Below are positions 1-64,000 of a stretch of 64,000 nt of DNA, one piece after another (positions within the stretch are counted from its first letter, which is position 1; each line of letters opens with the position of its first letter). Made by a program: the position numbers and the translations under genes. The DNA comes from a virus. Location: IMG/VR virus record IMGVR_UViG_3300032323_000894, positions 1 to 64,000 of that record. One strand, given 5' to 3'. The notes beneath the pieces are model-generated. The model ran no database searches. It was not told where the DNA came from and saw nothing but the letters and a program-made list of their open reading frames with translations.

Positions 1-1
1 A

Positions 2-580
2 TTAAACGCTCTTAGGGAAGAGTACGGGGCTAAAAAACGCATCGACGACCCTATGAAGTTCTACGCTCCGCAGAACCTTTATTATTACGAGGATGACCTT
101 GAAGACGATTTAGACATGTTTGCTGGGGAATCCCCCAACGCTCCAGCAGACCTAACTGACATCCCGACTTCTACTCTAAACGTATCTAGGCCCCGTACAG
201 TAGCAGCAGGTTACGACAAGAACCGTGGAGTTCTTACAGTAGTTTTCAGAGATGGAACTATCTGGAACTACCACAACGTAACAGAGGGTCAGTGGCAGAA
301 CTTCCAGGCCTCTATCTCTAAGGGTAGACCATGGATTAATGAGCAGAAGTTTGGCAGGGGAGAACCTGCCGATATGTCAAACCTAGACCCTCGAGTACAA
401 GCAAGCCTATATGCGGCTGCTCGCCAAGCTCAGCTACAGTACAAAACTGTTAGACAGTACCGCGGACCAAGCGGAAAAGCTAATATTAGTCGTCTAGGTA
501 AAACTGGCGTTGTAAAAGCTCAACGCTCACTTAGAGCACGTACCCCCAAACGGGGCGGAAAACCTCCAAAAAATAATTAG
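2..580 (+). CDS. KTSC-domain-like protein, 5' end cut by window
   Basis: The frame is open from base 2 to the stop at 580 with no stop codon upstream of the first ATG at 53. That ATG has no ribosome binding site, so the gene probably begins before the window. Residues about 50-100 (counted from ATG 53) show the pattern GYD..rGvLtVvFrDGt.wnY.NV....w..F..S.SkGrp.in, which resembles the KTSC domain, a small module found in phage and bacterial proteins and probably nucleic-acid linked. An acidic N-terminal patch precedes it and the tail is strongly basic (RSLRARTPKRGGKPPKNN). It lies just upstream of the terminase, where small terminase or accessory packaging genes often sit. A small-terminase role is possible but nothing specific supports it. 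Confidence 0.6.
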   Translation, partial: LNALREEYGAKKRIDDPMKFYAPQNLYYYEDDLEDDLDMFAGESPNAPADLTDIPTSTLNVSRPRTVAAGYDKNRGVLTVVFRDGTIWNYHNVTEGQWQNFQASISKGRPWINEQKFGRGEPADMSNLDPRVQASLYAAARQAQLQYKTVRQYRGPSGKANISRLGKTGVVKAQRSLRARTPKRGGKPPKNN

Positions 581-586
581 GACTAC

Positions 587-985
587 ATGCCAAAGGTACA
601 CGAACTCGGACCAGATAAGTTTTTTCAGTACATAGACTTTCCAGTAAAATGGGGATTTAAGCTATACGTACGAGGATGGACACAGGAAATTGCTGAGCCT
701 TTCCGTTCAGCTACACCTATAATAGTAAGACTTCCATTTAACAAAGCACTAGTATTTGGTAAGTGGACAGGCACAAAAAACGAGGAAGAGGCGCTTAGTT
801 CGGCTCTAGAAATGCGGATATTAACAGATGAAGATTTTTCAGAAGAAAATGGGTGGACGCCAGCCCCAGACAAAGATAGAGAAGAGAGTTGCGAACATAG
901 CGACTCCAGACCTAGTGATGTGGGCGGAGAATGCTTTGTATGTTATTGGGAAAGAAGTCACCCATTGGATGCGCGACAAAAATGA
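587..985 (+). CDS. Hypothetical protein with C-terminal Cys/His cluster
   Basis: A 132-residue protein that I do not recognise. It begins 6 bases after the upstream stop. The last third holds a C-x-H...C-x2-C arrangement (SCEHSDSRPSDVGGECFVCYWE region, about residues 101-124). This looks like a small metal-binding knuckle and argues that the reading frame is real up to its stop. The N-terminal part is mixed alpha/beta with no membrane segment. Its end overlaps the next small gene in another frame. Its position between a KTSC-like gene and terL suggests an accessory packaging or early-late role, but that is inference only. Confidence 0.6.
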   Translation: MPKVHELGPDKFFQYIDFPVKWGFKLYVRGWTQEIAEPFRSATPIIVRLPFNKALVFGKWTGTKNEEEALSSALEMRILTDEDFSEENGWTPAPDKDREESCEHSDSRPSDVGGECFVCYWERSHPLDARQK

Positions 986-1070
986 GGACTCTCTAGAAGA
1001 AGCAGCTTTAGGCGCTGAAGCCCTGACAGCAATTATCCACGAACTTAAGAAACGGTCTATGGATGTCTGA
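918..1070 (+). CDS. Small hypothetical protein ahead of terminase
   Basis: This frame encodes a short, mostly helical protein starting MWAENALYVIGKEVTHW and ending ELKKRSMDV, and it overlaps the terL start by 8 bases. The frame is open back to ATG 828, but an 828 start would overlap the upstream gene by 158 bases. ATG 918 (50 residues) is therefore preferred, although its ribosome binding site is poor and GTG 915 or ATG 849 are alternatives. The regular spacing of hydrophobic residues and the tight coupling to terL suggest a real gene. Function is unknown. Confidence 0.5.
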   Translation: MWAENALYVIGKEVTHWMRDKNEDSLEEAALGAEALTAIIHELKKRSMDV

Positions 1071-2688
1071 TGAGTCCCAGTACGAAGAACTGACGGATTC
1101 TCCTAGCGAAGAAGACTACCAGTTTGAGGAAATCAATCCTGAGTTTTTCTCTGGTGACGAGCACGTTCTTCCAAACGAGTTTGACGAAGATGAGGAAGAA
1201 GACGAACTAACCAAAGAGTTCGTTAATAAACTCACAGACAAAATACTTAAGTTTATGGTTGTTCTTGTAGGTCACGACCTACACTCCTATCAAAAGCCTC
1301 TTGCACGCAGAATCGTAGAATCTGTACTAATAAACGATGGTGAAGAAATTACCGCTTTGGCGTCTCGTCAGTCAGGCAAAACAGAGACAGTGTCTGATGT
1401 ACTAGCCACATTAATGGTAATCCTTCCACTACTTGCCAAGATATACCCAGACCTTCTAGGTCGGTTTAAAGACGGTTTGTGGGTAGGAATGTTTGCGCCC
1501 ACTGAGTCTCAGGCAGAAACCTTGTTTGGTAGAACAGTTACGCGACTTACTTCTGAGCGTGCCCTAGAGGTACTTGGCGACCCAGAAATTGACGATACAA
1601 CTAAGCGCGTGGGCGGAGTAACTCGTCAGATAAAGCTAATGCGCTCAGGCTCCACGATTACAATGATGACAGCTAACCCAAGAGCCAAGATTGAGTCTAA
1701 GTCTTTCCACGTTATCGTAATTGACGAATGCCAAGAAGCAGACGACTTTACAGTCTCAAAATCTATCTCTCCTATGCTTGCTTACTACGCGGGAACCATG
1801 ATTAAGACTGGCACACCAACTACAAGTAAGAACAACTTCTACAGAGCTATTCAGCTAAATAAAAGAAAAGCTACTGGTAGGGGAGCCAAGCAGAACCACT
1901 TTCAGTGGGACTGGAGAGACGTTTCAAAAGTAAACTCTGACTACCAAAAGTTTATTAAAAAAGAAATGCTAAGAATTGGAGAAGAGTCTGATGAGTTCCA
2001 GATGTCGTACAACTGCAAATGGCTTCTTGAACGAGGAATGTTCGTCTCCTCTACCGTCTTGGATGAACTTGGTGATACATCTCAAGAACTCGTCAAAGTC
2101 TGGCATAAAACCCCTGTTGTGGTCGGAATCGACCCTGCTAGAAAAATGGACTCCACTGTGGTCACGGTTGTATGGGTCGACTGGGACCGTCCAGATGAAT
2201 TTGGCTATTTTGACCACCGAATCCTTAATTGGTTGGAACTACAAGGAGATGACTGGGAAGAACAGTACTTCCAAATTGTTAACTTTCTTAGCAATTATGA
2301 CGTACTCGCTATTGGCGTTGACGCTAACGGTGTCGGTGATGCAGTCGCTCAACGGCTAAAGGTTTTAGTCCCAAGAGCTGAAGTAATTCCTTTAACCTCT
2401 AGCCCTACCGAGCAATCTAAAAGATTTAAGCACCTACAGGCCCTAATTCAAAGGCGCTCTATAACCTATCCTAACCACGCTAAGACTAGGCGGCTTAGGG
2501 TTCACAAGCGATTTGTGCAGCAGATGACGGATGCGGAAGTCCACTTCAAAGGCCCTAACTTTAGCGTCGCTGCGCCTAAAGAGACTTACGCCCACGATGA
2601 CTTTGTAGACAGCCTAGCTATAGCCTGCTCTTTAACCCAAGAGTTAGTCATGCCAGAGATTCAATCTACTACTTCACCTTTTTTCTAA
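1063..2688 (+). CDS. terL: Terminase large subunit
   Basis: The 541-residue packaging motor pumps DNA into the prohead and cuts the concatemer. An acidic N-terminal tail is followed by an ATPase domain with a variant Walker A (SRQSGKT, about residues 101-107) and Walker B VIVIDE (D221, E222). The nuclease domain begins with VGIDPARKMDSTVV (D357), has an IGVDANGVGD segment, and ends with HDDFVDSLAIA (D516), the usual acidic residues of the RNase H-like fold. Its length is typical for a headful or myovirus TerL. It overlaps the small gene upstream by 8 bases and is followed by a terminator-like hairpin. Confidence 0.95.
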   Translation: MSDESQYEELTDSPSEEDYQFEEINPEFFSGDEHVLPNEFDEDEEEDELTKEFVNKLTDKILKFMVVLVGHDLHSYQKPLARRIVESVLINDGEEITALASRQSGKTETVSDVLATLMVILPLLAKIYPDLLGRFKDGLWVGMFAPTESQAETLFGRTVTRLTSERALEVLGDPEIDDTTKRVGGVTRQIKLMRSGSTITMMTANPRAKIESKSFHVIVIDECQEADDFTVSKSISPMLAYYAGTMIKTGTPTTSKNNFYRAIQLNKRKATGRGAKQNHFQWDWRDVSKVNSDYQKFIKKEMLRIGEESDEFQMSYNCKWLLERGMFVSSTVLDELGDTSQELVKVWHKTPVVVGIDPARKMDSTVVTVVWVDWDRPDEFGYFDHRILNWLELQGDDWEEQYFQIVNFLSNYDVLAIGVDANGVGDAVAQRLKVLVPRAEVIPLTSSPTEQSKRFKHLQALIQRRSITYPNHAKTRRLRVHKRFVQQMTDAEVHFKGPNFSVAAPKETYAHDDFVDSLAIACSLTQELVMPEIQSTTSPFF

Positions 2689-2725
2689 AAGTTTTTAGTT
2701 CAGGGTGTAAAAATCTTAAGAAACA

Positions 2726-2764
2726 GGGAAACTGTTAGAGGAAATACTGCAGTTTTCCATTTTT
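2726..2764 (+). terminator. Terminator-like hairpin after terL
   Basis: A 9-bp stem, GGGAAACTG (2726-2734) with CAGTTTTCC (2750-2758), includes one G-T wobble and has a 15-base loop. It is followed by a T-rich run (2760-2764). It lies in the 94-base gap between terL and the next gene. Confidence 0.6.
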
Positions 2765-2782
2765 AATATTAAGGAGTTCCCC

Positions 2783-3178
2783 ATGGGTATTAGCCCTGCA
2801 CCACAGTTCCCTGAGCGTTCACCTCAGGCTTACGAGATGAAGATGGCTGGCAACACAGAGCGTCGTGGCCCACTACGCTTCGAAGAGGGTGTCGCTACTG
2901 ACACTGACGTACCTAACGATTTCCAGGTTGGAATCCAGAATGGCTTTGCAGCTGCTCCTGGCCGCCCAAACCGTAATGCCCCAGTATGGCAGAAGCCAGC
3001 TGCTGAGACTCTATCTGAGCGTGCTCACGTAGGTTCCGCAGCATGGATTGAAGCACCAACCTTCCTTGGTGAGTTTGCTCACGGTTCTTTTAGCAAGAAC
3101 TCTGAACAGGTTATCGAGACTCGGGTTGTTTCTGGCGGACGTCAGATGCGCAACAATCCAACAGTCGTAAACGACTAA
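2783..3178 (+). CDS. Hypothetical virion-region protein
   Basis: A 131-residue protein that I do not recognise. The start ATG has a clear AAGGAG site 8 bases upstream. The protein is rich in Pro, Ala, Gly and Asn, with little predicted secondary structure, no membrane segment and no Cys. It sits alone between two hairpins (2726 and 3193), so it may be expressed separately and perhaps at a high level. Its place between terL and portal suggests a structural or decoration role, but this is inference from context. Confidence 0.6.
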   Translation: MGISPAPQFPERSPQAYEMKMAGNTERRGPLRFEEGVATDTDVPNDFQVGIQNGFAAAPGRPNRNAPVWQKPAAETLSERAHVGSAAWIEAPTFLGEFAHGSFSKNSEQVIETRVVSGGRQMRNNPTVVND

Positions 3179-3192
3179 TTTAGCCTTACAGC

Positions 3193-3228
3193 TCTCGGCC
3201 TTTACTACTAGATTGGTAGAGGCCGAGA
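3193..3228 (+). terminator. Long stable hairpin without U-tract
   Basis: Bases 3193-3207 pair with 3214-3228 over 15 positions (13 Watson-Crick and 2 G-T), closing a 6-base loop. The core is TCTCGGCCT with AGGCCGAGA. No T-run follows, so it could be a Rho-assisted terminator, an RNA-processing site, or a 3' stabiliser for the upstream message. Confidence 0.55.
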
Positions 3229-3249
3229 ACTTGGCATTGAGGAGTTAAA

Positions 3250-3477
3250 ATGGCAGATGTACCTACCAACGAAAAGCTTTACGCAATGGTCGTAATGCAG
3301 GCGAAAGCTAAGTACCGTATTTACCCATCCCCAGGAGCTTCCCACTGGGTCCATAAGCGCTACCTTGAGCTTGGTGGAAAGTTTGAAGACTCTGAAGAAG
3401 TCAACGAAAGAAAAGAAGCTGTACAAAAGTTTGCAGAACGAGCTCGAGAGCTTAAGAACAAGCGTGGAGACAAGTAA
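3250..3477 (+). CDS. Small conserved phage protein with YPSPGAS-W-Y-GG motif
   Basis: A 75-residue protein with a good GAGG ribosome binding site. It carries the pattern KLYamV..qAKakYriYPSPgAShWVhKrYlelGGKF, which recurs in many small phage and giant-virus proteins that contain YPS...W...Y...GG. The C-terminal half is a charged helix. It may bind nucleic acid or partner proteins, but its function is unknown. Its stop overlaps the portal start (taATG), which indicates translational coupling to the portal. Confidence 0.65.
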   Translation: MADVPTNEKLYAMVVMQAKAKYRIYPSPGASHWVHKRYLELGGKFEDSEEVNERKEAVQKFAERARELKNKRGDK

Positions 3478-5198
3478 TGTCAATAGCTGATTTCTCCCCA
3501 CCGAGCTATAGAGCTGCATCATCTGACTTAACAATTTCTATCTCTCCACTAGGTCTTGTAGAACTAGCTGACGAAGAGTTTGAGGTCCACGGTCCTCGTC
3601 TAAACCGTTACTCCCTTAATTGGGCCATGTACCTTGGTCACCACTGGGGCTATCGCCGTGAACAAGGCGAAATGCAAATTTCCATCAACTACTACCGTGC
3701 TTTCCTAGATTACCTAGCTAGGTTCACTTTTGGTAACGGCGTTCACTTTAGAAGCCCAAAAGCTACAGAAGCAATCATCCCAGACCGCCTTGAAAGAGTA
3801 TGGGAAATTGACAACGACAAGATGCAGGTACTGTTTGAGATGGCTCAAACAGGGGGCATTACAGGGGACTGCTTTGTTAAAGTAGCTTACGAAGAAGCTT
3901 GGGAAGACAGCGTAGGTCGCTTTCACCCAGGTCGTGTAAGGATTCTTCCTCTTAACCCAGCTTTTGCTTTCCCTGAGTTTCACCCTCACGACAGAAGTCG
4001 ACTACTTAGATTTAAGCAGAAGTACCGTTTCTGGGGAACATCTCTAGAAGGTACCCGTCAGGTGTTTACCTACACGGAGATTCTTACCGATGATGTTATC
4101 GAAGAGTACATCAACGATGAGCTAATTGACTCTAGACCAAACCCATTGGGACAGATTCCAGTAGTTCACATTCCTAACATTCCAGTATCTGGTTCTCCTT
4201 GGGGACTTTCAGATGCCCATGACATCATCTCGATTAACCGTGCGTACAATGAAATCTCTACAGACATTGCCGACATCATTAACTACCATGCAGCTCCTGT
4301 AACTGTAATTGTTGGTGCCAAGGCCTCTAACCTTGAAAAGGGTGCCAAGAAGGTCTGGGGCGGACTTCCTAAAGACGCTCAGGTATTTAACCTAGAAGGC
4401 GGTGGCTCAGGAATTCAGGGAGCCCTAGATTACCTAGACAGACTTAAGATGTCTATGCACGAGCTGATGAACATCCCCGAGACTGCTTTGGGACAGGCAC
4501 AGCCAATCTCTAACACTTCTGGTGTTGCTCTTTCTATCCAGTTCCAGCCTTTGATGAACCGATGGTCGCAGAAGGTTGCAGTATACGGAAAGGGTCTTGA
4601 GCGAGTTAATGAGCTGGTAATGCTTAACCTAGCCGTTAAAGAACCAGAAACTCTTGTGTATAACCCTGAAACAGATGGTCCTATTAAAGATGGTCAGCTA
4701 ACAAAGCTTGACCCTAATGACCCAATGACTTACCTGACCTACTCACACTTCCCACCACCACTACCTTTGGACAAGATTGTCCTATTGAACGAGCTAGCTC
4801 AGAAGCTATCTATGGGCCTTGAGTCCAAAGAAGGCGCACTACGTGCTCTTGGTGAGGAATTCCCAGAAGAGAAGCTTGTTGAGATTCGTGCAGAGCTTAT
4901 TGCTGACGCTAAGTCAGATGGAGCTCTTAACCTTGTTAAGGTTCAAGTTCAGAAGCAGATTATGGATATGACTGGATTCATGGCTAGCCCAGACGGCACA
5001 GCTACTCCTGTAGACCCAATGATGATGGGTGATGGAGACCTATTGGGAGACGGCTCAATTGGTGCCCAGGGCACAGACCCTGAAGCACCAGTTGTTGAGG
5101 CTGAGACCCTAGACGCTGAACAGCGTATTCGAGAGACTTTGGTAAGCCAGGCATACGGGGCAAACGTCCCTAAAACCAGAGCGGTGGACAAAGAGTAA
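3477..5198 (+). CDS. Portal protein
   Basis: A 573-residue dodecameric ring protein of the capsid vertex through which DNA enters and leaves. Support comes from the gene order TerL, small gene, portal, scaffold, capsid, from the size, and from portal-like segments. These are an N-terminal YLGHHWGYRRE...YYRAFLDYLARFTFGNGV region, a central RAYNEIStDIADIInYHAAPVtvivG helix, and a region containing PetALGQAQPISNTSGVALSIQFQPLMNRW that resembles the portal stem/wing. The C-terminal 60 residues are acidic and disordered-looking. The start overlaps the upstream stop by one base. Confidence 0.88.
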   Translation: MSIADFSPPSYRAASSDLTISISPLGLVELADEEFEVHGPRLNRYSLNWAMYLGHHWGYRREQGEMQISINYYRAFLDYLARFTFGNGVHFRSPKATEAIIPDRLERVWEIDNDKMQVLFEMAQTGGITGDCFVKVAYEEAWEDSVGRFHPGRVRILPLNPAFAFPEFHPHDRSRLLRFKQKYRFWGTSLEGTRQVFTYTEILTDDVIEEYINDELIDSRPNPLGQIPVVHIPNIPVSGSPWGLSDAHDIISINRAYNEISTDIADIINYHAAPVTVIVGAKASNLEKGAKKVWGGLPKDAQVFNLEGGGSGIQGALDYLDRLKMSMHELMNIPETALGQAQPISNTSGVALSIQFQPLMNRWSQKVAVYGKGLERVNELVMLNLAVKEPETLVYNPETDGPIKDGQLTKLDPNDPMTYLTYSHFPPPLPLDKIVLLNELAQKLSMGLESKEGALRALGEEFPEEKLVEIRAELIADAKSDGALNLVKVQVQKQIMDMTGFMASPDGTATPVDPMMMGDGDLLGDGSIGAQGTDPEAPVVEAETLDAEQRIRETLVSQAYGANVPKTRAVDKE

Positions 5199-5327
5199 CC
5201 CCAAGTATTCACAGGAGTTTACCGAGAAATTTAAACAATTTTAAGGTGAACTTATTGAGTATAAGTGACAAGGTCATGTGGCATTAATTCGGAAAACGAC
5301 CCTGAGAATGAAAAGAGAATAACCATT

Positions 5328-6101
5328 ATGGACGAACAACTAGAGATTGCAGACGCAATCGAAACTGGTTCCACAGAAGCTTTTAACGAAGCTACTGCAG
5401 AAGCATCATCTACATCCGCTGCAAAGTACACTAACGAGGATATCGCTAAGGCACGTGCGCAGGAAAAAGAGAAGCTATACCCTGTAGTAGACAAGCTAAA
5501 AGAAGAACTCAATCTGCTAAAGCAGAAAGAGTCTGAGCGTGAAACTAAAGAAGCTGAGCGTAAGGCTGCCCGCGCAGCCCGTGACGCAGAAGCTGCTGCA
5601 GAAAAGAAGAAGCAGGAAGAAGCCGAGCTAGGCTTCAAAGACCTTCTATCTAAGAAAGAGCAAGAGTTCCAAGCTCAAATTGAGGCAGAACGTGCAGAAC
5701 GAGAAAAAGCTTTTGCACTTCTAGACCGTGAGCGTGAGTTCCAGGAGTTGCAGACGTACCGTCAGCAGCGTCTCGAGCAAGAACGTGAGAGCATTATTCC
5801 TGAATTAATTGACCTTATTCAGGGAAATTCCAAAGATGAAATCGAGCAGAGCATCAATGGTCTTAAAGACAAATCTGCGAAAATCTTCGAATCCGTGGCG
5901 ACAGCGTCGCAACAGACTCGCAAGGAAATGGTAGGAAGCCGAATTACGGCCCCTGCCTCTGGACCCCTCGACAATGACTCGGAGCAACGTTCGTATTCTC
6001 CTGATGACCTCAGGAACATGTCTATTACAGACTACGCGAAGAATAGAGCCAAGCTACTTGGTTCTGCAAGTAATAACCGTGGACAGGGATTGTTCGGGTA
6101 A
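5328..6101 (+). CDS. Head scaffolding protein
   Basis: A 257-residue, very acidic and coiled-coil-rich protein (long E/K/A/Q stretches across residues about 30-180) located directly before the capsid gene. This is the classic profile of a scaffold that templates capsid assembly and then leaves the prohead. The C-terminal segment DDLRNMSITDYAKNRAKLLG is the short amphipathic helix type that contacts the capsid protein. The frame is open back to ATG 5265, but ATG 5328 gives the natural MDEQLEIADAIE start. The 129-base gap upstream holds no clear promoter. Confidence 0.8.
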   Translation: MDEQLEIADAIETGSTEAFNEATAEASSTSAAKYTNEDIAKARAQEKEKLYPVVDKLKEELNLLKQKESERETKEAERKAARAARDAEAAAEKKKQEEAELGFKDLLSKKEQEFQAQIEAERAEREKAFALLDREREFQELQTYRQQRLEQERESIIPELIDLIQGNSKDEIEQSINGLKDKSAKIFESVATASQQTRKEMVGSRITAPASGPLDNDSEQRSYSPDDLRNMSITDYAKNRAKLLGSASNNRGQGLFG

Positions 6102-6135
6102 TTAACCTAACCTAACCGACCGAAAGGAACTAATA

Positions 6136-7266
6136 ATGGCGTCAGCTATTACAGGTTCGGGCCAGCTTGCTGGAGCCCCAACCGCATATTCAGGTTCGAA
6201 CAGCCAGCTATCTCAGGCTATTCAGACCATCTGGTCGAAGGAAATTCTGTTCCAGGCGATGCCTATTCTTCGCTTTGAGCAGTTTGCAGTTAAGAAGACT
6301 GAACTAGGTGTCGCACCTGGTCTTCGTGTTAACTTCCTTCGCTACAAGAACTTCGCAGTGGACCCAACTCCACTGACCGAAGGTGTCCGTATGACAACCT
6401 CTGCATTGACTGCAGAGCAGATTGCTATCACCGTTGCTGAGCACGGTTACGCAGTAGCTGTTTCTGAGCTACTACTTAACGCCTCATTCGACGACATCAT
6501 GGCCTCTGCTTCACGTCTACTTGGTCGTCACATGGCACAGTACCTAGACCTACAGGCTCGCAACACCCTTGGTGCTGCTACTTCTGCAGTGTTTGGTTAC
6601 GACCGCTCAGAAATCACTGGCGGTGCCTTCACTAACTACGACGAAGGTACTAAGGCAGCTAACCTTGCAGGAGTTACTGCAGACCACAAGCTGACTACTG
6701 GTGCAATCAAGGATGCAGCTCTTACCCTTGCTGGTAAGAACATCCCTCGCATTGGTGAAACCTACGTTCAGTTCATCCACCCAAAGCAGTCTCGTGACCT
6801 TCGCTCGAACCCAGAGTTCATTGAAGTCACCAAGTACGCTGCTCCAGGTAACTTCATGCTTGGTGAGATTGGTCGTCTATACGACGTAGTCTTTATCGAG
6901 ACCACTCAGGTTAACCTACTGGCATCTGGAACCAACATTGCAACCAGCCCAGCTACTGCTTACTCGCAGTCTGTTGGAGCACCTGCAAACCAGGGCTCAA
7001 TCCCAGTAACCGCTAACACCAACCCTGGTGGTGGAGGTAACCCAGAAAACGACGCTGCAGCAGCTACCACTGGTACTACTCAGACTAACGTTTACGAGTC
7101 AATCATGATTGGTGACAACGCATTTGGTCACGCAATCTCTCTACCAGTTGAGCTCCGTGACGGTGGTGTTCTAGACTTCGGTCGCGAGCACGCACTAGCA
7201 TGGTACGCCATCTGGGGTCTAGGTATCATCACAGACCAGGCTATCGTTAAGGTATACACCGCTTAA
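6136..7266 (+). CDS. Major capsid protein
   Basis: The 376-residue shell protein follows the scaffold with a GAAAGGAA ribosome binding site. Its pattern resembles the N4-gp56-type HK97-fold capsid family. It has an N-terminal segment that says QAIQTIWSKEILFQAMPILRF, then TPLTEGVRMTTSALTAEQI, a long spine-like helix region SELLLNASFDDIMASASRLLG, and a C-terminal LPVELRDGGVLDFGREHALAWYAIWG. An Ala/Thr/Gly/Asn-rich insert around residues 285-320 could be a surface-exposed loop. Codon choice is strongly biased to C-ending codons for Asn, Asp, Tyr and Phe, consistent with high expression. Confidence 0.92.
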   Translation: MASAITGSGQLAGAPTAYSGSNSQLSQAIQTIWSKEILFQAMPILRFEQFAVKKTELGVAPGLRVNFLRYKNFAVDPTPLTEGVRMTTSALTAEQIAITVAEHGYAVAVSELLLNASFDDIMASASRLLGRHMAQYLDLQARNTLGAATSAVFGYDRSEITGGAFTNYDEGTKAANLAGVTADHKLTTGAIKDAALTLAGKNIPRIGETYVQFIHPKQSRDLRSNPEFIEVTKYAAPGNFMLGEIGRLYDVVFIETTQVNLLASGTNIATSPATAYSQSVGAPANQGSIPVTANTNPGGGGNPENDAAAATTGTTQTNVYESIMIGDNAFGHAISLPVELRDGGVLDFGREHALAWYAIWGLGIITDQAIVKVYTA

Positions 7267-7285
7267 TAGCCAAACCCTTCGTGAA

Positions 7286-7315
7286 GGGGGGAGGGGGCTC
7301 GAAATCCCTCCCCCC
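7286..7315 (+). terminator. G/C-rich hairpin after capsid gene
   Basis: GGGGGGAGGG (7286-7295) pairs perfectly with CCCTCCCCCC (7306-7315). A smaller hairpin (7275-7288) partly competes with it. No T-run follows, so it may attenuate transcription or protect the abundant capsid mRNA. Confidence 0.6.
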
Positions 7316-7355
7316 AACACAAACAAATGAATATTCTATTTAGGAGAAAAATATC

Positions 7356-7724
7356 GTGGCAAATAAACCAACAAGTCCAATGGACGCAACAGGCAAGGCA
7401 GCAGAAGACGCTGCTAGACGAAACGCAGCAGAGCTAGCAGCTCGCAAGGAAGAGATTTCTCTTTCTCGTGCAGCAGAGGAAATCTCTCTAGCTAACGACG
7501 TGTTTGACCCAAAGAAACCAGACGCCCCACTTCTAATCGATGAGATTGAAGAAATTGGCGTTAGTGTTAATGATGAGAAAGTTATCATCCGAGTCAACAC
7601 TGATATTGATGACATGACTTATGGAGTCGGAAACTCTTACACCTTCAAGCAGGGTGTTAAGTACTCGGTTCCACGTGACCTAGCTGAGTACCTTCAGCGA
7701 CTAGGTTACCTGTGGCTTAACTAA
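7356..7724 (+). CDS. Small head-associated protein with C-terminal beta module
   Basis: A 122-residue protein starting at GTG 7356, with TAGGAGAAA upstream. Residues 1-55 form a charged Ala/Glu-rich helix, and residues about 68-122 form a compact beta module (VIIRVNTDIDDMTYGVGN, YTFKQGVKYSVPRDLAEYL, RLGYLWLN). The same module type is common just after capsid genes in actinobacteriophages. It is bracketed by hairpins at 7286 and 7740. A role in the head or in head-tail joining is likely from context, but the exact function is unknown. Confidence 0.65.
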   Translation: MANKPTSPMDATGKAAEDAARRNAAELAARKEEISLSRAAEEISLANDVFDPKKPDAPLLIDEIEEIGVSVNDEKVIIRVNTDIDDMTYGVGNSYTFKQGVKYSVPRDLAEYLQRLGYLWLN

Positions 7725-7739
7725 GCTACCTAATAAGCT

Positions 7740-7788
7740 GTCCGTCCTGCTGGTCCCCGCCCTCCTCACCAGCAGGGCGGACTTTTAT
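7740..7788 (+). terminator. Rho-independent terminator
   Basis: GTCCGTCCTGCTGGT (7740-7754) pairs with ACCAGCAGGGCGGAC (7768-7782) over 15 positions with a single G-T wobble, and is followed at once by TTTTATGTTT. This is the best terminator in the window and closes the head operon. Confidence 0.9.
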
Positions 7789-7850
7789 GTTTGCGCTGTA
7801 TTTTACGCCAATTTGCGAGACCATAATTACATCTAGATTTCGGAGGTATC

Positions 7851-8908
7851 GTGGCGACCATTTCCAGCCTCGTCGACAGAGTTCGCGTAGAACTCGGTGA
7901 TGTGCCAAAATCATTTGTCACCCAGTTCATGGCTGACGGCACCACTAATCGATTTAAGCTGCACTATTCTCCACTAGATGCAACTACAGTCGTAGTGTAC
8001 AAAAATAATGTAGACATCTCCGATGAGTGCTCTGTAGAGGAATCTTCAGGAATCCTCGTTACCGAAACGTTACCTGTTGACGGAGACGAGTTTACTGTCA
8101 GTGGTATGTACTACCGCTATTTTACTGGGGCTGAACTAGCTCAAGTTATTACTAGCGCCGTGGACATGCACTCTGCAAAGCATACAGATTCCCTGGGACG
8201 TAAGATTACCATCGATACTCTCCCTTACATTGATGAGTACCCAGTAGTTGTGTACGCCACAGCTTTGGCGCTGTACACCCTTGCTACTGACGCATCCTTT
8301 GACATTAACATCTTTGCCCCTGATGGCGTGACTATTCCTAGGTCTGAGCGTTACCGCCAGCTTCTAGACATGATGAACACTAGAAAGTCTCAGTATGCTG
8401 AGCTATGTGCCCATCTAGGTATTGGCCTATACAGTATTGATGTATTTACTCTTAGACGAATCTCTAAGAGGACTAATCGTTACGTACCTGTTTACAAGCC
8501 TATGGAAGTTGACGACAGGTCTTGGCCACAAAGGGTTAACCTTTCTCTTCCTGATTATGGAGATGCTCAACCAGCATGGCCAACAGAGGGTGGCCCACTA
8601 AACGCTTACCAAGGCGTTGCCTACGAAGAGCAAATTTCCTTTACAGGAGACTTTACTGGAAAGACTATTATTGCTCGTCTTCTAGCTCAAAGAGGAAGCG
8701 TGCAGGTAGTTAGAAACTTTACCCTAGAAGTAACTACTGAGGATGACGAAAACTTTGTAGCAAATATTTCATTGACCGCTGAAGAAACAATTCGACCACC
8801 TCGACGTACGCACTGGCAAATTGCTAGTAAAGACAACGAGACTAACGAGATTATTGAAATTCTTGGTGGCGACTTCTTTATCCAACGTCGTAGTGAGGTT
8901 ATCCTTTA

Positions 8909-8909
<1 letters not shown>
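7851..8909 (+). CDS. Neck or head-tail adaptor protein with C-terminal beta-sandwich
   Basis: A 352-residue protein starting at GTG 7851 with a CGGAGG site. The first half has a short beta region ([24 protein letters not shown]) and then helices ([35 protein letters not shown]) resembling phage connector/neck proteins. The last 130 residues form an Ig-like sandwich ([18 protein letters not shown] ... [20 protein letters not shown]) of the kind used to hold fibres. It ends one base into the collagen-like fibre gene (taATG), so it may anchor that fibre at the neck. The call rests on position and architecture, not on a recognised family. Confidence 0.6.
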
Positions 8910-11736
<2,827 letters not shown>

Positions 11737-11737
<1 letters not shown>

Positions 11738-13956
11738 TGTCTGCAAAAATGAAAATACCAACCACCCCACATTATGTGGCTTTTGGTAGAAACGTGGGAA
11801 TAAGCGTACCGTATTCTGTAAGCTATTCTTTAGACGGCGTTAACTGGGTCCCGTCAACACTGCCAGCAGGGAGCGGTGGTCTTGGCAAAACAGCTTTTGG
11901 TGAAGATAGGTTTGTAGCAATAACCGACAACAATACTAACGAGGCTGCTTACTCAATTGATGGGATTACTTGGCTACCAACTACTCTGCCATCCGCCCAA
12001 TCCTGGACTACGGTAGCTTATGGTGGTGGAAAATTTGTCGCACTGGCAGCGGGGTCAAATGCTGCGGCTTATTCGACAGACGGAATCACTTGGACAGCAA
12101 CCACTCTACCAGCCAGTGGCTCTTGGTTGTCAGTAACTTACGCAGATGGCAAATTTGTTGCTATTGCTAGAGACTCATCGACTAGCGCCTATTCAACAAA
12201 CGGAATTACGTGGAACGCAGGGACCATGCCTTCTGGACTTTCTTGGCAACAAGTGGCCTATGGAGCGGGAAAGTTTGTTGCACTAGCTAATGGTTCATCT
12301 AACTTTGCTTATTCTACTAATGGTATTACTTGGACTATAGCTTTTTTGCCTTTTTCTGCAAACTGGATTTCGCTAGCTTACGGAGACGGAAAGTTTGTCG
12401 CACTAGTAGGTAACTCTTCTACCTCAGCGTATTCCTTAGACGGAGTATCCTGGACAGGTTCAAACATGCCGTCTTCTAGGTTTTGGAGCTCAATAACGTA
12501 TGGAGGTGAAAAGTTTGTGGCACTAGCATCTCAATCTACAACAACTGCCTACTCTTCTGATGGAATTACCTGGACAGTATCCACTATGCCCGTAGCAGCT
12601 GGCTGGTCCTCCATAGCTTACGGAGAATTTTTTCAAAAAACCCTGTCCTACTCCGCTAGTTCAAACGGGCTATGGAGAGACATGGTAGCGCCCTATGTAA
12701 AAGTTGCTGGTGCTTGGAAAGTGGCTAAGTCTGCGTTTATAAAGGTCAGCGGGCAATGGAAAAATTGGTTTTTACAAGACGGAATACTGGACACCGAATT
12801 TGCAACCAATCTTCCATTTCCTATTGGAAGTAGAATTTGGGCTGCTGAACCACAGCCTGATGGAAAAATAGTTGTTGCAGGGGAATGGAACTCGCCAACT
12901 ACTCCTCTTGGCCTTCTTAGGTTAAACGCAAACGGAACTCAAGACATCTCTTGGGCGGGGATTGAAATAACTGGAATTCAAGAAATTCTACTACTTCCTA
13001 CTGGTAAATTTTTACTAGGAAAAGAAACGGGTAGACTTGCACTGCGCGGTATTAATTCAAACGGAGCTTTAAACAGCGATTTTGGTAATTTTAATGACCG
13101 CGAACTTCGGTTTACGTTAGAAGATACTCCTTCCATGGGGTCTAACCCTGTCATCGTTGCTTGCCTAAGAAACACCCCAAGTGGGAAAGTTATCGTAGCA
13201 GGACAATTTGACCGTTATGGTGGAACTGGAGGGACAACTGGAACAGTTGTTCCTCATCTAATTCAATTAAATTCCAACGGAACTTTAGATACAGCTTTTT
13301 TAACAAACATAGGTACTGCTACAGGTGGTCGGCTGTTTAAGTATAGCGTAGCAGTTCAAGCAGATGGAAAGATAGTTATCGGTGGTAGTTTTACTTCTTT
13401 TAACGGAGTAGCCGCCCCGAGAATAGTTCGACTAAACAGCGACGGGACTATAGACACCGCTTTTATGGCAAACCTTGGAACGGGATTTTCTACATCCTCC
13501 TCAAAAGGGGTAGTTGGTAGCGTGTACGTGCAAAATGACGGAAAAATATTAGCGACACTAGGCTCTAACTCGTCTGCTCCGTTTACTGATTTTAACGGAA
13601 CTACTGTAGGAACAATCGTTCGTTTAAACTCTAATGGAACTTTAGACACGTCTTTTAGTACGTTAACTCTAGGGGTTAGTTTTCCACAAATTTTACCATT
13701 GTCTTCAGGAAAAATTTTTGTGTATGGTGCCAAGGCTCTTTTTAATAGGGGAATAGGAAGGCTTAACGTTGACGGAAGCTCAGACTTAGACTTTCTTAAT
13801 AACGTAGGAACAGGGTTTAGTAATAGTGCGTTCCTAAGAGACGCTGTCGAATTGCCTGATGGAAGAGTGCTAGTTATGGGAGATTTTAGTTCCTATAACG
13901 GGTTTGCTACTAAGCTAATTGCTCAAATAGGTGGGGACGGGTACTTTGTTAATTAA
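11737..13956 (+). CDS. Tandem beta-propeller adhesin (seven-bladed plus delta-60-repeat domain)
   Basis: A 739-residue protein. Residues about 25-305 hold seven repeats of roughly 40 residues with the core AYS.DGiTW....P....W..v.YG.gKFVAla, matching one seven-bladed propeller. A linker with APYVKVAGAWKVAK and AFIKVSGQWKNWF follows. Residues about 345-739 carry repeats of the delta-60 type (LDT.F......G.....i..q.DGKIvvgG.F....g......RLN.DG), which form a second propeller. There is no signal peptide. It starts one base into the stop of the collagen-like fibre, so it is probably co-translated and co-assembled. It is likely a receptor-binding or surface-glycan-binding virion protein, and no catalytic residues are recognisable. 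Confidence 0.8.
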
Positions 13957-13990
13957 AGAATTGGTGCAGAAATACCCTAGTAGAATAGGT

Positions 13991-13996
13991 TAGTAT
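13991..13996 (+). promoter_or_regulatory. Leaderless-type -10 box (TAGTAT)
   Basis: TAGTAT lies exactly 7 bases before ATG 14004, and no Shine-Dalgarno sequence is present. This spacing puts the transcription start at the start codon, as in actinobacterial leaderless genes. No good -35 box is visible. Confidence 0.45.
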
Positions 13997-14003
13997 AGAA
14001 GCT

Positions 14004-14228
14004 ATGACATCCATAAATTTTCCAGATACCCCAGCTGTAAACGACATTTACACTGTGGGCATTCGTTCATGGATTTGGACTGGGATTGCTTGGGAATCTG
14101 TGTCGGCTCCTGGACCCGTTGGTCCTACAGGTCCGCAGGGTGACTCCATTTCAAACATTGACGGTGGCATTCCAAACTCGCTTTATGGCGGAATCGTTTC
14201 TATTGACGGTGGGAGTGTACTTAGCTAA
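14004..14228 (+). CDS. Short collagen-tipped fibre module
   Basis: A 74-residue protein. FPDTPAVNDIYTVGIRSWIWTG is a small fibre module (a typical phage pattern in which displayed properties are read as FP..P...d.yt.g.r.W.W.g..W). It is followed by a short Gly-X-Y run (GPVGPTGPQG) and a tail with two copies of an IDGG...LYGGI-like motif. It is paralogous to the next gene, and the GG repeats also end the 14514 gene. It is probably a small accessory fibre or a linker piece. Translation is apparently leaderless. Confidence 0.65.
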   Translation: MTSINFPDTPAVNDIYTVGIRSWIWTGIAWESVSAPGPVGPTGPQGDSISNIDGGIPNSLYGGIVSIDGGSVLS

Positions 14229-14255
14229 GAGCACTCCTAGAGTATGCACTTAAGG

Positions 14256-14261
14256 TAAAAT
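14256..14261 (+). promoter_or_regulatory. Leaderless-type -10 box (TAAAAT)
   Basis: TAAAAT is exactly 7 bases upstream of ATG 14269, which lacks a ribosome binding site. The spacing is the same as at 13991 and 21383. Confidence 0.4.
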
Positions 14262-14268
14262 AAAAATT

Positions 14269-14514
14269 ATGACATCCATAGACTTTCCTAACTCACCAGC
14301 GTTAAATGATGTTTATACTGTAGGTAGTCGTTCTTGGAAATGGAACGGCACATTTTGGGAATCAGTAGGTACTACTGGACCCACAGGACCAACTGGCCCA
14401 ACAGGTGCTGAAGGTCCTGAAGGCCAGTCATTTGCCAACATGGATGGCGGTAAATCGGGTACTCTATACGGAGGAATAGCACCTATTGTTGGCGGAAGTT
14501 CAGGGAGTTTTTAA
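14269..14514 (+). CDS. Short collagen-tipped fibre module, paralogue
   Basis: An 81-residue paralogue of the gene at 14004 with the same FPNSPALNDVYTVGSRSWKW opening and W-E-S-V turn. It has a longer Gly-X-Y run ([16 protein letters not shown]) and the same closing pattern (DGG...LYGGI..I.GG). The pair looks like a local duplication. Its last base is shared with the following start codon. It is probably a virion surface component, with no enzyme motifs. Confidence 0.65.
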   Translation: MTSIDFPNSPALNDVYTVGSRSWKWNGTFWESVGTTGPTGPTGPTGAEGPEGQSFANMDGGKSGTLYGGIAPIVGGSSGSF

Positions 14515-14774
14515 TGGCAGTACAAATTCAACTGCGCAATGACACCGCAGCAAACTGGTCTGCAAATAACCCTATTTTGGCTTTGGCCGAAATGGGCGTA
14601 GAAAACGATACTGACCAGTTCAAACTGGGTAACGGGGTTGACCCATGGAATGACTTGCCATACGGCGGCCTACAAGGTGCTGAAGGCGAATCATTTAACA
14701 ACATTGACGGTGGAATACCTGCTTCAATGTATGGAGGAATTAATTCTATTGATGGTGGAAGTGTAGGAAGCTAA
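14514..14774 (+). CDS. Mtd_N-like fibre module with GG-repeat tail
   Basis: An 86-residue protein. Residues 1-50 match the N-terminal domain type of the Bordetella phage Mtd family (IQLRnDTAanWsa.NPiLalaEmGvEndTdqFKlGnG...WndLPYGG), a small beta-prism that attaches fibres to the tail. After it comes a tail with the IDGG and MYGGI repeats shared with the 14004 and 14269 proteins. It has no receptor-binding domain of its own. Start and stop overlap both neighbours. Confidence 0.7.
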   Translation: MAVQIQLRNDTAANWSANNPILALAEMGVENDTDQFKLGNGVDPWNDLPYGGLQGAEGESFNNIDGGIPASMYGGINSIDGGSVGS

Positions 14775-15040
14775 TGGCTGTACAAATTCAACTTAGGCGT
14801 GGAACCGCCAGCGAATGGACTAGCGCTAACCCAGTCCTAGCAGTTGCCGAAATGGGCATCGAGACTAACACTAACCAGTTTAAGATTGGTAACGGCTCTA
14901 CCCCATGGAACTCCCTTCCATACGGTGGTATTGCTGGTGCTGCTGGCCCTGCTGGTGCTACTGGCCCAGCTGGTGAACGAGGACCTGCGGGAACTGGTGA
15001 CGCTGGAACAATTAGCTCCTTCCTATTGATGGGGGCTTAA
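14774..15040 (+). CDS. Mtd_N-like fibre module with collagen tail
   Basis: An 88-residue paralogue of the gene at 14514. The same Mtd_N-like domain (IQLRRGTASEWTSANPVLA ... FKIGNGSTPWNSLPYGG) is fused to a short Gly-X-Y stretch ([19 protein letters not shown]) instead of the GG repeat. The modular swap of the tail while the head domain is kept shows domain shuffling in this region. It probably serves as an adaptor or short fibre. Confidence 0.7.
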   Translation: MAVQIQLRRGTASEWTSANPVLAVAEMGIETNTNQFKIGNGSTPWNSLPYGGIAGAAGPAGATGPAGERGPAGTGDAGTISSFLLMGA

Positions 15041-15041
15041 T

Positions 15042-15374
15042 ATGCCCGCGGCATACTCTGTATTAGGTCAGAGACGTCCTACCACCTTTGGTACTACTAC
15101 TCTTTTCACTGCGTCTAGTTCTCTAGGTACTGTAATTTCTACACTATCAATTACTAATACCACCGACATTACCTCGTCAGCTAGTGTATACATTCCTACA
15201 GTTGCTGGTGGAGGCACAAACGCCAACGCGCTACTGAGAAACGTAGAAATTTTTCCAAAGAGCACTGTAGCCCTAACTCTAGGTATCACCCTAGAGGCTG
15301 GGCGAGTACTTGACGTACAGTCAAGCGAATCTGGTGCGCTAACATTTCAAGCTTTCGGAAGTGAGATTTCTTAA
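15042..15374 (+). CDS. Intact small beta-sandwich fibre module
   Basis: A 110-residue, all-beta protein with the framework LSITNTTDITSSASVYIPTV ... NALLRNVEIFPKSTVALTLGITLEAGRVLDVQSS ... LTFQAFGSEIS. The same framework appears in the neighbouring 701-residue protein (15374), where it is interrupted by propellers, and intact in the 118-residue protein (17479). It is probably a trimerising fibre module or capsid/tail decoration unit. It starts one base after the upstream stop and overlaps the downstream start. Confidence 0.65.
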   Translation: MPAAYSVLGQRRPTTFGTTTLFTASSSLGTVISTLSITNTTDITSSASVYIPTVAGGGTNANALLRNVEIFPKSTVALTLGITLEAGRVLDVQSSESGALTFQAFGSEIS

Positions 15375-17479
15375 TGCCAATTGCATATTCAGTCCTGGCT
15401 CAGAGCCAGCCAAGAGCAAACTTCGACGCAGCTACTTGGACTACAAGAGTATCCTCTACTGGGTCCGCGGCTATTCGTGCAGTTACTTTTGGTGCTAACC
15501 AGTACAATAAGCCCCTATTTGTTTCGGGAGACGCAGCAGGCTCTGTAAAGCTATCTGAAGATGGCATTATGTGGTCCGATGCTGTAACCGTAACTTCTCA
15601 GCCAATCAACGCTTTTGTATACACTACTAACTTTAACTCTACATTTAACAGCATTAACTGGTGGGTTCTAGGCGCTAACAACGGAATCATTGCTACCTCT
15701 TCTGACGCCATGACCTGGACTTCAAGAACCTCTGGTTTTGGAGCTACTGTGCCTGTTCTTGGTCTTGCTTACGGTGAAGGAAGCTACGTAGCTGTTGGTG
15801 GAGCAGGAACTATCACTGCTTCTACTGACGCAGTTACCTGGGTTACACGTACTTCCCCTGTAGTTACCGCTCTTACTTCCATTACTTATGGTGCTGACAC
15901 GTTTGTAGCCACTGGTACTGGTGGAGTTGTAACCTCAGATGACGGTGTTACTTGGGCCCAAAGAACTGCTGGATTTTCCGTAACCACTATCAACGCTGTT
16001 GTATTTGGTAATGGCCTGTTTGTTGTTGGAGACGAAGTTGGTAGGATAACCGTTTCTACTAATGGTATTACTTGGACTTCCCGCCCACAAATCCACAATG
16101 TTAGAGCGCTGTCTTTTGCTGAAGGCAACTACATTGCAGCAGGAGCTAACGGAGCACTTTCCACCTCTACAGACTCCATCACTTGGGTAACACGACAGTC
16201 TGCTTTTAACACTAACCTAGGAATTAATGGGGTTGCTTACGGTAGCAACGCCTACGGTAACAACATTGTTGCCCTAGTTGGTGACGGACACACAGTTAAC
16301 AGCGCTCTGCTAGAAAGCGTTCAGGACGCTTACACGGTTCCTGCAGGCTCTCGCGTAGTGCTCTCAAGCGTTACTATTACCAACCCTACTAATAGGGACG
16401 TTCTTGCGGATGTTTACCTGCGAAGCAGGTCCTCTTTCAATGTGGGCCCTTGGGTACCAAAAACGCTTACAGTCGCTAGCACCCAGATTAACTCAATTGC
16501 ATTTGGTGGAAATCAGTACATCACCGCTGGAAACAACGGGCAAGTAAGAACTTCTACTGACGCAGTTACTTGGGTTGAAAGATTCTCAGGTTTTGGTACC
16601 AGCAACGTGAACGCCGCAGTAGTGGGCTCGAGCACCGTTGATAGAGTAGTATATGCTGTGGGTGGTGTTGGTGGAAGAATTTCTACCTCTACAGACTCAG
16701 TAGTATGGTCTACTAGAACTTCTGGTTTTGGAACCAGCTCTGTAAACGCCCTTAGCTTTGGTCTTAGCACATTTGTTGCTGCTGGAGAACTTGGTGCGTT
16801 AACCACCTCTACAGATGGAACTACTTGGACCTCAAGAACTTCTAATTTTGGGTTTAATAGTGTTCGTGCCCTTACTTTTGGTGGCGGCCTATTTGTGGCT
16901 GCAGGAGACTCTGGTACTCTAACCACTTCTACTAATGGGGCTACGTGGACAACTCGCTCTCCTCAGTTCGGAACTACTCCAATTTTCTCACTTACTTTTG
17001 GAAACAACACCTATGTTGCTGGTGGCGGACTCGGCTTGCTGTCCACCTCTACCGATGGAATTACTTGGACTTCTCGTCCAGCAGTAGCAACTCTTGTAAG
17101 CAGCTCTAACATTCAGGCCCTTACTTTTGGTGATGGAGTGTTTGTGTTGGCTACGGCTGCGGCGCGAATCGCTACTTCTACTAACGCAATTACTTGGACG
17201 CTTAGAACTACAGTGGCTAACTTGTACACTAACTTTAGGTCTGCAGGATACGCTAACGGTGTATTCTTGGTAGGAGACGAGTCAGGAAACTTGGCTATAA
17301 ACGACAGAAACCTTGTCAATAAGCCAGCTAACGCCCTTGTATTTAGGCAGGCAATTAAGCCTCGAGACGTCAAGGCTTTCACAGTAGGAGCTACTCTTTC
17401 TGAAGGAGACGTAATTTCTTTTGAAAGTTCTGCTAACGCTACACTAACATTCCACGCTTTTGGAGGTAGAGAGTTTTAA
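15374..17479 (+). CDS. Double seven-bladed propeller adhesin inserted in a split beta-sandwich
   Basis: A 701-residue protein. Residues 1-20 and about 309-357 and 650-701 are pieces of the small sandwich module also encoded at 15042 and 17479 (SVTITNPTNRDVLADVYLRS ... NALVFRQAIKPRDVKAFTVGATLSEGDVISFESS). Between the pieces lie two blocks of seven repeats each (about 21-308 and 358-648) with the core TWtsRtsgFG...i.aLtFGnglfVaaGd.G.l.TStDgi, which fits two BNR/WD-type propellers. There is no catalytic signature such as sialidase Arg triad or Asp boxes in canonical form. It is likely a receptor- or glycan-binding fibre tip. Confidence 0.8.
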   Translation: MPIAYSVLAQSQPRANFDAATWTTRVSSTGSAAIRAVTFGANQYNKPLFVSGDAAGSVKLSEDGIMWSDAVTVTSQPINAFVYTTNFNSTFNSINWWVLGANNGIIATSSDAMTWTSRTSGFGATVPVLGLAYGEGSYVAVGGAGTITASTDAVTWVTRTSPVVTALTSITYGADTFVATGTGGVVTSDDGVTWAQRTAGFSVTTINAVVFGNGLFVVGDEVGRITVSTNGITWTSRPQIHNVRALSFAEGNYIAAGANGALSTSTDSITWVTRQSAFNTNLGINGVAYGSNAYGNNIVALVGDGHTVNSALLESVQDAYTVPAGSRVVLSSVTITNPTNRDVLADVYLRSRSSFNVGPWVPKTLTVASTQINSIAFGGNQYITAGNNGQVRTSTDAVTWVERFSGFGTSNVNAAVVGSSTVDRVVYAVGGVGGRISTSTDSVVWSTRTSGFGTSSVNALSFGLSTFVAAGELGALTTSTDGTTWTSRTSNFGFNSVRALTFGGGLFVAAGDSGTLTTSTNGATWTTRSPQFGTTPIFSLTFGNNTYVAGGGLGLLSTSTDGITWTSRPAVATLVSSSNIQALTFGDGVFVLATAAARIATSTNAITWTLRTTVANLYTNFRSAGYANGVFLVGDESGNLAINDRNLVNKPANALVFRQAIKPRDVKAFTVGATLSEGDVISFESSANATLTFHAFGGREF

Positions 17480-17835
17480 TGTCAATAAGTATTCTAGCTA
17501 GAACAGCTCCCACAAGTACTACTCCGTTTGCTTTGACGGCCAACCTATTGTCAGGCTCTACTGAAGCTGGAGTTCTGTCCTCACTGGTAGTCACTAACAC
17601 CACGTCTTTGCCTGTAGTGTACAGCGTGTACCTAATCTCTAGGAATGGCCCAGCTACTCCGTCAATAGAGAACGCCCTAGTATTTCAGCAGACAATTAAA
17701 AAGAACGAAGTAATAGACCTAACTTATGGTCTAACTTTAGGTTGGGGAAGTGGCACCCAAGATGTTATTTTTGTAGAATCAGGAACTCCTGACGCTCTAA
17801 CATTCACCGCATTTGGAAGTAAGGTCGCAATCTAA
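17479..17835 (+). CDS. Intact small beta-sandwich fibre module, paralogue
   Basis: A 118-residue protein closely patterned on the 110-residue protein at 15042. The patterns are SLVVTNTTSLPVVYSVYLIS, then ENALVFQQTIKKNEVIDLTYGLTLGWG, then DALTFTAFGSKVAI. It is the uninterrupted form of the module that frames the propellers in the 15374 protein, and especially the NALVF.QtIK segment is shared with it. It overlaps both neighbours by one base. It is probably a structural partner or alternative tip in the same fibre complex. Confidence 0.65.
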   Translation: MSISILARTAPTSTTPFALTANLLSGSTEAGVLSSLVVTNTTSLPVVYSVYLISRNGPATPSIENALVFQQTIKKNEVIDLTYGLTLGWGSGTQDVIFVESGTPDALTFTAFGSKVAI

Positions 17836-20012
17836 TGGCTATTAGACAGTCTAACGTATCTACTCTTTTTACTGCAGGACAGGGTGCCGCAGTTACACCC
17901 ATATCCAAGACTTACGTAGGTCAGTTTGCTCAGACTACTTATCTTGACAGATTCAAGATTCCTTCTGGACCTTACGTTGTAAACATGCAGATTCTAGGAA
18001 CTGAAGTTAACTCTGGTGTAGACATCAGGTTAGATAACCCTGAGGGTCAGTCAATTGCTAACTACAGGCTAATTAACACAGGTGTCACTACTACTAACTT
18101 TACAATTATGACAGACTACGTATTTTTAAATACTACCCCTGATAGGTTTGTTCCATCTAACCCTAATCTTACTTGGACTACCAGAACTTCTAACTTTGGA
18201 ACTACAAACATCAACGCTCTGGCGTTTGGTGATGATTTCTTCGCACCTGGAGTGTCGTCTGGACTGTTGTTGGCAGCAGGAGACAACACTCAGATAAGAA
18301 CTTCTACAGATGGCGTTACTTGGACTACTAGAACCACTACGTTTGCTACCCCTTCAGCCTCTCTTCGAGCAGCTACTTACGGTTTTAACGGAACCAACGG
18401 AGTCTACCTTGTTGCAGGTGACTCTGGTCAGATTGCTGGTTCTACAGATGGTCTTTCTTGGACTACTAGAGCTGCACCATTTGGAACTACAAACATTAAC
18501 GGTCTTGGATACGCTAACCGAATCTTTGTTGCCGTAGGTAGCAACGGAACTATCTGGACATCTGGAGATACCACTAGCTGGACAGGTAGAACATCTAACG
18601 TAGGAACTAACATTCTCCGTTCCGTTACTCACGGACTTGGTTTCCGTTGGGTTGCTGTTGGTGACAACGGAACAATCACTACTTCTGATGATTCGGCTGT
18701 TACTTGGACTGCAAGAACCTCTGGATTTACTAACAGCGATATTCTTACAGTTTGCTACGGCCGTGACAACACTTACGTTGCCGCAGGTACTCAGGGTCGC
18801 TTGGCTACCTCGTTTAACGGTGTTGACCAGTGGATTCAGAGAACTACTGGTTTTGGTACCGAGACAATTACTTCGGTAACTTATGGCGATGACATCTATG
18901 TAGCTGTCGGAGCTGCTGGAACCGTGGCCTCATCTGTTGACGGTATTACTTGGGTCAGACAGCCTTCAAATACTTGGGCTTCTACCCCTCTTCGCGCGGT
19001 TACTTGGGCGCCTATCGGAACTTCAACTGGTACTTACGTAACTTCTGGTGATGCAGGTACTCTGGCAACAGCGGTACCAGCTAGCACTGAGCGAGTTTCT
19101 GTCTCTAGATTGTTCGTTAACTTTAATGATGTTGGATTCATCGGTCGAGACGGTGTCTCAGGAGCAGTTACTTGGGCTACTGGTGGCTACGGCGATGGAT
19201 TGTTCTTTATCGGTGGTAGCGGTTCGACATTCTCTACTTCTACCAACGGCTTAACTTGGACAGCTCGAGGAAACGGACTCAGTGGAGATACCCGTGGAAC
19301 AGCTTTTGGTAACAACACCTATGTTTCTGCTGGAACTGCTGGCCGTGTAACCACTTCTACAGACAGCATTTCTTGGACTGCTAGAACTCCTAACTTTGGA
19401 ACTAGCGCAATCAACAGCCTTGTTTATGGAAATGGTCTGTTTGTACTCGCAGGTGAGGCTGGTCAAGTAAGAACCTCCGCAGACGCGGTTATCTGGACAA
19501 CTCGTGACGGTGGTTTTGGACCACAGACAGTTAACGCGCTACTTTACGCTAACTCTCAGAACCTATTTGTAGCCGCTGGAAACGCAGCAACAATTTCTAC
19601 CTCTACCAACGGTATTCTGTGGACATCACGTACTTCTGGTTACGCTGTAGACGTTAACCTTCGTGCGCTTACTTACGGAAATGGTTTGTACGTAGTTGCT
19701 GGAACTAACGGTAACTTGGCAGTTTCTACTAACGCAATTACTTGGACCACTAGAAACGCAAACTTTGGAACTAGCACCATTAACGCTCTAACTTTCCACA
19801 GAAACTTGTTTATGGCTGTAGGAGACGCTGGTCAGATTAGGACTTCAACCGACACTATTAGCTGGACATCTCGTGTATCAAACACTGGTGGTCAGTTCTT
19901 AGGCGCGGTGTCTGCTTTAGGAACCTACTTGGCAATCGGTGTTAGTGGATTGGTCCATTCAAAGCAGCAGGGTGCAGCCCTGGTTCAGTTCGCGCCAGTA
20001 GTTAGTAACTAA
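17835..20012 (+). CDS. Second double seven-bladed propeller adhesin
   Basis: A 725-residue protein. A beta-rich N-terminal module (residues 1-112, with IPSGPYVVNMQILGTEVNSG) leads into seven blades (about 113-410). A short connecting strand segment (ERVSVSRLFVNFNDVGFIGRDG) follows, then seven more blades (about 438-705) and a short closing strand (ALVQFAPVVSN). The blade core is the same as in the 15374 protein (TW..Rt.nFG...InaL.yg...fVaaG..G.i.TStdgi). The layout again suggests propellers inserted into loops of a sandwich module. It is probably a receptor-binding virion protein. Confidence 0.8.
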   Translation: MAIRQSNVSTLFTAGQGAAVTPISKTYVGQFAQTTYLDRFKIPSGPYVVNMQILGTEVNSGVDIRLDNPEGQSIANYRLINTGVTTTNFTIMTDYVFLNTTPDRFVPSNPNLTWTTRTSNFGTTNINALAFGDDFFAPGVSSGLLLAAGDNTQIRTSTDGVTWTTRTTTFATPSASLRAATYGFNGTNGVYLVAGDSGQIAGSTDGLSWTTRAAPFGTTNINGLGYANRIFVAVGSNGTIWTSGDTTSWTGRTSNVGTNILRSVTHGLGFRWVAVGDNGTITTSDDSAVTWTARTSGFTNSDILTVCYGRDNTYVAAGTQGRLATSFNGVDQWIQRTTGFGTETITSVTYGDDIYVAVGAAGTVASSVDGITWVRQPSNTWASTPLRAVTWAPIGTSTGTYVTSGDAGTLATAVPASTERVSVSRLFVNFNDVGFIGRDGVSGAVTWATGGYGDGLFFIGGSGSTFSTSTNGLTWTARGNGLSGDTRGTAFGNNTYVSAGTAGRVTTSTDSISWTARTPNFGTSAINSLVYGNGLFVLAGEAGQVRTSADAVIWTTRDGGFGPQTVNALLYANSQNLFVAAGNAATISTSTNGILWTSRTSGYAVDVNLRALTYGNGLYVVAGTNGNLAVSTNAITWTTRNANFGTSTINALTFHRNLFMAVGDAGQIRTSTDTISWTSRVSNTGGQFLGAVSALGTYLAIGVSGLVHSKQQGAALVQFAPVVSN

Positions 20013-20021
20013 GGAGTTAAA

Positions 20022-21371
20022 TTGGCCATTTCACAGATAGTTAACCCAAACCCAGTAACGGGTGTACCTGTTGGTACTGAGCTAGTTCACTCTAGCTACA
20101 TTAGGACCACTCAGAACAAGATTATTACTAAGGACCGAGTTCCTGCGTCTATTCCTCCTGGTACATACGCTGTTGTAGGTATGCGTACTCGTGGAGCGAA
20201 CAACGTTCTAGTTACTTTTAGGGATGCAGATGATGAGACGGTATTCGGCTATCCTGTGCTTCCTGCTGCCAGCAGGCTTCTTACCGAATTTCCGTCTAAC
20301 CAAGCTACTATGGTTCAGCTTATGGTTGTTGACAAAGAAGTAACCTCTGTAACTTACAACTACTCTTGGCAGAGTTGGACAGAGCGAACCCACTCTATGA
20401 GCACAACTACTGGCCATATCAATGCTATGGCTTATGCTAATGGTTATTTTGTTGCTGTGGGAAACAACGTCAACCAGTTCTCTGTCACTAACTCTTCTGA
20501 TGGAATTACCTGGACAGTAAGACTAAACAGCGCCGCCTCGGCCTCAGCGTTTGCTCTTACTTACGGAAATTACCGTGGAAATAAAACTTGGGTTGCCGCT
20601 GGTACTGGTGGAATTATTTTTAGCTCTACAGACAGCAACACGTGGATTCAAAGAACCTCCCCTACTGTACAGCAACTACAGGCTGCTGCGTTTGGTGTTT
20701 CTACATTCCTTCTAGCGGGAGCGTCTGGCGCACTCGTCAGCTCTACTGACGGATTTACTTGGATTAACAGAACCTCAGGATTTGGTGTTACTCCAATTAA
20801 CGCTTTGGTTTTTGGAAATGGCGTTTTTGCCATGGCTGGAGATGGAGGTAGACTTTCTACTTCTACAGACGGCATTAACTGGACTACTAGAACTTCAGGA
20901 TTTGCTACTACGTCTATTCGTGCCCTTGCATTTGGTAACGGGTTGTTCCTAGCTGGTGGAGATAACGGTGTCCTAACTACCTCAACAGATGCGATTACTT
21001 GGACTACAAGAAACGCAAACTTTGGTACCACCGTAATTAGGTCTATCATTTGGGGAGAAGGCCTTTACGTTCTTGCTGGTGATAACGGTTCAATTAGGGT
21101 ATCGACAGACGGCTATGAGTGGCAAGTTAGACCGCAGCTATTTACTGGTACCCAGATTAGAGCCCTAACTTACGGCTCTGGTATCGGTATTTTTAGTAGC
21201 CCAGTATCGGGTACTTTGCCTCCTCTTAACACCTACCCAGCTCAAATGACTCCTATCCTAGGAAACACAGGTGGCCAGTACATTGCAGCTGGAGGAAACG
21301 GTACTTCTGGAGGCCGTTTGGCCCAGTCTGAACAGGGATTTGAGGCGACAGTTCAGGTTTACAGAGTTTAA
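20022..21371 (+). CDS. Single seven-bladed propeller adhesin
   Basis: A 449-residue protein starting at TTG 20022, with AAGGAG 5 bases upstream. Residues 1-112 form a beta module (ASIPPGTYAVVGMRTRGANN ... YPVLPAASRLL) similar in layout to the start of the 17835 protein. Residues about 113-437 contain seven blades, the last one enlarged by a Pro/Gly-rich loop (VSGTLPPLNTYPAQM). The protein closes with FEATVQVYRV, likely the final strand of the N-terminal module. It is the third member of the propeller family and the end of its co-transcribed series. Confidence 0.78.
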   Translation: MAISQIVNPNPVTGVPVGTELVHSSYIRTTQNKIITKDRVPASIPPGTYAVVGMRTRGANNVLVTFRDADDETVFGYPVLPAASRLLTEFPSNQATMVQLMVVDKEVTSVTYNYSWQSWTERTHSMSTTTGHINAMAYANGYFVAVGNNVNQFSVTNSSDGITWTVRLNSAASASAFALTYGNYRGNKTWVAAGTGGIIFSSTDSNTWIQRTSPTVQQLQAAAFGVSTFLLAGASGALVSSTDGFTWINRTSGFGVTPINALVFGNGVFAMAGDGGRLSTSTDGINWTTRTSGFATTSIRALAFGNGLFLAGGDNGVLTTSTDAITWTTRNANFGTTVIRSIIWGEGLYVLAGDNGSIRVSTDGYEWQVRPQLFTGTQIRALTYGSGIGIFSSPVSGTLPPLNTYPAQMTPILGNTGGQYIAAGGNGTSGGRLAQSEQGFEATVQVYRV

Positions 21372-21388
21372 AACTGTAGTAGTATACT
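21358..21388 (+). promoter_or_regulatory. Candidate promoter with leaderless start
   Basis: TTTACA (21358-21363) lies upstream of overlapping -10 candidates TAGTAT (21380-21385, 16-base spacer) and TATACT (21383-21388). TATACT ends 7 bases before ATG 21396, which has no ribosome binding site. It would start the glycosyltransferase segment. Confidence 0.5.
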
Positions 21389-21395
21389 AATTACT

Positions 21396-22073
21396 ATGGA
21401 TAAAAAACCACATGTAAATTTAATCATTGCAACACCTGGACACTCATTGATGTCAACTTACGTTCGCAGCCTTTTGGCTGCTACGCAGATGTTGGCCTCA
21501 AAAGGAATTACTTGGGCTTGGAGCTCAGAGTATTCCTCCCACGTAGCTGACGCTCGTGAAATGACTCTAAATGGCGACAACCAAAACGACCCTTCTGAGC
21601 AGCGTCCGTTTAAAGGCCAAGTAACCTACGATAAAATTCTTTGGATTGATTCGGACATTGCGTTTACTCCTGAAGACGTACTAAAGCTGTACGAGTCAGA
21701 CTACGACGTAGTTACTGGCGCGTACTTGCTGGCTAACGGAGAAGTTGTTGTCTACAAAGAGCTTTTTGGAACTGGCTACAACTACGATGATGTAAAAGAT
21801 ATGACAGAGCCAATAAAAGTATTCGGCGCTGGATTCGGCTTTATTATGATAAAGCAGGGCATCTTTGAACAGCTAACTCGACCTTGGTTTCAGTCACCTA
21901 TGGCATCAAAAACCATGGATGATGGAACCGAATTTACTTTCCCAATCATGGGAGAGGACCTTTCTTGGTGTAAGAGGGTCAACGACTTAGGGATTGACAT
22001 TTGGTTTGACCCTACAGTTCGTGTAACGCACCATAAAATGATGAAACTAACCTGGGAAGGAATTAAACCATGA
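21396..22073 (+). CDS. GT-A-type glycosyltransferase
   Basis: A 225-residue enzyme expected to transfer a sugar from a nucleotide sugar. The N-terminus HVNLIIATPGHSLMSTYVRSLL is a Rossmann-like opening. The DxD metal motif is in ILWIDSDIAF (about residues 84-93), followed by DYDVVTGAYLL, then GFIMIKQGIF and a conserved acidic GEDLSWCKRV. There is no membrane segment or signal peptide, so it acts in the cytoplasm. It lies directly after the propeller genes, so virion fibres or host glycans are plausible targets. A DNA-base sugar role cannot be excluded, but no base-modifying enzyme is seen nearby. Confidence 0.8.
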   Translation: MDKKPHVNLIIATPGHSLMSTYVRSLLAATQMLASKGITWAWSSEYSSHVADAREMTLNGDNQNDPSEQRPFKGQVTYDKILWIDSDIAFTPEDVLKLYESDYDVVTGAYLLANGEVVVYKELFGTGYNYDDVKDMTEPIKVFGAGFGFIMIKQGIFEQLTRPWFQSPMASKTMDDGTEFTFPIMGEDLSWCKRVNDLGIDIWFDPTVRVTHHKMMKLTWEGIKP

Positions 22074-22321
22074 GTAGATACCGCTACGAAGTTGATTCAG
22101 AAAACGCACTACGTTTCTGGGACGACGAGAATCCAAACGAGAACGACGCACCGTTCTTCTTCCAGCCTGACTACCCTAATGGCGAGCCATGGGGAACCAA
22201 GAAGGCTGCAGAAGACTGGGCAAAGCTATTTGTTGCATCACTAGAGGACCCTGAGTCTGCGCTAGTTCCTGGAGACTCTCCAGCAGAACCAAGCAAGCCT
22301 CGCCCTGTAGCTGCAGAGTAA
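22070..22321 (+). CDS. Small acidic hypothetical protein
   Basis: An 83-residue protein overlapping the glycosyltransferase stop by 4 bases (ATGA). It is acidic and Pro-rich (RFWDDENPNENDAPFFFQPDYPNGEPW, trimmed here to its first half for recognition of an aromatic/acidic patch at residues 14-40). One helix (KKAAEDWAKLFVASLED) is followed by a disordered tail. I do not recognise it. It may be a partner of the flanking glycosyltransferases or a small tail protein. Confidence 0.6.
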   Translation: MSRYRYEVDSENALRFWDDENPNENDAPFFFQPDYPNGEPWGTKKAAEDWAKLFVASLEDPESALVPGDSPAEPSKPRPVAAE

Positions 22322-22351
22322 CAACTACTTCACTCTAGATAAGAGGAGAGC

Positions 22352-23401
22352 ATGAAAGTAGCTGTTTATACCATTGCATTAAACGAACAACAGTTCGTAA
22401 AGCGTTGGGCAGACTCCTGTAAAGAAGCAGACTTCAGGTTTATTTTAGACACTGGGTCTACGGACGGTACAGTTGAGTCTGCCTACGCTAATGGTGTGGA
22501 TTGCATGATTGCATCCATCAAGCCTTGGCGATTTGATGACGCCAGAAACGCGTCTCTCGCGCTAATCCCTGACGACGTTGATTACTGCATTGCCTTGGAC
22601 ATGGACGAAGTCCTACTTCCAGGATGGCGAGAAGAGCTTGAGAAAGCCCACAAGTTGGGGTTGACTAGGCCTCGCTACAAGTACACTTGGTCTTGGAAGT
22701 CGGACGGAACTCCTGGCCTACAGTACGGTGGAGACAAAATCCACGCTAGAAACGGTTACAGGTGGAAGCACCCTGTACATGAAGTTATTACTTCAGACCG
22801 TATCGAAGAAAAACAAGGCTGGGTTGGATTAGAAATCCACCACTACCCAGACGATACTAAATCCCGTGGCCAGTATCTGCCACTATTAGAGCTCTCTGTC
22901 AGAGAAGACCCTTCAGATGACAGAAACGCCTATTACTTTGCTAGAGAACTTTTCTTTAACAGACAGTATGAACTAGCCGCCCAAGAGTTTGAGCGCCATC
23001 TTTCACTTCCTAGAGCTGTATGGCGACCAGAGCGAGCAGCCTCTATGAGGTACATCGCAAAGTGTAAACCAAAAGAAGCACGACACTGGTTAGAGAAGGC
23101 TACAGAGGAAGACCCTAACAGGCGTGAGGCGCTCGTAGAATTGGCTAACTGGGCCTACCAACACAAACAATGGGAGCTCTGCCTACAGTACTCTGAGAGG
23201 GCGCTGGAGGTCGCTGAGAAGCCTTTGGACTACCTCTGTGAGGAGTTTGCTTGGGGAGCCCTTCCATACGACCTAGCGGCGCTAGCGGCTTACAACACAG
23301 GTGATTTTAAAAAGGCTAAAAAGTACGGTGCAAAGGCTGCTGAACTAGAGCCAGCTGATGAGCGTTTACAGCGAAATCTAGAGTTCTATACAGGACAATA
23401 G
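22352..23401 (+). CDS. Family 2 glycosyltransferase with TPR-like C-terminus
   Basis: A 349-residue protein with a GAGGAG site. The GT2 domain (residues 1-~190) shows VAVYTIALNEQQFVKRW, the nucleotide-binding DTGSTDGTVE, and the metal-binding ALDMDEVLLPGW, the classic order for a GT-A inverting transferase. Residues about 200-349 are helical repeats (ARELFFNRQYELAAQEFERHL ... YNTGDFKKAKKYGAKAAELEP) of TPR type, often used to hold protein substrates. This architecture favours a protein glycosyltransferase. It is flanked by fibre genes, so virion proteins are plausible substrates. Confidence 0.85.
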   Translation: MKVAVYTIALNEQQFVKRWADSCKEADFRFILDTGSTDGTVESAYANGVDCMIASIKPWRFDDARNASLALIPDDVDYCIALDMDEVLLPGWREELEKAHKLGLTRPRYKYTWSWKSDGTPGLQYGGDKIHARNGYRWKHPVHEVITSDRIEEKQGWVGLEIHHYPDDTKSRGQYLPLLELSVREDPSDDRNAYYFARELFFNRQYELAAQEFERHLSLPRAVWRPERAASMRYIAKCKPKEARHWLEKATEEDPNRREALVELANWAYQHKQWELCLQYSERALEVAEKPLDYLCEEFAWGALPYDLAALAAYNTGDFKKAKKYGAKAAELEPADERLQRNLEFYTGQ

Positions 23402-23425
23402 AACCAAAGACTTTACAGGAGAAAC

Positions 23426-23929
23426 ATGCCAGCAAAAGCAGTGATTCAATACCGCAGAGACACATCCTCTAACTGGACGGCAGTCAACCCAATTCTTGCA
23501 AGCGGTGAGCCTGGATATGAAACCAACACCACCTTTTTTAAGATTGGCGATGGCACCACTCCGTGGAACGCTCTTCCCTACAAAAAGGGTGACGACGGAG
23601 TAGATGCCCCAACTATTATTGGGTTTAATGACCAGACCGTAACTTCGTATACCTTAGCCTTGTCAGACAAAGACAAAATGGTTACTCTAGCCAACTCGTC
23701 AGCGGTAACTCTCCTAGTGCCTACTAACGCAGCAGTTCCGTTTGCAATTGGCACTACCATTAACATTCTCCAAGCAGGAACAGGACAAGTAACGGTCGCC
23801 GCAGTTACCCCTGGAACTACCGCAATTCGCTCCACTCCTGGTGTGAAATTACGCGCCCAGTGGTCCAGTGCTTCCTTGTTTAAGTGGAAAGCTAATGAGT
23901 GGATTCTTTCAGGAGACACCACACTCTAA
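23426..23929 (+). CDS. Tail fibre protein with Mtd_N-like N-terminus
   Basis: A 167-residue protein with an ACAGGAG site. Residues 4-52 repeat the Mtd_N-like pattern (IQYRRDTSSNWTAVNPILA ... FKIGDGTTPWNALPY). Residues 60-167 form a beta-rich domain common in phage fibres (DKDKMVTLANSSAVTLLVP ... INILQAGTGQVTVA ... WKANEWILSGD). It is the third Mtd_N-like gene in the window. It overlaps the downstream fibre start. Confidence 0.75.
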   Translation: MPAKAVIQYRRDTSSNWTAVNPILASGEPGYETNTTFFKIGDGTTPWNALPYKKGDDGVDAPTIIGFNDQTVTSYTLALSDKDKMVTLANSSAVTLLVPTNAAVPFAIGTTINILQAGTGQVTVAAVTPGTTAIRSTPGVKLRAQWSSASLFKWKANEWILSGDTTL

Positions 23930-25056
23930 TGCCACGCTTTTTCCTAGGCGGGGTATTCACTTCAGTCCGTGAAAGACTCGCGGACGCATTCGTGCGAGGT
24001 GATAGAGACGATTTAGGAGTAGCTCAAGACGGTAGCCTATGGACTAATATTCGTTCTGGATTAAGAATTTCAAATAACCGTGTAGTAGCTACAAACCCTG
24101 GTCAATTTCCTATGTCCACTATTGACATGCCCTCTACTAACGTAGACATCGCACTAACAGGTGTGACTCAGGGTGCTGGAGCGGCTATTTGGGTACAGAG
24201 CAGTGCTGATTGGACAGCAGTTACTATTGAACAAGAGTCTCGGGTTATTCCTCCTACTACCCAAACCCTAACAGGAACTTTTCAAACCTCTGCTAGCAAC
24301 AACTCCTTTACTTTTACACGGGAAGAGGATGTCCCATTTACCGACTTTGCTGGTGGTAATCCATTTACTGAAAATGGATTTAAACAAGTAACAAATAATG
24401 CGACTGGGTTTAGGAATGCTACTGGTAACTTTTTTTACACCTCACGGGTAAACTTTACGTATTTAGTTACGGGCACAGGCTTCTACACCTATGTGTCAGG
24501 TAAACCACCCAGAGTTCTTACGGGCTCATTTGTCTGGGCCAGAAACGCTACAGGAACTTACAGTATTACGGAAAGAGCACCGTACACATACAGAGAGTCG
24601 TTTACTTTTCAAGTAACAAACACAGTAGCCTGGTCTCGTACAGCGTTTAACGCTCTAGAGCCTTTTACTAATTACTTTACGCGGTCGGTTACGGAGTTTG
24701 TTCCTGGATTTAGTTTTACGGTGTTTGCTCCGTTTACCTACTCAGTAATAGTTCCAGAAACAACAGTTTTTGACCAAAAAGTTAGTATTCGACAATCTAT
24801 TGCTGGAAATATTCAGTTACTAACTTCGTGGGTAGTCTCTTCTAGCCAAGTAATTCGCTCTTTATTGGTGCGTACCCGAGGTAACGAAGTGACTGTTCGC
24901 CCGTATTCTGATGGAAACTTAGTAGCTCAAGTTGGCGACGACCTAGTATACACTGCTACTGGAGCTTCAGTTAATACGCGATTCGGTATAACCCTAGCTC
25001 CTTCCCCAAACAATCAAGGAAACACGGTAGCCACCACAGCTTCTATAACTACGTAG
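23929..25056 (+). CDS. LamG-like fibre protein with aromatic/Thr-rich insertion
   Basis: A 375-residue protein starting at ATG 23929 (CAGGAG upstream); the frame is open 30 bases further back but that start overlaps more. Residues about 10-100 (RGDRDDLGVAQDGSLWTNI ... STIDMPSTNVDIALTGVTQG ... WTAVTIEQESRV) and about 285-375 (RQSIAGNIQLLTSWVVSSSQ ... VRTRGNEVTVRPYSDGNLV) look like two halves of one concanavalin/LamG-type jelly roll. Between them is a roughly 180-residue segment of short FTF, FTY and YTY repeats rich in Thr, Asn and Arg, apparently inserted in a loop. It probably binds carbohydrate. Confidence 0.65.
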   Translation: MPRFFLGGVFTSVRERLADAFVRGDRDDLGVAQDGSLWTNIRSGLRISNNRVVATNPGQFPMSTIDMPSTNVDIALTGVTQGAGAAIWVQSSADWTAVTIEQESRVIPPTTQTLTGTFQTSASNNSFTFTREEDVPFTDFAGGNPFTENGFKQVTNNATGFRNATGNFFYTSRVNFTYLVTGTGFYTYVSGKPPRVLTGSFVWARNATGTYSITERAPYTYRESFTFQVTNTVAWSRTAFNALEPFTNYFTRSVTEFVPGFSFTVFAPFTYSVIVPETTVFDQKVSIRQSIAGNIQLLTSWVVSSSQVIRSLLVRTRGNEVTVRPYSDGNLVAQVGDDLVYTATGASVNTRFGITLAPSPNNQGNTVATTASITT

Positions 25057-25086
25057 GTTAAACTACACGGAGAATAAATAAGGATT

Positions 25087-25776
25087 ATGAAATTTATACA
25101 CTTTTTTTCAGACCCATCTAATAGGGACCTTGGAAAACCCATACCTATAAAACAAGTTTTACCAAAATGGTACAAAGAATCTGAGGCAACTTTTACTGCT
25201 GCTGATGGTTCAGAAGCAGCAGGTTTAAAAAAATGCGTACCTTTCTTAGACGCTATGATGAGTGGTTACACGCTAGTTCTGCCTGTGGACGTATTTGTCT
25301 CGGAAAATGTTGCTGGAGAAGTACAGATTAGATGGAACTCCCCAGATGAATTCCAAGAGTTTATAGGTCAAAGACCTTTTGAATCAGGCGAAAAAATACC
25401 TAGACCAGCAGGTCATCACCCAAATCACTTGGCTTGGAAAGGCACTTGGGGAATAAAAACTCCTCGAGGTTGGAGTGTGCTTGTTACTCACCCCCTAAAT
25501 AGATTTGACCTACCGTTTACTACTACCTCGGGAATTATTGACTCAGATAAATATTCTACAAGCGGAAATCTCCCATTCTTTATGAAGCAGGGCTTTACTG
25601 GGGTTATCCCTGCAGGAACTCCAATTGCTCAACTTATCCCCATAAAAAGAAGTTCGTGGACTGCGGTCTCGAATAACAGTGGGTTACAGTATTTAGAGCC
25701 CCTTCAAGGCTACGCCGTAAGAGACTTGGGAAACAGCTACAAGAAATACTTTTGGCAAAGAAAGAACTATCAATAA
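25087..25776 (+). CDS. Conserved phage protein, paralogue A, dUTPase-like C-terminal pattern
   Basis: A 229-residue protein paralogous to the gene at 26143. Shared blocks are lpKWYK, LKKCVPFLDAMMSGYTL.lp.DV, GWSVLVTHPLNRFDLPF, SGIIDSD and GFTGVIPAGTPIAQLIPIKR.SW. The last two are spaced like trimeric dUTPase/dCTP deaminase motifs (GxIDxDY and I..G..IAQL), but no catalytic Tyr/Asp context or Gly-rich tail is evident, so activity is doubtful. It may instead be a structural trimer built on the same beta-barrel. Function is unknown. Confidence 0.6.
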   Translation: MKFIHFFSDPSNRDLGKPIPIKQVLPKWYKESEATFTAADGSEAAGLKKCVPFLDAMMSGYTLVLPVDVFVSENVAGEVQIRWNSPDEFQEFIGQRPFESGEKIPRPAGHHPNHLAWKGTWGIKTPRGWSVLVTHPLNRFDLPFTTTSGIIDSDKYSTSGNLPFFMKQGFTGVIPAGTPIAQLIPIKRSSWTAVSNNSGLQYLEPLQGYAVRDLGNSYKKYFWQRKNYQ

Positions 25777-26168
25777 TGTACGGAAAAGATTACAAAAAAA
25801 AGTATGGTCCAGCGCTTCCTGGAAATAGCCTAAAGTTACTAGCAATTTTAAAGCACATCTTAATCACAAAGTATTTTACTAAAAAAGCTATGAAACAGTC
25901 AGTGTACTTAGACACTGCTTGGAAAGCAGAACTTCCTCGCCATACCCCAGAAAAAAAGTTAAACTACCTCGCAATAGTATACGACGGTGTAGTAGAAGAG
26001 ATGATTAGAGTAGATAGCATTACTGCCAAGTTCTTGTTGGGTGGGGCAGAGTTGGTTCTTTATGACCCAGAAACTACTGCGGTAAAGAAATCAATGAAGT
26101 ATGTAGACGGCAGCTTTATAGAAAATCCAGAGGAGGGTAAAGATGTTAAACCGACCAAAGAAAGTTAA
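25776..26168 (+). CDS. Hypothetical protein between the paralogue pair
   Basis: A 130-residue protein starting at ATG 25776, which shares its A with the upstream stop (taATG). An earlier in-frame start at 25752 is less likely. The N-terminal half is basic with a hydrophobic helix (LKLLAILKHILITKYF, about residues 18-33). The C-terminal half is beta-rich (LNYLAIVYDGVVEEMIRVDS, FLLGGAELVLYDPETT). I do not recognise it. It lies between two paralogues and overlaps the second by 26 bases, so the three likely work together. Confidence 0.6.
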   Translation: MYGKDYKKKYGPALPGNSLKLLAILKHILITKYFTKKAMKQSVYLDTAWKAELPRHTPEKKLNYLAIVYDGVVEEMIRVDSITAKFLLGGAELVLYDPETTAVKKSMKYVDGSFIENPEEGKDVKPTKES

Positions 26169-26805
26169 GTTTCAGTCTACTCAACCTACTTTTAGCCTAC
26201 CTACTCCTACGCCCACCTATAAGAATACTCCCGACTGGTACAGGCAAATGCCTGGTGTAGAGGGCACTGAAATGACCATTAAAAAATGCGTGCCATTCTT
26301 AGACTCTATGACTTCTGGATACACGCTCTACTTGGCAGCAGATGTAGAGTTTGTTAAAGATGGGTTTAAGACGTTTACTAAAGTCCCGACACTAACTGCT
26401 CATTATAAAGAGCAAACCTCAATGGTTCCTGTGCCGTCAGAGTATGACCCACAGCCTTACAAATGGGAAAACTTCTTTGTTATGACTACTCCAAAAGGAT
26501 ATAGCACTCTTTTTACTCACCCATTAAATAGGTCCGAACTTCCGTTTATGTCTATAGCGGGCATTGTAGATACGGACAATCATCCAATTCCAGTTAATTT
26601 TCCGTTTTTTATAAGAAAAGATTTTATTGGAATTATCCCTGCAGGAACCCCGATTATCCAAGCAATACCTTTTAAAAGAGAAACTTGGGTCTCTGAAGTA
26701 GACGAAGAAAACGGAGTTAAAGAGCACCCAGACCTACATAAAATGCACAACCCACCATTTGGCTTTTATAAAAAGCACTGGTGGTCTAGAAAGAGATACT
26801 ACTAA
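26143..26805 (+). CDS. Conserved phage protein, paralogue B, dUTPase-like C-terminal pattern
   Basis: A 220-residue paralogue of the 25087 protein with the blocks IKKCVPFLDSMTSGYTL, GYSTLFTHPLNRSELPF, AGIVDTDNHPIPVNFPFF and FIGIIPAGTPIIQAIPFKRETW. It has the same spacing of a GIVDTD motif and an IPAGTPI-Q motif. Divergence between the copies is highest in the middle and at the ends. It overlaps the upstream gene and is followed one base later by a glycosyltransferase. The function is unknown, and a role in fibre glycosylation or nucleotide-sugar metabolism is only a guess from context. Confidence 0.6.
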   Translation: MLNRPKKVKFQSTQPTFSLPTPTPTYKNTPDWYRQMPGVEGTEMTIKKCVPFLDSMTSGYTLYLAADVEFVKDGFKTFTKVPTLTAHYKEQTSMVPVPSEYDPQPYKWENFFVMTTPKGYSTLFTHPLNRSELPFMSIAGIVDTDNHPIPVNFPFFIRKDFIGIIPAGTPIIQAIPFKRETWVSEVDEENGVKEHPDLHKMHNPPFGFYKKHWWSRKRYY

Positions 26806-27794
26806 TGGAAACTATTTTTGTAGTTTTTCCAGCACTAGACGACCACGAAATCTTTGCAACCATAGAAGACGCATTTAAAAAAGCAGAACATCCAGAAAGA
26901 TTAGTTTTGGGGATAGCTCCTCTGTACTCTACTCGGAGGTACCTTAGAGATGTCAAAAAGTTTACAAAGAAATTTGGCAGTCAAATACGACTATCTGAAA
27001 TAAAGGTAACTGCTAAAAATATCTTTGAAACTTTAGGCGTGGGTAAAGGTAGGAGAGCTGCTGCAGATTTGTACGCGGGGGAAGACTACGTGCTACAGAT
27101 TGACTCTCACACTTGGTTTGCGCAAGGCTGGGACACTAGGCTTATTGGCCTACACAAACAGGCTGTAAAAGAACTGGGGCTAAGCAAAGTTCTTCTCACG
27201 GGGTATGCGGGGCACTACAAGTACTTTTCAAAGGATATTAGAGAGCCCTTTACAGACGACGGAAAACTAAGGTACCCGTTTATTAATGAGGAGCAAAGAT
27301 TTTCAAACATAATTCCAAACTGGTTTGACGTGCCCCTTCCAGACGACTGCCTTGATTCGTTTGTTCCTTCAGTAAAATTTAACGCAAACTTTTCTTTTGG
27401 AGACAGTAGTTTTGGGGAGTATAACGGGCTGTTAACTGAAGCCGTGTTTTTTGACGAGGAACTTACTCAGACAATAAACCTTACCGCTGCTGGATTTAAC
27501 TTAGTTTTCCCCAATATTAAAGAGCCTTTAATTTGCCATTTATATAGCGACCATTTTAATGAGTTTAGTGAAGCTAGGCCTAGCTTGCCTGACTACATGT
27601 CTCCTTTATTAGGTCAAGTTTTTCACAAAAAAACTAATGACAATTTTACGGCGTTTGTAAAAGACCCTAAAAACCAACCAGCAATAAAGAAGTGGGAAAA
27701 GTACGCTAAATGTAGCCTGACGTTTGGGCCCTTAAGAGCCAACTACGTGCCTGAGTACTACATAAACCAGCCTGATTCTGACCTGAAATTATAG
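26805..27794 (+). CDS. GlcNAc-transferase-like protein (GT60 type)
   Basis: A 329-residue protein with the signature of the glycosyltransferase GlcNAc family. These are GKGRRAAADLYAGEDYVLQIDSHTWF (about residues 78-103; a conserved arginine, the GED turn and DSH metal motif) and WDTRL, followed by a conserved central part with FGDSSFGEY. Eukaryotic GT60 members add GlcNAc to hydroxyproline or Ser/Thr of proteins. The phage member therefore may decorate a protein, such as the nearby Pro/Thr-rich collagen-like fibre. It overlaps the upstream stop by one base. Confidence 0.75.
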   Translation: METIFVVFPALDDHEIFATIEDAFKKAEHPERLVLGIAPLYSTRRYLRDVKKFTKKFGSQIRLSEIKVTAKNIFETLGVGKGRRAAADLYAGEDYVLQIDSHTWFAQGWDTRLIGLHKQAVKELGLSKVLLTGYAGHYKYFSKDIREPFTDDGKLRYPFINEEQRFSNIIPNWFDVPLPDDCLDSFVPSVKFNANFSFGDSSFGEYNGLLTEAVFFDEELTQTINLTAAGFNLVFPNIKEPLICHLYSDHFNEFSEARPSLPDYMSPLLGQVFHKKTNDNFTAFVKDPKNQPAIKKWEKYAKCSLTFGPLRANYVPEYYINQPDSDLKL

Positions 27795-27833
27795 GCTTTA
27801 TAAGTCAAAATAGAAGTCTAAGAAAGGCCGTAA

Positions 27834-28451
27834 ATGCGTGGTGGTAGAGAAGGAACTGACGACAATAGTCGTTTTGCACTCGACTACGAATCTAAGTCTA
27901 TTTACGAGGGCATAGCTGAGGACCTAGGCGGCACGGTAGGTGTAGACCTTGAGTGGTTTAGGTGGCAAGAGTACTATCTAGTAGATAACTACACCACAAT
28001 CGTAGACGACATTTATGATGTATCTAGCTCTGTTCCTGGACAAGGACGAAGATGGATGCTTCCTTTCAAAATGCCTGCTCTTATGGCGCAACTAATACGT
28101 TCTACAAACGTAATGAACGAGCGCGGTTACTACGTGACAGATACACTACGACTAGTAATCAGCGCGGGAGATGCTATGAGGATGCTGCCTAGCTTAGTTG
28201 GGGATAATCCAAACCAGCACATTAAAGACAGGCTTCTATACAGAGGACAAGTATTTACTCCTACTAGGGTTGTTCCTAGAGGGCACTTTGGCTACAAATG
28301 GGCTGTCGTTACCGTGGATTGTAACGAAGTAAACCCAGAAGAGCTAGTAAACGACCCACAGTTCCAACAATACGCTTTGACTCCAGCAATAAGTGTAAGA
28401 ACATTAGGCTATGGCTCTGGAGGCTATGGCGCTGACCTTTACGGAGATTAA
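27834..28451 (+). CDS. Putative connector or neck protein
   Basis: A 205-residue protein with a GAAAGG site. It has acidic/aromatic segments (EWFRWQEYYLVDNYTTIVDDIYDVSS), a central beta region (RRWMLPFKMPALMAQLIRST ... TDTLRLVISAGDAM), a DRLLYRGQVFTPTRVVPRGHFG segment and a Gly/Tyr-rich tail (GYGSGGYGADLYGD). Its size and fold pattern resemble head completion or tail-connector proteins in phages of this type, but I cannot name a family. It lies 3 bases upstream of a fibre gene. Confidence 0.5.
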   Translation: MRGGREGTDDNSRFALDYESKSIYEGIAEDLGGTVGVDLEWFRWQEYYLVDNYTTIVDDIYDVSSSVPGQGRRWMLPFKMPALMAQLIRSTNVMNERGYYVTDTLRLVISAGDAMRMLPSLVGDNPNQHIKDRLLYRGQVFTPTRVVPRGHFGYKWAVVTVDCNEVNPEELVNDPQFQQYALTPAISVRTLGYGSGGYGADLYGD

Positions 28452-28454
28452 ACA

Positions 28455-30656
28455 ATGCCATTAAACAAACCCAACATCGGGCAGTCTAACTGGGGACCAG
28501 TGCTCAACGATGCCCTAGATTACCTAGACTCCAAAGAAGTCTCTGCTGACACTGCTGACTTTGTATTCAGTGAAGACAACTCTGAAGGCTCTCGCAGCAC
28601 GATGACCATCACTGACCACGACATGACTATTCAGACTGTTCGTGATGAAGATTCAGTAGGTTCAGACTGCGACATAAACATTGAAGCAGCTGACGATGTA
28701 TTTATCCGTGCCTACGGAGATGACATTGGTATTTATGCAAGCAGTGAAGTTGAAATTAGAACTAATAATTATGATGGACAGGGACTTGGAGACGGTGGTA
28801 ATGACTCACACTCCTGGACGTTCAATAAAAATGGACACATCGAGTTCCCAGACGGAACTGTCCAAACTACCTCTGCTCAAGGAATTCGTCCTCTTCCAGA
28901 TTTCCTCACATGGAGAGAAGGAACAACTCATCTTCCAGCACTAAACACAAACTTTGGCTGGAACTCTGACGGCGTTTGGTTTCAGAATGCACAAGACGAA
29001 GGAGCAGTCAGCTCCTACCCAATCTATACAGACTTTACTGTTGCACAGAATGAGCCTGTAATTGTTGAATTTGACTTTGATGCCAACACCGAGTGCAATG
29101 ATATTGGCGTTTGCGTTTATGTAGATGGAACAACCCCACAATGGGATTGGAGTCCAAACACAACAAGAATTGCTGCACAGTTTGATTGCTTCAACCTAGA
29201 GCTTGTTGGTCGCACAACAGAGGTAACTGTTGGAGAGGGAGAGGGTATACCAGGCGAAGGAATCTACACCGTTACCTTTACATACAACCCAACAGCATCT
29301 ACTGACAAGGTAACTGTTTCCTACAAGGCACAAGGCTCCAGCGAGGTTATTGCATCACTCAGCCTCAATGAGGCTCTACCTGCTGGTCGTTATCGAGTTG
29401 GCTTTGCAGCAGACCAAAGTTCTTCAAATACAAAAACCTACATGTCTAACTTGTCAATTGATGTCAACAACGATGATGATTTTTACAGCAACGACCTACA
29501 GGATGGCAACTCTGGATTTACATCTGACACAGACCTTGTTATCCCAGTTGCTATCAAGGATGACAACGGCGATGACTTCATCACCTTCACAAGAACCTCT
29601 ACAGGCACTGCTCGTATTGCAACCCCACAGGACGACCTATCACTTCGCTCTGCAAGAGACATCACGCTCTTTGCTGGTAGCGAAGGTCCAGGAAACGTCT
29701 ACATTGGCTGGGGAGACGCAGAGCTCACTCCAGACGCAAGCAACCGAGTTGCAACCATTGCGGACGTTACAGCAGCAACAGGTCTTGGAGACATTACTTT
29801 TGATGGTGTAAAGATTACTGGCGCTGGCACTGCCTCTGGCGACGGACTTGGTGCTGGGACTATGGAATTGGTTCCAGACGCAGACCTATACGCCAATGAC
29901 CAATACCTAGTTATTGACCCAACTGACCCCAACCACATCCACATTCGTGCTGGTGGTGCAATGGATGAGTCCAACGCAAAAGTTATTCTTGGTGGAGAAA
30001 GAAACCACGTTTATGTCTCTGATGGTAGCAGACAAGTTTCAATTCGTACAAGACCAGCAAGAATTGAAAATACCTATGCAAACGTAAACGAAGCAAGCAG
30101 CACAGAGTTTATGGCACCCATGCCAATAATCGTTTCTGTTGGCTATACCGTTACCGTTGGTGAGACTGACTACGAGGTAACAGCAGTTACCCCTAATTCT
30201 CCGTATGAAGGTATGGCAACTGTTACAGCAACTGGAGCATCCTTTGTATCAGGAACTTCATATACATTTAGCTATGAGGAATCATACGACAACTACTGGC
30301 AGTTTAACTCAGATGGATACCTGTATGGACCTGCAATGGGTGGTCTATTTGTTTCAGGCCTTCTTAATGGAGAAGGTGATTTATGGCTTTCGTCAAACGA
30401 TAGCGTTGTTCTTAATGGCAATGAAGGTGGGGAGTTCCTAGGAAATCCAGAATTTCCTGGAAACCAGATTGCAAAACTAGATGATTTAGCCTACCTTCGT
30501 ACTAACGTTCCAACAACTTCTATAGGACTTCCTGGAGAAGTTGCTGGCCTTGTTGCAGACGATGCAAACTATCACTACTACTGCACAGCAGCCTACGACG
30601 GCACTACCCACATTTGGAAGCGTGTCGCCTGGGACGCTGGAACTTGGGGAGATTAG
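28455..30656 (+). CDS. Long tail fibre protein
   Basis: A 733-residue fibre. The opening PLNKPNIGQSNWGPVLNDALDYLDSK is the N-terminal anchoring module seen in many phage fibres. Next come beta-helix-like repeats (IEFPDGTVQTTSAQG, a common fibre signature), a carbohydrate-binding-like domain (about residues 150-345, FVQNAQDEG..., VIVEFDFDANTECNDIGVCV) and repeated FDG/ITGAGT and VYVSDGSRQVSIRT strands. The C-terminus has IGLPGEVAGLVADDANYHYYC and closes with TTHIWKRVAWDAGTWGD, a receptor-binding-type end. Leucine codons look richer in CTC and CTT than in neighbours, which may mark a recent acquisition. Confidence 0.82.
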   Translation: MPLNKPNIGQSNWGPVLNDALDYLDSKEVSADTADFVFSEDNSEGSRSTMTITDHDMTIQTVRDEDSVGSDCDINIEAADDVFIRAYGDDIGIYASSEVEIRTNNYDGQGLGDGGNDSHSWTFNKNGHIEFPDGTVQTTSAQGIRPLPDFLTWREGTTHLPALNTNFGWNSDGVWFQNAQDEGAVSSYPIYTDFTVAQNEPVIVEFDFDANTECNDIGVCVYVDGTTPQWDWSPNTTRIAAQFDCFNLELVGRTTEVTVGEGEGIPGEGIYTVTFTYNPTASTDKVTVSYKAQGSSEVIASLSLNEALPAGRYRVGFAADQSSSNTKTYMSNLSIDVNNDDDFYSNDLQDGNSGFTSDTDLVIPVAIKDDNGDDFITFTRTSTGTARIATPQDDLSLRSARDITLFAGSEGPGNVYIGWGDAELTPDASNRVATIADVTAATGLGDITFDGVKITGAGTASGDGLGAGTMELVPDADLYANDQYLVIDPTDPNHIHIRAGGAMDESNAKVILGGERNHVYVSDGSRQVSIRTRPARIENTYANVNEASSTEFMAPMPIIVSVGYTVTVGETDYEVTAVTPNSPYEGMATVTATGASFVSGTSYTFSYEESYDNYWQFNSDGYLYGPAMGGLFVSGLLNGEGDLWLSSNDSVVLNGNEGGEFLGNPEFPGNQIAKLDDLAYLRTNVPTTSIGLPGEVAGLVADDANYHYYCTAAYDGTTHIWKRVAWDAGTWGD

Positions 30657-30667
30657 GAAAGGTAAAA

Positions 30668-30856
30668 ATGGCAGAAAAGAAAAAGAAATCAGCTAAAAGA
30701 ATTGGTCACATTGCAGGTAAGAATCCTGAAAAAGCTATTAACCTAGGCTTAACGGGGTCTAAATACCACGGTGGAGGCTCTAAGAATAGGGGTAAAAAAG
30801 GCGGAATTATCCGTAAACCTACCGCCCCTATTAGGTACAGAAAGAAAAGTGATTAG
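30668..30856 (+). CDS. Lysine-rich small protein 1
   Basis: A 62-residue protein starting at ATG 30668, with TAGGAAAGG upstream. It is very basic (MAEKKKKSAKRIGHIAGKNPE ... GSKNRGKKGGIIRKP) with a glycine-rich centre and no hydrophobic core. It is first in a run of ten small genes (30668-32767). Nucleic-acid binding or condensation inside the virion is plausible from composition alone. Confidence 0.65.
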   Translation: MAEKKKKSAKRIGHIAGKNPEKAINLGLTGSKYHGGGSKNRGKKGGIIRKPTAPIRYRKKSD

Positions 30857-30864
30857 GAAATAAC

Positions 30865-31167
30865 ATGGCAGAAGCAAAAAAGTCAAGTAAGAAGGACCCT
30901 CGCCTAGCTAGAGCTGGCGTATCGGGCTATAACAAACCTAAGGCTACCCCTGGAGCTAAAAAGTCTCACGTAGTAGTGGCCAAAGAAGGTAACCAGATTA
31001 AGACTATTCGTTTTGGTGAGCAGGGAGCGGAAACTGCTGGTAAGCCAAAGGCTGGAGAGTCTGAGCGCATGAAGGCTAAGCGCAAGAGCTTTAAGGCTCG
31101 TCACGGAAAGAACATTGCTAAGGGAAAGATGTCAGCAGCATACTGGGCTGACAAGGTGAAGTGGTAA
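30865..31167 (+). CDS. Lysine-rich small protein 2 with KARRKSFKARH-type motif
   Basis: A 100-residue protein containing RLARAGVSGYNKPKATPGAKKSHVVVA, IKTIRFGEQGAETAGKP and ERMKAKRKSFKARHGKNIAKG followed by SAAYWADKVKW. This set of blocks recurs in phages and in some giant viruses, usually as a stand-alone domain of unknown function. Net charge is strongly positive. The stop overlaps the next start. Confidence 0.7.
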   Translation: MAEAKKSSKKDPRLARAGVSGYNKPKATPGAKKSHVVVAKEGNQIKTIRFGEQGAETAGKPKAGESERMKAKRKSFKARHGKNIAKGKMSAAYWADKVKW

Positions 31168-31370
31168 TGGCTGCCTCTAAACCAAAGCCAAAGCCAAAGG
31201 CTAAGTCAAAAGTAAACGAAGCTGGAAACTACACTAAGCCTGGAATGCGCAAATCTTTATTCAATAAGATTAAAGCTGGCACTAAGGGTGGCGACCCAGG
31301 GGAATGGTCTGCCCGTAAAGCACAGCTACTAGCATCTGAGTACAAGAAAGCTGGCGGAGGCTACAAGTAA
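31167..31370 (+). CDS. Lysine-rich small protein 3 with GEWSARKAQLLA motif
   Basis: A 67-residue protein starting at ATG 31167, which shares its A with the upstream stop; an in-frame start at 31161 is less likely. The N-terminus is a Lys-Pro repeat (KPKPKPKAKSK). The C-terminus KAGTKGGDPGEWSARKAQLLASEYKKAGGGYK matches the pattern of DUF5872-type proteins of phages and large DNA viruses. It is probably a nucleic-acid or partner-binding microprotein. The function is unknown. Confidence 0.65.
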   Translation: MAASKPKPKPKAKSKVNEAGNYTKPGMRKSLFNKIKAGTKGGDPGEWSARKAQLLASEYKKAGGGYK

Positions 31371-31612
31371 TGGCTCTAGCTAAGTCTCAGAAGTCCCTTA
31401 AGAACTGGACTGACCAGAAGTGGAAAACCTCCGACGGTAAACCGTCTAAGGGTAAAAAACGCTATCTACCTGAGAAAGCTTGGGCTGAGTTATCGCCTGC
31501 AGAAAAGGCCGCTACTAATAAAGCTAAGGCCGCTGGAAATAAAAAAGGCAAACAGTTTGTAGCTCAACCTAAGAAGATTGCTGAAAAAGCAGCAAAGCAC
31601 AGGAAGTCATAA
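31370..31612 (+). CDS. Lysine-rich small protein 4
   Basis: An 80-residue protein with SLKNWTDQKWKTSDGKPSKG, KRYLPEKAWAELSPAEKAATN and GKQFVAQPKKIAEKAAKH. These blocks form a small conserved viral domain seen in several phages as a separate gene. It is basic, has no Cys or membrane segment, and overlaps both neighbours by one base. The function is unknown. Confidence 0.65.
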   Translation: MALAKSQKSLKNWTDQKWKTSDGKPSKGKKRYLPEKAWAELSPAEKAATNKAKAAGNKKGKQFVAQPKKIAEKAAKHRKS

Positions 31613-31893
31613 TGGCAGAAACTAAGAAGTTTGGCCCATACAAGGGGTCTAAGGCTAATGGTGGTAGGCCTATCTATGTCTATAAGACTAAGAACGCTAA
31701 AGGCGAATGGGTAACCACATCCAAGAATAAGGCTCGTGCAGACTACGAGGCTAAGAATGGTAAGTTGCCTAGAGACACAGATGTTGACCACAAGGACAAC
31801 AACAAAAAGAACGACTCTAAGAGTAATCTAAGAGCTCTAAAGCACGGTAAAAACACGGCTAAAGAGAACAAACGACGGGTAGGAAAGAAGTAA
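31612..31893 (+). CDS. HNH-type small protein
   Basis: A 93-residue basic protein with the HNH core DTDVDHKDNNKKNDSKSNLRAL (about residues 55-76; the H of DHKD, the central N, and N of SNLR) and then HGKNTAKENKRR. HNH nucleases nick or cut DNA using a metal ion. The family includes homing-type and packaging-linked enzymes. Here the domain is embedded among lysine-rich microproteins, so a DNA-processing role linked to packaging or head maturation is possible. No zinc Cys pairs are present. Confidence 0.75.
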   Translation: MAETKKFGPYKGSKANGGRPIYVYKTKNAKGEWVTTSKNKARADYEAKNGKLPRDTDVDHKDNNKKNDSKSNLRALKHGKNTAKENKRRVGKK

Positions 31894-32135
31894 TGGCTAA
31901 AAATCCTAAATTAGTAAGAGCAGCTGCAAAAACAAACGCAAAACAAGCAAAAATGGAAGTTTCTAATCCTTTACAGTACAACAACGTAGGCATGGGTAAA
32001 GCGCCCAAAGGCCAAACAAAAGCAGCCAAGCTTTTTATGAAGACTATGTCGTCAGATAAAAAAGGCTACGTAGCTAAGCAAGTAGACAAAGCAGTTACTA
32101 AAACTGCAAAGAAGATGAAAAAAGGCGGAAAGTAA
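31893..32135 (+). CDS. Lysine-rich small protein 5
   Basis: An 80-residue basic protein with many Lys and Ala (RAAAKTNAKQAKMEVSNPLQ ... KQVDKAVTKTAKKMKKGGK). A central YNNVGMGKAPKGQTKAAKLF is less charged. The ending resembles histone H1-like Ala/Lys tails. Its stop TAA shares an A with the next start. The function is unknown. Confidence 0.6.
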   Translation: MAKNPKLVRAAAKTNAKQAKMEVSNPLQYNNVGMGKAPKGQTKAAKLFMKTMSSDKKGYVAKQVDKAVTKTAKKMKKGGK

Positions 32136-32200
32136 TGTCAGATTGCGGTTGCGGCCACTGTGGCTGTGGAAAGAAGGAAGACAATGGCGGAGAAGCCTAA
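32135..32200 (+). CDS. 21-residue Cys/Gly/His-rich peptide
   Basis: A very short frame, MSDCGCGHCGCGKKEDNGGEA, starting at ATG 32135 within the stop overlap of the upstream gene. It overlaps the next gene by 17 bases. The CGCGHCGCG core has four Cys and one His in nine residues, an arrangement suited to binding a metal ion such as zinc or copper. It is too short for routine gene calling, and no family is recognised. Support is the conserved stop/start coupling style of the cassette. Confidence 0.5.
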   Translation: MSDCGCGHCGCGKKEDNGGEA

Positions 32201-32297
32201 GAAACCAATGAAACCAATCAAGAATCTTAAGCCAATTACGGCTCAAGTTAAAATGCCTAACATGGCTAAATACAACACCAAAGGAAAGAAGAAGTAA
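32184..32297 (+). CDS. 37-residue lysine-rich microprotein
   Basis: A 37-residue frame starting at ATG 32184 (MAEKPKKPMKPIKNLKPI...), with 12 lysines and repeated K-P units. GGAAGACA lies upstream as a weak ribosome binding site, inside the previous peptide gene. It ends exactly one base before the next ATG. It follows the composition and coupling pattern of the cassette. Confidence 0.55.
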   Translation: MAEKPKKPMKPIKNLKPITAQVKMPNMAKYNTKGKKK

Positions 32298-32516
32298 ATG
32301 GCAGGAAAACCAGCATTCCTAAAGGGTAAGTACACTGAGGAAAAAGACAAGAAAAAAGACGCAGCTATGACTAAGAACTTGACCCCAGAGCAGAAGAAGC
32401 GCTTTGAGAAGATGGACAAGGCTCATGGAGACAAGAAGAAGCCTAAGACCATGAAGGAAGACAAGAAGATGGATTCCAAGATTATTAAGAAAGTAACTAA
32501 AGGAAAGAAGAAGTAA
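32298..32516 (+). CDS. Lysine-rich small protein 6
   Basis: A 72-residue protein in which 26 residues are lysine, arranged as K/E/D helices (LTPEQKKRFEKMDKAHGDKK) and a KKVTKGKKK tail. It has GAAAGAAGAAG upstream. It is probably a helical polyamine-like or DNA-binding virion component. No family is recognised. It overlaps the next start. Confidence 0.6.
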   Translation: MAGKPAFLKGKYTEEKDKKKDAAMTKNLTPEQKKRFEKMDKAHGDKKKPKTMKEDKKMDSKIIKKVTKGKKK

Positions 32517-32767
32517 TGCCACTAGCAGCTAAAGGCTCAAAAGCCTCTATGAACAAAAAAATGGGTGCAGACAAGACTTACAACCCAGCAAAAAGCAACG
32601 TAGCAAAGAACGCCAAGAAGACTCTTAGCACTGCAAAGGGCTATGGCAAGGCTGGTGGAGGAATCTCTACAGCTGCCTCTAAAGCTCTTGGTGAAAAGGG
32701 CCTAGAAAAGGGAATGCAGAAAGCCGAAAGCCGCATGAAAAAGGCAGCTATGGCGAAAAAGAAGTAA
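32516..32767 (+). CDS. Lysine-rich small protein 7
   Basis: An 83-residue basic protein, rich in Ala, Lys, Gly and Ser (KAGGGISTAASKALGEKGLEKG). It has a central amphipathic part and a C-terminal SRMKKAAMAKKK tail. It is last in the cassette and is followed by a terminator at 32794. The function is unknown, and chromatin-like or capsid-interior packing is only a suggestion. Confidence 0.6.
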   Translation: MPLAAKGSKASMNKKMGADKTYNPAKSNVAKNAKKTLSTAKGYGKAGGGISTAASKALGEKGLEKGMQKAESRMKKAAMAKKK

Positions 32768-32793
32768 TCTCCCAACACAAACATTTATAGATT

Positions 32794-32817
32794 AACCCTG
32801 CGAATAGCAGGGTTTTT
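32794..32817 (+). terminator. Rho-independent terminator after the microprotein cassette
   Basis: AACCCTGC (32794-32801) pairs with GCAGGGTT (32807-32814) around a GAATA loop, and the T-run continues TTTTTCTTT. It ends the cassette. Confidence 0.85.
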
Positions 32818-32826
32818 CTTTACCCT

Positions 32827-32883
32827 AGAGGAGTAGGTATCCGTGCGGAGCCTACCTAGCTACTGCTAGACCTGCGTACCTCT
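32827..32883 (+). ncRNA. Candidate three-way-junction RNA
   Basis: The segment can fold with an outer stem AGAGG (32827-32831) with CCTCT (32879-32883). Inside are a hairpin GTAGG (32833-32837) with CCTAC (32851-32855), extended by TCC/GGA closing GTGC, and an immediately adjacent hairpin CTAGC (32856-32860) with GCTAG (32865-32869) with loop TACT. It lies between a terminator and GTG 32899. It could be a small RNA or a 5' leader element for the tail operon. No known family matches. Confidence 0.35.
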
Positions 32884-32898
32884 GATTGGGGATTTGCC

Positions 32899-33087
32899 GT
32901 GCCTTCAAAAGACTGGAAGCCGTGGTGGGAAAAGACCTTTGACACACCACAGGAAAGAGACGAGTTCATCCGTGGACTGTCTGGGGCTACACCTAGCTCT
33001 AATAAGTCTTCAGGAATTCTACTGGCTTTAATAGCAGGCTACGTAGGCGGTAAAGCATCCCAATTCAAAGGTAAGAAGTGGCAGTAA
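32899..33087 (+). CDS. Small protein with one membrane-like segment
   Basis: A 62-residue protein starting at GTG 32899 behind a weak TTGGGGA site. Residues 1-34 are soluble (SKDWKPWWEKTFDTPQERDEF), and residues about 38-53 (SGILLALIAGYVGGKA) could cross a membrane or pack in a helix bundle. It ends with GKKWQ. It overlaps the next gene by 10 bases and opens the tail operon. The function is unknown. Confidence 0.5.
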   Translation: MPSKDWKPWWEKTFDTPQERDEFIRGLSGATPSSNKSSGILLALIAGYVGGKASQFKGKKWQ

Positions 33088-33395
33088 CTACCCTAGTAAA
33101 GTTAGCTGAATTATCAGCAGATGACACCGCCAAGTTCATAACCGAGGACGTTAAAGAACTTGCTACTAAGCACGGCTGGGATGCTACATCCGTTAACGGT
33201 GTAGCCGTCAAATACTCTGACTCTGAATTCTCTTTTGACATCTCTCCTGAAACGGAGAACTCTGTCATGCGCCTAGAATACGGCACTGAAACAGTGGCCC
33301 CCACAGCAGTTTTTCGTAAGTACGGCTCTAATACCAAAGAGGCTGAAAAGGTATTCATCAAAGGCCTTGAAAAGAGAGTAGGGATTTCCCTATGA
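33078..33395 (+). CDS. Tail-region hypothetical protein
   Basis: A 105-residue protein starting at GTG 33078, with AAAGGTAAGAA upstream. It is an alpha/beta protein with an acidic N-terminal helix (LVKLAELSADDTAKFITEDVKELA) and a C-terminal EKVFIKGLEKRVGISL. Its position before the tail terminator suggests a head-tail joining or tail-completion role. It overlaps neighbours by 10 and 4 bases. No family is recognised. Confidence 0.55.
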   Translation: MAVTTLVKLAELSADDTAKFITEDVKELATKHGWDATSVNGVAVKYSDSEFSFDISPETENSVMRLEYGTETVAPTAVFRKYGSNTKEAEKVFIKGLEKRVGISL

Positions 33396-34054
33396 CTTTT
33401 TTACTTTCTGAAGACAAGGCTCTACGGGAGCTTATCCAGGGTGTTGAAGTTAGCGACCAAAAAGCAGACAACTCCTTGGCTCCGCGTCAGGTAGGCGTGT
33501 GGTTTGGACAGCCTGACCAAGAGTTGCGAAACCAGAACTACCCTTACGTAACTATTCAGATGATTGACGTTGCTAGAGACACCACTAGAGAAATGCGCGG
33601 TAAAACAAGCGCAGAGTACCTACGAAACGACACTGTCGGTGAAAATGACGAGTTTATTACTGATAGGCCGATTCCTGTAAATATTGACTATCAGATAACC
33701 ACCTACTCTCGCCACCCTAGGCATGACAGAGAGCTTTTGGCAAAAATACTGTATGACAGATTGCCATTTAGATTTGGTACGTTGAACTGCGACGACAATA
33801 CTGTTCGTCGTTTAGACGTGCTAGACGTCACAAAACGTGATGTTACCGAGCAAGCAAAGCGCCTGTTCGTCAATGTATTCACTGTACGTGTTTCTAGCGA
33901 AATACTGCAGAGTGTACTGACAAAACTATACCCAGTATCAGAAGTGCACATTGATTCTCCAACGGAAGAAAATTCCAATGGTGGACCAAGAAATCCCCAG
34001 TATGTGGGGATAGGCAGTGTAATTATCTCGGAACAAGTCGGAACCCCTTCTTAA
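33392..34054 (+). CDS. Tail terminator/completion-type protein
   Basis: A 220-residue protein. The central pattern QNYPYVTIQMIDVARDTTRE ... IPVNIDYQITTYSRHPRHDRELLAKILYDRLPFRFG is typical of tail-completion (terminator) proteins of myoviruses, which cap the tail and join it to the head. It lies immediately before the sheath gene, the usual position. It overlaps the upstream gene by 4 bases. Confidence 0.7.
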   Translation: MTFLLSEDKALRELIQGVEVSDQKADNSLAPRQVGVWFGQPDQELRNQNYPYVTIQMIDVARDTTREMRGKTSAEYLRNDTVGENDEFITDRPIPVNIDYQITTYSRHPRHDRELLAKILYDRLPFRFGTLNCDDNTVRRLDVLDVTKRDVTEQAKRLFVNVFTVRVSSEILQSVLTKLYPVSEVHIDSPTEENSNGGPRNPQYVGIGSVIISEQVGTPS

Positions 34055-34081
34055 TAACCCCCCTAGTTAGGAGAAACAAAA

Positions 34082-35611
34082 ATGGCTACTTATGGTCGTC
34101 CAGGCGTTTACATTAGTGAGCGTCTTCTCCCTGCGCCTATCACCGTTCTAGGTACCGCAAATGCTGCTGGTGCTGTAATTGGTGAGTTTGCTCAGGGACC
34201 AGAAACCGTGACTTTGGTCACATCTTGGTACGATTTTGTAAAGCAGTTTGGTGGCTACAACGCAGCCTACCCAGCTACTTACGGAATTGGACTATTCTTT
34301 AAAAACGGTGGAAGCGAGCTGTATGTTAAGCGCGTTCTATCCGATGATGCCGAAGCCGCTTCTATTACAGTGCCTTCAAGCGTAGAAGAAGCTGACGATG
34401 TAGCAGTAATTACTGCTAAAAACAGAGGTGAAGACGGCAACAGCATCAACGTAACTTTTAGCCCAGCTAATATTGATGGTCTTTGGAACCTTCTTGTTTC
34501 CAAGGAAACTGTAGCTGGTACAGCCGCAGACACTACCAACGACGTTGTTCTAGAAAGCTACATTAACTTAGAGCTTAATGACTCACTTTCTAGTGACTTT
34601 ATTGAGAACGTAGTAAATCAGTCCTCTAAGTACATTTCTGTAGTAGTTTCCGAAGACAACAACGCTCTGCCAGTTGTTACCACTCTACCGCTAACTGGTG
34701 GAGACAACGGTTCCGCTCCAAATGGAGACGATTACATTCAGGTCGTAGAAGAGTTCAGCACTGCTAACAGGCCTCTAGTGCTATTCTCCCCAGAAATTAA
34801 CACTAACGTCAGACTTGCTAACCCTGTAGAAGACGAGCCAAACGTAGGTTCGATTTACGATGCTTGGATTTCATGGGCGCAGAATAACGATGGATTTGTA
34901 ATCCTCGATACTGAGCCTGACACCAGTGTTAATGATGCCGTAAGCCTAGCCTCTGTTAGACAAAGCTCAACAAACGCGGCCATGTATTATCCAAATATCT
35001 TGATTACTGACCCGCTAGGTAGAAGCCCGTCTTCTCTCCGTAAGGTTGGTCCAGCTGGTGCAGTTGCAGGCCTATACCTGCGCACTGACAAGCAGATTGG
35101 TCCTTTTAAGTCACCTGCTGGAGTAACCGCGGCAGTTAGTGGCGCTGTTGCGATTGAGGCAGCCTTCACTACACAAGAGCTAGACGTTCTAAACTCTAGT
35201 GCAAGCCCTATTAACGCTATCCGTGCCCTACCAGGTGCGGGAGTAGTCGTTATGGGTGCTCGTACACTAAAGAATGATGGAACTGCAAATAAGTATGTAA
35301 ATACTCGCCGTTCCCTAATCTTTATCAAGAAGAGCTTGACTGATTTGACTGAGTTTGCCCTATTTGAGAACAATGACGAAAAGCTATGGGCGAGACTTCG
35401 CTCCGCAATCTCGGTGTTCTTGGGTGGCTACCAGAACCAAGGTGGTCTAAGAGGAGCAACTCCTGCAGAAGCTTTCTACGTAAAGTGTGACGCAGAAAAC
35501 AACCCAGACGAAAGCATTGCAAGTGGTGAAGTTAACATTGAAGTTGGTGTTGCACTTCAGTACCCAGCAGAGTTTGTCGTAATCAACCTAAGTCAAAAGA
35601 CGTCTGAGTAA
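34082..35611 (+). CDS. Contractile tail sheath protein
   Basis: A 509-residue subunit of the sheath that contracts to drive the tube into the host. The N-terminal PGVYISERLLPAPITVLGTANAAGAVIGEF is the sheath signature with the inserting strand. The C-terminal domain has NARGAARTL-like order here as GARTLKNDGTANKYVNTRRSL followed by IFIKKSLTDLTEFALFENND, and EVNIEVGVALQYPAEFVVI near the end. Support also comes from position directly before the tube. It establishes the virus as a myovirus. It has a TAGGAGAAA site. Confidence 0.94.
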   Translation: MATYGRPGVYISERLLPAPITVLGTANAAGAVIGEFAQGPETVTLVTSWYDFVKQFGGYNAAYPATYGIGLFFKNGGSELYVKRVLSDDAEAASITVPSSVEEADDVAVITAKNRGEDGNSINVTFSPANIDGLWNLLVSKETVAGTAADTTNDVVLESYINLELNDSLSSDFIENVVNQSSKYISVVVSEDNNALPVVTTLPLTGGDNGSAPNGDDYIQVVEEFSTANRPLVLFSPEINTNVRLANPVEDEPNVGSIYDAWISWAQNNDGFVILDTEPDTSVNDAVSLASVRQSSTNAAMYYPNILITDPLGRSPSSLRKVGPAGAVAGLYLRTDKQIGPFKSPAGVTAAVSGAVAIEAAFTTQELDVLNSSASPINAIRALPGAGVVVMGARTLKNDGTANKYVNTRRSLIFIKKSLTDLTEFALFENNDEKLWARLRSAISVFLGGYQNQGGLRGATPAEAFYVKCDAENNPDESIASGEVNIEVGVALQYPAEFVVINLSQKTSE

Positions 35612-35630
35612 TCTAAGGAGATACTAAACA

Positions 35631-36245
35631 ATGGCTACTATTATCAACAATAGGTCAGTACTAGAGACTGACCCAATCAGAAATTTTAGATTTCTGGTTA
35701 CATTCAAGCCACATGACACCGCAGGGTCTGCTTCTTGGTACGACTCAAAGGTCACTCTTGGCTTTACCTCTGTTTCGGGACTGTCAGTAACTACTGACTC
35801 TATCCCTTACCGTGAGGGTGGCTACAACACCACAGTCCACCAGATTCCTGGCCAGACTACATTTGCACCAATTACCCTACAGCGCGGAGTTATTCTTAAC
35901 ACCAAGCAGAACTGGCAGTGGATGAGAACCTTGTTCGCTACCGTTCAGGGTGGTGCAGCAAACGTTCAGGGAAAGTCCTTCCGTGCTGACCTAGAGATTG
36001 AGGTACTAAGCCACCCAATTCCTGGTTCCGCTGGTGGAACTACCGCAGGAACTGGCGGTGTAGCTAAGGATGACCACGTGTCTATGAGGTTTAACGTGTA
36101 CAACTGCTGGATTACTTCAGTATCGTACTCTGACCTAAACGCAGGTGACAACGCAATCTTTGTTGAGCAGGCAACTCTTGTTCACGAAGGTTTTGATGTT
36201 AACTGGGCACCAAACCTAACCGATAGTGCTCCAAAATTTAACTAA
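35631..36245 (+). CDS. Tail tube protein
   Basis: A 204-residue inner-tube protein of the gp19 type. It has DPIRNFRFLVTFKPHD at the start, GFTSVSGLSVTTDSIPYREGG, TTFAPITLQRGV and a C-terminal VYNCWITSVSYSDLNAGDN, the expected order for stacked-ring tube proteins. It follows the sheath by 19 bases with a good AAGGAG site. Codon usage is biased like the capsid gene, consistent with high expression. Confidence 0.93.
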   Translation: MATIINNRSVLETDPIRNFRFLVTFKPHDTAGSASWYDSKVTLGFTSVSGLSVTTDSIPYREGGYNTTVHQIPGQTTFAPITLQRGVILNTKQNWQWMRTLFATVQGGAANVQGKSFRADLEIEVLSHPIPGSAGGTTAGTGGVAKDDHVSMRFNVYNCWITSVSYSDLNAGDNAIFVEQATLVHEGFDVNWAPNLTDSAPKFN

Positions 36246-36259
36246 TAAAAGGAATAAAT

Positions 36260-37075
36260 ATGGAAAACCAAACGATTAACGCAGCAACTAACCCTGGCCT
36301 AGCAAACAAACTTGCGGCCGAGGCTGTTTCTCAAAAAACCGAAGCACCAGAACCAGCAAAAATTAAACTTCCTGTAGATGTTCTTGTAGACCTTCCTGGA
36401 GGGTACATGTCTCCCTCTGGGGAGGTTTACAGAACCGCTGAAGTTAGGGAACTAACAGGAAAAGACGAAGAAGTTATTGTCAAGGCGGCTAATATGCCTA
36501 AAGCTTTGGCACTAGCTCTATCTAGAGGAACTGTAAAAATTGGGGATGTTGAAGCTACTGAAGAAGTCTTAGACAAGATTTTGGCAGCAGACCGAGACGC
36601 AATTATGCTTGGAATATACCGAGCAACTTTCGGTGACACCGCTGAATTTGGGGCTTATTGCATGGGGTGTAAAGACTCTAAAACTGCGGAGATTAATCTT
36701 CTAGAAGACATAAAGGTAAAGGTTTTACTAGACCCTCTAGAAGACAGGGCTTTTAAGGTTCAAGGAAAGTCTAAAGAGTATCTTGTACGACTTCCTGAAG
36801 GAAAAGCTCAACGAGAACTAGCTAATAACTTAGACAAAACGTCCTCTGAATTAGATTCAGTTCTTTTGGACTACTGTTTGGTGGAAATAGACGGCAAACA
36901 AGTATTTGGTAAAAATCAAGTACAAGCTATTGGCTTAGCTGATAGACGTCTTATTTTAAGTGAAATTATCAACAGAAACCCTGGACCACAATTTAACGAT
37001 GTCAAAATTACCTGCCCTGATTGTGGCGGAGAGGTGGTAGTTCCGATTAGTCTCGGGACTCTATTTCAGTTCTAA
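36260..37075 (+). CDS. Tail assembly chaperone with two CxxC pairs
   Basis: A 271-residue protein with an AAAGGA site. It lies between the tube and the tape measure, the standard place for tail chaperones, and has features seen in myovirus chaperone/hub-assembly proteins. These are the YMSPSGEVYRTAEVRELTGKDEE region, CMGC (about residues 134-137) and CPDCGG (about residues 253-258), a possible split zinc site, and a C-terminus VVVPISLGTLFQF. A second product could extend into the downstream small frame. Confidence 0.7.
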   Translation: MENQTINAATNPGLANKLAAEAVSQKTEAPEPAKIKLPVDVLVDLPGGYMSPSGEVYRTAEVRELTGKDEEVIVKAANMPKALALALSRGTVKIGDVEATEEVLDKILAADRDAIMLGIYRATFGDTAEFGAYCMGCKDSKTAEINLLEDIKVKVLLDPLEDRAFKVQGKSKEYLVRLPEGKAQRELANNLDKTSSELDSVLLDYCLVEIDGKQVFGKNQVQAIGLADRRLILSEIINRNPGPQFNDVKITCPDCGGEVVVPISLGTLFQF

Positions 37076-37088
37076 TTTAGCATCATAT

Positions 37089-37229
37089 ATGCAGTTGATG
37101 AGTCAGTGGACAGCATTAACTGTTAGTTACACGGGTTGGTCTTTAGAAGAAATTCGAAGACTTACTCCAAGAGAAAGAAAGAATTGGCTAGAAATAGCCA
37201 GAGAATACGGATTGGTGGTGAAGAAGTAA
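37089..37229 (+). CDS. Tail chaperone second frame, 46 residues
   Basis: A short frame with ATG 37089 and no ribosome binding site. The product includes TGWSLEEIRRLTPRERKNWL, the W..EEI..L...ER..W pattern typical of the C-terminal part of tail chaperone pairs. The frame is open upstream from 37041, overlapping the end of the upstream gene in the +1 frame, and stops just before the tape measure start at 37231. It may be made by frameshift or by coupled reinitiation, 13 bases after the upstream stop. Confidence 0.6.
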   Translation: MQLMSQWTALTVSYTGWSLEEIRRLTPRERKNWLEIAREYGLVVKK

Positions 37230-37230
37230 T

Positions 37231-39603
37231 ATGGCTAATAGTTTAACCGTGTTAATGCAAGACGTCAAAAAACTTCTTGGCCTACTTAACCAAGTAGATG
37301 GATTCGTTAAAGGCGGAGGAGTAACTGGCGGCGGTAACATGCTGTCAGGGTCTTTGGCGGGTATCTCTACTGTTGCTTCTGGCGCGGGTTCTCGCATTCA
37401 AACTGCTGGTAGCCTAATTGGCATCGGTACAACAGCCGCAGCAGGATTTGCTGGCGGCGTGTCCTCAATGATGCCTGACGTAGCGCTGACTATTGGCCGT
37501 CAGGCTGCCCTTTACGGCGCTGGGGTATCCAGCGGTGGGCTAATGGGCACCGCCATGCTAGACCGTAATACGCGGCTAGGTCTAGGTCAATTCCAAACTA
37601 GTGCAGGGGCTTCTTCAAGAGTCGCAGCTATGCTTACTGGGCGAGGTATGGCTCCAACTAGTGCTGCGTTTACGCGGACGGTTGCTTCTACAGCTAATGC
37701 TGCCAAGTACTTAAACATGCCAAACGAAGTTGCCGCTTCCGCTTTTGAGGGGCTAACTTCTGGTGCTACATCTTCCATGATGATGAGAAATTACGGAATT
37801 TACACTGGAAATCCCGTAACTGGACAAGCTCTGGGTCAAAAAGAAATTTTTGAACAGCTCTATCAAAGATTTCTTGGCGGTAGAAGTACCAACGTAGAAA
37901 GAACCATGGAGTCCTTGCGTAGAGGAAACCTTGGGGCAAATATCCGTGCTTCGGGACTTGACGAGGCACAACAAGGATTGCTTTCTCAGTATTTTATTGA
38001 CCGTGCTCGTGGCATCAACGTAGACTACTCTGACGATAAGTCAGTTCAAGCAGCAGTGGACCGTAATAAGGCCGAGGGCATCGTAAACCCAATGCTTGAC
38101 CCAATGAAGCTTAGCTCTAGACAAGACGAGCTTATGAGCCTTGCTACTGAGCCGTATCTACAAGGACTTAAAACTTCTACAGATTTGCTAATGCAACTTA
38201 GTGATGTAGTAGAGGACCAGTTAATCCCAAGTTTTGGTGCTCTCAAGTCAACCCTTGACAATTTTATGGGTAATAACATGGGTGCAGGAGCAGTTACTGC
38301 TGGTGCCGCATTACTAGGTGGGGGACTTGCTGGAGCTGGGGTACTGGCGGGTGCTGGAGTTGGTCCTAGAGGTGGAAAAAGCCCAAAGTCTAGTGGTAAA
38401 GGTAACTTTAAAGGCGGTATGGGAATCCGAGCTGGTGGCCCTCTAGGAGCCGCGGCTATGCTGGGCGGTCAGGCCATGGGTGGACTAGGTGGCGACCTGC
38501 TTTCTGGTGCTGGAACAGGCGCTATGTTTGGTTCTTTTGCTGGTCCAAAAGGAATGCTAATTGGTGCCGCTATTGGTGCGTTAATTAGCGGTGGAGCCAG
38601 TATTCTAAGCGGCAGCCTTGCTCCTAAGGCTCCAGGTAAGGGTGGTGGCGGAAACATTGACCCAGGACCTCAGGGGAATAGTTGGACGGGTGCGTATGGG
38701 GAGCGACGCCCATATGGAATCCACGACGGTGTAGACATTGCGATGGCTGTTGGAACTCCACTAAAAGCCGTAATGGACGGAGTTGTTTCCTATGCAGGTA
38801 GCGGAAGCGGCAGCCGCTCAAGAGGACTTTACATAACAATTGAGCATGAGAATGGGTACAGAACGCTGTACGCCCATTTAAGTAAGTTTTTTGTTAAAAA
38901 AGGTGATGCTGTTTCTAAAGGACAACTAGTAGCACTCAGTGGTAATAGTGGTTTTTCAACTGGTCCTCACTTGCACTTTAGCTTATACAAAAATGGAACC
39001 CACATTAATCCAGGTCAGTTTGTAAATGACGGGCTCTACGGTGGGGCAGGAGTGTCTGTACCTCAAGGTGGATACACAGCATCAACTGGTGAGCAAAACA
39101 TCAACAGCGGAATGACCGCAGGAATTTCTACCTCAAATTTTGCGTCTGTAATTAACCAATTTATGTCTGGCGGCTCTTCAGGTATCTCATTGGGCTCAAG
39201 CGCCATGTCTATTCTTGGTTCTGTACTGGGCGGAGCAAGCGGCTCATTTGGAAGCATTGCGTCAAACTCATCTGGTGTAAATCTTCCAGAACCTATTGGC
39301 AATACCTCTTCAGGAATGATGGGGACAGACTTAAACGCGCTTTTGAACTCTGGAGAATCTTCTGGGGTTGGAGGCGGGTATGAGCCACAGGGATTATCTG
39401 AAGGAACCAATCTTTCTAGCGCCATTTCACGCTCAAACTCTGGGTCAATATCTTCCAATGGTCGTTCAGGAGTGTACAAGCCCCAAGTAACGATAAACGT
39501 AAACATAGCTCGTGCGTCAGAAAGTGAAGCTAAGCGATTTGCCAAGATGGTTAAAGACGAACTAGAAGAAGACAGAATGTTAGACAGAATTGGTGGTAAG
39601 TAA
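37231..39603 (+). CDS. Tape measure protein with M23 peptidase domain
   Basis: A 790-residue protein that sets tail length. The N-terminal two-thirds is helical and Gly/Ala/Ser-rich with hydrophobic stretches. Residues about 480-605 form an M23/LytM metallopeptidase. The motif HDGVD (H498, D502) and PHLHF (H580, H582) supply zinc ligands, and a conserved YAHLS lies between. The domain would cleave peptidoglycan cross-links during DNA entry. The Ser/Gly-rich C-terminus ends in a coiled coil (SESEAKRFAKMVKDELEED). It starts one base after the chaperone frame. Confidence 0.88.
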   Translation: MANSLTVLMQDVKKLLGLLNQVDGFVKGGGVTGGGNMLSGSLAGISTVASGAGSRIQTAGSLIGIGTTAAAGFAGGVSSMMPDVALTIGRQAALYGAGVSSGGLMGTAMLDRNTRLGLGQFQTSAGASSRVAAMLTGRGMAPTSAAFTRTVASTANAAKYLNMPNEVAASAFEGLTSGATSSMMMRNYGIYTGNPVTGQALGQKEIFEQLYQRFLGGRSTNVERTMESLRRGNLGANIRASGLDEAQQGLLSQYFIDRARGINVDYSDDKSVQAAVDRNKAEGIVNPMLDPMKLSSRQDELMSLATEPYLQGLKTSTDLLMQLSDVVEDQLIPSFGALKSTLDNFMGNNMGAGAVTAGAALLGGGLAGAGVLAGAGVGPRGGKSPKSSGKGNFKGGMGIRAGGPLGAAAMLGGQAMGGLGGDLLSGAGTGAMFGSFAGPKGMLIGAAIGALISGGASILSGSLAPKAPGKGGGGNIDPGPQGNSWTGAYGERRPYGIHDGVDIAMAVGTPLKAVMDGVVSYAGSGSGSRSRGLYITIEHENGYRTLYAHLSKFFVKKGDAVSKGQLVALSGNSGFSTGPHLHFSLYKNGTHINPGQFVNDGLYGGAGVSVPQGGYTASTGEQNINSGMTAGISTSNFASVINQFMSGGSSGISLGSSAMSILGSVLGGASGSFGSIASNSSGVNLPEPIGNTSSGMMGTDLNALLNSGESSGVGGGYEPQGLSEGTNLSSAISRSNSGSISSNGRSGVYKPQVTINVNIARASESEAKRFAKMVKDELEEDRMLDRIGGK

Positions 39604-40916
39604 TGCCCAACATAAGGCCCCTTCCTGTATTCCCTGGAATTACTGAAAAATCTGCTAAGACTTTAAAAGAAAAAGTTAGCGCTAGCGTTCAGTCTGTTTC
39701 ACCTGCAGCAAAAGCAAACACTAAAATTAAACGTTTAAATGAGCAGATAGCCGCGCTAAAAAAGAATCTGCAAACTTCCTTAACTAGATTGGGGGAGATT
39801 ACTAAAATATTAGAAAAACCACCACTACAGGTTCTTTGGGGTGTTATATACGTTAATAGGTATTACATTCCTTGGCTTCCCGAAGGAAAAGACTTAGCTA
39901 CACCAACTGAGGCTAAAAAAGTCAAACAAGACCTAATTGCTAGTATTGCAGAAACTAGAGAAAATATTAGAAAGCTAGAGGGAGCATTAAATAGCTCCTC
40001 TAAACAGCAAGAGCAGCAACAGAAAAACGGCAATAAAGGCAATAGAGGCAATAGAGGCAATAAGGAAGACGTTAGCGGAGGACCGCCGTCTTCTGACCCC
40101 GCTAATACAGCTATTGAGTACAACGTAAGCTCAGTTAAAGAAGCCTACTTCACTAGTAAACAGGACACCCTAGACACCGCAAAACTTTTTGCTGGAAATA
40201 CTCCTGCAAAAGTTACTCAAGCTATGGACCTGTGGAAAGCGGGAGTATCAAGTAAGGGAATGATTGTTACCCACATTCCTCCTGGCCCTAAACCTGCTCA
40301 GTATATGGATAGTAATGGTAATTGGGCTGTTCCTGGTGATGCTTCCTCTATAAAACGTTCAGGGTTTCAATTCTTGTACAACCCTACAACTATAGGCATG
40401 ACCTACGGCGGGGTTCCCCCAGTTGACATCACTATGTCCACTTCTGGTCTGGAAGACTACACGCTTCAAGCCCCCAGCATTTATCAATCCGCAATTAATT
40501 TTGAAATATTAATTAATAGAATGCACGATTTAGAGTACATAGGGGAAAACGGCACAATAAAGGGAGGCTTAAGAGCTTCTGATTTGTGGGTAGGAAATAT
40601 TCCAGATACTAAAACTTTAAATCGTATTTACAATAAAGGAACAATGTACGACATAGAGTTTTTGCTAAAGACTATGTTTGCCGTAGACCCATTCCCGAGT
40701 TTACTCCGCGGAAGAACCACAGACATTGGTTTCTTAGGCCCATCTCCCGTAGAACTGCACTTAGGAAAAAAACTACGGTATGTAGTAATGGTTGACAGCA
40801 TAACTGTAGACCACGTTATTTTTAACAGTCAAATGGTGCCGATGTTTAGCACAGTACGTGTTTCCACACGCAGAATTCCAGACTACAGGCCAGGAAAGGT
40901 TTCAAATGCTTCTTAG
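39603..40916 (+). CDS. Baseplate or hub protein with N-terminal coiled coil
   Basis: A 437-residue protein following the tape measure. Residues about 20-80 and 105-150 form coiled coils (KIKRLNEQIAALKKNLQTSL), with an Asn/Gly/Arg repeat (NKGNRGNRGNK) between. The C-terminal 250 residues are beta-rich (IKRSGFQFLYNPTTIGMTYG ... LHLGKKLRYVVMVDSITVDH) as in LysM-linked baseplate/hub proteins. It is probably part of the initiator complex at the tail tip. The call comes from gene order and this region, not from a named family. It overlaps the upstream stop. Confidence 0.6.
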   Translation: MPNIRPLPVFPGITEKSAKTLKEKVSASVQSVSPAAKANTKIKRLNEQIAALKKNLQTSLTRLGEITKILEKPPLQVLWGVIYVNRYYIPWLPEGKDLATPTEAKKVKQDLIASIAETRENIRKLEGALNSSSKQQEQQQKNGNKGNRGNRGNKEDVSGGPPSSDPANTAIEYNVSSVKEAYFTSKQDTLDTAKLFAGNTPAKVTQAMDLWKAGVSSKGMIVTHIPPGPKPAQYMDSNGNWAVPGDASSIKRSGFQFLYNPTTIGMTYGGVPPVDITMSTSGLEDYTLQAPSIYQSAINFEILINRMHDLEYIGENGTIKGGLRASDLWVGNIPDTKTLNRIYNKGTMYDIEFLLKTMFAVDPFPSLLRGRTTDIGFLGPSPVELHLGKKLRYVVMVDSITVDHVIFNSQMVPMFSTVRVSTRRIPDYRPGKVSNAS

Positions 40917-40928
40917 GAGTTGGTTTTA

Positions 40929-41204
40929 ATGATTTTTACAGATAGTAGATACGCTTCTGGTATTTTGACTAAGTCGTATGACGCAAGAAAGCAGTCCTAC
41001 GGAGTTACTGTTTTTCGCCAATTTACCGAAGACTCTTCGTCTTTCTTTTACTACACGTGGACTCAAAAAGACAGGATAGATTTAGTAGCAGCTGAGCTAT
41101 TAAACGACCCAAATCTTTGGTGGTTAATTATGGATTACAATCCAGAAATTTCAAACCCATTTGATATTCCCCTAGGAACTGTGCTAAGGATACCTGGTGA
41201 GTAA
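40929..41204 (+). CDS. Small LysM/tail-X-like baseplate protein
   Basis: A 91-residue protein starting at ATG 40929, with TAGGAGT upstream (an earlier TTG at 40920 is less likely). Residues 45-90 read LVAAELLNDPNLWWLIMDYN ... FDIPLGTVLRIP, the pattern of tail protein X or gp53-type wedge proteins with a LysM-like fold. It overlaps the next gene by 8 bases. It probably attaches the wedges to the hub. Confidence 0.75.
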   Translation: MIFTDSRYASGILTKSYDARKQSYGVTVFRQFTEDSSSFFYYTWTQKDRIDLVAAELLNDPNLWWLIMDYNPEISNPFDIPLGTVLRIPGE

Positions 41205-42609
41205 AGAACCTATTATTGGAAAATCTAGGCGCTCCTCTCCCTTTAGTGTTCAATTTCCGACATTGCCTTCTATAAAGGCGCAACCTCAGACCGTCATGTT
41301 AAAGCAAAAGCAAAAGAAACATGACGTATTAATTATTGAATATCCTGCAACTAGCTTTAAAAACGCAAGAGTTTTAAAAACAGGTGTTCCTGTTAAGTTT
41401 GTCTGGAGACAGGGTTCTCGAAAAGCTGAGTGGCTTGGATATGTCACTTCTGTTTCTAGAAAATCTTCTTCTCAATTTTTGCAGCCTATGAAAGTTTACT
41501 GCGTTGGTGCTTCGTTTGTACTAAAACAAACTAAAACTAAAACGTACAAAAATAAAACTGTATCTGAAGTTGCTGCAGTAATTGCTAAAGAAAATAATCT
41601 TAGATTTGTCGGAGATAGGGATAAAAGAAGATTTAATCAGCTAGCTATTTCTGGGCACAGTCAGTGGGAATGGTTACAAGAGCAGGCTAATCGTGTAGGT
41701 TACGTGGCTTATGCCCAAGGAACTAACTTAGTGTTTAAGTCAATAGACAAGATAATTGACGAAAAATCTTTAGATGCGCCAATTTTTCAATTGTGGAGTC
41801 CGTACATACCAAGAACACCCCAAGGATTAGACAGAACTTTGGATTCTATAGAGGTGTTGGTTGGAGAAAACAACGAAGGCGATTACCCCACAAGGGCTGT
41901 AAAACAAACTGGTGGAGTAGACCCTGTAAAAGGAACATCATTTACTAATAAAAAGTCACCTTCAAGGTCAGGAAAGTCTGTTAGAGAAAGTGTTGCAGAT
42001 ACGCTGTTTGATGAGCTTAATAGTGACCAAGTAGTTAGCAGTAAAGCTGACTCTAGAGCAGCTTCGTCAGGAGCAGCTGAACTTGCAAGGTTTAATATAC
42101 CAGCTAAAGTTATTGGGCAGGGAGACCCTCGAATACACCCGTATCAAATGATAGAAATACAGGGCTCAGGAAATGACACTGATGGCCACTGGATTGTGCG
42201 GGAAGCTACGCACAAGTTTCTTTATGGAGGTTACTACACTATAGAAATGATTGTAGCTACTGACGGTCTTGGAAAAAATACCAGAAAAACTAGAAACTCT
42301 TCCAGAAATAGAGCTATAGACCCATTTAGGTCAGAGACTGTAAAGAGCGCAATTGATGTTGAGTACTTACTTAACAAAAACAAACGCCCTTTTAATTCTC
42401 GAGGAAATGACTCTTCAGTAAACCTAGCTGTAGAGCTAAACAGGACAGGAAATCCTTTTTCAATAGGAAATTCCAGGGAAACTAGCTCGGCTAGACTTTC
42501 TGCTAATAAGCCACTGTTAACAAATGTTGAAAACCAAGGGTATTTACGAACACCAACTGTTTGGAAAACTAAGGCCCCAACCTCAAGAAATCCAAGAAAA
42601 GCTAGTTAA
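41197..42609 (+). CDS. Baseplate hub protein (gpD/gp27-like)
   Basis: A 470-residue protein starting at GTG 41197. The N-terminal part is beta-barrel-like (VLIIEYPATSFKNARVLKTG, PVKFVWRQGSRKAEWLGYVTSVSR), followed by YKNKTVSEVAAVIAKENNLRF, the linker helix typical of late-control gpD or gp27 hubs. After that comes a conserved GHSQWEWLQEQANRVGYVAY and a long basic linker. The trimeric hub connects tube and spike. It overlaps the upstream gene by 8 bases. Confidence 0.78.
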   Translation: MSKEPIIGKSRRSSPFSVQFPTLPSIKAQPQTVMLKQKQKKHDVLIIEYPATSFKNARVLKTGVPVKFVWRQGSRKAEWLGYVTSVSRKSSSQFLQPMKVYCVGASFVLKQTKTKTYKNKTVSEVAAVIAKENNLRFVGDRDKRRFNQLAISGHSQWEWLQEQANRVGYVAYAQGTNLVFKSIDKIIDEKSLDAPIFQLWSPYIPRTPQGLDRTLDSIEVLVGENNEGDYPTRAVKQTGGVDPVKGTSFTNKKSPSRSGKSVRESVADTLFDELNSDQVVSSKADSRAASSGAAELARFNIPAKVIGQGDPRIHPYQMIEIQGSGNDTDGHWIVREATHKFLYGGYYTIEMIVATDGLGKNTRKTRNSSRNRAIDPFRSETVKSAIDVEYLLNKNKRPFNSRGNDSSVNLAVELNRTGNPFSIGNSRETSSARLSANKPLLTNVENQGYLRTPTVWKTKAPTSRNPRKAS

Positions 42610-42624
42610 TTTTAAAGGAGTCTA

Positions 42625-43041
42625 ATGTCAAAATCACCCGTGTATGAAATGGCCATAAGCTTGCCATTTAAAATAGATAACTTTGGCGGAGTTGCTGTGA
42701 CCATGTCCCAAGAGAAAATTTGGGCTGATAGGGTACGTAGCGCTATTGGTACCCAGTTAAAAGAGCGTGTATTTAGGGCTGATTACGGCACCACTATCCC
42801 AGTGACGCTATTTGAGGACACCGACTTGATGACCGCAACCATTGAAGAAGAGGTGGAAAGAGCCTTTATTGAGTACCTTCCTACCCTACAATTAGATGTA
42901 GTAGAGGCCACGTACGACAGGTCTCAGGACACTATATTTGCTGAAGTAGGCTACTTTCTGCCAAATAAAGACCAAACGTCTGTTGTAATCGGTATTGCCA
43001 GACTTTCTACTACTAGACCAATTGATGAGGAACTACTATGA
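42625..43041 (+). CDS. gp25-like baseplate wedge protein
   Basis: A 138-residue protein with an AAGGAG site. It carries the GPW/gp25 pattern: SLPFKIDNFGGVAVTMSQEK, IGTQLKERVFRADYGTTIP and a beta end with IFAEVGYFLPNK. This is the conserved inner wedge that anchors the sheath to the baseplate. It lies directly before the gpJ-type gene and overlaps it by 4 bases. It lacks lysozyme catalytic features, as is usual for this family. Confidence 0.88.
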   Translation: MSKSPVYEMAISLPFKIDNFGGVAVTMSQEKIWADRVRSAIGTQLKERVFRADYGTTIPVTLFEDTDLMTATIEEEVERAFIEYLPTLQLDVVEATYDRSQDTIFAEVGYFLPNKDQTSVVIGIARLSTTRPIDEELL

Positions 43042-45122
43042 CAGCCCCAGTAAGCAACATTCCCGTATCGGTAGATTACACTTCTAGGGATTACTACGCT
43101 CTGCGTGAGGACTTAATTAACCTCGTAAAAGCAAGGGTAAACTCAGGCTCCTCCAAACAATGGTCTGGGGAAGACCCTTCAGACTTTGGTCTAGCGTTGG
43201 TTGAGGCATTTGCCTACATCGGTGACTTGACAAACTATTACATTGACAGAATTGCAAACGAAACCTACTTACCTACAGCTACTCAGCGAAAAAACATCTT
43301 AAATATCGCAAGACTGTACGGATATGCCCCTACTGGTTTTAGAGCTTCTCAACTACAAGTTGAGTTTACTAACTCATACACTACAGACGTAACAAACGCT
43401 GTTGGAAACGGAACCCTTATAACTTATACTGCTGCTAATGACTTTGTAGTGGGAGATGTAGTAACGATTTCCGCAGTTAATCCTTCTGGGTTTAATTTAA
43501 GTAACAAAGAAGTAGTGTCTTGCACCCCAACAAGTTTTGCTGTAAGCAGCACTTTTAGTGGAGCTTACGTTAGTGATGGTGTTGTTGGCAAGGCTATATC
43601 AATACCTGCAGGAACCCAAGTAAGTGGCTCAGTCATTAAAGATGACGTAGTAGAAGAAGTTGTGTTTACTACACTAGAAACAGTAGAAATCCCAGCTTCT
43701 TTAGAAAATTCTGTGGGGTCTGTCTTGGCTTGGGCAAAAAATGGAGAAGACATTCGCTTAAGGCCAGGTAACGAAGCTCAAAATGAATTAGACATTGCTG
43801 GTGAACTTATTGGTACGTCAAATGGATTTGCTAATCAAACTTACATTCTTACTGAAAACGAAGTAGTAACTGAAGATATAGAGGTGTATGTTGAGGCGGG
43901 AGACCTTTATGAGCCTTGGCAGCAAGTTACCAATCTAATTGACTACGGTCCGACCGACGCAGTGTTCCGTACTGAATTAGACGAAAACAACTTTGTTTCT
44001 ATCATTTTTGGTGACGGTATCTCGGGCGCTATACCAAACACTATGTCTGGAATTAAAGCAGTTTACTATGTTGGGGGAGGAACTATAGGAAACGTTTCTG
44101 CGGGAACTATTGACACAATTGACTACATTCCTAACTTAACATCCGTACAACTAAACTCATTATCTGAATTTGTTTCTGTTGGCAATCCAGGAACTGTAGG
44201 TGTTGGCGGCTCAGAGCCTGAAGATAACTTTAGTATTAGAACTAACGCTGCTCTTGCAGTTCGCTCTAATAACAGGGTTGTTAGTTTTCAGGATTACGAA
44301 TCATTGGCTTTATTTGTAGAAAATTGCGGAAAAGCCAACGCAACGGCAGCGGTATGGACATCAGTAACCCTATATGTTGCACCTATCAGGAACCAAGGAG
44401 ATTTAGATAAATTCCCTGGCTTTGATGGTGCTAATGATGAAGTGACTTCAGAATGGAACGCTCTACGAGACAATGTACTAGAGTATTTTGAAGGAAAAAC
44501 TCTAATTGGTGCATCTCTTCAAGTATCTCCCCCAACGTATTCCCCAGTGTCTATTGACGTAGTGTTTACTAAAAATGACAACTACACCTCTGAGCAAGCT
44601 GAAGACGATATTAAAAAAGCTTTGGTTACTACTTTTGGGTACGCAAACTTAGACTTTGAGCAAACAATTACCCCAGAACTAGTTGAAAGTGTTCTAATTG
44701 GTCTTCCAAGTATAAAAACCTCTAGAGTAACTAACCTATACAAAACTGGTCAGACTCCTAAAAGAGCAGCCCTTATAGGTTCCCCAGCTGAAATATTTGT
44801 ATTTTTAGAATCAGATATTGATGTTTTAGAGTCCTCTAACGACGCTCAGTTGTCTGCGCTAACCGCATCTAGCGGAACCCTAAGCCCTGTGTTTAACAGC
44901 GACTTTTACGCCTACAACTTGGTAGGAGTTAGCGCCTCAACTGTCACGCTAACTCCTGTAGGAGCTGCAGGTTCGACAATAACCGTTAACGGAGTCTCTG
45001 CTGCTACACCTGTTACTCTAGGTGCTGTAGGAAGCACCACTACTGTTTCAATTGCAGTTATTGCTCCTGATGGAACTACTGTTCGAGTGTACACCGTATC
45101 TATCTTTAGAGTCGCTCCGTAA
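43038..45122 (+). CDS. Baseplate J-like wedge protein with cadherin-like C-terminus
   Basis: A 694-residue wedge protein of the gpJ/gp6 type. DYTSRDYYALREDLINLVKA at the start, SDFGLALVEAFAYIGDLTNYYIDRIANETYLPTA, FPNFG-like elements replaced by VSIIFGDGISGAIPNTMSG, and GVGGSEPEDNFSIRTNAALAV are characteristic. Residues about 115-190 contain an inserted beta module (FVVGDVVTISAVN) also found in the 1020-residue tail protein. Residues about 605-694 form a cadherin-like sandwich (LSALTASSGTLSPVFN ... VRVYTVSIFRVAP), which would project from the baseplate. Confidence 0.9.
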   Translation: MTAPVSNIPVSVDYTSRDYYALREDLINLVKARVNSGSSKQWSGEDPSDFGLALVEAFAYIGDLTNYYIDRIANETYLPTATQRKNILNIARLYGYAPTGFRASQLQVEFTNSYTTDVTNAVGNGTLITYTAANDFVVGDVVTISAVNPSGFNLSNKEVVSCTPTSFAVSSTFSGAYVSDGVVGKAISIPAGTQVSGSVIKDDVVEEVVFTTLETVEIPASLENSVGSVLAWAKNGEDIRLRPGNEAQNELDIAGELIGTSNGFANQTYILTENEVVTEDIEVYVEAGDLYEPWQQVTNLIDYGPTDAVFRTELDENNFVSIIFGDGISGAIPNTMSGIKAVYYVGGGTIGNVSAGTIDTIDYIPNLTSVQLNSLSEFVSVGNPGTVGVGGSEPEDNFSIRTNAALAVRSNNRVVSFQDYESLALFVENCGKANATAAVWTSVTLYVAPIRNQGDLDKFPGFDGANDEVTSEWNALRDNVLEYFEGKTLIGASLQVSPPTYSPVSIDVVFTKNDNYTSEQAEDDIKKALVTTFGYANLDFEQTITPELVESVLIGLPSIKTSRVTNLYKTGQTPKRAALIGSPAEIFVFLESDIDVLESSNDAQLSALTASSGTLSPVFNSDFYAYNLVGVSASTVTLTPVGAAGSTITVNGVSAATPVTLGAVGSTTTVSIAVIAPDGTTVRVYTVSIFRVAP

Positions 45123-45595
45123 TGAAAGACGACTCTGGTAACAGGAGATTTTACGGGGTATACAGAGGTACAGTAACTAACGTAAAAGACCCAGAAAACA
45201 AGAAGAGAATCAAGGCTAGGGTACCCCAAGTATTGGGTGATGGAACCACGGACTGGATGTGGTGTAGCGACTACTCTGCGCAGAGCGCTGTTCCGCCGTC
45301 GATTGGTCAAGGTATTTGGGTAATGTTTGAGGGAGGAGACCCCTCTTTCCCTGTATGGACTGGTACTTTCGGTACGCATAAAGGCACTGGACACCAGGTA
45401 AATATACGGCCATTAAATACTGGGTCTTATCCATCTACGGTTAAGCTTAGGTCTACTGGTTCTGGGGCCAAAGAGCTTGATTTAATCGCTACGGTAATAG
45501 CTATAGCAAAAACGGTGGAAGATATACGCCTGTCTTTAAACTCTCATGGTGGTGGCGAGTTTGAATCGCCCCCTACAGACGTACAAAACTATTAG
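45122..45595 (+). CDS. Baseplate spike OB-fold protein (gp5/gpV-like)
   Basis: A 157-residue protein. The first 100 residues fit the OB fold of tail spikes (FYGVYRGTVTNVKDPENKKR, IKARVPQVLG, WMWCSDYS, IWVMFEGGDPSFPVWTGTF). The C-terminal 50 residues form a helix and a Gly-rich tail (NSHGGGEF) instead of a long beta-helix. It would form the base of the membrane-puncturing tip. It shares its first base with the upstream stop. Confidence 0.85.
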   Translation: MKDDSGNRRFYGVYRGTVTNVKDPENKKRIKARVPQVLGDGTTDWMWCSDYSAQSAVPPSIGQGIWVMFEGGDPSFPVWTGTFGTHKGTGHQVNIRPLNTGSYPSTVKLRSTGSGAKELDLIATVIAIAKTVEDIRLSLNSHGGGEFESPPTDVQNY

Positions 45596-45652
45596 TTCAC
45601 CAAATAATTACCCTGTAAAACAGCGAAAATAGAACTATATTTAGGAGATTTA

Positions 45653-46123
45653 ATGCCATCTAACTACCCTTCCAGCATCAAGGTCTGGTCACCAACCGAT
45701 GCGGGATTTAACTATCCAGAAGATTTAAAAGAGGTTGTTTACGCTCGCCACGTTACTACTATTTACGATGAAGTAACTGCTGTTCAGCAAGAATTAGGCG
45801 CAGGCTCTGGAGGACTAAAGACCAGTGTTATTGACAGTCTTTCTCCTTTTGACCCACTTACTAGCGGAAAAACTTGGCCAAATCTTAGGACAAGACTATT
45901 CAACATGGAACAAGGGGCTATTGACGGCTCCCTTAAGCGCGTAAGCATTTTAGGTGGGTCAACTATTACCCCATCTTCAGCTTCTACTGTAGGATTAACT
46001 GTTCGAGCTGCAACTGTACAAACGGCAAACTTAATTGAAATTAGAAACACAAGTAACGTTGTCAGAACCGCCTTTGGTTCTGATGGTCTAATCTCAGGAG
46101 TAATTGACGGCGGCAACGCTTAA
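45653..46123 (+). CDS. Small trimeric fibre-like protein
   Basis: A 156-residue protein with AGGAGA upstream. The C-terminal half STVGLTVRAATVQTANLIEI followed by RNTSNVVRTAFGSDGLISG is the beta-strand/loop unit typical of triple-beta-spiral or beta-prism fibres. The N-terminal part has an opening like baseplate-attached fibres (WSPTDAGFNYPEDLKEVVYA). It is probably a short tail fibre attached to the baseplate. A TATATT box lies 13 bases before the start, but no clear -35 is seen. Confidence 0.65.
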   Translation: MPSNYPSSIKVWSPTDAGFNYPEDLKEVVYARHVTTIYDEVTAVQQELGAGSGGLKTSVIDSLSPFDPLTSGKTWPNLRTRLFNMEQGAIDGSLKRVSILGGSTITPSSASTVGLTVRAATVQTANLIEIRNTSNVVRTAFGSDGLISGVIDGGNA

Positions 46124-46133
46124 GGAGAATTAA

Positions 46134-49100
46134 ATGGGACTCTATAACGTTGCGGGGTACGATTCTGGTGATATTTACGGAGATATTCCAAAACTCCAGT
46201 ACTACTCAGAACCTTTTAGGTCGATAGCAGTTAGCTATACCCAAATTGAACTTACTTGGGTAATTCCTTCTGGTGACTTTTTTGAACTGAGAGTAGTAAG
46301 AAGTACCGATGGATTTCCAGAAACTTCTGAAGACGGCGCTGTAGTCTATTCGTGGAACGTAACTACTGCAGGAGTTCTAGAGTCTAGTTTCTTAGACGGA
46401 GAAGACTCCTCAATACCACTAGTTCCTGGAAGATTTACTTATTACAGGATTTGGCTAAAAAATGCGCTTGGTAATTGGGTAATTGCTGCAGACTCGTACA
46501 CCCTGCTACCAATCAATCACACTACGTATTCCCCTGATGGAACAGCGCTAGTAACAACCAAAAATAAACTTCTTGAAGTGCTTCCTAAAGTATTTACTAC
46601 GGCTTCTCAGTCTCCTTTGGATGAGATTGACCCTAACTCTGATTTAGCTAAGTTTTTAGAAGGACCAGCATTTGAATTAGATAGAATGCTAACTTATGCT
46701 GAGCTACTTCTTCCCCTAGAAAGTAACAGGCTAGTTGGCCCTGAGATATTGTTGCTTCAAAGTTTGCAGCTAGGAGTTCCACTAGAGCCCTACTTAGCAA
46801 CTAAACAGCAAAGACGCCTAACCCGTGAAGCTCTGTACATCTATCAAAACAAAGGAACTTACGCTGGTTTAGAGGCGTTTGTAGAAAGTTTTACTGGATT
46901 TGCTCCCGACATTTCTCCCTCCCCAAACCTAGTTCTAAGTCCACAAGACAGCAGCTTTACTGGTGGATTTGGTTTTTGGAGACCTGTAGGAGACGCAACC
47001 CTTGACCTAGAAACTACAGTACCAGGGGTTGGTCCAGAGGTAGAGCCGTATGTAGACGATTACAGATATGTAGCAAAAATTACTGCAAACGAAGTTGGCG
47101 CAAGAATCATAAATGGAACTGACGACCCTATTAGACAAGGAACTCCAGTAAAAGCTGGAGAAGCTTATGTATTTTCTGGATACGGTAAGGCTGCAGACGA
47201 AACCACTATGGGCGTATCTGCCTACGCTCTTTGGTACAACTACAAAGGCGAGTTAATCGACATAGACCCACCAAGAACGTTTGTTCAAACTCCACAATCT
47301 GTTACAGACGAGTGGACTCGGTTTGAATTTGTTGGAAGAGCTCCTGGCGTAGTTCGTGACGTTTCTGCATACAGTATCGAAGACGGGATAATTACTTTAT
47401 TTTTGTCTACTTTGAACGTCATGGTTAGAGGCGAAACCATCATTGTTGATGGGGTCAGTGATGACGTAGATGGGATTTACCAAATTGAAGGTGCTGGGGA
47501 CATTACGGAAATTCCAGAAGGCGGAATTGCTGGTCTTTTAGGTTCTAATTTAAACCAAATTTACCTAGCAACTAGCTTACCCGATACTCCTACCACAGAA
47601 GTAAGCGGAACTATTACTGAAGCAACCCCTGATGTTGGACCTACAACGTACGTCATTATGGCTGGAGAAATTGTAGACGGTGAGGCCACTGTAACGTTTG
47701 CTCTTCCTCACGATTTAGTTGTTGGAGACAAAATCGTAATTCAAGCTATGAGCTCGTACTTTAGCTACGGACTGCACACTATAACTGGTGTTGGAGTAAA
47801 CACTGTAGAATTTAGCATTTTTGAACCGTTTACTGGAGAGCCTGCAGTAGACGTTAGTGAGTCTTTTCCTGTAACTGGAGTTCCTTATGGAGGTGCTGTA
47901 AAAATTATTCCAGGGACTGGGACACCACTTGAGCCTGCAGTTTACGGTGGGTTTGAGCTCGTGTGTGCGACCACTGGAACACTGTACCTAGACCTATTCC
48001 AAATGGCGTCGTTCACTGTACAGGAATTTCACGAAGCTCGCGGTGTAGAGATGTTCTTAAACCCTACAAAAACTAACTATTTAAGGAACCCTGGATTCAA
48101 CCCTACAACGCTAGCATTAACTTGGTCAATTGCGGCCCAAGATTATCAGAGTGTAGATAGAACAGACGAGCCTCTTGAACTGCTAGAAGACGGTTACTCT
48201 TTAGAAGTAGAGACTCTAAACTGCGTGCCCACTTACCTTATGACTGCATACTCAGTTTCTGATGGAGTTGCTGAAGTAACTATAGGAACAAACGAACTTA
48301 GCGCTGGAGATGTGGTCCTAATTACGGGAGCAGGTCTGCAACCTGTTTACGGACAGCACCTAGTGCTCGCAGCTACTCCTACCACAGTTAGTTTTGCCCT
48401 AGAGTTACCAGACATTCCGACTACTCCAGCAGTAGCTGCAGTAACGCATCTTAAGTACGTAATGGTCGGATACTTGGTTAATAACAATATTGCTACAGTT
48501 ACGTTTACTGGTCCACACGGCATTGAAGAAGGTCAAATTGTTGACATTTCAGGTTTTGTTTCTAGCCCTATTTTGGGACAGCATTTAGTTACGGATATTG
48601 GCGCTAGCACTATTAGCTTTGCTTTTCAGGCCCCTAACAGTACTACAGTACCGTTAACTGCGGCAGTTACGGCGCTAACAACGGTCTCTACTAACTCGAC
48701 CATTATTGGCTCTGGAAAGTTTGTCAGCGCATCTTTTTACGCAAAAACTCTTGAGGAAAACTCTGAAGAAACCTTCACAGTAGTTATATCCGCAGTAAAC
48801 CTGTTAACACAACAGCCTGTATTTTCAACATCATTTCAAATAGAGGTTACCAATGAATTACAGCGATTTAACAAAGAGCTATTTGTTTCTAAAGTAGAGC
48901 CTGAAATTTATATAATAAATCTGACAATAGCTGGAAATACTAAGGGAAATACCGTGTACTTTGACAGAGCTGTAGTAGAGAATTCTTTTACTCCTACAGA
49001 TTACTTTGATGGGGATTTCCCAGCTTCTTACGGAGCTGTTTGGGAATCTATCCCGTTTGCCTCTGCTTCTCACTTGTACCCAAACCTTGCCATAAAAATG

Positions 49101-49196
49101 ACTAGATTAAAACAAGAGCTGGAAAAGTATCTTCCAATTAATACTTCGTTCTTGGTTCAATGGCATGGCGGCGGAATAGCCAAACCTTCAATTTAG
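46134..49196 (+). CDS. Large gpI-like tail protein with repeated beta modules
   Basis: A 1020-residue protein. An N-terminal fibronectin-like domain (about residues 20-130) is followed by a P2 gpI-like baseplate domain (about residues 140-260: LEVLPKVFTTAS, FLEGPAFELDRMLTYAEL and KQQRRLTREALYIYQNKGTY AGLE region). Carbohydrate-binding-like sandwiches (SFTGGFGFWRPVGDATLDL) come next. Four copies of a beta unit of the form dG.atVtf..phg...Gd.v.I.g.....G.H.v....tT.sFa, around residues 425-465, 500-560, 700-760 and 785-845, complete it. It probably links wedges to the tail fibres and binds glycans. Confidence 0.8.
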   Translation: MGLYNVAGYDSGDIYGDIPKLQYYSEPFRSIAVSYTQIELTWVIPSGDFFELRVVRSTDGFPETSEDGAVVYSWNVTTAGVLESSFLDGEDSSIPLVPGRFTYYRIWLKNALGNWVIAADSYTLLPINHTTYSPDGTALVTTKNKLLEVLPKVFTTASQSPLDEIDPNSDLAKFLEGPAFELDRMLTYAELLLPLESNRLVGPEILLLQSLQLGVPLEPYLATKQQRRLTREALYIYQNKGTYAGLEAFVESFTGFAPDISPSPNLVLSPQDSSFTGGFGFWRPVGDATLDLETTVPGVGPEVEPYVDDYRYVAKITANEVGARIINGTDDPIRQGTPVKAGEAYVFSGYGKAADETTMGVSAYALWYNYKGELIDIDPPRTFVQTPQSVTDEWTRFEFVGRAPGVVRDVSAYSIEDGIITLFLSTLNVMVRGETIIVDGVSDDVDGIYQIEGAGDITEIPEGGIAGLLGSNLNQIYLATSLPDTPTTEVSGTITEATPDVGPTTYVIMAGEIVDGEATVTFALPHDLVVGDKIVIQAMSSYFSYGLHTITGVGVNTVEFSIFEPFTGEPAVDVSESFPVTGVPYGGAVKIIPGTGTPLEPAVYGGFELVCATTGTLYLDLFQMASFTVQEFHEARGVEMFLNPTKTNYLRNPGFNPTTLALTWSIAAQDYQSVDRTDEPLELLEDGYSLEVETLNCVPTYLMTAYSVSDGVAEVTIGTNELSAGDVVLITGAGLQPVYGQHLVLAATPTTVSFALELPDIPTTPAVAAVTHLKYVMVGYLVNNNIATVTFTGPHGIEEGQIVDISGFVSSPILGQHLVTDIGASTISFAFQAPNSTTVPLTAAVTALTTVSTNSTIIGSGKFVSASFYAKTLEENSEETFTVVISAVNLLTQQPVFSTSFQIEVTNELQRFNKELFVSKVEPEIYIINLTIAGNTKGNTVYFDRAVVENSFTPTDYFDGDFPASYGAVWESIPFASASHLYPNLAIKMTRLKQELEKYLPINTSFLVQWHGGGIAKPSI

Positions 49197-49211
49197 TGCT
49201 ACTATCTAGCC

Positions 49212-49484
49212 ATGGATACTTTAGCTCACGTAATAGTTGCAGGCCTTGGAGTCGCCTTTATATTAGCCACAATTGACGATTTGTTAGGTCGGTACTTCCC
49301 TACTAAATGGGTAAAGGTCGTCTTAACCCTCCCCCTTTCTCTGTTACTCGTTTCCCCTTTAGGTGCTTACACCTTTGGTCAGTTGGTCGTCTTGGGTATT
49401 GCGGCAGGATTTTTTTCACTCTCGGCTTTACTTTTAATCAATCGACCTGTTAGTATACAAACTTCACCACGACGGAGAATTTAA
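49212..49484 (+). CDS. Small membrane protein, candidate holin
   Basis: A 90-residue protein with three hydrophobic segments (about residues 3-22, 33-54 and 57-79: VIVAGLGVAFILATIDDLLG, VVLTLPLSLLLVSPLGAY, LVVLGIAAGFFSLSALLLI), a short acidic loop, and a basic C-terminus (SPRRRI). Size and topology fit a holin, and it ends the late region. No endolysin gene is adjacent in this window, so a different small membrane role is possible. The putative replication promoter lies inside its 3' end. Confidence 0.5.
   Translation: MDTLAHVIVAGLGVAFILATIDDLLGRYFPTKWVKVVLTLPLSLLLVSPLGAYTFGQLVVLGIAAGFFSLSALLLINRPVSIQTSPRRRI
49428..49456 (+). promoter_or_regulatory. Candidate promoter for the replication operon
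   Basis: TTACTT (49428-49433) is followed after 17 bases by TAGTAT (49451-49456), the same -10 word as upstream of 14004 and 21396. Transcription would start near 49464 and give a short leader with an AAGGAG site for GTG 49498. Confidence 0.5.
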
Positions 49485-49497
49485 AAAAGGAGTAAGA

Positions 49498-50496
49498 GTG
49501 GGGCACTCAGACGAGCTACTACTGCTGTCGCTTTCTGCAAACGAAGCCCGCACGCTACTCGCACTCCGCCACCTTTCCGACCGTGACGGAAAAATTGTTG
49601 CCACGATGGAAGAGCTAGGCATACTTACCAAGTACAGCCGTGAAACTCTCCGTGTTGCCGTACGTAGTCTAGAAGACCGCGGCCTAATCACAACCAGACG
49701 TACCAAGAGAAACCTAGGTAAGTTGTACAAAAATGAGTACCAACTTATCCAAGAAAATCTGGCATCAGAAGACAAAAAGCAGGAAAATCTGGCATCACCT
49801 GCAGAGGTATTTGCACAGAAATTTCTGGCATCAACAGCTGGTACTGACGATATAGGAGTACCTAGTACCAATAGTAAGTCAATAGTATTAAATACTACGT
49901 ATTTAATACCGAGCGAGGCTCGAGAGGAAGAATTCAAGGAGGTCAAATTGGTGAACAAATGGCAGGACGACGATGACCACATTGGCGGTTTCGGTTTACT
50001 TGATGGCGAGGTGCGGGCTTCACTGAAGCCAGTGCCAGTATCCAAGCGCAACCCCAAGACCAGATGGCAGAGACCACAGGATGACTGGACTCCAGCGGAT
50101 GTCGCCACAGAGTTTTCCTATCGGATGTACCAGAAGATTAACAACGCCCCTGCGATGATTAACACCGCAGAGCTACGTGGTGCTTTAGCTGCTTACCGCA
50201 AGCGTTACAACACCAACGCCACTATCGAGATGTCCGTCATGGAGAAGTTCTTTGGTGATGCTAGAATTTGGACTGACGCAAAAAAGGCCCCGCACTTCGC
50301 TCACAAAATATTTCTTCGGTTGATGACTACGGAAACCGCTAATGTTATGGATGAGCTGGGTATGAACGAGCCAGTGTCAACAGAGCCAGCACGAAGCAAC
50401 TACGTTTATGCTTCCGATGGGTCCAGATTTGACAACTCAATTCCAGGCCGTGTAGATTTACAGCGGTACGAGGAAAAACTACGGAGGGTAAAATGA
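49498..50496 (+). CDS. Winged-helix replication initiator-like protein
   Basis: A 332-residue protein starting at GTG 49498, with AAAGGAG upstream. Residues about 1-80 are a winged helix (LSANEARTLLALRHLSDRDG, LTKYSRETLRVAVRSLEDRG LIT region). A repeat linker (three ENLAS/KFLAS copies, residues 86-112) overlaps the putative origin. Residues about 195-275 form a helical domain (WTPADVATEFSYRMYQKINN). The order initiator then DnaC-like loader mirrors lambda O/P, so it probably binds the origin and recruits the helicase through the loader. Confidence 0.75.
   Translation: MGHSDELLLLSLSANEARTLLALRHLSDRDGKIVATMEELGILTKYSRETLRVAVRSLEDRGLITTRRTKRNLGKLYKNEYQLIQENLASEDKKQENLASPAEVFAQKFLASTAGTDDIGVPSTNSKSIVLNTTYLIPSEAREEEFKEVKLVNKWQDDDDHIGGFGLLDGEVRASLKPVPVSKRNPKTRWQRPQDDWTPADVATEFSYRMYQKINNAPAMINTAELRGALAAYRKRYNTNATIEMSVMEKFFGDARIWTDAKKAPHFAHKIFLRLMTTETANVMDELGMNEPVSTEPARSNYVYASDGSRFDNSIPGRVDLQRYEEKLRRVK
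49754..49833 (+). repeat. Iteron-like direct repeats
   Basis: The core TCTGGCATCA occurs at 49758-49767, 49788-49797 and 49824-49833, preceded by an A-run in each (AAAA, AAAA, AAATT). Spacings are 30 and 36 bases, so the frame is kept. They encode ENLAS, ENLAS and KFLAS. Confidence 0.6.
49885..49909 (+). repeat. Perfect AT-rich inverted repeat
   Basis: GTATTAAATAC (49885-49895), a 3-base spacer TAC, then GTATTTAATAC (49899-49909). All 11 positions pair. It lies just right of the iteron-like repeats. Confidence 0.8.
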
Positions 50497-51218
50497 GTTA
50501 CGAACTTTCACAGCTAGACCCAATGAAGATGCATTGGCTACTTAGGACCTCAAATATTCCACGTCGTTTTATCGGAATGGATAGAGCAGACCTAGAGGCG
50601 CACGCTGGCTCCTTCCCAAAAATTATAGACAGCTGGCTAGAGCTTGTTATGGAAAAGCAAATCATTAAGCAAATTGGTGGGCTGGGAACTACGGGTACTG
50701 GGCTACTATTTGACGGTGCCCCAGGACTAGGAAAGACAACACATGCTGTTGTTGCTGCCACAGAGCTTTTAAGGTCACTACCAGACGAAGCTAAAGAGGC
50801 AAGAGAAATTTTAGGCTTTCGCGAACAGGACTACGGTATGCACTGCCGTCCTGTCTATTACATGACCTACCCCGAGTTTTTAGCCCGTAAAAAGGCAATG
50901 TTTGATGCTGACCCAGAGACCAAGAAAGAGATGTTTTTGGAGATGGAAGGCTTCCATGGAAGAGCCAAAGAAGACCACATGAACGTCCGTGTACTGGTCC
51001 TAGACGACCTTGGAAAGGAATATAAGGGGTCTGGGTTCAATGACGCCTCATTTGACGAAATCCTGCGTTCCAGATACGATAGAGCCCTACCAACAATTAT
51101 TACTACAAACGTAATGCGTGATGATTGGGCTACGCAGTATGGTAAAGCTATGGGTAGTTTCGCCTTCGAAGCATTCAGAAGAGTTGAGATAATAGGAGAG
51201 GACAGGCGTAAAAAATGA
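50493..51218 (+). CDS. DnaC-like helicase loader ATPase
   Basis: A 241-residue AAA+ ATPase with Walker A GAPGLGKTT (residues 75-83) and Walker B VLVLDDLGKE, followed by a sensor-type TIITTNVMRDDW (as in DnaC/IstB-like loaders). It would load the DnaB-like helicase encoded at 51956 at the origin. It overlaps the initiator by 4 bases (ATGA). No other domain is attached. Confidence 0.88.
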   Translation: MSYELSQLDPMKMHWLLRTSNIPRRFIGMDRADLEAHAGSFPKIIDSWLELVMEKQIIKQIGGLGTTGTGLLFDGAPGLGKTTHAVVAATELLRSLPDEAKEAREILGFREQDYGMHCRPVYYMTYPEFLARKKAMFDADPETKKEMFLEMEGFHGRAKEDHMNVRVLVLDDLGKEYKGSGFNDASFDEILRSRYDRALPTIITTNVMRDDWATQYGKAMGSFAFEAFRRVEIIGEDRRKK

Positions 51219-51229
51219 GAGGTTTAGAC

Positions 51230-51523
51230 ATGGAAATTGACTGGAGAACAGTCCAGCTATTTTTAGATGACTCTGGTGTTTCTGAAGTAGAGATTGACGC
51301 CGAAGATTCTTCCAAAGTTAGATGCGACTGTAGGGCATTCTCTAAGTCATCACGCTGTAAGCACACGCGCTATGTTCGCGCAGAGATGCTTCGTAACGAA
51401 GGAAATTACGCCATAAAAGTTCCTATGGATATTTCTGACGAAGAGGCTTTAGATGCCATGTCTTCTTCCGCAACTTTTAGAGAGTTTATTCTTAAGTACG
51501 GTAAGGTAGAGGTAATTGATTAA
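51230..51523 (+). CDS. SWIM-type zinc-finger protein
   Basis: A 97-residue protein starting at ATG 51230 with GAGAGG 7 bases upstream; ATG 51215 in the same frame overlaps the loader stop and is an alternative. Residues about 33-50 read VRCDCRAFSKSSRCKHTRY, a SWIM finger (C-x-C...C-x-H) that binds zinc and is used in protein or DNA interaction. The rest is acidic with a helical C-terminus. It lies between loader and helicase, so a replication-accessory role is likely from context. Confidence 0.75.
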   Translation: MEIDWRTVQLFLDDSGVSEVEIDAEDSSKVRCDCRAFSKSSRCKHTRYVRAEMLRNEGNYAIKVPMDISDEEALDAMSSSATFREFILKYGKVEVID

Positions 51524-51932
51524 TGGCGATATCTCCAATGAGACGTCCCCAAGAATTATCGTAGTAATAGACGTAGTCGCTAACTCAGAAATTTTTGAAG
51601 AGAAAAAGATTCTCAGGACAATAGTTGAGAGAAAAGTTGTATCGCTAAACAATGTTGCGCTGTCAGAGCTTTGGACCGTGTCAAATAAGTACGGACTATC
51701 AGTAGAACTTGCTGGGTTTGCAGATGAGCTGTGGACACAGGGACACCTAGACAGCTTTATGGAAAGACTCGAAAGACGCGGTGGAAACCCATTTAATTAC
51801 GCAGAACTATACAGCGATATAAATGAGTTCATTAGCGAGTTGCCTTACAGGACTAACCTAAAAGGCGTGGTAGATTTACGGGAGCGAATTGCAAGGTACG
51901 GTTCCTGGGGTATAGAATTAAATAATCTGTAA
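51516..51932 (+). CDS. Replication-region hypothetical protein
   Basis: A 138-residue protein starting at TTG 51516, with AAGGTAGAGG upstream. It begins with beta strands (PRIIVVIDVVANSEIFEEKK) and continues as helices (DSFMERLERRGGNPFNYAELY, RTNLKGVVDLRERIARYGSW). A Rossmann-like beta start (VVIDVV) is visible but no active-site motif is recognised. It overlaps the SWIM gene by 8 bases and lies directly before the DnaB-like helicase. Confidence 0.55.
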   Translation: MINGDISNETSPRIIVVIDVVANSEIFEEKKILRTIVERKVVSLNNVALSELWTVSNKYGLSVELAGFADELWTQGHLDSFMERLERRGGNPFNYAELYSDINEFISELPYRTNLKGVVDLRERIARYGSWGIELNNL

Positions 51933-51955
51933 TAGTAACGAGGGTAGAGGGTAGA

Positions 51956-53227
51956 ATGGCGTATGACAATGAGCATCGGCTCGTCAGCAAAGTCGTAAAA
52001 GACAGAAACATAATTCCTGTTCTTGAGCAGGGAATCAAAGACGACTGGTTTGTAGATGATGACCTTAGGCGTGTCTGGAAGTTTGTACGGGACCACTATG
52101 TCAACTACAGGGAAGTCCCAACTGCCGTAACCGTTGTAGACAACTTCCCTAACTTTAAAGTCCTAGATGTCGAAGACACTATTGACTACCTAATTGACAC
52201 CATAGTTGCGTTTAGACGTAGGACCATTACTCGAAACGGTATTGAGATTGTCGTCAATAAGATTGACATGAACGACCATGAGGCAGCTCTTATTGAGATG
52301 TCTAAGACAGTTTCGCTAGTCAATGAGCAAGGGGTTATAGGAACAACCCACATAGACCTTTCTGAGAACCCAGATAAGTTCTGGGAAGACTATGAGAACG
52401 TACAGGGCAACAAGTTACTAGGAGTTCCTACAGGCTTCAAAAAGATTGACGAAGCTACTGCTGGTCTTCAAGGCGGTCAGTTGATTACAGTTATTGCTCC
52501 ACCAAAGACTGGTAAGTCACAGATTATTCTTCGTATGGCCGCCAATGTTCACGAAGCTGGAATGGTCCCTATGTTTCAGTCTTTTGAGATGACAAACCAT
52601 GAGCAGGCTCAGAGGTACTTGTCTATGACTGCTCACATCAGTAACTCAAATCTTAGAAGAGGTAAACTCGACGTAGCTGAGGAAGACAAGCTGATTGGTC
52701 AAATAGAAAAGCTAAAACAATCTAAACCGTTTCACTTGGTAGACGCTGTGAACGGTCTGACTATTGACTCTTTACTAGCAAAAGCTGAGCAACTAAACCC
52801 AGACATACTTTTTGTAGACGGCGTATACCTGATGATGGACCAAGTTACTGGAGAAGCTAACACACCTCAGGCCCTGACCAACATAACTAGGGGCCTAAAA
52901 AGATTGGCCCAGAAACTAAACATACCAATCGTAATTTCTACCCAGACACTTCTTTGGAAGATGCGGGGCGGAAAAGTCTCTGCAGATTCAATTGGTTACT
53001 CATCCTCATTCTTCCAAGACTCGGATGTTATTTTAGGTTTAGAACCAGTTGAGGATAGTGACTACACTAGAAACTTACGTGTAGTTCAGTCTAGAAACTC
53101 CGCACCAGAAGCAACTCTAATTACTTGGATATGGGATACGGGTTGTTTCCATGACGTCCCAGATAAAAATAACCCTAGCGCCTCGTGCAAGTTCTGTGCA
53201 GTTTGGGGTACGAAACACTTATTATGA
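51956..53227 (+). CDS. DnaB-like replicative helicase
   Basis: A 423-residue hexameric helicase of the RecA-like DnaB type. The Walker A APPKTGKS (residues 181-188) is preceded by GLQGGQLITVI, the DnaB pre-motif, and followed by the Walker B ILFVDGVYLMM. The N-terminal domain (residues 1-120) is helical. C-terminal elements include RGLKRLAQKLNIPIVISTQT, DSIGYSSSFFQDSDVIL and a final CxxC pair. It unwinds DNA at the fork. Its last four bases overlap the primase start. Confidence 0.88.
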   Translation: MAYDNEHRLVSKVVKDRNIIPVLEQGIKDDWFVDDDLRRVWKFVRDHYVNYREVPTAVTVVDNFPNFKVLDVEDTIDYLIDTIVAFRRRTITRNGIEIVVNKIDMNDHEAALIEMSKTVSLVNEQGVIGTTHIDLSENPDKFWEDYENVQGNKLLGVPTGFKKIDEATAGLQGGQLITVIAPPKTGKSQIILRMAANVHEAGMVPMFQSFEMTNHEQAQRYLSMTAHISNSNLRRGKLDVAEEDKLIGQIEKLKQSKPFHLVDAVNGLTIDSLLAKAEQLNPDILFVDGVYLMMDQVTGEANTPQALTNITRGLKRLAQKLNIPIVISTQTLLWKMRGGKVSADSIGYSSSFFQDSDVILGLEPVEDSDYTRNLRVVQSRNSAPEATLITWIWDTGCFHDVPDKNNPSASCKFCAVWGTKHLL

Positions 53228-54204
53228 TGAATATTGACATTGAAAAGGTTTTGTTAAACCTAGGAATTGATTACGACAACAAAGGTCACGAAGCAAACGG
53301 CCTTTGTCCTATGCACAAGACTAGGACTGGAAAAGAAGACCATTCCCCATCTTGGTGGATAAACATGGAAAGCGGACAACACATCTGCTTTTCGTGCCAC
53401 TATAAGGGCAACCTTCTTCAGCTAATTTGTGATGTTAATGAGTTTTACAAAAAGGGTCTTGACGGTAATTACGTCTACGACTACAGCGCAGCAGAGCTGT
53501 GGCTATCACAAATCTCTGCGGTGTCTGTAGAGGCTCTCAAAAGCATTATTGACAATCTACCAAACTATCTAGGTCCTGCCCCCAAGCCAGTAGCAATGTC
53601 TGAAGCTAGGCTAGCCATCTTTGATGAGCCCCCAGCCACTGCTTTAGCCTCTAGGGACATCTCTGCAGAGTCAGCTCAGAAATACGGGGTCATGTGGGAC
53701 ACAAAGACCAGTACTTGGATTCTGCCATTAAGAGACCCAGACGACAACAAGCTCCTTGGTTGGCAGGAAAAAGGCACTATAAATAGGACTTTTTTCAACA
53801 GGCCTACAGGGCTTACCAAGTCTAAGACCTTATTTGGGCTCCAGAATCAATCGGAGGACCTTGTGGTAGTGGTGGAGTCTCCTTTGGACTGTTTGAGGCT
53901 GTACAGCGCTGGTGTGACCTCTGCGGTGGCAATTTGCGGGTCTTCTCCATCGGAAACTCAAATCAAGCTACTTAGGGCCTCTGACAGGATTATCTGCGCT
54001 TTTGACAATCCCAAGCTAGATAGCGCTGGCAAAAAGGCATCAGAAGAGATGAGGGAGTTTGCTAGGCAGTACGGCTTGAACCTGTCATTTTTCAACTATG
54101 GAGACAGCGGTAAAAAAGACCCTGGAGACATGACTGATGAAGAAATCCAGTGGGGTATTGCTAATAGCAAGTCCGCAGTCCTAGGTGAAAAGGCGTATGT
54201 TTAA
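53224..54204 (+). CDS. DnaG-like primase
   Basis: A 326-residue protein starting at ATG 53224 (or 53227), overlapping the helicase end. The CHC2 zinc-binding domain has C28-x2-H31 and C55-x2-C58. A Toprim domain follows, with VVVESPLDCLRLYSAGVTSA (acidic site in the ESPLD), then ICAFDNPKLDSAGKK (the Asp of AFDN). It synthesises primers at the fork together with the helicase upstream. It is short compared with bacterial DnaG, which is usual in phages. Confidence 0.85.
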   Translation: MMNIDIEKVLLNLGIDYDNKGHEANGLCPMHKTRTGKEDHSPSWWINMESGQHICFSCHYKGNLLQLICDVNEFYKKGLDGNYVYDYSAAELWLSQISAVSVEALKSIIDNLPNYLGPAPKPVAMSEARLAIFDEPPATALASRDISAESAQKYGVMWDTKTSTWILPLRDPDDNKLLGWQEKGTINRTFFNRPTGLTKSKTLFGLQNQSEDLVVVVESPLDCLRLYSAGVTSAVAICGSSPSETQIKLLRASDRIICAFDNPKLDSAGKKASEEMREFARQYGLNLSFFNYGDSGKKDPGDMTDEEIQWGIANSKSAVLGEKAYV

Positions 54205-55765
54205 CGGAACTTTAAAGCCGTATCAAACCGAAGCTGTCGAAAAGATGGTGGAGGTAAAGCACATTCTTGTGGCGTACGAGATGGGCTTGGGAAAGACTCC
54301 CATGACAATTGCTGCAATTGAGCAGCTCAAAGATTCTGGTGAGGCAGAGGGCACTACCCTCGTTCTCTGTCTCGCCAGTCTAAAATACCAGTGGCAAAAA
54401 GAGATTACAAAGTTCAGCGATTCCACAGCAATAGTTATTGACGGCACACCAAAACAACGGCAATCCCAATACGACGAAGCTAGTACGCACGACTACGTAA
54501 TCATGAATTATGAGCAGGTAGTCAATGATTGGGAAATTATTAAAACTTTTAAATTTGGCGCTGTGGTTTGCGATGAGGCAACCGCCATCAAAGGATTTAG
54601 GGCCAAAAGGGCCAAAAAAGTAAAAGAGTTAGCAAAGAAGATTCCAATTAGGTTTGCCTTAACAGGAACTCCCATTGAGAATGGCAAGCCTGAAGAAATC
54701 TTCTCTATCATGCAGTTTGTAGACCCAAGTGTTTTGGGAAGATTTGACCTCTTTGATAAAACGTTTATTGTACGAAACTACTATGGCGGGGTCCAGCGCT
54801 ACAGAAACCTCCCAGTTCTCCACAAGATTTTGATGGAGTTCTCAGTACGCAAGGGCCAAAACGATGAAGATGTAAAGCCATACCTTCCAGACGCAATTTA
54901 CCGTGAGCCAATCTTGGTTAAGTTAGACAAGGCCAGCCAAGGGCTGTACGACATGATTGCAAAAGATTTGTACTCAATTCTAACTGACGCTAAAGAAATG
55001 TTTGGAAGTAGCTTTAACATTGCAGCCCATTATGGGCAGACCTACGACGCAAGCGACCCAGCTAACGAGCTTCGCGGTGCAGTTATGTCCCGTATTGGTG
55101 CTATGAGGATGCTGTGTTCTAGCCCCCATGTTTTAGTCAGTAGCTATAAAAACTTTGATGCTCATACAGGCAAGGGCAGTGCTTACATTCACTCCTTAGG
55201 TTCCTACTTAGAAACCCTTTCAAAGACACCCAAACTAGATGTTGCAACCCAGTACCTTAGCGAGCATCTGGACATCTCACAGGACTACAAGGTAGTCGTG
55301 TTTGCCTCCTACCTTGACTCAGTGTCAGAGATTGCTGCTAGACTAAACGCCAAAGGTTATGAAGCAGTTGAGTACACGGGAGAGATGAATGCCAAGCAAA
55401 AAGAAGAAGCCAAAGTTAAGTTTCAACTGGAAGCTGGCTGCCGTGTCTTGGTCTCTAGCGATGCTGGGGGTTATGGTGTTGATTTACCTCAAGCAAACCT
55501 CTTAGTTAACTACGACCAACCTTGGAGCGCTGGCCTTGCAGTACAAAGAAACGGAAGAATTAACAGAGCGTCGAGCACTTGGGGTACAATAACAATTCAA
55601 GATATACTTGTAAAGGATTCCATCGAACAACGCCAGTACGACATGCTAAAACAAAAAGGCAATGTTGCAGGGGCAATCTTAGATGGAGTTAATATAAACG
55701 ATAAGGGCGGAGTTGACTTGACCGTCGGAAGTCTGTTAGACTTCTTAACCAATAAGTTAATTTAG
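54197..55765 (+). CDS. SNF2-family helicase/ATPase
   Basis: A 522-residue helicase starting at ATG 54197, which overlaps the primase by 8 bases and has AAAAGG upstream; GTG 54185 is an alternative. Motif I is EMGLGKT (residues 28-34), motif II DEAT (D126) and SxT-like ALTGTPIENG is motif III. Motif V/VI is SSDAGGYGVDLPQANLLVNYD and PWSAGLAVQRNGRINR. SNF2 proteins in phages remodel replication forks or recombination intermediates. No nuclease domain is fused. Confidence 0.9.
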   Translation: MFNGTLKPYQTEAVEKMVEVKHILVAYEMGLGKTPMTIAAIEQLKDSGEAEGTTLVLCLASLKYQWQKEITKFSDSTAIVIDGTPKQRQSQYDEASTHDYVIMNYEQVVNDWEIIKTFKFGAVVCDEATAIKGFRAKRAKKVKELAKKIPIRFALTGTPIENGKPEEIFSIMQFVDPSVLGRFDLFDKTFIVRNYYGGVQRYRNLPVLHKILMEFSVRKGQNDEDVKPYLPDAIYREPILVKLDKASQGLYDMIAKDLYSILTDAKEMFGSSFNIAAHYGQTYDASDPANELRGAVMSRIGAMRMLCSSPHVLVSSYKNFDAHTGKGSAYIHSLGSYLETLSKTPKLDVATQYLSEHLDISQDYKVVVFASYLDSVSEIAARLNAKGYEAVEYTGEMNAKQKEEAKVKFQLEAGCRVLVSSDAGGYGVDLPQANLLVNYDQPWSAGLAVQRNGRINRASSTWGTITIQDILVKDSIEQRQYDMLKQKGNVAGAILDGVNINDKGGVDLTVGSLLDFLTNKLI

Positions 55766-55778
55766 GAGAGGAAACCTG

Positions 55779-56219
55779 ATGGCTAAAAGAATTGATGAAG
55801 AAGCTCTACGCATCTCGGACCCAGACGACTTGGGTTCGCAAATTAGAGAATTTGTATTACTAAAGGCATCCCTTGAAGTAATGGAGGCTCGTTCAAAAGA
55901 GCTTAGAGACAAACTAATGGCCCAGCTTGATACCGAAGGGTATGAAGATGAGAAGGGAAACATTCAGTTTGACCTGCCAGAATCCGTCGAAGGAATCGTC
56001 AGGCTAGAGAAGCAGCGTCGAGTAACCAGAAAGCTTAACGAACCAAAGGCAGAAGAAATTCTGGAAGCCAACGGTTTAGAAGAAGTGTTCGAGCTTAAGA
56101 GGGTTGTAAACGAAGACGCTCTCATGGCTGCTTTCTACGAAAATAAAATTACCGAGGATGAGCTCGACCAGATGTTTCCAGCATCAACTATCTGGGCTCT
56201 AAGAACCCTAAAGAAGTAA
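55779..56219 (+). CDS. Coiled-coil hypothetical protein
   Basis: A 146-residue protein, acidic and helical. It has a coiled coil (LKASLEVMEARSKELRDKLM), a short beta segment (IQFDLPESVEGIVRLEKQR) and a helical end (ASTIWALRTLKK). It has a TAGGAGAGG site 8 bases upstream. It resembles proteins placed between helicase and polymerase genes in other actinobacterial phages. No enzyme motif is recognised. Confidence 0.6.
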   Translation: MAKRIDEEALRISDPDDLGSQIREFVLLKASLEVMEARSKELRDKLMAQLDTEGYEDEKGNIQFDLPESVEGIVRLEKQRRVTRKLNEPKAEEILEANGLEEVFELKRVVNEDALMAAFYENKITEDELDQMFPASTIWALRTLKK

Positions 56220-56225
56220 TTAACT

Positions 56226-56696
56226 ATGCCAGGGATGAGAAGTGAAGAGGAGATTCTCAAAGCCTTTGAGGGTCTTGACCGCGTACCTGGCTCTAAACAT
56301 AAACGACGTGAGTCAACAGAAGTTGCAGACAAACGTCGCTCAAAAGTCTTAGGCGAGTCTAATGGTTGGGATGCAAACCCCATCATAAAGACCGTCAAAG
56401 GAGTGGAGACCGAGCTGTTTACAGTCAGTGCATTTGCATCCGCACTGGAGAAAAGTTTGGTCACCATTCGTTTGTGGGAGAAGAGGGGATACATTCCTGG
56501 AGCTCCTTACCGTTTACGCTCAAAGAGTTTGAACGGCAAGAAAGTAAATGGTAATCGTGTTTACACGCGAGAGCTCATTGAAATTGCTGTAGAAGAATTC
56601 CAAAAGCGTAAGCTGTTAGGCACTGCTCGTGTAGAGTGGCGTCACCACGCTGATTTGACCCAAGCATTAGTGCGACGGTGGAAAGAAGCAACTTAA
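56226..56696 (+). CDS. MerR-like DNA-binding protein
   Basis: A 156-residue protein. A basic N-terminal half is followed by a MerR-type winged helix-turn-helix (residues about 68-130: FTVSAFASALEKSLVTIRLW EKRG region, then RVYTRELIEIAVEEF). It has no metal- or drug-binding tail, so it probably acts as a simple DNA-binding factor for replication or early gene control. It starts 6 bases after the previous stop. Confidence 0.7.
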   Translation: MPGMRSEEEILKAFEGLDRVPGSKHKRRESTEVADKRRSKVLGESNGWDANPIIKTVKGVETELFTVSAFASALEKSLVTIRLWEKRGYIPGAPYRLRSKSLNGKKVNGNRVYTRELIEIAVEEFQKRKLLGTARVEWRHHADLTQALVRRWKEAT

Positions 56697-56768
56697 ATCA
56701 GGGAAACTTGATTTCTAACATATGGCACAGAGACTAAGGGTCGAAAGGCCTCGAACAGAAAGAAGAAT

Positions 56769-57425
56769 ATGGTAACACAGCCAACACTAGATGCCTCTAA
56801 CTACCTCGAAGAGGATAGCGAAGATGCGCAACCAAAGCACGGAACTACCGTCCAAGCAGGATGGGGAGCTGCAGCTAAGCTACTCAAGCCAAAGGAGAAG
56901 TCTAGCGGCTACGCTACAGAGGTTAAGTTCTCTGAGAAGCCTGTACTAGTTCGTTTCCTAGAGGACGGACCATTCCATGCGTACGAACAGCACTGGATTG
57001 ACCGTACTGAAGGTAAGCGTTCCTTTGTTCACTTGGGAGACGACGACCCGCTACTAGTAATTGCGGGCTCACAACCTAGAGCAAAGTTTGCCTTTAACGT
57101 ATTGGTTCTATCGGAAGAAGAGCCAAACGTGCAGATTCTAACTGCCCCAATTACCCTTGCCAGAATTTTGTTTGCGGCTCACGAAGACCCTAAGCGTGGA
57201 CCACTAACTAAGTTTGACTGGTCAATTACTAGACTAGGAAAGGGCAAAGAAACTCAGTACATTGTTGACCGAGTTCGTCGCGACACTGACCTAGTTGAGG
57301 ATTGGGAGCTTGACCCAGAAAAGATTGCAGAAATTGCAGCAACCGCTGTTAAGTATGACAAGTCAGCAATCTACGTGAGTACTCGCGAGGAGCACCTAGA
57401 GGTAGCTCGTTCACTCGTAAAGTAA
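56769..57425 (+). CDS. Single-stranded DNA-binding protein (gp32-like)
   Basis: A 218-residue protein with a GAAAGAAGAA site. After an acidic tail, residues about 30-170 form the beta-rich DNA-binding fold with conserved blocks (GWGAAAKLL, VLVRFLEDGPFHAYEQHW, GKRSFVHLG, AKFAFNVLVL) and a long C-terminal helical acidic end. The arrangement resembles SSB/gp32-like proteins that replication modules of this kind carry next to polymerase. It is followed by a strong terminator, so it is likely expressed at a high level. Confidence 0.72.
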   Translation: MVTQPTLDASNYLEEDSEDAQPKHGTTVQAGWGAAAKLLKPKEKSSGYATEVKFSEKPVLVRFLEDGPFHAYEQHWIDRTEGKRSFVHLGDDDPLLVIAGSQPRAKFAFNVLVLSEEEPNVQILTAPITLARILFAAHEDPKRGPLTKFDWSITRLGKGKETQYIVDRVRRDTDLVEDWELDPEKIAEIAATAVKYDKSAIYVSTREEHLEVARSLVK

Positions 57426-57437
57426 CTCTTTACACTT

Positions 57438-57490
57438 GAGGGGGCCAGGCGATTTCCCTCCTCTCTTCTCTCCTGGCCCCCTCTATTTTA
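57438..57490 (+). terminator. Strong terminator after ssb
   Basis: GAGGGGGCCAGG (57438-57449) pairs perfectly with CCTGGCCCCCTC (57472-57483), followed by TATTTTAC. The 22-base loop is pyrimidine-rich. Confidence 0.85.
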
Positions 57491-57505
57491 CTTTGAGAGG
57501 TAAGC

Positions 57506-59509
57506 ATGAACGTAATCACAACTAAAGAACAGCTACAAGAGTTCGTAGACTTTTATAAAAACGTACAAGAGTTTGCTTTTGACGTCGAAACTATTGGGGA
57601 AGATAGGCTGTACCCAGTGATTAACGATGTTTGCTGGATTTCATTTGCGACTGAAGGTCGCGTAGACGTTATACCTATGGGTCACCCTAATGGTGAGTTT
57701 GAGGGTTGGGATAAACCCCTCCTTACCCCTGGCCAGAAAAGGCTAGAAGAAGGAAAAAAGATACTTGAGTCCCACTACTCTAAGGATGAACGAAAATGGA
57801 CAGCTAAGTTTGGGGAGCCACCAGTGCAGTTAACTCCTCGTCAAGTATTCGATGCAGTAGAACCGTTGATGTTCGGGAACCAGCTAAAAATAGCTCACAA
57901 TGCAAAGTTTGACCTAAAGTCTGTTGCAAAGTACTACGGAGGCAGAGTTCCAACCAAGCCGTACTTCGACACATTGACTGCATCGTTTATCGTTAACAAC
58001 CTAAATAAGTTTGCGCTAGGTCTAAAGGACTGCGTAAAACGAGAATTAGGCGTAGAAATGGAAAAGGGAGTTGGAGAGAACGTAGCCCTCCACTCGTTTA
58101 CTGATGTCGCCACCTATTCAGGCATTGACTCTGAGTTGACTTGGAAGCTATACAAGGTGCTAGCCCCTAAGATTACTGGGAATCTTACAAAGGTTTGGAA
58201 GCTAGAAATGGATGTACTGGCTGCCCTATGCGACATGGAGCTCACTGGAGCGTACATTGACCAGAAACAGCTCAAAGTACTATCAGAAGAGATTGAAAAG
58301 GGTAAGCAAGAAGCAGAGGCAAAGTGCTACAAGATTGCGGGCAAAGCTTTTGCCATCAACTCTGTGCCAGTTAAGCAAAAGCTTTTGTACACTCCTCAAG
58401 ACGGGGATGTAAAAGCTCGAATTACGCCTAACCCAAAGTATCAAGGTGTGCTAACCCCTAAAGGGCAGAAAGCAGCCAAAGAAGGCAAGACCCTTGACTA
58501 CAGTCACTTCTCTGTCTCAGCCGATGCATTGGAGTATTACCGAGGTAAAGACGACCTAGTAGACGCAATCCTTACTTATCAGGACCTAAATAAGCTTATG
58601 ACAACCTACGTAACTCCTTACACAGGTGGAGAAGTTAAGCGAGTAACTAACGGTAAAGAAAAGATTACTCAACGTAAAAGTCTTTTAATTAACGGGAGAG
58701 TACACACTAACTTTAAGTCCCATGGTGCAGAGACTGGCAGGTTCTCTTCCAGCGAACCTAACCTACAGAACATCCCTTCATCAGGAGATTACGGCAAGCT
58801 AGTTCGTAATTTGTTCATTGCCCCACCAGGACACAAGTTAATTGTTGCGGATTATTCACAGATTGAACCTAGAATCATAGCTGCTTTCTCACGCGACCCT
58901 CTTCTAGTAGAGAACTACATGACTGGTGGAGATGTGTACACCACAATTGGTGACACTATGGGGGTAGACCGTAAGGCAGGAAAAGTCTTGGTTCTAGCCA
59001 TCTCCTATGGTGTAGGGCCAGACAAGATTGCTTCATCCATCGGCTGTTCTTTAGCAGATGCTAAAAAACTATTGACTGACTTTGAAAAGAAGTTCTCGTC
59101 TATTTCTAAGTACAAAAGCCACGTAATCAGAATGGCAAAAGATAAGTCGCCCCTACCTTATGTGGAGACCCTGTTTGGTCGCAGACGCTATATCCCTGAC
59201 CTTTTAAGTAAGGAAATAGGAAAATCTGCTAGAGCAGACCGCCAAGCATTTAACACCATGATTCAAGGTTCCGCTGCAGATGTGATGAAGTTGGCGTTAG
59301 TTAGGGCCCACTCTTGCTTTTTGACCGAACCTACTATTAATGTAGTACTTACAGTGCATGACGAACTAGTCACCATAGCGCCTGATGACCGTGCCGAAGA
59401 GGTTGCGGAAGCTATCAGAGAGTCTATGGAGGGCATTCGACTGAAGCAAATTGACATCCCACTACTTGCTGAGGTACACATAGTGGACAAGTGGGGAGAG
59501 GCAAAGTAA
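57506..59509 (+). CDS. polA: Family A DNA polymerase with 3'-5' exonuclease
   Basis: A 667-residue replicative polymerase. The exonuclease domain has DVET (D26, E28), AHNAKFDLKS and YSGIDSELTW. The polymerase domain has motif A DYSQIEPR (D449), motif B RKAGKVLVLAISYG (R489, K493, Y501) and motif C VHDE (H618, D619). The residue equivalent to E. coli Phe762 is Leu497. Proline follows the motif A glutamate, in place of the usual leucine. It has no 5'-3' exonuclease domain. GAGAGG precedes the start. Confidence 0.95.
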   Translation: MNVITTKEQLQEFVDFYKNVQEFAFDVETIGEDRLYPVINDVCWISFATEGRVDVIPMGHPNGEFEGWDKPLLTPGQKRLEEGKKILESHYSKDERKWTAKFGEPPVQLTPRQVFDAVEPLMFGNQLKIAHNAKFDLKSVAKYYGGRVPTKPYFDTLTASFIVNNLNKFALGLKDCVKRELGVEMEKGVGENVALHSFTDVATYSGIDSELTWKLYKVLAPKITGNLTKVWKLEMDVLAALCDMELTGAYIDQKQLKVLSEEIEKGKQEAEAKCYKIAGKAFAINSVPVKQKLLYTPQDGDVKARITPNPKYQGVLTPKGQKAAKEGKTLDYSHFSVSADALEYYRGKDDLVDAILTYQDLNKLMTTYVTPYTGGEVKRVTNGKEKITQRKSLLINGRVHTNFKSHGAETGRFSSSEPNLQNIPSSGDYGKLVRNLFIAPPGHKLIVADYSQIEPRIIAAFSRDPLLVENYMTGGDVYTTIGDTMGVDRKAGKVLVLAISYGVGPDKIASSIGCSLADAKKLLTDFEKKFSSISKYKSHVIRMAKDKSPLPYVETLFGRRRYIPDLLSKEIGKSARADRQAFNTMIQGSAADVMKLALVRAHSCFLTEPTINVVLTVHDELVTIAPDDRAEEVAEAIRESMEGIRLKQIDIPLLAEVHIVDKWGEAK

Positions 59510-59919
59510 TGCGTCGCAATAAAAAAAAGGACGAGCTGACCCTAGCTGACGTCACTAACAGGCTACGTGGATTCATACTAGATTCTCAAATACAAAATGC
59601 CCATGAACTGAGTGTCATTTTAGGCTGCTCACCATTGTCCGACGAGCTGCAGGAAAAAGAAGAAGAAGAAAGCGACAACAGAGTAGACAAAATTGGCTCT
59701 TTGATTCCCCTGCTATATGCTCACGCCCACGTTCTTGCCGAGGGTGCGGTTGAATTTCAAAGGGCAAATGTTAAGAACGAGGCTTTAAAGAACCTTCCAG
59801 ACGAAATGTGGTGGGAAAGCAGGAAATTGATGGAGCAAATGGCTTTATCAGTTCTGCTAGGTTCCGTTTCTCAGCTAGTAGACATGGGTCTTTTAACAGT
59901 AACAAAGAAGAGGAGATAG
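59509..59919 (+). CDS. Replication-region hypothetical protein
   Basis: A 136-residue protein starting at ATG 59509, which overlaps the polymerase stop by one base (the ATG at 59491 is in the polymerase frame overlap and less likely). It is basic at the N-terminus and acidic in the middle (QEKEEEESDNRVDKIG), then helical (LIPLLYAHAHVLAEGAVEFQ, LMEQMALSVLLGSVSQLVDM). No domain is recognised. Confidence 0.6.
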   Translation: MRRNKKKDELTLADVTNRLRGFILDSQIQNAHELSVILGCSPLSDELQEKEEEESDNRVDKIGSLIPLLYAHAHVLAEGAVEFQRANVKNEALKNLPDEMWWESRKLMEQMALSVLLGSVSQLVDMGLLTVTKKRR

Positions 59920-59921
59920 TA

Positions 59922-60308
59922 ATGAACAACGCAGACTGGTGGGCAAAAAAACTGCAGCAACAACAACCGCAGGTTCAACAATACCGCCCAGACCCAACTC
60001 CGCCAATGCCTCCGTCTCAGAGGCCTATGGACCCGATGCCTTCCTTTCAGACACCGCCGAATCCAGCGGAGCGTGCGCAGTCATCTAAACAGACTTCTAC
60101 GTGTCCTGAGTGCGGGTCGGTCAACTACATGGCAGTGGCGAATGCGGCTCCGAGGTGCTACGACTGTGGGTATCCCATATCTCAGTCGGGTTCAAGATAC
60201 GGGTCTCTAACAGGAGCTCACGTAGAGGGTTCGGCAAAAGGCGCAAGGGGTAACGACCCTGCCAGTAACTGGAACCCACAAGGAATTATCGGAAGAATTG
60301 GAGAATAG
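59922..60308 (+). CDS. Zinc-ribbon protein
   Basis: A 128-residue protein starting at ATG 59922 (GAGGAGA upstream); the same frame is open further back but this start fits the N-terminus. A Gln/Pro-rich stretch (residues 10-65) precedes a zinc ribbon with CPECGS and CYDCGY (two CxxC pairs, about residues 69-92). It has a basic Gly-rich tail and lies directly before the recombinase. It may interact with RecA-like protein or single-stranded DNA, but its function is unknown. Confidence 0.7.
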   Translation: MNNADWWAKKLQQQQPQVQQYRPDPTPPMPPSQRPMDPMPSFQTPPNPAERAQSSKQTSTCPECGSVNYMAVANAAPRCYDCGYPISQSGSRYGSLTGAHVEGSAKGARGNDPASNWNPQGIIGRIGE

Positions 60309-60310
60309 TA

Positions 60311-61357
60311 ATGATTAATGCTGACGCACAAAAGGTAATGGCCCAAATTAATAAGAGATTTGGTGCTAACGTCGTAGTTGTAGGTAAAGATGTACGTACA
60401 GATTTAATTACCAGAGTAACCACAGGGTCCACTACCTTTGATTACGTACTAGGTGGGGGATTCCCCGCAAACCAGTGGAATGAGCTTATTGGTGAGGCAT
60501 CTCACGGAAAGACCGCAATTGCGTTAAAGACTATTGCGGCTAACCAAGCAAAAGACCCAGACTATACAACTGTGTGGGTAGCTGCAGAACAATGGGTTCC
60601 TGAGTACGCTGCAATGTGCGGAGTAGACCCTTCTCGTGTTATTGTTATTGAAACCAATATTATGGAGGAAGCGTATGACGCGGTTATTGCTTTTGCTGAA
60701 TCGAAATCAGTTGACGCTATCGTTATTGACTCTCTTCCTGCCCTAGTTCCGTCTCCAGAAGACGAGAAAAACATGGACGAGATGACCGTCGGACGTGGGG
60801 CCCTCATCACTAACAAGTTCTTCCGTAAAGCGGGGGCTGCTATGAAACGCTCCCTAGTAGAAGACGAGCGCCCAATTCTAGGTATTGTTATTAATCAGTA
60901 CCGCATGAAGATTGGCGTAATGCACGGAGACCCTCGAACCACTCCTGGAGGAGAAGGAAAGAACTACGCTTTCTTTACTCGTGCAGAGGTTCGTAGAGAC
61001 GAATGGATTGAGGCGGGCACAGGAGTAAACAAGCAAAGAGTTGGGCAGAGGATAAAGATTCGTGTCCTTAAAAACAAGACGGCCCCACCACAGCGAGTTG
61101 CTTTTGTAGATTTCTATTTTGCCCCGTACAGCATTTACGAACCTGGAGATTACGACGTTGCTAAAGAAATTGCGGCAATGTCTATAGTCAAGGGTATAGT
61201 AGACCGTAAGGGTGGCTGGATTTACTACGGCGACCGTAAGTGGCAGGGACAAGAGGCACTTGTCAATTCCATTAGAGAAGAGGTAGACTTCTTGGAAGAA
61301 CTACGAGATAAAGTAATGACAACCCCAGATTCATTTATAGGAGCGCAGGATGAGTAA
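60311..61357 (+). CDS. RecA-like recombinase
   Basis: A 348-residue protein with Walker A GEASHGKT (residues 61-68) and Walker B VIDS (D140). The N-terminus lists ANRRFG-like pattern here as INKRFGANVVVVGKDVRT, and a C-terminal half with GGEGKNYAFFTRAEVRRDEW is consistent with the RecA/UvsX core. The catalytic Glu-type region (WVAAEQW) precedes the Walker B. It would promote strand exchange in recombination-dependent replication. Unlike bacterial RecA, the sequence around L1/L2 is different, so exact type is uncertain. Confidence 0.85.
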   Translation: MINADAQKVMAQINKRFGANVVVVGKDVRTDLITRVTTGSTTFDYVLGGGFPANQWNELIGEASHGKTAIALKTIAANQAKDPDYTTVWVAAEQWVPEYAAMCGVDPSRVIVIETNIMEEAYDAVIAFAESKSVDAIVIDSLPALVPSPEDEKNMDEMTVGRGALITNKFFRKAGAAMKRSLVEDERPILGIVINQYRMKIGVMHGDPRTTPGGEGKNYAFFTRAEVRRDEWIEAGTGVNKQRVGQRIKIRVLKNKTAPPQRVAFVDFYFAPYSIYEPGDYDVAKEIAAMSIVKGIVDRKGGWIYYGDRKWQGQEALVNSIREEVDFLEELRDKVMTTPDSFIGAQDE

Positions 61358-61565
61358 AATGAACGAGTTATCAATTTCAGACATGGAAGACAGCTACGCA
61401 GAGCACGTGGAAGAGCAGCGCCAAGAACTTCGTAAAGAAGGGGCTGAAGAACTTCGTAAAGATATTCTGCGCGAGCTAGAGAGCTTAAAAATTAAGGCCT
61501 GGACATCTCAGGAAAGAATCGCTTATGAAGCAGCAATTATTGTTGTTGGGCGTGCAAATATTTAA
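61350..61565 (+). CDS. Small coiled-coil hypothetical protein
   Basis: A 71-residue protein overlapping the recA-like gene by 8 bases. It is highly charged (AEHVEEQRQELRKEGAEELR) and mostly one long helix ending in AYEAAIIVVGRANI. ATG 61359 is a second in-frame start. It overlaps the next start by one base. The function is unknown, possibly an accessory of the recombinase or nuclease. Confidence 0.6.
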   Translation: MSKMNELSISDMEDSYAEHVEEQRQELRKEGAEELRKDILRELESLKIKAWTSQERIAYEAAIIVVGRANI

Positions 61566-61888
61566 TGAAAAGTGTTGGCCAGAAGGAATCCCAGAAGCAT
61601 GAAAAGCGAATTGCTAAAGCCATTGGAGGGCAAACCACGGCTGCTTCAGGAGCCTTCTGGTCACGCAAAGGCGACGTTAGAAGTACAGGGTTATTGGTCG
61701 AGCATAAATGGACAGGTAAAAAGTCCAAAACAATACAGTCTGCTGAACTTAAAAAAATAACAACTGAAGCAATCATAGATGGTAGGACACCAGTGTTTGG
61801 CCTTCATCTAGACGGTGAAGACTACGTTATACTTTTAGAGACAGACTTTTTAGAGTTATGGAACAAACTAAATGACACTCCCGCATGA
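61565..61888 (+). CDS. PD-(D/E)XK-type nuclease (resolvase-like)
   Basis: A 107-residue protein. The pattern GDVRSTGLLVEHKWTGKKS (D near residue 37 and E-x-K about residues 46-48), with a preceding basic helix (KHEKRIAKAIGGQTTAASGAF) containing a conserved Glu, is typical of small Holliday-junction-type or structure-specific nucleases. It lies after the recombinase, which suits resolution of recombination intermediates. No direct family name is claimed. Confidence 0.7.
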   Translation: MKSVGQKESQKHEKRIAKAIGGQTTAASGAFWSRKGDVRSTGLLVEHKWTGKKSKTIQSAELKKITTEAIIDGRTPVFGLHLDGEDYVILLETDFLELWNKLNDTPA

Positions 61889-62285
61889 CGGTGACCTCTC
61901 GTGGTATGACGATGCCGCTTGTAGAGGCGCTGATACGGAGTTGTTCTATCCTCCAAGGGACAAGGCTAAATACAAAAAGATTGCTAATGAAGCCAAAACT
62001 TACTGTTTTGGAATTTCAGGAAAAACCCCTTGCCCTGTTAGAATGAATTGTCTTTGGGACGCTATTATCCGAGATGAGCAACATGGCATCTGGGGAGGAA
62101 TGTCTCACAGAGAAAGAAATGCTTTAATTAGAAAATGGGAACGCAAGTACAAAGGGACTATGACTTTGAAAGAATACATCTTTCAATTGGATACGAGGAG
62201 AGAAAACAATGCCAGCACCAAAAACGGACCTATGGAAATTCTTAGACGCAAAGGCAAAGCCAACACGTCTACTAGGCGATATTGA
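61872..62285 (+). CDS. WhiB-like regulator with spacer between Cys 2 and Cys 3
   Basis: A 137-residue member of the actinobacterial WhiB family, iron-sulfur transcription factors. Four cysteines are at C17 (AACRG), C45, C54 and C60, followed by GIWGGMSHRERNALIRKW, the conserved G[IV]WGG turn. The usual C-x2-C pair is here C45-x8-C54, a 6-residue insertion. This is the clearest sign that the host is an actinobacterium. The C-terminal 35 residues overlap the nuclease gene, by 77 bases. Confidence 0.9.
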   Translation: MTLPHDGDLSWYDDAACRGADTELFYPPRDKAKYKKIANEAKTYCFGISGKTPCPVRMNCLWDAIIRDEQHGIWGGMSHRERNALIRKWERKYKGTMTLKEYIFQLDTRRENNASTKNGPMEILRRKGKANTSTRRY

Positions 62286-63057
62286 GCGCCACCTACTAAA
62301 GCGACCTGTTGGAGACCGTGATTACACGGTACTGCATCCTTCTGACATTATTAAGCGTGATTGGTGTAAGCGTTCTTCTTACTTCTTATTGCGTGGTCAT
62401 GAGCGTATTGCTGAAAAACCAAACCTTAGACTGCAGTCAATCTTTGATGAAGGCCATGCTATCCACGCTAAATGGCAGGCTTGGTTTCAGGAAATGGGCG
62501 TACTTCACGGCAAGTTTAAATGTGTTTCTTGTCACGAAATAACTTGGGGAACCTCTCCCTCTGAGTGTAGTAAGTGTGGTTGGAAAACCTTAGAATATGC
62601 TGAAGTAACTTTAGTGGATAAAGATTTGCGCATAGCTGGGCACACAGACGGTTGGATAAAAGGTATCGGAGACGACTGCCTTATAGAGATTAAGTCAATT
62701 GGCCCAGGAACTATTCGGTCAGAAGCCCCTAACCTTATGATGGAGGCCGATGGAGACTTCATGAAAGCGTGGAGTACTGTTCGTAAGCCTTTTGGTCCAC
62801 ACGTTTTGCAGGGCCAGATTTACCTTGAGTTGATGAAGCGAATGGGAAATTCTGTTGATGAGATTGTATTCTTGTACGAACTAAAGGCTGACCAGTCTTA
62901 CAAGGAATTCACCGTTAAAGCAGACTACTCGTTAGTAGAGCATGTTTTTGATGGTGCTAAATTTGTCGTAGATGCAGTGGCCGCAGGCATTGCTCCAGAC
63001 TGCTCTAACAACCCTGGCAGTATCTGCAAGCAGTGCGCCCCTTACAAGGAGGCATAA
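62209..63057 (+). CDS. Cas4/RecB-type Fe-S nuclease
   Basis: A 282-residue protein with PD-(D/E)XK core GHTDGWI then CLIEIKSI (the EIK of motif III). It has an N-terminal Cys (DWCKRSS) and a C-terminal C-x7-C-x2-C (DCSNNPGSICKQC) which match the four Fe-S-cluster cysteines of Cas4/AddB-type exonucleases, and an extra zinc ribbon (CVSCHEITWG...CSKC) near residue 105-125. It probably acts as a 5'-3' exonuclease in recombination. It starts inside the WhiB gene. Confidence 0.82.
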   Translation: MPAPKTDLWKFLDAKAKPTRLLGDIERHLLKRPVGDRDYTVLHPSDIIKRDWCKRSSYFLLRGHERIAEKPNLRLQSIFDEGHAIHAKWQAWFQEMGVLHGKFKCVSCHEITWGTSPSECSKCGWKTLEYAEVTLVDKDLRIAGHTDGWIKGIGDDCLIEIKSIGPGTIRSEAPNLMMEADGDFMKAWSTVRKPFGPHVLQGQIYLELMKRMGNSVDEIVFLYELKADQSYKEFTVKADYSLVEHVFDGAKFVVDAVAAGIAPDCSNNPGSICKQCAPYKEA

Positions 63058-63518
63058 TGTCTGCATTAGATAAGTTTCAAGACTGGGGCCTTACATTTAG
63101 AAAGCCAAGTGACAATCAGGTAGAACTACCAAATGACATTACGATGCTAAACTCAGAACAGCTGGGAGAAATATTTACCAGACTTACTGCGTGGACAGAC
63201 TACATTGCGTCACAACTTGTTCACGCACAGTTAGATGAGCGTGCAGCACAAAAAGTTCTGGAGTACAATGAGAACCTCATGCTAGTCAAAAGGCTAGGGA
63301 GTGGCATTCGAGGGGAACGTGTAACCACCGTTAAAGCAGAAATTGCAATTGACGAAAACATTGTTCAACTTAGTAATCAGTACGAAGAAAAGTATGCGTA
63401 CAGAAAACTTGTAGAAATGCTGCTTCATAATCATGAACGTGACCTGTCCTTAGTCAGCCGAGAGATTACTCGTCGCTCCAATGACTCAAGGGCACTTAGA
63501 AAGGAATATGGCGTCTAA
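63057..63518 (+). CDS. Conserved helical hypothetical protein
   Basis: A 153-residue protein starting at ATG 63057, which overlaps the nuclease stop by one base. It is mainly helical (SEQLGEIFTRLTAWTDYIAS, DERAAQKVLEYNENLMLVKR, YRKLVEMLLHNHERDLSLVS) with a basic end (RRSNDSRALRKEYGV). It lies between two nuclease-type genes and a redoxin. No domain is recognised. Confidence 0.6.
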   Translation: MSALDKFQDWGLTFRKPSDNQVELPNDITMLNSEQLGEIFTRLTAWTDYIASQLVHAQLDERAAQKVLEYNENLMLVKRLGSGIRGERVTTVKAEIAIDENIVQLSNQYEEKYAYRKLVEMLLHNHERDLSLVSREITRRSNDSRALRKEYGV

Positions 63519-63811
63519 TGACCACACCAACCGATAGCACTCTTCAAGCATCAACCCCTCTGGAAATCACCGTGTATACAAACCCCAACTGCGTACAATG
63601 CGTTCAGACAAAAAAGTATTTTGATGCAAATGAGGTCCCGTACTCTGTAGTAGACCTTTCTGAAGACAAAGCAGCGTTGGACATGGTTCTAGAGCTAGGG
63701 TTTACTTCCGCCCCAGTGGTTATCGCCAATAAAGAAAAGTGGTCAGGATTTAGAATGGGCAAGCTGTCCGATACAGTACACGCATACAAACTAAGCATTA
63801 GGGGTAAGTAA
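63518..63811 (+). CDS. NrdH/glutaredoxin-like redoxin
   Basis: A 97-residue thioredoxin-fold protein with the active site C-V-Q-C (in YTNPNCVQCVQTKKYF, about residues 27-30) and the cis-proline TSAPVVI followed by GFRMGKLSD. The residues after the active site (DANEVPYSVVDLSED) are typical of NrdH-like redoxins, which supply electrons to ribonucleotide reductase. It overlaps the previous gene by one base. Confidence 0.85.
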   Translation: MTTPTDSTLQASTPLEITVYTNPNCVQCVQTKKYFDANEVPYSVVDLSEDKAALDMVLELGFTSAPVVIANKEKWSGFRMGKLSDTVHAYKLSIRGK

Positions 63812-63814
63812 CTG

Positions 63815-64000
63815 ATGGGGAGGGCGGTAGGTTACGAGCCAAGATTCGATAGAGACCTAGAACGTGGCAATGTTGGAGAAGACCTACTAGAGCTGTTTTT
63901 TGCTGATGGCGAAGACAACAATATGTTTGAGGTTAAGACGGATTACCGAATTAACGAAACAGGCAATATCTACGTAGAGACCCACAAGTATAGAAAAGCT
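63815..64000 (+). CDS. PD-(D/E)XK-type endonuclease, 3' end cut by window
   Basis: The frame starts at ATG 63815, 3 bases after the redoxin stop, and stays open to the window end (62 residues). The pattern RGNVGEDLLELFF (E), FEVKTDYRINETGNIYVE (the EVK catalytic pair and the TGN-Y-VE strand) is typical of a PD-(D/E)XK-type nuclease. The gene continues beyond the window. Confidence 0.7.
   Translation, partial: MGRAVGYEPRFDRDLERGNVGEDLLELFFADGEDNNMFEVKTDYRINETGNIYVETHKYRKA

Follow-up and report, generated by a model that had tools for sequence, protein, structure and literature searches.

Genes A and B of the phage studied here encode two paralogous proteins that are predicted to adopt the beta-barrel fold of the trimeric dUTPases. 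Part of the dUTPase active site is replaced in them, so they probably handle a different small molecule. The interpretation that we favour is that A and B keep the dUTPase fold around a remodelled ligand pocket, form trimers, are probably enzymatic and have a ligand other than dUTP; we regard this as an even call. Together with a small middle gene, A and B form a cassette in the window (the whole stretch of viral DNA that was analysed, 64,000 nucleotides in length), which belongs to a virus record of 75,649 bases.

Gene pair and sequence features

Trimeric dUTPases are homotrimers with active sites shared between the subunits, and their conserved motifs form a numbered series from 1 to 5. Motif 1 is of the AGxDL type with its Asp, motif 2 is PRS, motif 3 is GxIDxDYxG, motif 4 is RIAQ with its Gln and motif 5 is the glycine-rich C-terminal arm.

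Gene A is located at positions 25087–25776 of the plus strand and encodes 229 aa, while gene B is located at 26143–26805 of the same strand and encodes 220 aa. The description of both as PHROG 7084/DUF6065-like is based on the ORFs and profile matches, in addition to the AlphaFold2 model for A and to the tree and BLASTP for B. The two proteins share 36% identity (BLASTP E 7e-46) and are true paralogues. No further copy was found in the rest of the virus record. The ORF pair had been described in a first-pass annotation with three sequence blocks common to both proteins, and coordinates, strand and all three blocks were confirmed.

The N-terminal block KKCVPFLDxMxSGYTL is KKCVPFLDAMMSGYTL in A (residues 48–63, positions 25228–25275, plus strand) and KKCVPFLDSMTSGYTL in B (residues 47–62, 26281–26328, plus strand). 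In A it includes the invariant residues C50 and G60, and it resembles dUTPase motif 1 but does not match it. Further along protein A, profile alignment places HPLNRFDLPF (residues 135–144, 25489–25518), GIIDSD (residues 149–154, 25531–25548) and IPAGTPIAQLIPIKRSSW (residues 174–191, 25606–25659) on dUTPase motifs 2, 3 and 4, respectively, all on the plus strand. The corresponding positions in B are occupied by HPLNRSELPF (residues 126–135, 26518–26547), GIVDTD (residues 140–145, 26560–26577) and IPAGTPIIQAIPFKRETW (residues 165–182, 26635–26688), again on the plus strand. The spacing from GI[IV]D[ST]D to IPAGTPIxQxIPxKRxxW is 25 residues from start to start in both proteins. The earlier claim that both proteins end with these blocks holds for the blocks and their spacing and fails for the C-terminal position, since each protein continues for 38 residues past the IPAGTPI block. 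This extension features a conserved YKKxxWxRKxY; in A, the motif YKKYFW (residues 218–223, 25738–25755, plus strand) is found where a dUTPase has motif 5.

Middle gene and paralogy

The middle gene (25776–26168, plus strand) encodes 130 aa and is conserved as a partner of A and B. In the ORF list it begins further upstream, with a TTG at 25752, but its start is more likely to be an ATG at 25776 that shares one base with the stop codon of A, as is also the case in many relatives. A relative of the middle gene sits between an A- and a B-relative in 52 of the 53 loci holding one, a set in which the window region occurs three times and some contigs are duplicates or overlap; the remaining locus, L033, begins at a contig end. 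Across the cassette loci, the stop and start codons of A, middle gene and B overlap or almost overlap. Hence, the gene is not the orphan for which it had been taken. The model of the middle protein has a pLDDT of 75 overall and of more than 90 across most of residues 61–110. VIA-align gave no match for it among 76 chains, and its top matches in BFVD were uncharacterised phage proteins only. This lack of a match in model comparison does not demonstrate a new fold. None of the three cassette proteins matched an entry in NCBIfam or PADLOC.

A tree of 106 proteins, calculated with a quick method and SH-aLRT support in place of bootstrapping, groups all A rows in one clade (SH-aLRT 99) and all B rows in another (96), and these are not sisters. 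A and B therefore belong to distinct, ancient lineages, and the pair does not originate from a recent duplication in this phage. Four loci (L053, L055, L056 and L059) have a third paralogue of about 281–289 aa after B, of which the one in L055 scores over the DUF6065 cut-off.

Predicted fold

The AlphaFold2 model of A, built from a 135-sequence alignment, reached a pLDDT of 94.2 and a pTM of 0.88. When compared with the PDB using Foldseek, the best 50 rows were all dUTPases or dCTP deaminases, with two dCTP deaminase entries (2yzj and 4xjc) and one row (6h4c_G) that carries a repressor-complex title. The 50 matches listed by VIA-align were dUTPases with Z values of 8.6 to 9.7. Among them are the phage dUTPase 3zf0 and 3ecy, of which all 119 residues were covered (Z 9.0, rmsd 3.2). 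In a viral structure library, the top nine matches were unnamed or uncharacterised and the next named matches were dUTPases. The Foldseek TM-scores are low when normalised to the query (0.24–0.43), to which the greater length of A relative to a dUTPase contributes, and reach 0.66 at best when normalised to the target.

Profile-profile alignment supports the fold independently of the model. Comparison of the family with dUTPase yielded a score of 31.8 (P 2.5e-4), in register over motifs 2–4, and placed GIID and GTPIAQ on motifs 3 and 4. The dUTPase profile behind this score was obtained by adding ten phage dUTPases to 11 alphaproteobacterial sequences; the earlier profile of these 11 gave a weak local match only (E 0.035). 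The best of 60 column shuffles scored 17.9 and the reversed profile 20.0, while the known relatives dUTPase and dCTP deaminase scored 66.4 in the same procedure. As 31.8 lies above the controls and below this benchmark, the link to dUTPase is real but remote. The Pfam profile PF00692 matched neither A nor B up to E 1, nor anything else in the virus record, and one relative (L069) showed a weak direct match below the cut-off (E 0.015). A PDB search with the sequence of A yielded a single chance-level match (E 0.31), and the 135-row profile yielded none. We consider the predicted dUTPase fold settled as far as prediction can settle a fold. A dUTPase-like barrel had been guessed in the first-pass annotation, with structure prediction and profile-profile search proposed as checks, and both turned out in its favour.

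Conserved and lost residues

Residues were counted in 138 family sequences, namely a 135-row alignment, HSTV-2 gp40 and two cyanophage proteins. For the alignment, 232 ORFs matched the family profile, 145 passed filters for length, score and redundancy, and 133 were combined with A and B. The 21 control dUTPases consist of the 11 of 12 PF00692 loci that a motif-3/4 pattern picked up (all but L167) and 10 phage records. Motif 1 was found in none of the 138 family sequences vs 18 of the 21 controls, and motif 5 in none vs 20 of the 21, a control that is conditional on motifs 3 and 4, by which the dUTPases were picked. The absence of the dUTPase tail, already remarked upon in the earlier annotation, is thus borne out.

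At the position of motif 2, Pro is kept in 138/138 sequences and Ser is replaced by Asn (N138) in 131/138. At motif 3, D154 is present in all 138 sequences and D152, aligned to the catalytic Asp, in 126, with another residue in the other 12; the positions of the motif's Tyr and Gly show no conservation of these residues. The Gln of motif 4 is kept (Q182, 134/138). C50, G60, P136, D154 and T178 are invariant, and K48, R188 (135/138) and Y218 (137/138) are almost so. The two cyanophage proteins, which were found by tblastn, lack K48, N138, R139 and D152. A and B retain all scored residues, with the sole exception of D141, which is Glu in B.

Since short patterns taken from the same motifs served to retrieve the sequences, some of these counts are inflated. 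Viral rows were fetched with GIVD and YKK patterns and bacterial rows with KxC and HPxNR patterns, so that cross-counts are fairer: K48 and C50 are present in 99/99 and N138 in 94/99 viral rows, D154 and Y218 in 34/34 and D152 in 29/34 bacterial rows. The near-invariant polar residues are located at or near the positions of motifs 2–4 and form the same set in phages and bacteria. The N-terminal KxCxP..D....G block and the C-terminal Y[KR]K motif are conserved along with them.

Compared to trimeric dUTPases (PF00692), A and B are alike in the predicted beta-barrel, the register and the polar residues at the positions of motifs 2–4. They differ in being longer (220–229 aa), in lacking motifs 1 and 5, in conserving other residues, including C50, H135, R139, D154, R188 and Y218, and in being encoded by tandem paralogues that have a small gene as partner. 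An assignment as canonical dUTPase was rejected, since motifs 1 and 5 are missing in 138/138 sequences. The dCTP deaminases (PF22769) share the fold group of the A model (2yzj and 4xjc), but hhalign scored the family profile against them at 11.2 vs 66.4 for the control dUTPase, and on this negative profile comparison dCTP deaminase was rejected as well. The Pfam DCD search gave no match.

Relatives and distribution

Both proteins match PHROG 7084 over almost their full length (E 5.9e-37 for A and 4.3e-39 for B; PHROG 7084 has no curated cut-off). Matches to DUF6065 (PF19541) are weak: A (16.6 bits) and B (21.1 bits) fall below its cut-off of 26.6 bits, which is exceeded by relatives in L089 and L055 and by HSTV-2 gp40. 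Based on sequence similarity, A and B are assigned as members of PHROG 7084 and relatives of DUF6065, both of which are listed without a function in the libraries used. The literature searched, mostly open access, contained no mention of DUF6065 or PF19541 and no titles on the family.

A tblastn search of 50,697 phage records found matches in 51 records each for A and B, and in 52 with a wider query; for each protein, these were mainly haloarchaeal viruses of the HF1/HSTV-2 type and two cyanophages. A profile-derived scan yielded 320 relatives in viral contigs, of which the best 80 were kept, and 78 loci in genomes, almost all labelled Alphaproteobacteria. In an even draw of Alphaproteobacteria, 9 of 142 genomes had a match, including the centre genome, which was chosen for having one, and two weak matches. 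The family thus ranges over haloarchaeal viruses, cyanophages, environmental phages and Alphaproteobacteria.

Genomic context

The gene directly upstream of A (23899–25056, plus strand) belongs to a cluster present in 40 non-redundant viral loci. It has no Pfam, NCBIfam or PHROG match, and its adhesin-like appearance is an impression only. Directly downstream of B, a glycosyltransferase of the GlcNAc family (PF11397; 26805–27794, plus strand) belongs to a cluster present in 24 viral loci. Three glycosyltransferase-like genes, one with TPR repeats, surround the cassette (21396–23401 and 26805–27794). Two large tail-region ORFs (17835–21371) consist of short repeats of the AYGNGLYVVAGxxGxxxxSTNxxTWT type, which appear beta-propeller-like by eye, and a run of small lysine-rich ORFs of 69–100 aa (30614–32135) has relatives in L001. 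A tail sheath gene is found near the cassette, with Streptomyces phage BRock as its best-ranked phage match.

In phage loci, family members are neighboured by tail-fibre-like genes and tailoring enzymes. A scan of 86 of 105 listed neighbour proteins (the 19 left out were mostly the recurring upstream and middle genes) found PF11397 glycosyltransferases (7), Methyltransf_24 (7), Trp halogenases (3), thioredoxins (3), sulfotransferases (2) and APS kinases (2). The neighbour clusters were formed after leaving out 18 loci as near-copies and by single linkage, so large clusters may mix families. A flavin-type tryptophan halogenase (PF04820) adjoins the family member in L060, L067 and L071, and a sulfotransferase and an APS-kinase-like gene do so in L069 and L077. 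In L057, the member adjoins a tail-collar protein. The relative in HSTV-2 directly follows thymidylate synthase, that in S-RIM4 is downstream of ribonucleotide reductase, and that in HF2, a virus which also carries a true dCTP deaminase, is near ribonucleotide reductase and adjoins a tail-fibre block. The neighbours do not point to any one pathway, as the partners differ from lineage to lineage.

Of the 78 bacterial loci, 54 hold a gene of a TPR-protein cluster and 31 a gene of an ABC-permease cluster, the latter at a median position of −1. Some bacterial members are coupled to a PotABCD-like transporter. In Shimia thalassica (L144, 1347–6720), the family member ends a polyamine/phosphonate-type ABC transporter operon and is followed by a convergent TPR gene. 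The gene order is substrate-binding protein, ATPase, two permeases and family member, which overlaps the last permease by 4 bases; the best scores of the transporter proteins were to spermidine/putrescine and 2-aminoethylphosphonate models, all under the cut-offs. Canonical dUTPase was also present in 11/11 tested bacterial genomes with the family gene. Together with the dCTP deaminase of HF2, this indicates that the role of the family is not redundant.

Proposed role and alternatives

The best reading is a ligand-handling protein, probably an enzyme, given that the dUTPase tail is lost, a set of polar residues is strongly conserved and members outside viruses are found behind transporter genes. 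A and B would be two anciently separated members of PHROG 7084 with a trimeric-dUTPase beta-barrel, assembling as dUTPase-like homotrimers or as mixed A/B trimers. Their rebuilt inter-subunit pocket would bind a small ligand and probably alter it chemically; plausibly, the ligand is a phosphorylated or nucleotide-like compound other than dUTP, and the middle protein is a putative accessory of the pair. The trio is surrounded by genes for glycosyltransferases and tail-fibre-like proteins, so that what it makes is most likely used to tailor the surface or the virion and does not enter the nucleotide pool. Speaking against this interpretation are the 12 sequences with a residue other than Asp at the D152 position, the four conserved residues lost from the cyanophage proteins and the variation of the neighbours among lineages. 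Going further, PHROG 7084 may be a separate enzyme class on the dUTPase barrel with a non-dUTP metabolite, common to phages, haloarchaeal viruses and Alphaproteobacteria, and forming in this phage group an obligate two-paralogue complex with a small partner. Its rebuilt site would comprise the invariant Cys, Lys, DxD, TPxxQ, Arg and a C-terminal Tyr-Lys arm. We put this extended version forward tentatively.

The alternative that survives best, although we judge it unlikely, is a structural or chaperone role, in which the barrel is part of the virion or helps to assemble trimeric tail fibres, and A, B and the middle protein serve the tail-fibre-like product encoded just upstream. It draws on the loss of motif 5, the recurrent upstream gene near tail-fibre-like genes, the tail-collar neighbour in L057 and the tail-fibre block in HF2, and the tail-fibre genes near the cassette in this phage fit it too. 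However, the same residues are retained in Alphaproteobacteria, where no virion is involved, and the HF2 relative (HrrHF2_475) is the gene of neither VP1 (HrrHF2_495) nor VP3 (HrrHF2_590), two of the four major virion bands (PMC7230728). No phage structural protein with a "dutpase fold" was found in the mostly open-access literature searched. Polar conservation, transporter neighbours and nucleotide-metabolism neighbours are more in keeping with ligand binding or catalysis than with a part of the virion. Of the first-pass reading, the fold prediction and the loss of motif 5 are supported, while reuse of the barrel as a structural or binding trimer is weakened by polar residues that are near-invariant from phages to bacteria and by the bacterial members behind transporters.

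A regulatory binding protein, with the pair sensing a nucleotide-like ligand and binding a host or rival-element protein as staphylococcal phage dUTPases do, appears improbable. Phage dUTPases with regulatory binding roles are described in PMC5593958 and PMC5608427, for example, and such an enzyme is among the closest structures (3zf0), but no repressor or mobile-island partner was seen in the adjoining genes, and bacteria retain the residues in settings that involve no phage. We regard mere sequence drift of a still active dUTPase or dCTP deaminase as very improbable. In its favour are the fold, the partial motifs 2–4, genes for thymidylate synthase or ribonucleotide reductase close by in some of the viruses, and the failure to find a canonical dUTPase in the window's record and in 13 of 14 other viral records. 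Against it, motifs 1 and 5 are missing throughout, profile similarity to dCTP deaminase is lacking, canonical dUTPase is already present in the bacteria and the pair sits in a late tail region.

These results supply a fold prediction for a widespread viral and bacterial family and name residues that can be put to the test. If A and B are enzymes, as we favour, they would represent a dUTPase barrel adapted to new chemistry in the tail and surface-tailoring gene clusters of phages; if they are structural, they would represent a new viral use of a trimeric enzyme fold.
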